Shown: positions 1-10,720 of the stretch, piece by piece | Numbering within the stretch: the stretch's first letter is position 1 | How the letters are laid out: every line of letters begins with the position of its first letter | Program-made: the position numbers and the translations under genes | The notes under the pieces: model-generated | Told to the model about the DNA's origin: nothing | The model's database searches: none | The model's input: the letters and a program-made list of their open reading frames with translations, nothing else | Assembly: GCA_002292265.1 (NCBI GenBank) | Contig: DBBQ01000064.1 | Location: 1-10,720 of the forward strand | Source: Flavobacteriaceae bacterium UBA980 | GTDB lineage: Bacteria > Bacteroidota > Bacteroidia > Flavobacteriales > Flavobacteriaceae | DNA: 10,720 bases | Reading direction: 5' to 3'

Positions 1-174
1 GCTTTCCTTTACTGGATTTTAGCCTTAGCTGGACTTGTAGGGTTTTATTTTTTCAATTTATTTCCCAAAGACCAATATCTTCCAGTCTTCTTTTCTTTTT
101 TGGCAGCCATTACTTTTCCTCATGTGGTAGTAATGGGATTTATGTTCCATTCCTCGAAATCGGATGGCTTGTAA
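1..174 (+). CDS. C-terminus of a membrane protein, probably Brp/Blh-family beta-carotene 15,15'-dioxygenase (5' end outside window)
   Basis: The frame is open from base 1 to the TAA at 172-174, giving 57 residues. It shows a hydrophobic helix (residues about 2-19), a short polar turn (FPKDQY), a second hydrophobic helix (about 28-47) containing TFPHVVVM, and a short polar tail. The combination of a final helix with a PH-V/M-x-x-M motif and a short tail resembles the end of Brp/Blh proteins, the membrane enzymes that cleave beta-carotene to retinal. In marine flavobacteria these often sit near a proteorhodopsin gene. Only the last part is visible and no catalytic histidines can be checked, so this is recognition by C-terminal pattern. 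It could be another small integral membrane protein. The -33 element of the ffh promoter appears to lie in its last codons. Confidence 0.55.
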   Translation, partial: AFLYWILALAGLVGFYFFNLFPKDQYLPVFFSFLAAITFPHVVVMGFMFHSSKSDGL

Positions 175-197
175 TTTAGATGCATTCCTTATTTTTG
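169..197 (+). promoter_or_regulatory. Bacteroidota-type promoter for ffh-folD
   Basis: A TATTTTTG box at 190-197 matches the Bacteroidota -7 consensus TAnnTTTG exactly. A TTG at 169-171 lies 18 bases upstream as the -33 element. The expected transcript start, around 203-205, gives a leader of about 20 nt before the ATG at 225. Seen by consensus match only. Confidence 0.55.
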
Positions 198-224
198 CTT
201 TATTCCTAATAATAGTTCAATAAT

Positions 225-1553
225 ATGTTTGATAACCTCAGTAGTAAATTAGATAAAGCCTTTCAAGTACTTAAAGGACACGGTAAGATCACAGAAATCA
301 ATGTGGCCGAGACCTTAAAGGAAGTACGGAGAGCCCTTTTGGATGCCGACGTCAACTTTAAAATTGCTAAAGAGTTTACGGTTACCGTCAAAGAAAAAGC
401 GTTGGGTCAAGAAGTTCTCACCAGCTTGCAGCCTGGACAATTGATGGTAAAAATCGTTAAAGATGAATTGACTGCACTGATGGGTTCTGAGGCGGTAGGA
501 CTGAATTTGGAAGCAAAGCCTTCCGTAATTTTAATGTCTGGACTTCAAGGTTCGGGAAAAACTACTTTCTCAGGAAAATTGGCGCTTCATTTACAAAAAA
601 AGCACAAAAAGAAACCGCTACTCGTCGCCTGTGATGTATATCGTCCAGCAGCCATAGACCAATTGGGTATAGTGGCTGAACAAGTGGGTGCGGCCATCTA
701 TGAAGATCGGGAGGAAAAAGATCCTGTGAAAATAGCAACGGCCGCCCTTAAAAAAGCGAAACAAGACCAACACGATGTGGTCATCATAGATACTGCTGGA
801 CGCCTGGCCATAGACGAAGTCTTGATGGATGAAATCAAAGCCATACACAGTGAGGTATCCCCATCCGAAACACTCTTTGTAGTGGACTCTATGACGGGTC
901 AGGATGCGGTCAATACGGCCAAAGCTTTTAACGATTTGTTGGATTTTGACGGTGTGATTTTGACCAAACTTGATGGAGATACACGAGGTGGAGCAGCTTT
1001 GTCTATTAAATCCGTTGTAAACAAACCCATCAAGTTCATCGGGACAGGGGAGAAGATGGAAGCACTAGATGTATTTTATCCCGATCGGATGGCTGACCGA
1101 ATCTTGGGGATGGGAGATGTAGTTTCTTTAGTGGAACGTGCCCAAGAACAGTTTGACGAAGAACAAGCGCGGCGCATCAATAAAAAAATTGCTAAAAATC
1201 AGTTTGGTTATGACGATTTTCTATCTCAGATACAGCAAGTCAAAAAGATGGGGAATATGAAAGACCTGATGGGAATGGTCCCAGGGATGGGAAAAATGAC
1301 CAAAGACATGGATATTGATGAAAATGCCTTTAAAGGGATCGAAGTGATTATTGGGTCAATGACTCCCAAAGAACGCGCACAGCCCCAGCTGATGAATCAC
1401 AGCAGAAAAACACGTATTGCAGACGGCTCAGGAACTTCAATTCAAGAAGTGAATCAACTCATCAAACAATTTGAACAAATGAGTAAGATGATGAAGATGA
1501 TGCAAGGTGGCAAAGGCCGCCAAATTATGCAAATGATGCAGAATATGCGCTAA
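225..1553 (+). CDS. ffh: Signal recognition particle protein Ffh (SRP54 GTPase)
   Basis: This is the protein part of the bacterial signal recognition particle. It binds signal sequences as they leave the ribosome, binds 4.5S RNA, and docks with FtsY at the membrane in a GTP-dependent cycle. The N-terminal helical bundle covers about residues 1-90. The G domain follows, with P-loop GLQGSGKTT (106-114), DTAGR (189-193), TKLDGD (247-252), DTRGG (252-256) and GTGEK (273-277). The methionine-rich M domain is at about 325-442, with the RNA-binding motif SRKTRIADGSG (393-403), which keeps the two conserved arginines R394 and R397, and a Met-rich tail. The length of 442 aa is normal. The ATG start fits the family N-terminus (MFDNLSSKLDKAF). 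folD follows after 11 bp, so the two are probably co-transcribed from the promoter at 169-197. Confidence 0.98.
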   Translation: MFDNLSSKLDKAFQVLKGHGKITEINVAETLKEVRRALLDADVNFKIAKEFTVTVKEKALGQEVLTSLQPGQLMVKIVKDELTALMGSEAVGLNLEAKPSVILMSGLQGSGKTTFSGKLALHLQKKHKKKPLLVACDVYRPAAIDQLGIVAEQVGAAIYEDREEKDPVKIATAALKKAKQDQHDVVIIDTAGRLAIDEVLMDEIKAIHSEVSPSETLFVVDSMTGQDAVNTAKAFNDLLDFDGVILTKLDGDTRGGAALSIKSVVNKPIKFIGTGEKMEALDVFYPDRMADRILGMGDVVSLVERAQEQFDEEQARRINKKIAKNQFGYDDFLSQIQQVKKMGNMKDLMGMVPGMGKMTKDMDIDENAFKGIEVIIGSMTPKERAQPQLMNHSRKTRIADGSGTSIQEVNQLIKQFEQMSKMMKMMQGGKGRQIMQMMQNMR

Positions 1554-1564
1554 AAACACACTAT

Positions 1565-2443
1565 ATGATACGCCTAGACGGAAAGCAAACCTCAAACGAA
1601 ATCAAAGAAGAAATTAAAGTCACTGTTAGTGAGATGAAAGCACGCGTAGAGCGTGTACCGCATCTTGCCGCAGTCTTAGTGGGAAATGATGGCGCCAGTT
1701 TAACCTATGTAGGCAGTAAGGTGCGTTCCTGTGAGTATGTGGGTTTTGATTCTACATTGATTCGTCTGGAAGCAGACATTTCAGAAACTGACCTTTTACA
1801 GCAGATTGATGATTTAAATCAAGACGATACTCTAGATGGGTACATTGTCCAGTTGCCCTTGCCCAAGCACATCGACGAGGAAAAAATACTACTTGCCATC
1901 GATCCTAAAAAAGATGTCGATGGATTTCATCCTGCAAACTTTGGCCGAATGGCCTTAGAATTAGATGCCTTTATTCCTGCCACCCCCTTTGGGATTATGC
2001 AACTCCTTGAACGCTATAAAGTACCGACTAGTGGAAAGCACTGTGTTGTAGTAGGACGCAGTCATATCGTGGGGCGTCCCATCAGTATTTTGATGAGTCA
2101 AAAAGGACCTGCTGGAAATGCGACAGTAACCGTAGCCCACAGCCGTACAGAAAATTTAGCAGAACTCACCCGCCAAGCCGATATCATTGTCATGGCACTG
2201 GGGATTCCAGAATACCTTACCGCAGATATGGTCAAAGAAGGGGCCGCGATTATCGATGTGGGGATTACCCGCGTTCCAGATGAAAGTCACCCTAAAGGAT
2301 ATGTGATTAAAGGAGATGTCGCTTTTGACGAAGTCGCTAAAAAGTCCAGTTTTATAACTCCCGTTCCTGGGGGAGTAGGACCCATGACCATTGCGATGCT
2401 TTTAAAGAATACACTACTAGCTAGGCAGTGGAACCCATCTTAG
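1565..2443 (+). CDS. folD: Bifunctional methylenetetrahydrofolate dehydrogenase / methenyltetrahydrofolate cyclohydrolase FolD
   Basis: A cytosolic enzyme that interconverts 5,10-methylene-THF, 5,10-methenyl-THF and 10-formyl-THF with NADP(H), supplying one-carbon units for purine and formyl-methionine synthesis. The catalytic region has Tyr48 and Lys52 in TYVGSK, then VQLPLP (95-100), KKDVDGFHP (115-123) and PATPFGIM (138-145). The Rossmann segment has VVVGRSHIVGRP (161-172), and the C-terminus has the signature PVPGGVGPMT (266-275). The length of 292 aa is typical and no key residue is missing. It begins 11 bp after ffh, so it is probably the second gene of that transcript. Its last 23 bases overlap the 3' end of the convergent membrane-protein gene, leaving no room for a separate terminator. 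Confidence 0.97.
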   Translation: MIRLDGKQTSNEIKEEIKVTVSEMKARVERVPHLAAVLVGNDGASLTYVGSKVRSCEYVGFDSTLIRLEADISETDLLQQIDDLNQDDTLDGYIVQLPLPKHIDEEKILLAIDPKKDVDGFHPANFGRMALELDAFIPATPFGIMQLLERYKVPTSGKHCVVVGRSHIVGRPISILMSQKGPAGNATVTVAHSRTENLAELTRQADIIVMALGIPEYLTADMVKEGAAIIDVGITRVPDESHPKGYVIKGDVAFDEVAKKSSFITPVPGGVGPMTIAMLLKNTLLARQWNPS

Positions 2444-3308
2444 GATGTTCCATGGCGTTGTAAATTTTTAGAATAAGCAATGCAAAACTGACCCCAGTTA
2501 AGATCAGTATCATGGTCAAAAAGCCATCGGCGGAGAAGGAAAGTCGGATCAATATGGTGGCGATAATAAAGCCCGTATTTCGAATCAGCTTACTGTATTC
2601 TTCTGTATAACGGAAAGAGATCAATAAGATTACTACATCTGCCAATATCAACAAAGTAAAAAACTGATTGAAGAAGAGCCCATCAATTTTAGGAACGATT
2701 TGTTGGTTGAGTACATCTAAAACCCATTCCCCAAAAGTACCGATCGACATAATACTCAATACCGCAAAAAGCATTACACTCACGATTTTCTTTGACGAAA
2801 TAAAGCGCAATAAAATAGGGTCTTCAACTGGGCGCTTTGGCAAGCGCTGCTTGCTTAGATTAAATAAAAAGATCAGTAGGAATAAGATTAGAAACCCTAG
2901 TAAATCGACGGCTAATTCTAAGTTGTGCGTATCATAATACCAGGCGCCGCTCAAGTTCATTTGTGGGATATCCTTAAAGATTTTCCGGATCACAATAAGT
3001 GATATAATCTCAAATTGTTTTGAAACACAAGAGGTAAAAGAACGGGGTAAATAAAACAGCAGCAAGTAAATCTCATAAATCAGGATCAATGAAAAAGGCG
3101 TGTATATGGCAGAGATAGGATCATTGAGTAACTCGGGATACAGTGGTGAAAAAATCATGGTTCCCTGAGATTTTAAAAAAATCAGCCCTAAGTGAATCAG
3201 AAATCCAAGTGCAGCCAGGAGTAAAATAATTTTTTCAATGGCTTTTTGCACTTTTGGAGCAAACACGGCACCAAAAAGTTGGTTGAAAAAGGAATAAAAT
3301 GAAGTCAT
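2421..3308 (-). CDS. Conserved-looking multi-pass membrane protein of unknown function
   Basis: I do not recognise a named family. The 295 residues hold about six to eight hydrophobic segments, near residues 26-47, 68-88, 98-113 (shorter, basic), 132-151, 173-192, 212-232, 244-258 and 262-283. Polar stretches lie at 113-130 and 150-172 (the latter basic), and there is a short hydrophilic tail. No catalytic motif, nucleotide-binding site or signal peptide is visible, so it is probably an inner-membrane protein. Conserved-looking features are the acidic/aromatic stretch RYTEEYSKLIRN (233-244) followed by ILIRLSFSADGF (252-263). The ATG at 3308 lies 3 bp after the stop of the VOC gene on the same strand, so the two are probably co-transcribed and translationally coupled. 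The 3' end overlaps folD by 23 bp tail to tail. Confidence 0.75.
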   Translation of the reverse strand: MTSFYSFFNQLFGAVFAPKVQKAIEKIILLLAALGFLIHLGLIFLKSQGTMIFSPLYPELLNDPISAIYTPFSLILIYEIYLLLFYLPRSFTSCVSKQFEIISLIVIRKIFKDIPQMNLSGAWYYDTHNLELAVDLLGFLILFLLIFLFNLSKQRLPKRPVEDPILLRFISSKKIVSVMLFAVLSIMSIGTFGEWVLDVLNQQIVPKIDGLFFNQFFTLLILADVVILLISFRYTEEYSKLIRNTGFIIATILIRLSFSADGFLTMILILTGVSFALLILKIYNAMEHPKMGSTA

Positions 3309-3311
3309 ACG

Positions 3312-3734
3312 TCAGGTAGCAAACAATTGATTGATATTTTTAAAACTCTTGAACTCGAGTGCATTTCCGGAAGGGTCATAAAAGAACATCGTTTGTTGTT
3401 CTCCCGGGAGGCCTTCAAAACGAAGGTAAGGGGCAATTTGAAATTCAATGTTTTGGTCGATCAACTGTTGGCTAAAATTTTGGAATACTTCCCATTCCAA
3501 AACCACCCCAAAGTGGGGTATGGGTACTGCTTTTCCATCTACTTCATTAAAGTGCTTATACCCTTTATGACTTTTATCTTCGTGTAAAACGAGTTGGTGT
3601 CCAAAGAAGGAGTAGTCTGCCCATTCTTCAGAAAACCTTCCTGGTGTACAGCCCATAACTTCTTCATAAAAACGTTTTGCGGTGGGCAGATCACTTACGG
3701 GAATAGCGAGATGGAAAGGTGCAATTTTTGCCAT
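3312..3734 (-). CDS. VOC-superfamily (glyoxalase/bleomycin-resistance/dioxygenase fold) protein
   Basis: A 140-residue, single-unit VOC protein with two beta-alpha-beta-beta-beta halves, as seen in metal-dependent lyases, isomerases and dioxygenases. The first half opens with PFHLAIPVSDLPTAKRFYEE, whose His8 is a usual metal ligand. The second half contains PHFGVVLEW with His74, and closes with FFYDPSGNALEFKSF, whose Glu127 is the usual last ligand. H46 or H51 in the GHQLVLHED segment could complete a site. The catalysed reaction cannot be told from sequence, and nothing indicates glyoxalase I in particular. The protein is cytosolic, with no signal peptide. It is the first gene of a two-gene minus-strand unit with the membrane protein at 3308-2421, and it is divergent from queE with 58 bp between start codons. 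Confidence 0.88.
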   Translation of the reverse strand: MAKIAPFHLAIPVSDLPTAKRFYEEVMGCTPGRFSEEWADYSFFGHQLVLHEDKSHKGYKHFNEVDGKAVPIPHFGVVLEWEVFQNFSQQLIDQNIEFQIAPYLRFEGLPGEQQTMFFYDPSGNALEFKSFKNINQLFAT

Positions 3735-3737
3735 AGG

Positions 3738-3767
3738 TAAAGGTACATATTTTTGAGATAAGGCAAA
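3738..3767 (-). promoter_or_regulatory. Candidate promoter for the VOC/membrane-protein unit
   Basis: On the minus strand, TTTG (plus-strand CAAA, 3764-3767) is followed after 18 bases by TACCTTTA (plus-strand 3738-3745). This is a 7-of-8 match to the -7 box TAnnTTTG. It ends only 3 bases before the ATG at 3734, so a transcript from it would be leaderless or nearly so. It overlaps the queE promoter on the other strand. Confidence 0.35.
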
Positions 3768-3785
3768 TAGAAAGTGGTATCTTTG
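3752..3785 (+). promoter_or_regulatory. Promoter for queE
   Basis: The TATCTTTG at 3778-3785 is an exact TAnnTTTG -7 box, with TTTG (3752-3755) 22 bases upstream as the -33 element. The box ends 7 bases before the queE ATG at 3793, so the predicted transcript start falls on or right beside the start codon. Confidence 0.6.
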
Positions 3786-3792
3786 CCGTTTT

Positions 3793-4422
3793 ATGAGCGT
3801 TATCCTAAAAGATCAAGTAACAACAGGAAATGCTTTGCCCTTAATGGAAGCGTTTTACACGCTCCAAGGGGAAGGCTATCACAAGGGCAGTGCCGCCTAC
3901 TTTATTCGTATTGGTGGATGTGATGTGGGCTGTCATTGGTGTGATGTCAAAGAGAGTTGGGATGCGGATAAACATCCCCCGACTCGCATTGAGGAGATCG
4001 TATCAGGAGCTATAAAGTATTCGGATACCATCGTAATCACTGGAGGCGAACCCTTGATGTGGAACATGGAGCCCTTGACTGCCGCACTTCAGGCAAAAAA
4101 TATGAAAATTCATATTGAAACTTCAGGCGCTTATCCCATTACCGGACATTGGGATTGGTTTTGTTTGTCCCCTAAAAAAAACAAGATGCCTCTTGCTGCT
4201 GCCTACCAACGTGCGGACGAACTTAAGGTGATTGTTTACAACAAAGACGATTTTCGTTTTGCTGAAGAACAAGCCAAAAAAGTAAATGAAAGTTGTGTGT
4301 TGTATTTACAACCCGAGTGGAGTATACGCGACAGCGTAATGTCCCTCATGGTAGATTATGTCTTGCAAAACCCCAAGTGGAAAGTTTCTTTACAAACCCA
4401 CAAATATTTGAACATCCCCTAG
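3793..4422 (+). CDS. queE: 7-carboxy-7-deazaguanine synthase QueE (radical SAM)
   Basis: A cytosolic radical-SAM enzyme that rearranges 6-carboxy-tetrahydropterin to 7-carboxy-7-deazaguanine, on the path to preQ0 and queuosine in tRNA. The cluster motif CDVGCHWC gives Cys43, Cys47 and Cys50 (CX3CX2C) for the 4Fe-4S cluster. SAM-binding TGGEP is at 83-87. A substrate-binding N-terminus FYTLQGEG (21-28), ETSG (109-112), SPKK (126-129) and a C-terminal QTHKYLNIP also fit the family. The length of 209 aa is normal for the compact form. No QueC, QueD or QueF lies in the window, so the pathway is split across the genome. Its TAG stop overlaps the stop of the convergent NamZ-type gene by 3 bases on opposite strands. 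Confidence 0.95.
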   Translation: MSVILKDQVTTGNALPLMEAFYTLQGEGYHKGSAAYFIRIGGCDVGCHWCDVKESWDADKHPPTRIEEIVSGAIKYSDTIVITGGEPLMWNMEPLTAALQAKNMKIHIETSGAYPITGHWDWFCLSPKKNKMPLAAAYQRADELKVIVYNKDDFRFAEEQAKKVNESCVLYLQPEWSIRDSVMSLMVDYVLQNPKWKVSLQTHKYLNIP

Positions 4423-5600
4423 CGATAGATCAGGTAGCGCGCTCTGATTTTTTTGAATTCCTGAAGTTGAGGTTTCCAACTGTTTCGTATGTCATTTTCT
4501 TCCATTCCAGAGCTCAGTTGTTTTCTCAAACTTGAATTCCCCGCAATACGTTCAAACCCTTTTAGGAAAAACGCTTCGGTGTCAGGGAAATTTTGAAAGG
4601 CATGGATAAGCCATTTTAATTCCACTTGTTTAGGAGGAGTCACTTTTGTGAGATCTTCTCCAAAACAAAGCAGCCCTTTATGCTTTGGAGTTTTAGACCC
4701 AAAATTGGGTAGGGGAGTAAAGGAAAAATCACTTTTTGGAAGCTTGGGGTGTCCGTAAATTTGAAATTGATGATCGGTTCCCCTTCCCACACTAATTACC
4801 GTAGGTTCTAGCAAACACAAACTAGGGTAGAGGGCAATGGCTTGTGCGTTTGGTAGGTTGGGTGAGGGCCTGACAGGAAGTTCATAGCTGGATGCCCGAG
4901 AATAATTTTTTATGGGCATTACTGTCAGCTCGCAACGAATGCCATCTTTTAGCCAGCCTTCCCCATTGATCATTTGTGCATACTCACCAATGGTCATCCC
5001 GTAAACAATTGGCACGGGATGCATCCCTACAAAACTAGTGTGTTCTTCTTCCAATACGGGTCCATCTACGTAATGAATATTCGGATTGGGACGGTCTAGA
5101 ACAATCAGTGGGATGTTGTTTTCAGCACAGGCCTCCATAACATTGTGCAAGGTTGAGAGGTAGGTATAAAAACGTACCCCTACATCTTGCAAATCAAAAA
5201 CCATAATATCAAGCCCTGTAAGTTGTTCTTTTGTGGGTTTTCTGTTTTTTCCGTAGAGGGAAATAATAGGGAGCCCTGTTTTAGAATCGGTTTGATTTTC
5301 TACTTTTTCTCCCGCATCTGCGGTTCCTCGAAAGCCGTGTTCAGGGGCAAAGACACCTTGCAGATTAATGTTTTTTTCCAGCAAATAATCTACCAAATGT
5401 AAAGAAGACGCTGCAGAAGGAAGCAAACTGGCTTGATGTGCAACAACCCCAACTTTTTTGCCTTTCAGTTGGAGAAGGTACTCCTGCTGAAACGCACCTG
5501 GTAGGATAGTAGTTTGTGCGCTGAGATGCGAATAGCTCCAAATGAGAAGCGAAAATAAAAATGTACTTTTGAAAGCAAAACGATTAAAATCTTTTTTCAT
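4419..5600 (-). CDS. Secreted DUF1343 / NamZ-type exo-beta-N-acetylmuramidase
   Basis: The protein belongs to the DUF1343 (YbbC/NamZ, GH171) family. Characterised members remove terminal N-acetylmuramic acid from peptidoglycan fragments. Starting at the ATG at 5600 gives 393 aa with a clean signal peptide: MKK, a hydrophobic core (about 12-22) and cleavage near HLSAQ (25-29). It is therefore exported to the periplasm or beyond. Family motifs are VGVVAHQAS (50-58), APEHGFRG (85-92, with the conserved Glu87), FDLQDVGVRFYTYLSTL (135-151), LDRPNP (168-173), PSPNLP (245-250) and SVGRGTDHQFQIYG (270-283). An in-frame ATG at 5669 would add 23 residues with no signal-peptide logic, so I prefer 5600. 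The gene is divergent from the permease with overlapping start codons and ends inside the queE stop. A muramidase role is inferred from family membership. Confidence 0.9.
   Translation of the reverse strand: MKKDFNRFAFKSTFLFSLLIWSYSHLSAQTTILPGAFQQEYLLQLKGKKVGVVAHQASLLPSAASSLHLVDYLLEKNINLQGVFAPEHGFRGTADAGEKVENQTDSKTGLPIISLYGKNRKPTKEQLTGLDIMVFDLQDVGVRFYTYLSTLHNVMEACAENNIPLIVLDRPNPNIHYVDGPVLEEEHTSFVGMHPVPIVYGMTIGEYAQMINGEGWLKDGIRCELTVMPIKNYSRASSYELPVRPSPNLPNAQAIALYPSLCLLEPTVISVGRGTDHQFQIYGHPKLPKSDFSFTPLPNFGSKTPKHKGLLCFGEDLTKVTPPKQVELKWLIHAFQNFPDTEAFFLKGFERIAGNSSLRKQLSSGMEENDIRNSWKPQLQEFKKIRARYLIYR
5564..5571 (+). promoter_or_regulatory. Candidate -7 box for the ABC permease, inside the NamZ-type gene
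   Basis: TACTTTTG matches TAnnTTTG exactly and lies 28 bases before the TTG start at 5600. It falls inside the signal-peptide codons of the divergent gene. No good TTG is present at -33, only a TG near 5543-5544, so support rests on the single box and its position. Confidence 0.4.
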
Positions 5601-6835
5601 TGAATGTAGCGTTATTTTTTGCCCGTAAAATGCAGGGTTTGAAACAGCATAAAAATAAGGTTTCTGCACGAATAATTAACATTGCAACTTTAGCTGTAGC
5701 TTTGGGGATGGCTGCGATCTTAGTTGCACTGGCTTCCAGTCAAGGTTTGCAACAGGAGATTCAAAAAAAAACAAGTGCTTTTAATGGTCATATACTGGTG
5801 ACTTTGTTTGAAAACAATGAATCTCAAGTTTCAATAATCCCCTTTGAAGATCGGGAAGCGTTACGGGATCAGCTGACGGAAGAAGGGAATCTAAGCCACT
5901 TTTATCCCATTGCGATAAAAGCCGGGATGTTAAAGACTGATGCAGATTTTGAAGGAATTTTGTTTAAAGGGGTTTCCTCAGACTTTGATTGGTCTCGTCT
6001 GGAAAGTTTTTTGATTCGGGGGCGTTTTCCTGAGGTTTCGCAAAAGCCAAGTACAGAAATTTTAATCTCAAAAACTGTAGCAAGACAGTTAAATCTCAAG
6101 GTGGGTGACCGTACAGATGCCTTTTTTAAAAATCAAGTACAAGAGGGACTTCCCAACAGGAGACGTTTTACTGTTTCAGGAATTTATTTTTCAGGATTTC
6201 CAGATATTGATCAAAGTCTGATCTACGGTGATCTGCGTCAAGTACAAGGATTGAATCGATGGAAATCCAATCAAATAGGGGCTTATGAGGTGTTTGTCAA
6301 AGATTTTTCACAAATTCAAAAAACGGCAGATAGCATTTACAATTCCCTTCCTTCGGAGCTGAACAGTATTCCTATTTTTGATCGTTTTTCAAGTATTTTT
6401 CAATGGATTGCCTTGTTTGATTTTAATGTGTTGATTATTTTAATTGTAATGATACTAGTGGGGGTCATCAATATGGCGACCGCTTTATTGGTACTTATTT
6501 TAGAACGCTCAAGAATGGTAGGACTTCTGAAAGCACTTGGTGCTAAAAACACACTGATTCAAAAGATATTTTTGTACAATGGCATCGCCATTATGACCCG
6601 AGGACTTCTTTTTGGAAACGGGATTGGACTTTGCTTTTATTATTCCCAGCAGTGGTGGGGATGGATACGTTTAGATCCAACCACTTATTTTGTGGATCAA
6701 GCGCCAGTAGCACTTGGTCTTGTTGAAGTCGTTTTATTAAATCTCTTTTTTGTTTTCGTTTCTGCGCTTTTGTTGTGGATTCCTTCCACCATAATTTTAC
6801 GAATCAGTCCTTCTGAAGTCTTGCGATTCCGCTAG
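5600..6835 (+). CDS. ABC transporter permease, MacB/FtsX-LolC/E type
   Basis: A 411-residue inner-membrane permease with the four-helix MacB/FtsX layout. TM1 is at about 24-46, followed by a large periplasmic domain (about 47-270, MacB_PCD-like). TM2 is at 275-301, TM3 at 324-348 and TM4 at 373-397. A cytoplasmic coupling motif LERSRMVGLLKALGA (301-315) follows TM2, and the tail ends ISPSEVLRFR. Proteins of this type act with a separate ATPase in lipoprotein release, export or cell-envelope signalling; no ATPase gene is in the window, so the substrate is unknown. The start is a TTG (NVALFFARK follows). It fits the usual N-terminus of flavobacterial homologues, whereas the first ATG at 5630 would cut into the cytoplasmic segment before TM1. 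An in-frame stop at 5585-5587 limits the start upstream. Confidence 0.9.
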   Translation: MNVALFFARKMQGLKQHKNKVSARIINIATLAVALGMAAILVALASSQGLQQEIQKKTSAFNGHILVTLFENNESQVSIIPFEDREALRDQLTEEGNLSHFYPIAIKAGMLKTDADFEGILFKGVSSDFDWSRLESFLIRGRFPEVSQKPSTEILISKTVARQLNLKVGDRTDAFFKNQVQEGLPNRRRFTVSGIYFSGFPDIDQSLIYGDLRQVQGLNRWKSNQIGAYEVFVKDFSQIQKTADSIYNSLPSELNSIPIFDRFSSIFQWIALFDFNVLIILIVMILVGVINMATALLVLILERSRMVGLLKALGAKNTLIQKIFLYNGIAIMTRGLLFGNGIGLCFYYSQQWWGWIRLDPTTYFVDQAPVALGLVEVVLLNLFFVFVSALLLWIPSTIILRISPSEVLRFR

Positions 6836-6837
6836 GG

Positions 6838-6851
6838 ATTCTAATTAGAAT
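6838..6851. promoter_or_regulatory. Perfect 14-bp palindrome, candidate operator for the CBS-like gene
   Basis: ATTCTAATTAGAAT is a perfect inverted repeat. It begins 2 bases after the permease stop and ends 3 bases before the TATCTTTG -7 box, so it occupies the promoter spacer. A dimeric regulator bound there would block or replace -33 contacts. It is AT-rich and has no G/C stem, so it is a poor intrinsic terminator. Confidence 0.4.
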
Positions 6852-6854
6852 AAA

Positions 6855-6862
6855 TATCTTTG
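6855..6862 (+). promoter_or_regulatory. -7 promoter box of the CBS-like gene
   Basis: TATCTTTG matches TAnnTTTG exactly and lies 16 bases before the ATG at 6879. No TTG or TTTG occurs at the expected -33 distance; the nearest TTG is at 6821-6823, 31 bases upstream. The promoter may therefore be weak or need an activator. Confidence 0.5.
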
Positions 6863-6878
6863 CATCGAAATATATTTT

Positions 6879-7856
6879 ATGAACTACGCACACTCGATTC
6901 TTGAAACCATAGGGAATACCCCTTTGGTTAAGTTGAACAAGATTACCGAAGAAGTTGATGCTTTGGTTTTAGCAAAAGTTGAAAGTTTTAATCCAGGAAA
7001 TTCGGTCAAAGACCGTATGGCTGTTAAAATGATTGAAGATGCCGAAAAAGACGGACGTTTAAAGTCCGGCGGAACTATAGTAGAAGGAACCTCAGGAAAT
7101 ACTGGGATGGGTTTGGCTTTGGCAGCCATTGTAAAAGGGTACAAGCTCATTTGTGTTTCTACGGACAAGCAGTCTAAAGAAAAGTTTGATGTTTTACGCG
7201 CCGTAGGTGCGGAAGTGGTGGTTTGTCCCACTGATGTGGCTCCTGACGACCCGCGTTCATACTACAGCACCTCCAAACGGATTGCAAAGGAAACACCAAA
7301 TAGTTGGTACGTAAATCAGTATGACAATCCTTCCAACACGCAAGCGCATTATGAAACAACCGGACCTGAGATTTGGGAACAAACAGAGGGGAAAATCACT
7401 CATTTTGTAGTAGGGGTTGGGACAGGAGGTACCATTTCTGGTGTAGGAAAATTCCTTAAAGAGAAAAATCCAAATATCAAAATTTGGGGTATTGATACCT
7501 ATGGTTCTGTTTTTAAAAAATACCACGAAAAAGGGGTCTTTGATCCCAATGAAATTTATCCCTATTCAACAGAAGGAATAGGGGAGGATATCCTTCCAGC
7601 AAATGTTGATTTTTCTGTGATTGATCACTTTGAAAAGGTAACGGATAAAGATGCTGCGGTTTTTACCAGAAAACTCGCCAAGTCAGAGGGGGTTTTTGCA
7701 GGAAACTCGTGCGGAGCAGCAATTAAGGGCGTTTTGCAGTTAAAAAATCACTTTAAAAAAGATGATATTGTAGTTGTGTTATTGCATGATTCTGGAAGTA
7801 GATACATTGGCAAAATTTATAATGACGAGTGGATGAAAAAGATGAATTTTCTTTAA
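6879..7856 (+). CDS. PLP-dependent cystathionine beta-synthase-like / cysteine synthase family enzyme
   Basis: A fold-type II PLP enzyme of 325 aa without the C-terminal CBS regulatory domain. Lys44 in NPGNSVKDR is the Schiff-base lysine, TSGNTG (71-76) is the substrate loop, and GTGGT (181-185) grips the PLP phosphate. EGIGED (232-237), AGNSCGAA (274-281, Ser277 near the pyridine nitrogen) and the ending DSGSRYIGKIYNDEWM complete the set. The EGIGxDxxP block and the DSxxxYxxKxxxDxWMxxxxFL ending match cystathionine beta-synthases (serine plus homocysteine) better than classic CysK O-acetylserine sulfhydrylases. The family is often annotated simply as cysteine synthase. Which thiol it uses cannot be fixed from sequence. 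It lies 43 bp after the permease, but its own -7 box and a palindrome suggest separate regulation. Confidence 0.9.
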   Translation: MNYAHSILETIGNTPLVKLNKITEEVDALVLAKVESFNPGNSVKDRMAVKMIEDAEKDGRLKSGGTIVEGTSGNTGMGLALAAIVKGYKLICVSTDKQSKEKFDVLRAVGAEVVVCPTDVAPDDPRSYYSTSKRIAKETPNSWYVNQYDNPSNTQAHYETTGPEIWEQTEGKITHFVVGVGTGGTISGVGKFLKEKNPNIKIWGIDTYGSVFKKYHEKGVFDPNEIYPYSTEGIGEDILPANVDFSVIDHFEKVTDKDAAVFTRKLAKSEGVFAGNSCGAAIKGVLQLKNHFKKDDIVVVLLHDSGSRYIGKIYNDEWMKKMNFL

Positions 7857-7880
7857 GAACGAACTAAACAGTAAGCAATT

Positions 7881-7904
7881 ATGTTCACAACCATGTTGAC
7901 AACC
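7881..7904. repeat. Tandem 12-bp direct repeat upstream of the surface-protein gene
   Basis: ATGTTCACAACC (7881-7892) is followed directly by ATGTTGACAACC (7893-7904), two copies differing at one base. The second copy contains the short inverted repeat GTTG-A-CAAC. A partial third copy (TGTTAA) follows. It lies 36 bases upstream of the -7 box at 7940, where an activator could bind. It is otherwise unexplained; the intergenic region 7857-8005 holds no gene. Confidence 0.45.
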
Positions 7905-7916
7905 TGTTAATTTCCC

Positions 7917-7947
7917 TTAGAACTAAATAAAATTATAACTAATTTTG
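7917..7947 (+). promoter_or_regulatory. Promoter for the giant surface-protein gene
   Basis: TAATTTTG (7940-7947) is an exact TAnnTTTG -7 box. TTAG (7917-7920), one base off TTTG, lies 19 bases upstream. The box also forms the right arm of an AT-only inverted repeat, AAAATTA-TAAC-TAATTTT (7929-7946). The predicted leader of about 50 nt is the longest in the window. Confidence 0.45.
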
Positions 7948-8005
7948 TGTAAGAATTATGCAATATAGGTGCAGTTTTAGCGTTTACTAATAAATTCGAT
8001 TTGGA

Positions 8006-10720
8006 TTGAAGAAAGCACTTCTTTTTTTATTTTTTCTTCCGCTTTATCTTTTTTCACAGGATATAGAGGTATCAAACGTGCTAATTGTAGGCGGAGAGCC
8101 TCTGTGTCCTGACGATTCTGTTTCTTTTGATATAACTTTTACTAATAAAACAGCAGCACCTGAGGTTATTGATAATAGATTGATAAATGTTTTTGTAAAT
8201 GGACCTAACCCTACTCCTCTATTTTCACCACAAATTGATCCTGCGGTAGCCGCTGTACCAGGTTCTGGTGCATTAACAATAAGATATCCTGATGATTTTG
8301 TGGGAGCACCAGCTGCAATTGATTTCTCTGTTCCAGGTATTTATTCACTAACAGTTAGCTTAACTGTTCCAGGAGATACTGATCCTTCTAATGATGTATT
8401 TAATCTTTTAGATATCGATGTTTACACTCCAGCTATACCCTCATTAGAAAGTTATGTTTCAGGTATAGCAACAAGTACGCTTTGTCAGGGAGAATCAATT
8501 GCATTTGAAATTTCACCAAACTCTGCAACTGCCACCTATACATTTCTTGTCAACGGCGATGTAAAACAAACTGCTTACGGGAATAATACATTCACCTCTT
8601 CAACAATTGGTGCAAATGCGATAGCTGATGGTGATGTTATTACAATTCAAATGATTGACTCGAATGGTTGTATTACTGATGCTAGTTCTGAATCAATTAC
8701 GGTTTCTGTAAATAATCCTCCAATTACCACCATGACCTCCACTGCACCTGAGGGGTATTTTTGCGATGGGGAGTTAATAACATTCACAGCAACAGGAGGA
8801 CCATCATATCAGTGGCTAATTAATGGTACGCCACAATCTGGAGCAACATTATCTTCTTTTACAACTGCACTTAATGATGGAGATACAGTAAAAATAATTG
8901 TAACTAATGCAAGTGGATGTTCAGATGAACAAGAAATCACATTTCAAAAACTTGAAGTAACAGATGATGGAACAATTGCACTTAATGATCCACTTGATAG
9001 TGATATCTGTGATGGTGAAGACCCGGGTTTGATTGGTGGAGATGGAATTATTGCAGGAACAGCAACAGCAACTGTTTCAGATGGATCTCCAGAGTATCAA
9101 TGGCAAAATTCACCAGACGGAACTACTTGGAGTGATATAGATGGTGCAGTAAATGAAAATTATGATCCTCCTGCTCTTTCTGCAACAACTTATTACAGAA
9201 GAAATGTATTAGTTTCTCCAGGGACCAAAGAATGTGAAGTAGATGGTACAGATGTTGTTGTAATAAATGTGAGACCAGAATTTACAATAGGATTAACAAC
9301 AACAGACCCATTAAATACATTTTGCCAAGGGGAAACAATTACTGTTTCGGCAAATACAGGAGCAGCTACATACACATTTTTTGTGAACGGGGTGTCCCAA
9401 CAAAGTAGTTCGTCAGAACAATATATAATTGAAACTGGTGGAACTAGAAATTTAGGTGCTTCACCTGATATTTTGGAAAATGGAGATAATATTACAGTTG
9501 AGGTAATTGATAATTTTGGTTGTGTTAACTCAGAAACAATTGTTCTAGTGGTTGATGAAGTTGGACTTAATCCAACCTTATCTACTGATGTTCCTGGAAA
9601 TATTATTTGTGTTGGAGAGTCTGTAGTTGTAACTGCAACAGGTGGAACTTCTTACACATTCTATATAAATAATACGGGTAATCTTGCTTTACCAGGAGAA
9701 GTTGTTGCAAATGTGTTTACAACAACGAGATTAACTGATGGAGATACAGTAATTGCTAGAGTGTCTAATGCCTCTGGTTGCTATATTGATGTAACTGAAA
9801 CTTTTGAGGTACTCACATTGACTGATCCTGGAGATATCAGATTTTCTGTTGTTGGGAATTCAAATATTTGCTATAGTGATTCAATTTCAGTTCTGAACGG
9901 AGATGGGGCTGCTCCAGCAGATACATCTACAGTTGCAACAGGTTCAGATGTAATAGGATATCAATGGCAATCATCAACTGATGGTTCTAATTGGGGTGAC
10001 ATTGATGGTGAGACATCTGCTGACTATGATGATGGCGCTACAGTTTATACAACAACCACAAGTTTTAGAAGAATAGCTTTTACCTGGATAGATACCGATC
10101 TCGATGGTGTGTTTGATGAAGACATTTCGTGCGGCAATATATCTTCAAATATATTAACTGTTAATGTGGGAGCTGACTTTGATCCTAATCTGGAAACAGG
10201 AGTTACTAATAATTTGTTTTGTGCAGGTGATACTATAAACATTACTGCGGCTGCTGGTGCTACCAATTATACTTTCACCTGGGACGGTAATACAGTTGGT
10301 CCCTCTGCAAATAGAGTATTATCAAGAACTGCCACAGATACAGCAGGTCAAATAGACGATGGAGATATAGTAACTGTAACCGCTACGATTGGTGGATGTA
10401 CATATACAGATGATATCGTAATAGGAGTTGATTTTTTTGGCACGACTCCTTTTGCTTCTCTTTCTAGCAACGCACCTAATGATGTCATATGTTCAGGTGA
10501 AAGCATAACATTTACATCAGGTCCTTTAGGATACAGTAATTATGAGTTCTTAATCAATGGTTTTCAAGAACAAGACGGTATAAATCATATTTTAACAACA
10601 ACAAATATTACTTCAACATCTACGGTAACCATTATTATTACAAATGCAGCAGGTTGTACTGATGAAGAAGAAATAGTAATAACAGTTCCAGACAGCACAA
10701 CACCAGGGAGTATAGAGGTA
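8006..10720 (+). CDS. Giant secreted multi-module (Ig/PKD-like) surface protein, 3' end outside window
   Basis: An open frame of 905 codons with no stop to the window end. In-frame stops at 7988-7993 leave TTG at 8006 as the only plausible start. It gives a signal peptide MKKALLFLFFLPLYLFSQ, cleaved about residue 17-18. An N-terminal beta-rich region (about 19-150) comes first. Eight modules follow, each framed by an opening Cys in a C-x-G-[ED]-type motif and a closing Cys, usually in GC. Cys pairs are 160/222, 253/305, 335/410, 440/506, 535/592, 622/709, 739/798 and 829/884. Most A-type modules share [FW]-x-[IV]-N-G after the core, DGD near the end and a [DN]-x-x-GC close. B-type modules carry YQWQ-S-x-DG-x-x-W-x-DIDG and [YF]-RR. 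Such proteins in Bacteroidota are usually type IX secretion cargo, adhesins or gliding-associated proteins; that is inference, as no C-terminal sorting domain is visible. Codons are richer in A-ending triplets (ACA, GCA, GGA) than in the genes before 7856. Confidence 0.9.
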   Translation, partial: MKKALLFLFFLPLYLFSQDIEVSNVLIVGGEPLCPDDSVSFDITFTNKTAAPEVIDNRLINVFVNGPNPTPLFSPQIDPAVAAVPGSGALTIRYPDDFVGAPAAIDFSVPGIYSLTVSLTVPGDTDPSNDVFNLLDIDVYTPAIPSLESYVSGIATSTLCQGESIAFEISPNSATATYTFLVNGDVKQTAYGNNTFTSSTIGANAIADGDVITIQMIDSNGCITDASSESITVSVNNPPITTMTSTAPEGYFCDGELITFTATGGPSYQWLINGTPQSGATLSSFTTALNDGDTVKIIVTNASGCSDEQEITFQKLEVTDDGTIALNDPLDSDICDGEDPGLIGGDGIIAGTATATVSDGSPEYQWQNSPDGTTWSDIDGAVNENYDPPALSATTYYRRNVLVSPGTKECEVDGTDVVVINVRPEFTIGLTTTDPLNTFCQGETITVSANTGAATYTFFVNGVSQQSSSSEQYIIETGGTRNLGASPDILENGDNITVEVIDNFGCVNSETIVLVVDEVGLNPTLSTDVPGNIICVGESVVVTATGGTSYTFYINNTGNLALPGEVVANVFTTTRLTDGDTVIARVSNASGCYIDVTETFEVLTLTDPGDIRFSVVGNSNICYSDSISVLNGDGAAPADTSTVATGSDVIGYQWQSSTDGSNWGDIDGETSADYDDGATVYTTTTSFRRIAFTWIDTDLDGVFDEDISCGNISSNILTVNVGADFDPNLETGVTNNLFCAGDTINITAAAGATNYTFTWDGNTVGPSANRVLSRTATDTAGQIDDGDIVTVTATIGGCTYTDDIVIGVDFFGTTPFASLSSNAPNDVICSGESITFTSGPLGYSNYEFLINGFQEQDGINHILTTTNITSTSTVTIIITNAAGCTDEEEIVITVPDSTTPGSIEV
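8483..10720 (+). repeat. A-A-B module super-repeat within the surface protein
   Basis: Modules opening at Cys160 (A), 253 (A), 335 (B), 440 (A), 535 (A), 622 (B), 739 (A) and 829 (A) repeat as A-A-B with a unit of about 280-300 residues. Intervals between equivalent opening cysteines are 280 and 299 (first A), 282 and 294 (second A), and 287 (B). DNA-level identity is mostly eroded, but a 17-nt exact match survives at 8875-8891 and 9736-9752, in equivalent second-A modules 861 bp apart. Confidence 0.7.

Follow-up and report, generated by a model that had tools for sequence, protein, structure and literature searches.

Three-domain cassettes of Ig-like modules as the probable step of stalk length in a putative T9SS-exported giant adhesin of a Flavobacteriaceae-like bacterium

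Introduction

Type B substrates of the T9SS are reported to remain bound to their own PorP/SprF-like carrier (PMC12635249; PMC9143113), some of them being described as travelling on the gliding track and others as static (PMC12618676). In Flavobacterium johnsoniae, the C-terminal CxC of SprF is reported to bond to GldK and to be needed for gliding (PMC12635249), and RemA is described as carrying a type A signal (PMC12618676). The repeat array of Periscope Proteins is described as setting the reach of their N-terminal part (PMC8201768, PMC9704523). Adjacent domains in large proteins are stated to share usually less than 50% identity, which limits misfolding, and variable-length stalks to depart from this rule (PMC8201768).

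The gene analysed here resembles the SprB/SprF pair of F. johnsoniae in its giant chain, SprB repeats, type B signal and PorP/SprF gene directly downstream, a likeness to SprB judged from domains and gene order; it differs in a carrier without the twin-cysteine tail and in an N-terminal array of Ig-like modules ordered A-A-B (AAB). With the Periscope Proteins (SasG, Rib and Sgo_0707) it shares near-identical tandem folded domains, whose number varies between genomes, and a rod-like stalk, here predicted, holding an N-terminal part off the cell. The number variation found here is, however, between species, whereas the Periscope criterion is variation between strains; a unit consists here of three domains, each of its own subtype, and not of a single domain or the two-part E-G5, and anchoring would be through a T9SS carrier instead of a sortase or autotransporter. 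The finding is a variant within the known T9SS giant adhesins and variable-length stalks, with the three-domain cassette step as the new element; a narrow search of titles and abstract openings returned no description of an AAB cassette.

Module order of the giant surface protein

The window, i.e. the whole stretch of DNA analysed, is the complete contig G000:C34 of 10720 bp, and the gene under study is cut by the contig end. The gene directly upstream of it is one that we take, from its sequence family, to be cysK/cysM-like. The features considered are the following:

6879..7856, + strand, cysK/cysM-like gene directly upstream of the ORF (synteny anchor)
8006..10720, + strand, ORF with TTG start and open 3' end, encoding the first 905 residues of the giant surface protein
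8006..8059, + strand, hydrophobic signal-peptide-like stretch, residues 1-18 (translation by eye)
8060..8440, + strand, N-terminal domain, residues 19-145, with one Cys, preceding the first module
8453..8710, + strand, module A, position 1, cassette 1 (HMM parse)
8729..8947, + strand, module A, position 2, cassette 1 (HMM parse)
8960..8977, + strand, linker TDDGTI preceding B (residue 319)
8978..9274, + strand, module B, cassette 1 (HMM parse)
9290..9553, + strand, module A, position 1, cassette 2 (HMM parse)
9575..9811, + strand, module A, position 2, cassette 2, with the best Ig_7 / PF19081 stretch (HMM parse, Pfam)
9821..9838, + strand, linker TDPGDI preceding B (residue 606)
9839..10171, + strand, module B, cassette 2 (HMM parse)
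10187..10429, + strand, module A, position 1, cassette 3 (HMM parse)
10457..10687, + strand, module A, position 2, cassette 3 (HMM parse)
10697..10714, + strand, linker TTPGSI, residues 898-903, final feature of the contig (translation by eye; B follows in relatives)

The modules are Ig-like, and Pfam recognised Ig_7 (PF19081, Ig-like domain CHU_C associated) in five stretches of the window protein, for which NCBIfam returned no match above a cut-off. Residues 19-145 held no family's best stretch above the cut-off, and the Pfam scan of the head recognised no ligand-binding family. Parsing with HMMs that were seeded from the modules of the window and then refined iteratively with relatives gave AABAABAA, in agreement with the sequence-only reading, which had described eight Cys-framed modules of two kinds in the order AAB-AAB-AA. 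The first Cys of these modules lies at residues 160, 253, 335, 440, 535, 622, 739 and 829, so that the spacing of 280-299 residues claimed between equivalent cysteines was recovered on measurement (280, 282, 287, 299 and 294 residues, three modules apart). The same holds for the T-D-x-G-x-I linker said to stand ahead of each B module, with TDDGTI and TDPGDI each followed by the Cys 11 residues on. Pairwise scores within the window separated the two kinds of module, with A-A pairs at 58-144, the B-B pair at 119 and A-B pairs at -7 to 34. By chance, two B modules among eight slots fall into period 3 in 1/28 arrangements, and the weight of the order argument therefore comes from the relatives, whose named representatives are labelled Flavobacteriaceae, Flavobacteriales or Bacteroidia; all parsed members of the main clade follow the AAB order with zero exceptions.

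The same reading had forecast that the module beyond the contig end would be of B type, with its Cys at residue 914-916. The module type was right, as B comes next in 14/14 parsed relatives that reach beyond this point, namely ten in the main parse, L040, the G023 and G007 loci and P0007; these are partly non-independent, since P0004 and G001 look like one assembly, and the B module of P0006, which is counted among them, is only partial. Relatives that end earlier, such as P0008-P0012, the G012 locus and the first G028 contig, are uninformative on this point. The residue forecast, in contrast, was about 10 short for the nearest relative, L040 (JAKMFK010000008.1, MAG Bacteroidia bacterium isolate MOX_bin70; 88% best-segment identity), in which an identical TTPGSIEV is followed by 19 residues and then by the first Cys of B, equivalent to residue 925 here. 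In other relatives the B Cys lies 8-11 or 18 residues past the linker, corresponding to approximately 911-914 or 921.

Module subtypes and DNA repeats

A modules of the same position scored higher against each other than A modules of different positions in 13/13 proteins (cassettes 1-3; modules of <60 residues skipped), and within the window the same-position score was 108.5 versus 74.5 for different positions (cassettes 1-3). A tree was built from 72 A modules, taken from 10/13 of the scored proteins; in it, one branch, with an ultrafast bootstrap of 93, parts 37/37 position-1 modules together with a single position-2 module from the rest. Since the tree splits by position, A1 and A2 separated earlier than the cassettes multiplied, and they are distinct subtypes. 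Modules of cassettes 1-3 cluster by position across species, and position-2 modules of cassettes 3 and 4 pair within species in G022, G010 and P0003, a pairing that reads as the mark of recent multiplication or homogenisation. A sparser tree that included the distant G014 and G021 modules gave no single clean split between positions; it required 3 label changes, compared with a mean of 13.1 and a minimum of 7 in 1000 within-cassette swaps.

At the DNA level, self-BLASTN revealed tandem repeats equal to three modules (828-906 bp) in the five relatives with readable repeats:

G001, tandem unit of 828 bp in six copies; any two of copies 2-6 are separated by 0-2 mismatches plus gap columns, and copy 1 from these by 25-27
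G015, tandem unit of 837 bp, 100% over 710 bp
G028, tandem unit of 840 bp, 98.9%
G010, tandem unit of 906 bp, 89.6%
G014, tandem unit of 849 bp, 90.8%

In G022 and G030 the repeat matches span a 100-N gap, making the period unreadable there. The protein-level offset scan gave a period of 283 residues in P0002 and P0007 and of 276 in P0004 and P0005. Self-BLASTP for repeats returned only the trivial self-match, and Tandem Repeats Finder, for which 500 is the longest period, did not report the cassettes. The repeat edges lie within a few residues of the A1/A2 junction at both ends in G001 and G010, on the right in G028 and on the left in G014; as exceptions, the 100% block of G015 begins within A2 and the right edge of G014 falls within B. 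Because most visible edges are located at the A1/A2 junction, the copied unit seems best written A2-B-A1, with some slack, and the counterpart of the window's position-2 A module of cassette 3 is the first module of the multiplied unit in both G001 and G010. In some relatives, near-identical tandem A2-B-A1 copies follow a conserved N-terminal part and precede a final A2-B that has diverged. Long, highly identical tandem repeats of the Periscope type reach 98.9-100% in G028 and G015, with near-identical copies in G001, and none are visible in the window, where self-BLASTN found no such three-module DNA repeat; its cassettes are old ones. Overall, the A subtypes, the DNA repeats and the whole-cassette counts given below agree with the earlier proposal that a three-domain cassette was duplicated and not single domains: the module that follows in relatives is neither of A type nor unrelated, and self-comparison favours the three-module period.

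Cassette number and distribution

The cysK-like gene is found directly upstream in L040, G030, G010, G001, G015, G017, G011, G014, G021 and G023. Behind it, cassette counts compared between species, with one genome each, were 1 in G011 and G021, 3 in G014, 5 in G010 and 9 in G001, the latter counted over two frames of one contig. Module scores are low in G011, G021 and G014 (A modules 9-29 bits), and their counts are accordingly softer. The arrangement in G011 and G021 is AAB followed by BB. Two further arrays fit the AAB order imperfectly: G014 has a lone B ahead of its first AAB, and G016 shows an A, approximately 126 unparsed residues and then A-B-B-B. The latter was left out of the cassette counts, given the distance of approximately 126 residues between its A modules and the lack of a cysK-like gene in its 4718-base contig. 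Within G014, cassettes 2 and 3 share 96% (A1) and 87% (A2) identity, and cassettes 1 and 2 share 84% (A2) and 100% (B), the diverged members being the first A1 (38-40%) and the third B (62%). In G014, the position-1 modules make up one clade (bootstrap 97) and the position-2 modules another (bootstrap 100), which points to a separate cassette multiplication in that lineage.

Of 37 further genomes in the genus, 23 had no match to the window's second half; in these, the gene is either absent, diverged (as in G011) or missing from the assemblies. Among genomes of other genera of the same order, 3/23 had any match; two carry A-only tandem runs (AAAAAAA in G039 and AAAAA in G056), and the third contained too few modules for parsing. 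Among the 11 genomes matching at E 1.6e-107 or better, nine have assemblies that end or are interrupted by an N gap within the array or immediately next to it (G000, G007, G012, G015, G017, G022, G023, G028 and G030, that of G012 stopping slightly before the array), and G001 and G010 are resolved, a warning that many genomes of the genus lose the middle of the gene in assembly. G001 shows frame breaks, as do P0002 and P0003 at their ends; phase variation was considered for these, and sequencing or assembly errors seem likelier.

Probable remainder of the gene and its carrier

With the downstream portion of the G030 protein as query, contig C65 was identified in the genome that the window comes from; this contig begins within a frame of 2533 residues (88% and 70% identity). 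The intervening part of the G030 protein matched only back to C34, the genome's own array being missing from the assembly. G010 encodes the entire protein in a single frame of 5616 codons, with a carrier gene of the type described below after it, and on the strength of G010 and G030 the contigs C34 and C65 most likely belong to one gene. The C65 frame contains SprB repeats (PF13573, 69.8 bits against a cut-off of 28, two stretches), PKD_4 above the Pfam cut-off and a type B signal (CHU_C, 29.7 bits against 27); TIGR04131 reached 24.6 bits, under the NCBIfam cut-off of 35. Directly downstream of it lies a PorP_SprF gene (C65:7574-8620; PF11751, 60.9 bits against 22.3), the sole PF11751 match in this genome (E up to 0.001; genome approximately 91% complete). 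SprA (TIGR04189) is above the cut-off on C38, so that a T9SS translocon is encoded, and GldJ and GldK are present as well. The mature carrier contains no Cys in 6/6 examined genes, those of this genome and five relatives: the carriers of G000, G030 and G010 have none at all, and in G028, G017 and G021 the sole Cys precedes the likely start Met. Cys-x-Cys is likewise absent from the C-terminal tail of all six.

Predicted structure and fold matches

The AABA model, built from 12 rows, was weak in B (pLDDT 73.6, pTM 0.41), and the AAB unit was folded instead, with 37 cassettes as input (37/38 used, one with an impossible coordinate being omitted). A separate protein set covered 12/13 proteins, P0006 being omitted. 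The AAB model is confident and extended, with pLDDT 92.9 and pTM 0.76, values that do not directly demonstrate that the angles between domains are fixed. The packing of the three domains, raised as a possible sign of a structural unit, was not borne out, as the prediction shows beads in line and no packed globule.

Fragments of GhpA from Aureispira were the first eight among the Foldseek matches listed for the AABA model and 4/5 of the top matches listed for the AAB model, with CEACAM6 third. The superposition of five GhpA fragments covers the entire AAB unit, at 3.5-4.5 A, and phage Hoc equals GhpA on Z in the superposition of this unit, among the matches listed. The cassette profile matched the GhpA sequence at E 1.8e-110 over 29 stretches, a value inflated by the repeats (best single stretch approximately 1.6e-8), and is permissive, CEACAM chains also matching at E 2.9e-10. 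The GhpA sequence is represented by 8 entries with 56 chains, on average seven per entry. The likeness to GhpA concerns A-type Ig-like stalk domains, in sequence profile and in whole-unit superposition; the weighty matches fall within the A-A part of the profile and show no AAB order. The 2533-residue part on C65 gave 0 phmmer matches among solved chains at E up to 1, GhpA included. The B modules match residues 500-609 and 616-699 of F. johnsoniae RemA, again with no AAB array in the match.

Discussion

The reading that we consider probable is that a Flavobacteriaceae-like bacterium exports, through its T9SS, a fibrillar adhesin that is probably static and whose stalk length would change in three-domain steps. 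The window would encode the distal N-terminal part of this giant chain, which would be secreted through SprA and held at the outer membrane by the PorP/SprF-like barrel, product of the gene just downstream, to which the type B signal at its C-terminus would bind, with the N-terminus reaching away from the cell on a rod of Ig-like beads. The AAB cassette would be the unit of stalk growth and shrinkage: given the near-identical tandem A2-B-A1 copies of some relatives, recombination between them would alter the reach by three domains at a time, and presumably is the cause of the length change. The cassette array would be the part that sets the reach, and whole-number cassette differences probably set the distance of the tip from the cell. 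A rod shape in vivo is suggested by the predicted model, and binding to a surface is presumed of the adhesin. As the carrier has no twin-cysteine tail, static anchoring is the better guess, and the protein is probably anchored and not driven along a gliding track.

That A and B were instead copied singly, the AAB order being left by selection or chance, would accord with the lone A-type tandem runs of G039 and G056, which demonstrate that single-module growth occurs in the superfamily, with the runs of A-type domains in GhpA, and with the trailing B modules past the last AAB, which may stem from such growth. For the array, single-domain duplication is nevertheless disfavoured, and we hold it to be very improbable: position-1 and position-2 A modules are separate lineages, the DNA repeats of the array are three modules long in five genomes, and cassette numbers shift by whole cassettes. 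It is also unlikely that the cassettes are an inert spacer that only lengthens or shields, with the differences in number between species as neutral drift; a head in which no ligand-binding family was recognised would suit this, but across species the first modules are conserved at each position, and high identity is confined to the array, as described for Periscope Proteins (PMC8201768).

The SprB repeats, type B signal and adjacent PorP/SprF gene, together with GldJ and GldK in the same genome, would equally be expected of a mobile gliding adhesin, a SprB equivalent pulled along the track by its carrier with the cassettes as spacer; against this, 6/6 mature carriers are without Cys, whereas the CxC-GldK bond is reported to be needed for gliding in F. 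johnsoniae (PMC12635249). The carrier may attach to the track by another route, and we allow this explanation a small share of probability, similar to that of the inert spacer. The chains might also bundle side by side into a cable capturing other cells, in the manner of Aureispira GhpA, reportedly the heptameric assembly of a grappling hook. The leading place of GhpA among the Foldseek matches listed, the five fragments superposing on the AAB unit, the profile match and the average of seven chains per entry speak for such a cable, which we consider very unlikely, as only the A-type stalk domain is common so far, the C65 part gave no phmmer match to GhpA at E up to 1, the B modules resemble RemA and not GhpA, and a common Ig fold, also matched by phage Hoc and CEACAM6, says little on assembly. 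Quite unlikely, too, is a combined scheme in which the A2-B-A1 triplet is a mechanical quantum and stalks held by a cysteine-less SprF-type anchor bundle into Aureispira-like capture cables; the mixed three-subtype rod would then avoid identical neighbours and keep near-identical DNA for recombination, and the cell would alter stalk reach by one triplet per step.

For the favoured, probably static adhesin, the three-subtype cassette would offer a way round the identity rule for adjacent domains, since neighbours (A1, A2 and B) differ and copies three apart can be near-identical and recombine. This idea can be put to the test, as a single locus holds 1, 3, 5 or 9 cassettes depending on the species and a distant species has multiplied the cassette a second time. 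Titin, a eukaryotic and intracellular protein, combines Ig with Fn3 domains in longer super-repeats. For its A-band, too, a giant chain with Ig-fold domains ordered into super-repeats is described (PMC10665226), a likeness of analogy only.

Start codon and sequence features of the giant surface protein gene

The gene encoding the giant surface protein seems to start with a TTG codon at position 8006 of the window. In the relative G030, the corresponding frame likewise begins at TTG, with a TGA triplet immediately before it, while the locus of the closest relative, MOX_bin70 (L040), carries an in-frame ATG four codons 5' of the codon matching the TTG at 8006; at the position of this upstream ATG, the window has ATT. 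Module B of the second cassette contains a D-x-D-x-D-G-x-x-D-E loop (residues 696-706, window 10091-10123), which we take to resemble a calcium-binding loop, and akin loops occur at the same place in the aligned relatives.

By eye, the 5616-codon frame of G010 (L034) appears to harbor, past its cassette array, a B module (residues ~1770-1915) interrupted by an inserted domain of about 95 residues, and similar stretches were seen again farther along the protein. Internal repeats other than the cassettes were found in the part of the giant gene on C65, the contig that most likely carries its remainder (second internal repeat, ~219 residues, 72% DNA identity; L050 1727-3068), in the G030 gene, with a period equal to that of C65 (79% DNA identity), and in another part of the G011 gene, where the repeat is longer (508 residues, 68% DNA identity; L057 4587-7438). 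On long contigs, the giant gene shows internal frame breaks, within L035 2298-18591 (-) and at the ends of the relatives' proteins P0002 and P0003, which are probably sequencing or assembly errors.

A second type B signal domain and a small frame with A and B modules

A second type B signal domain, scoring above the cut-off (68.7 bits), is encoded on a different contig of the UBA980 genome (G000:C35:37050-37304; L055), whereas a single PorP/SprF gene was found in this genome. In the G021 genome, the genes for the adhesin and its carrier are followed a short distance downstream by a small minus-strand frame (L059 565-1368) that contains a single A module and a single B module.
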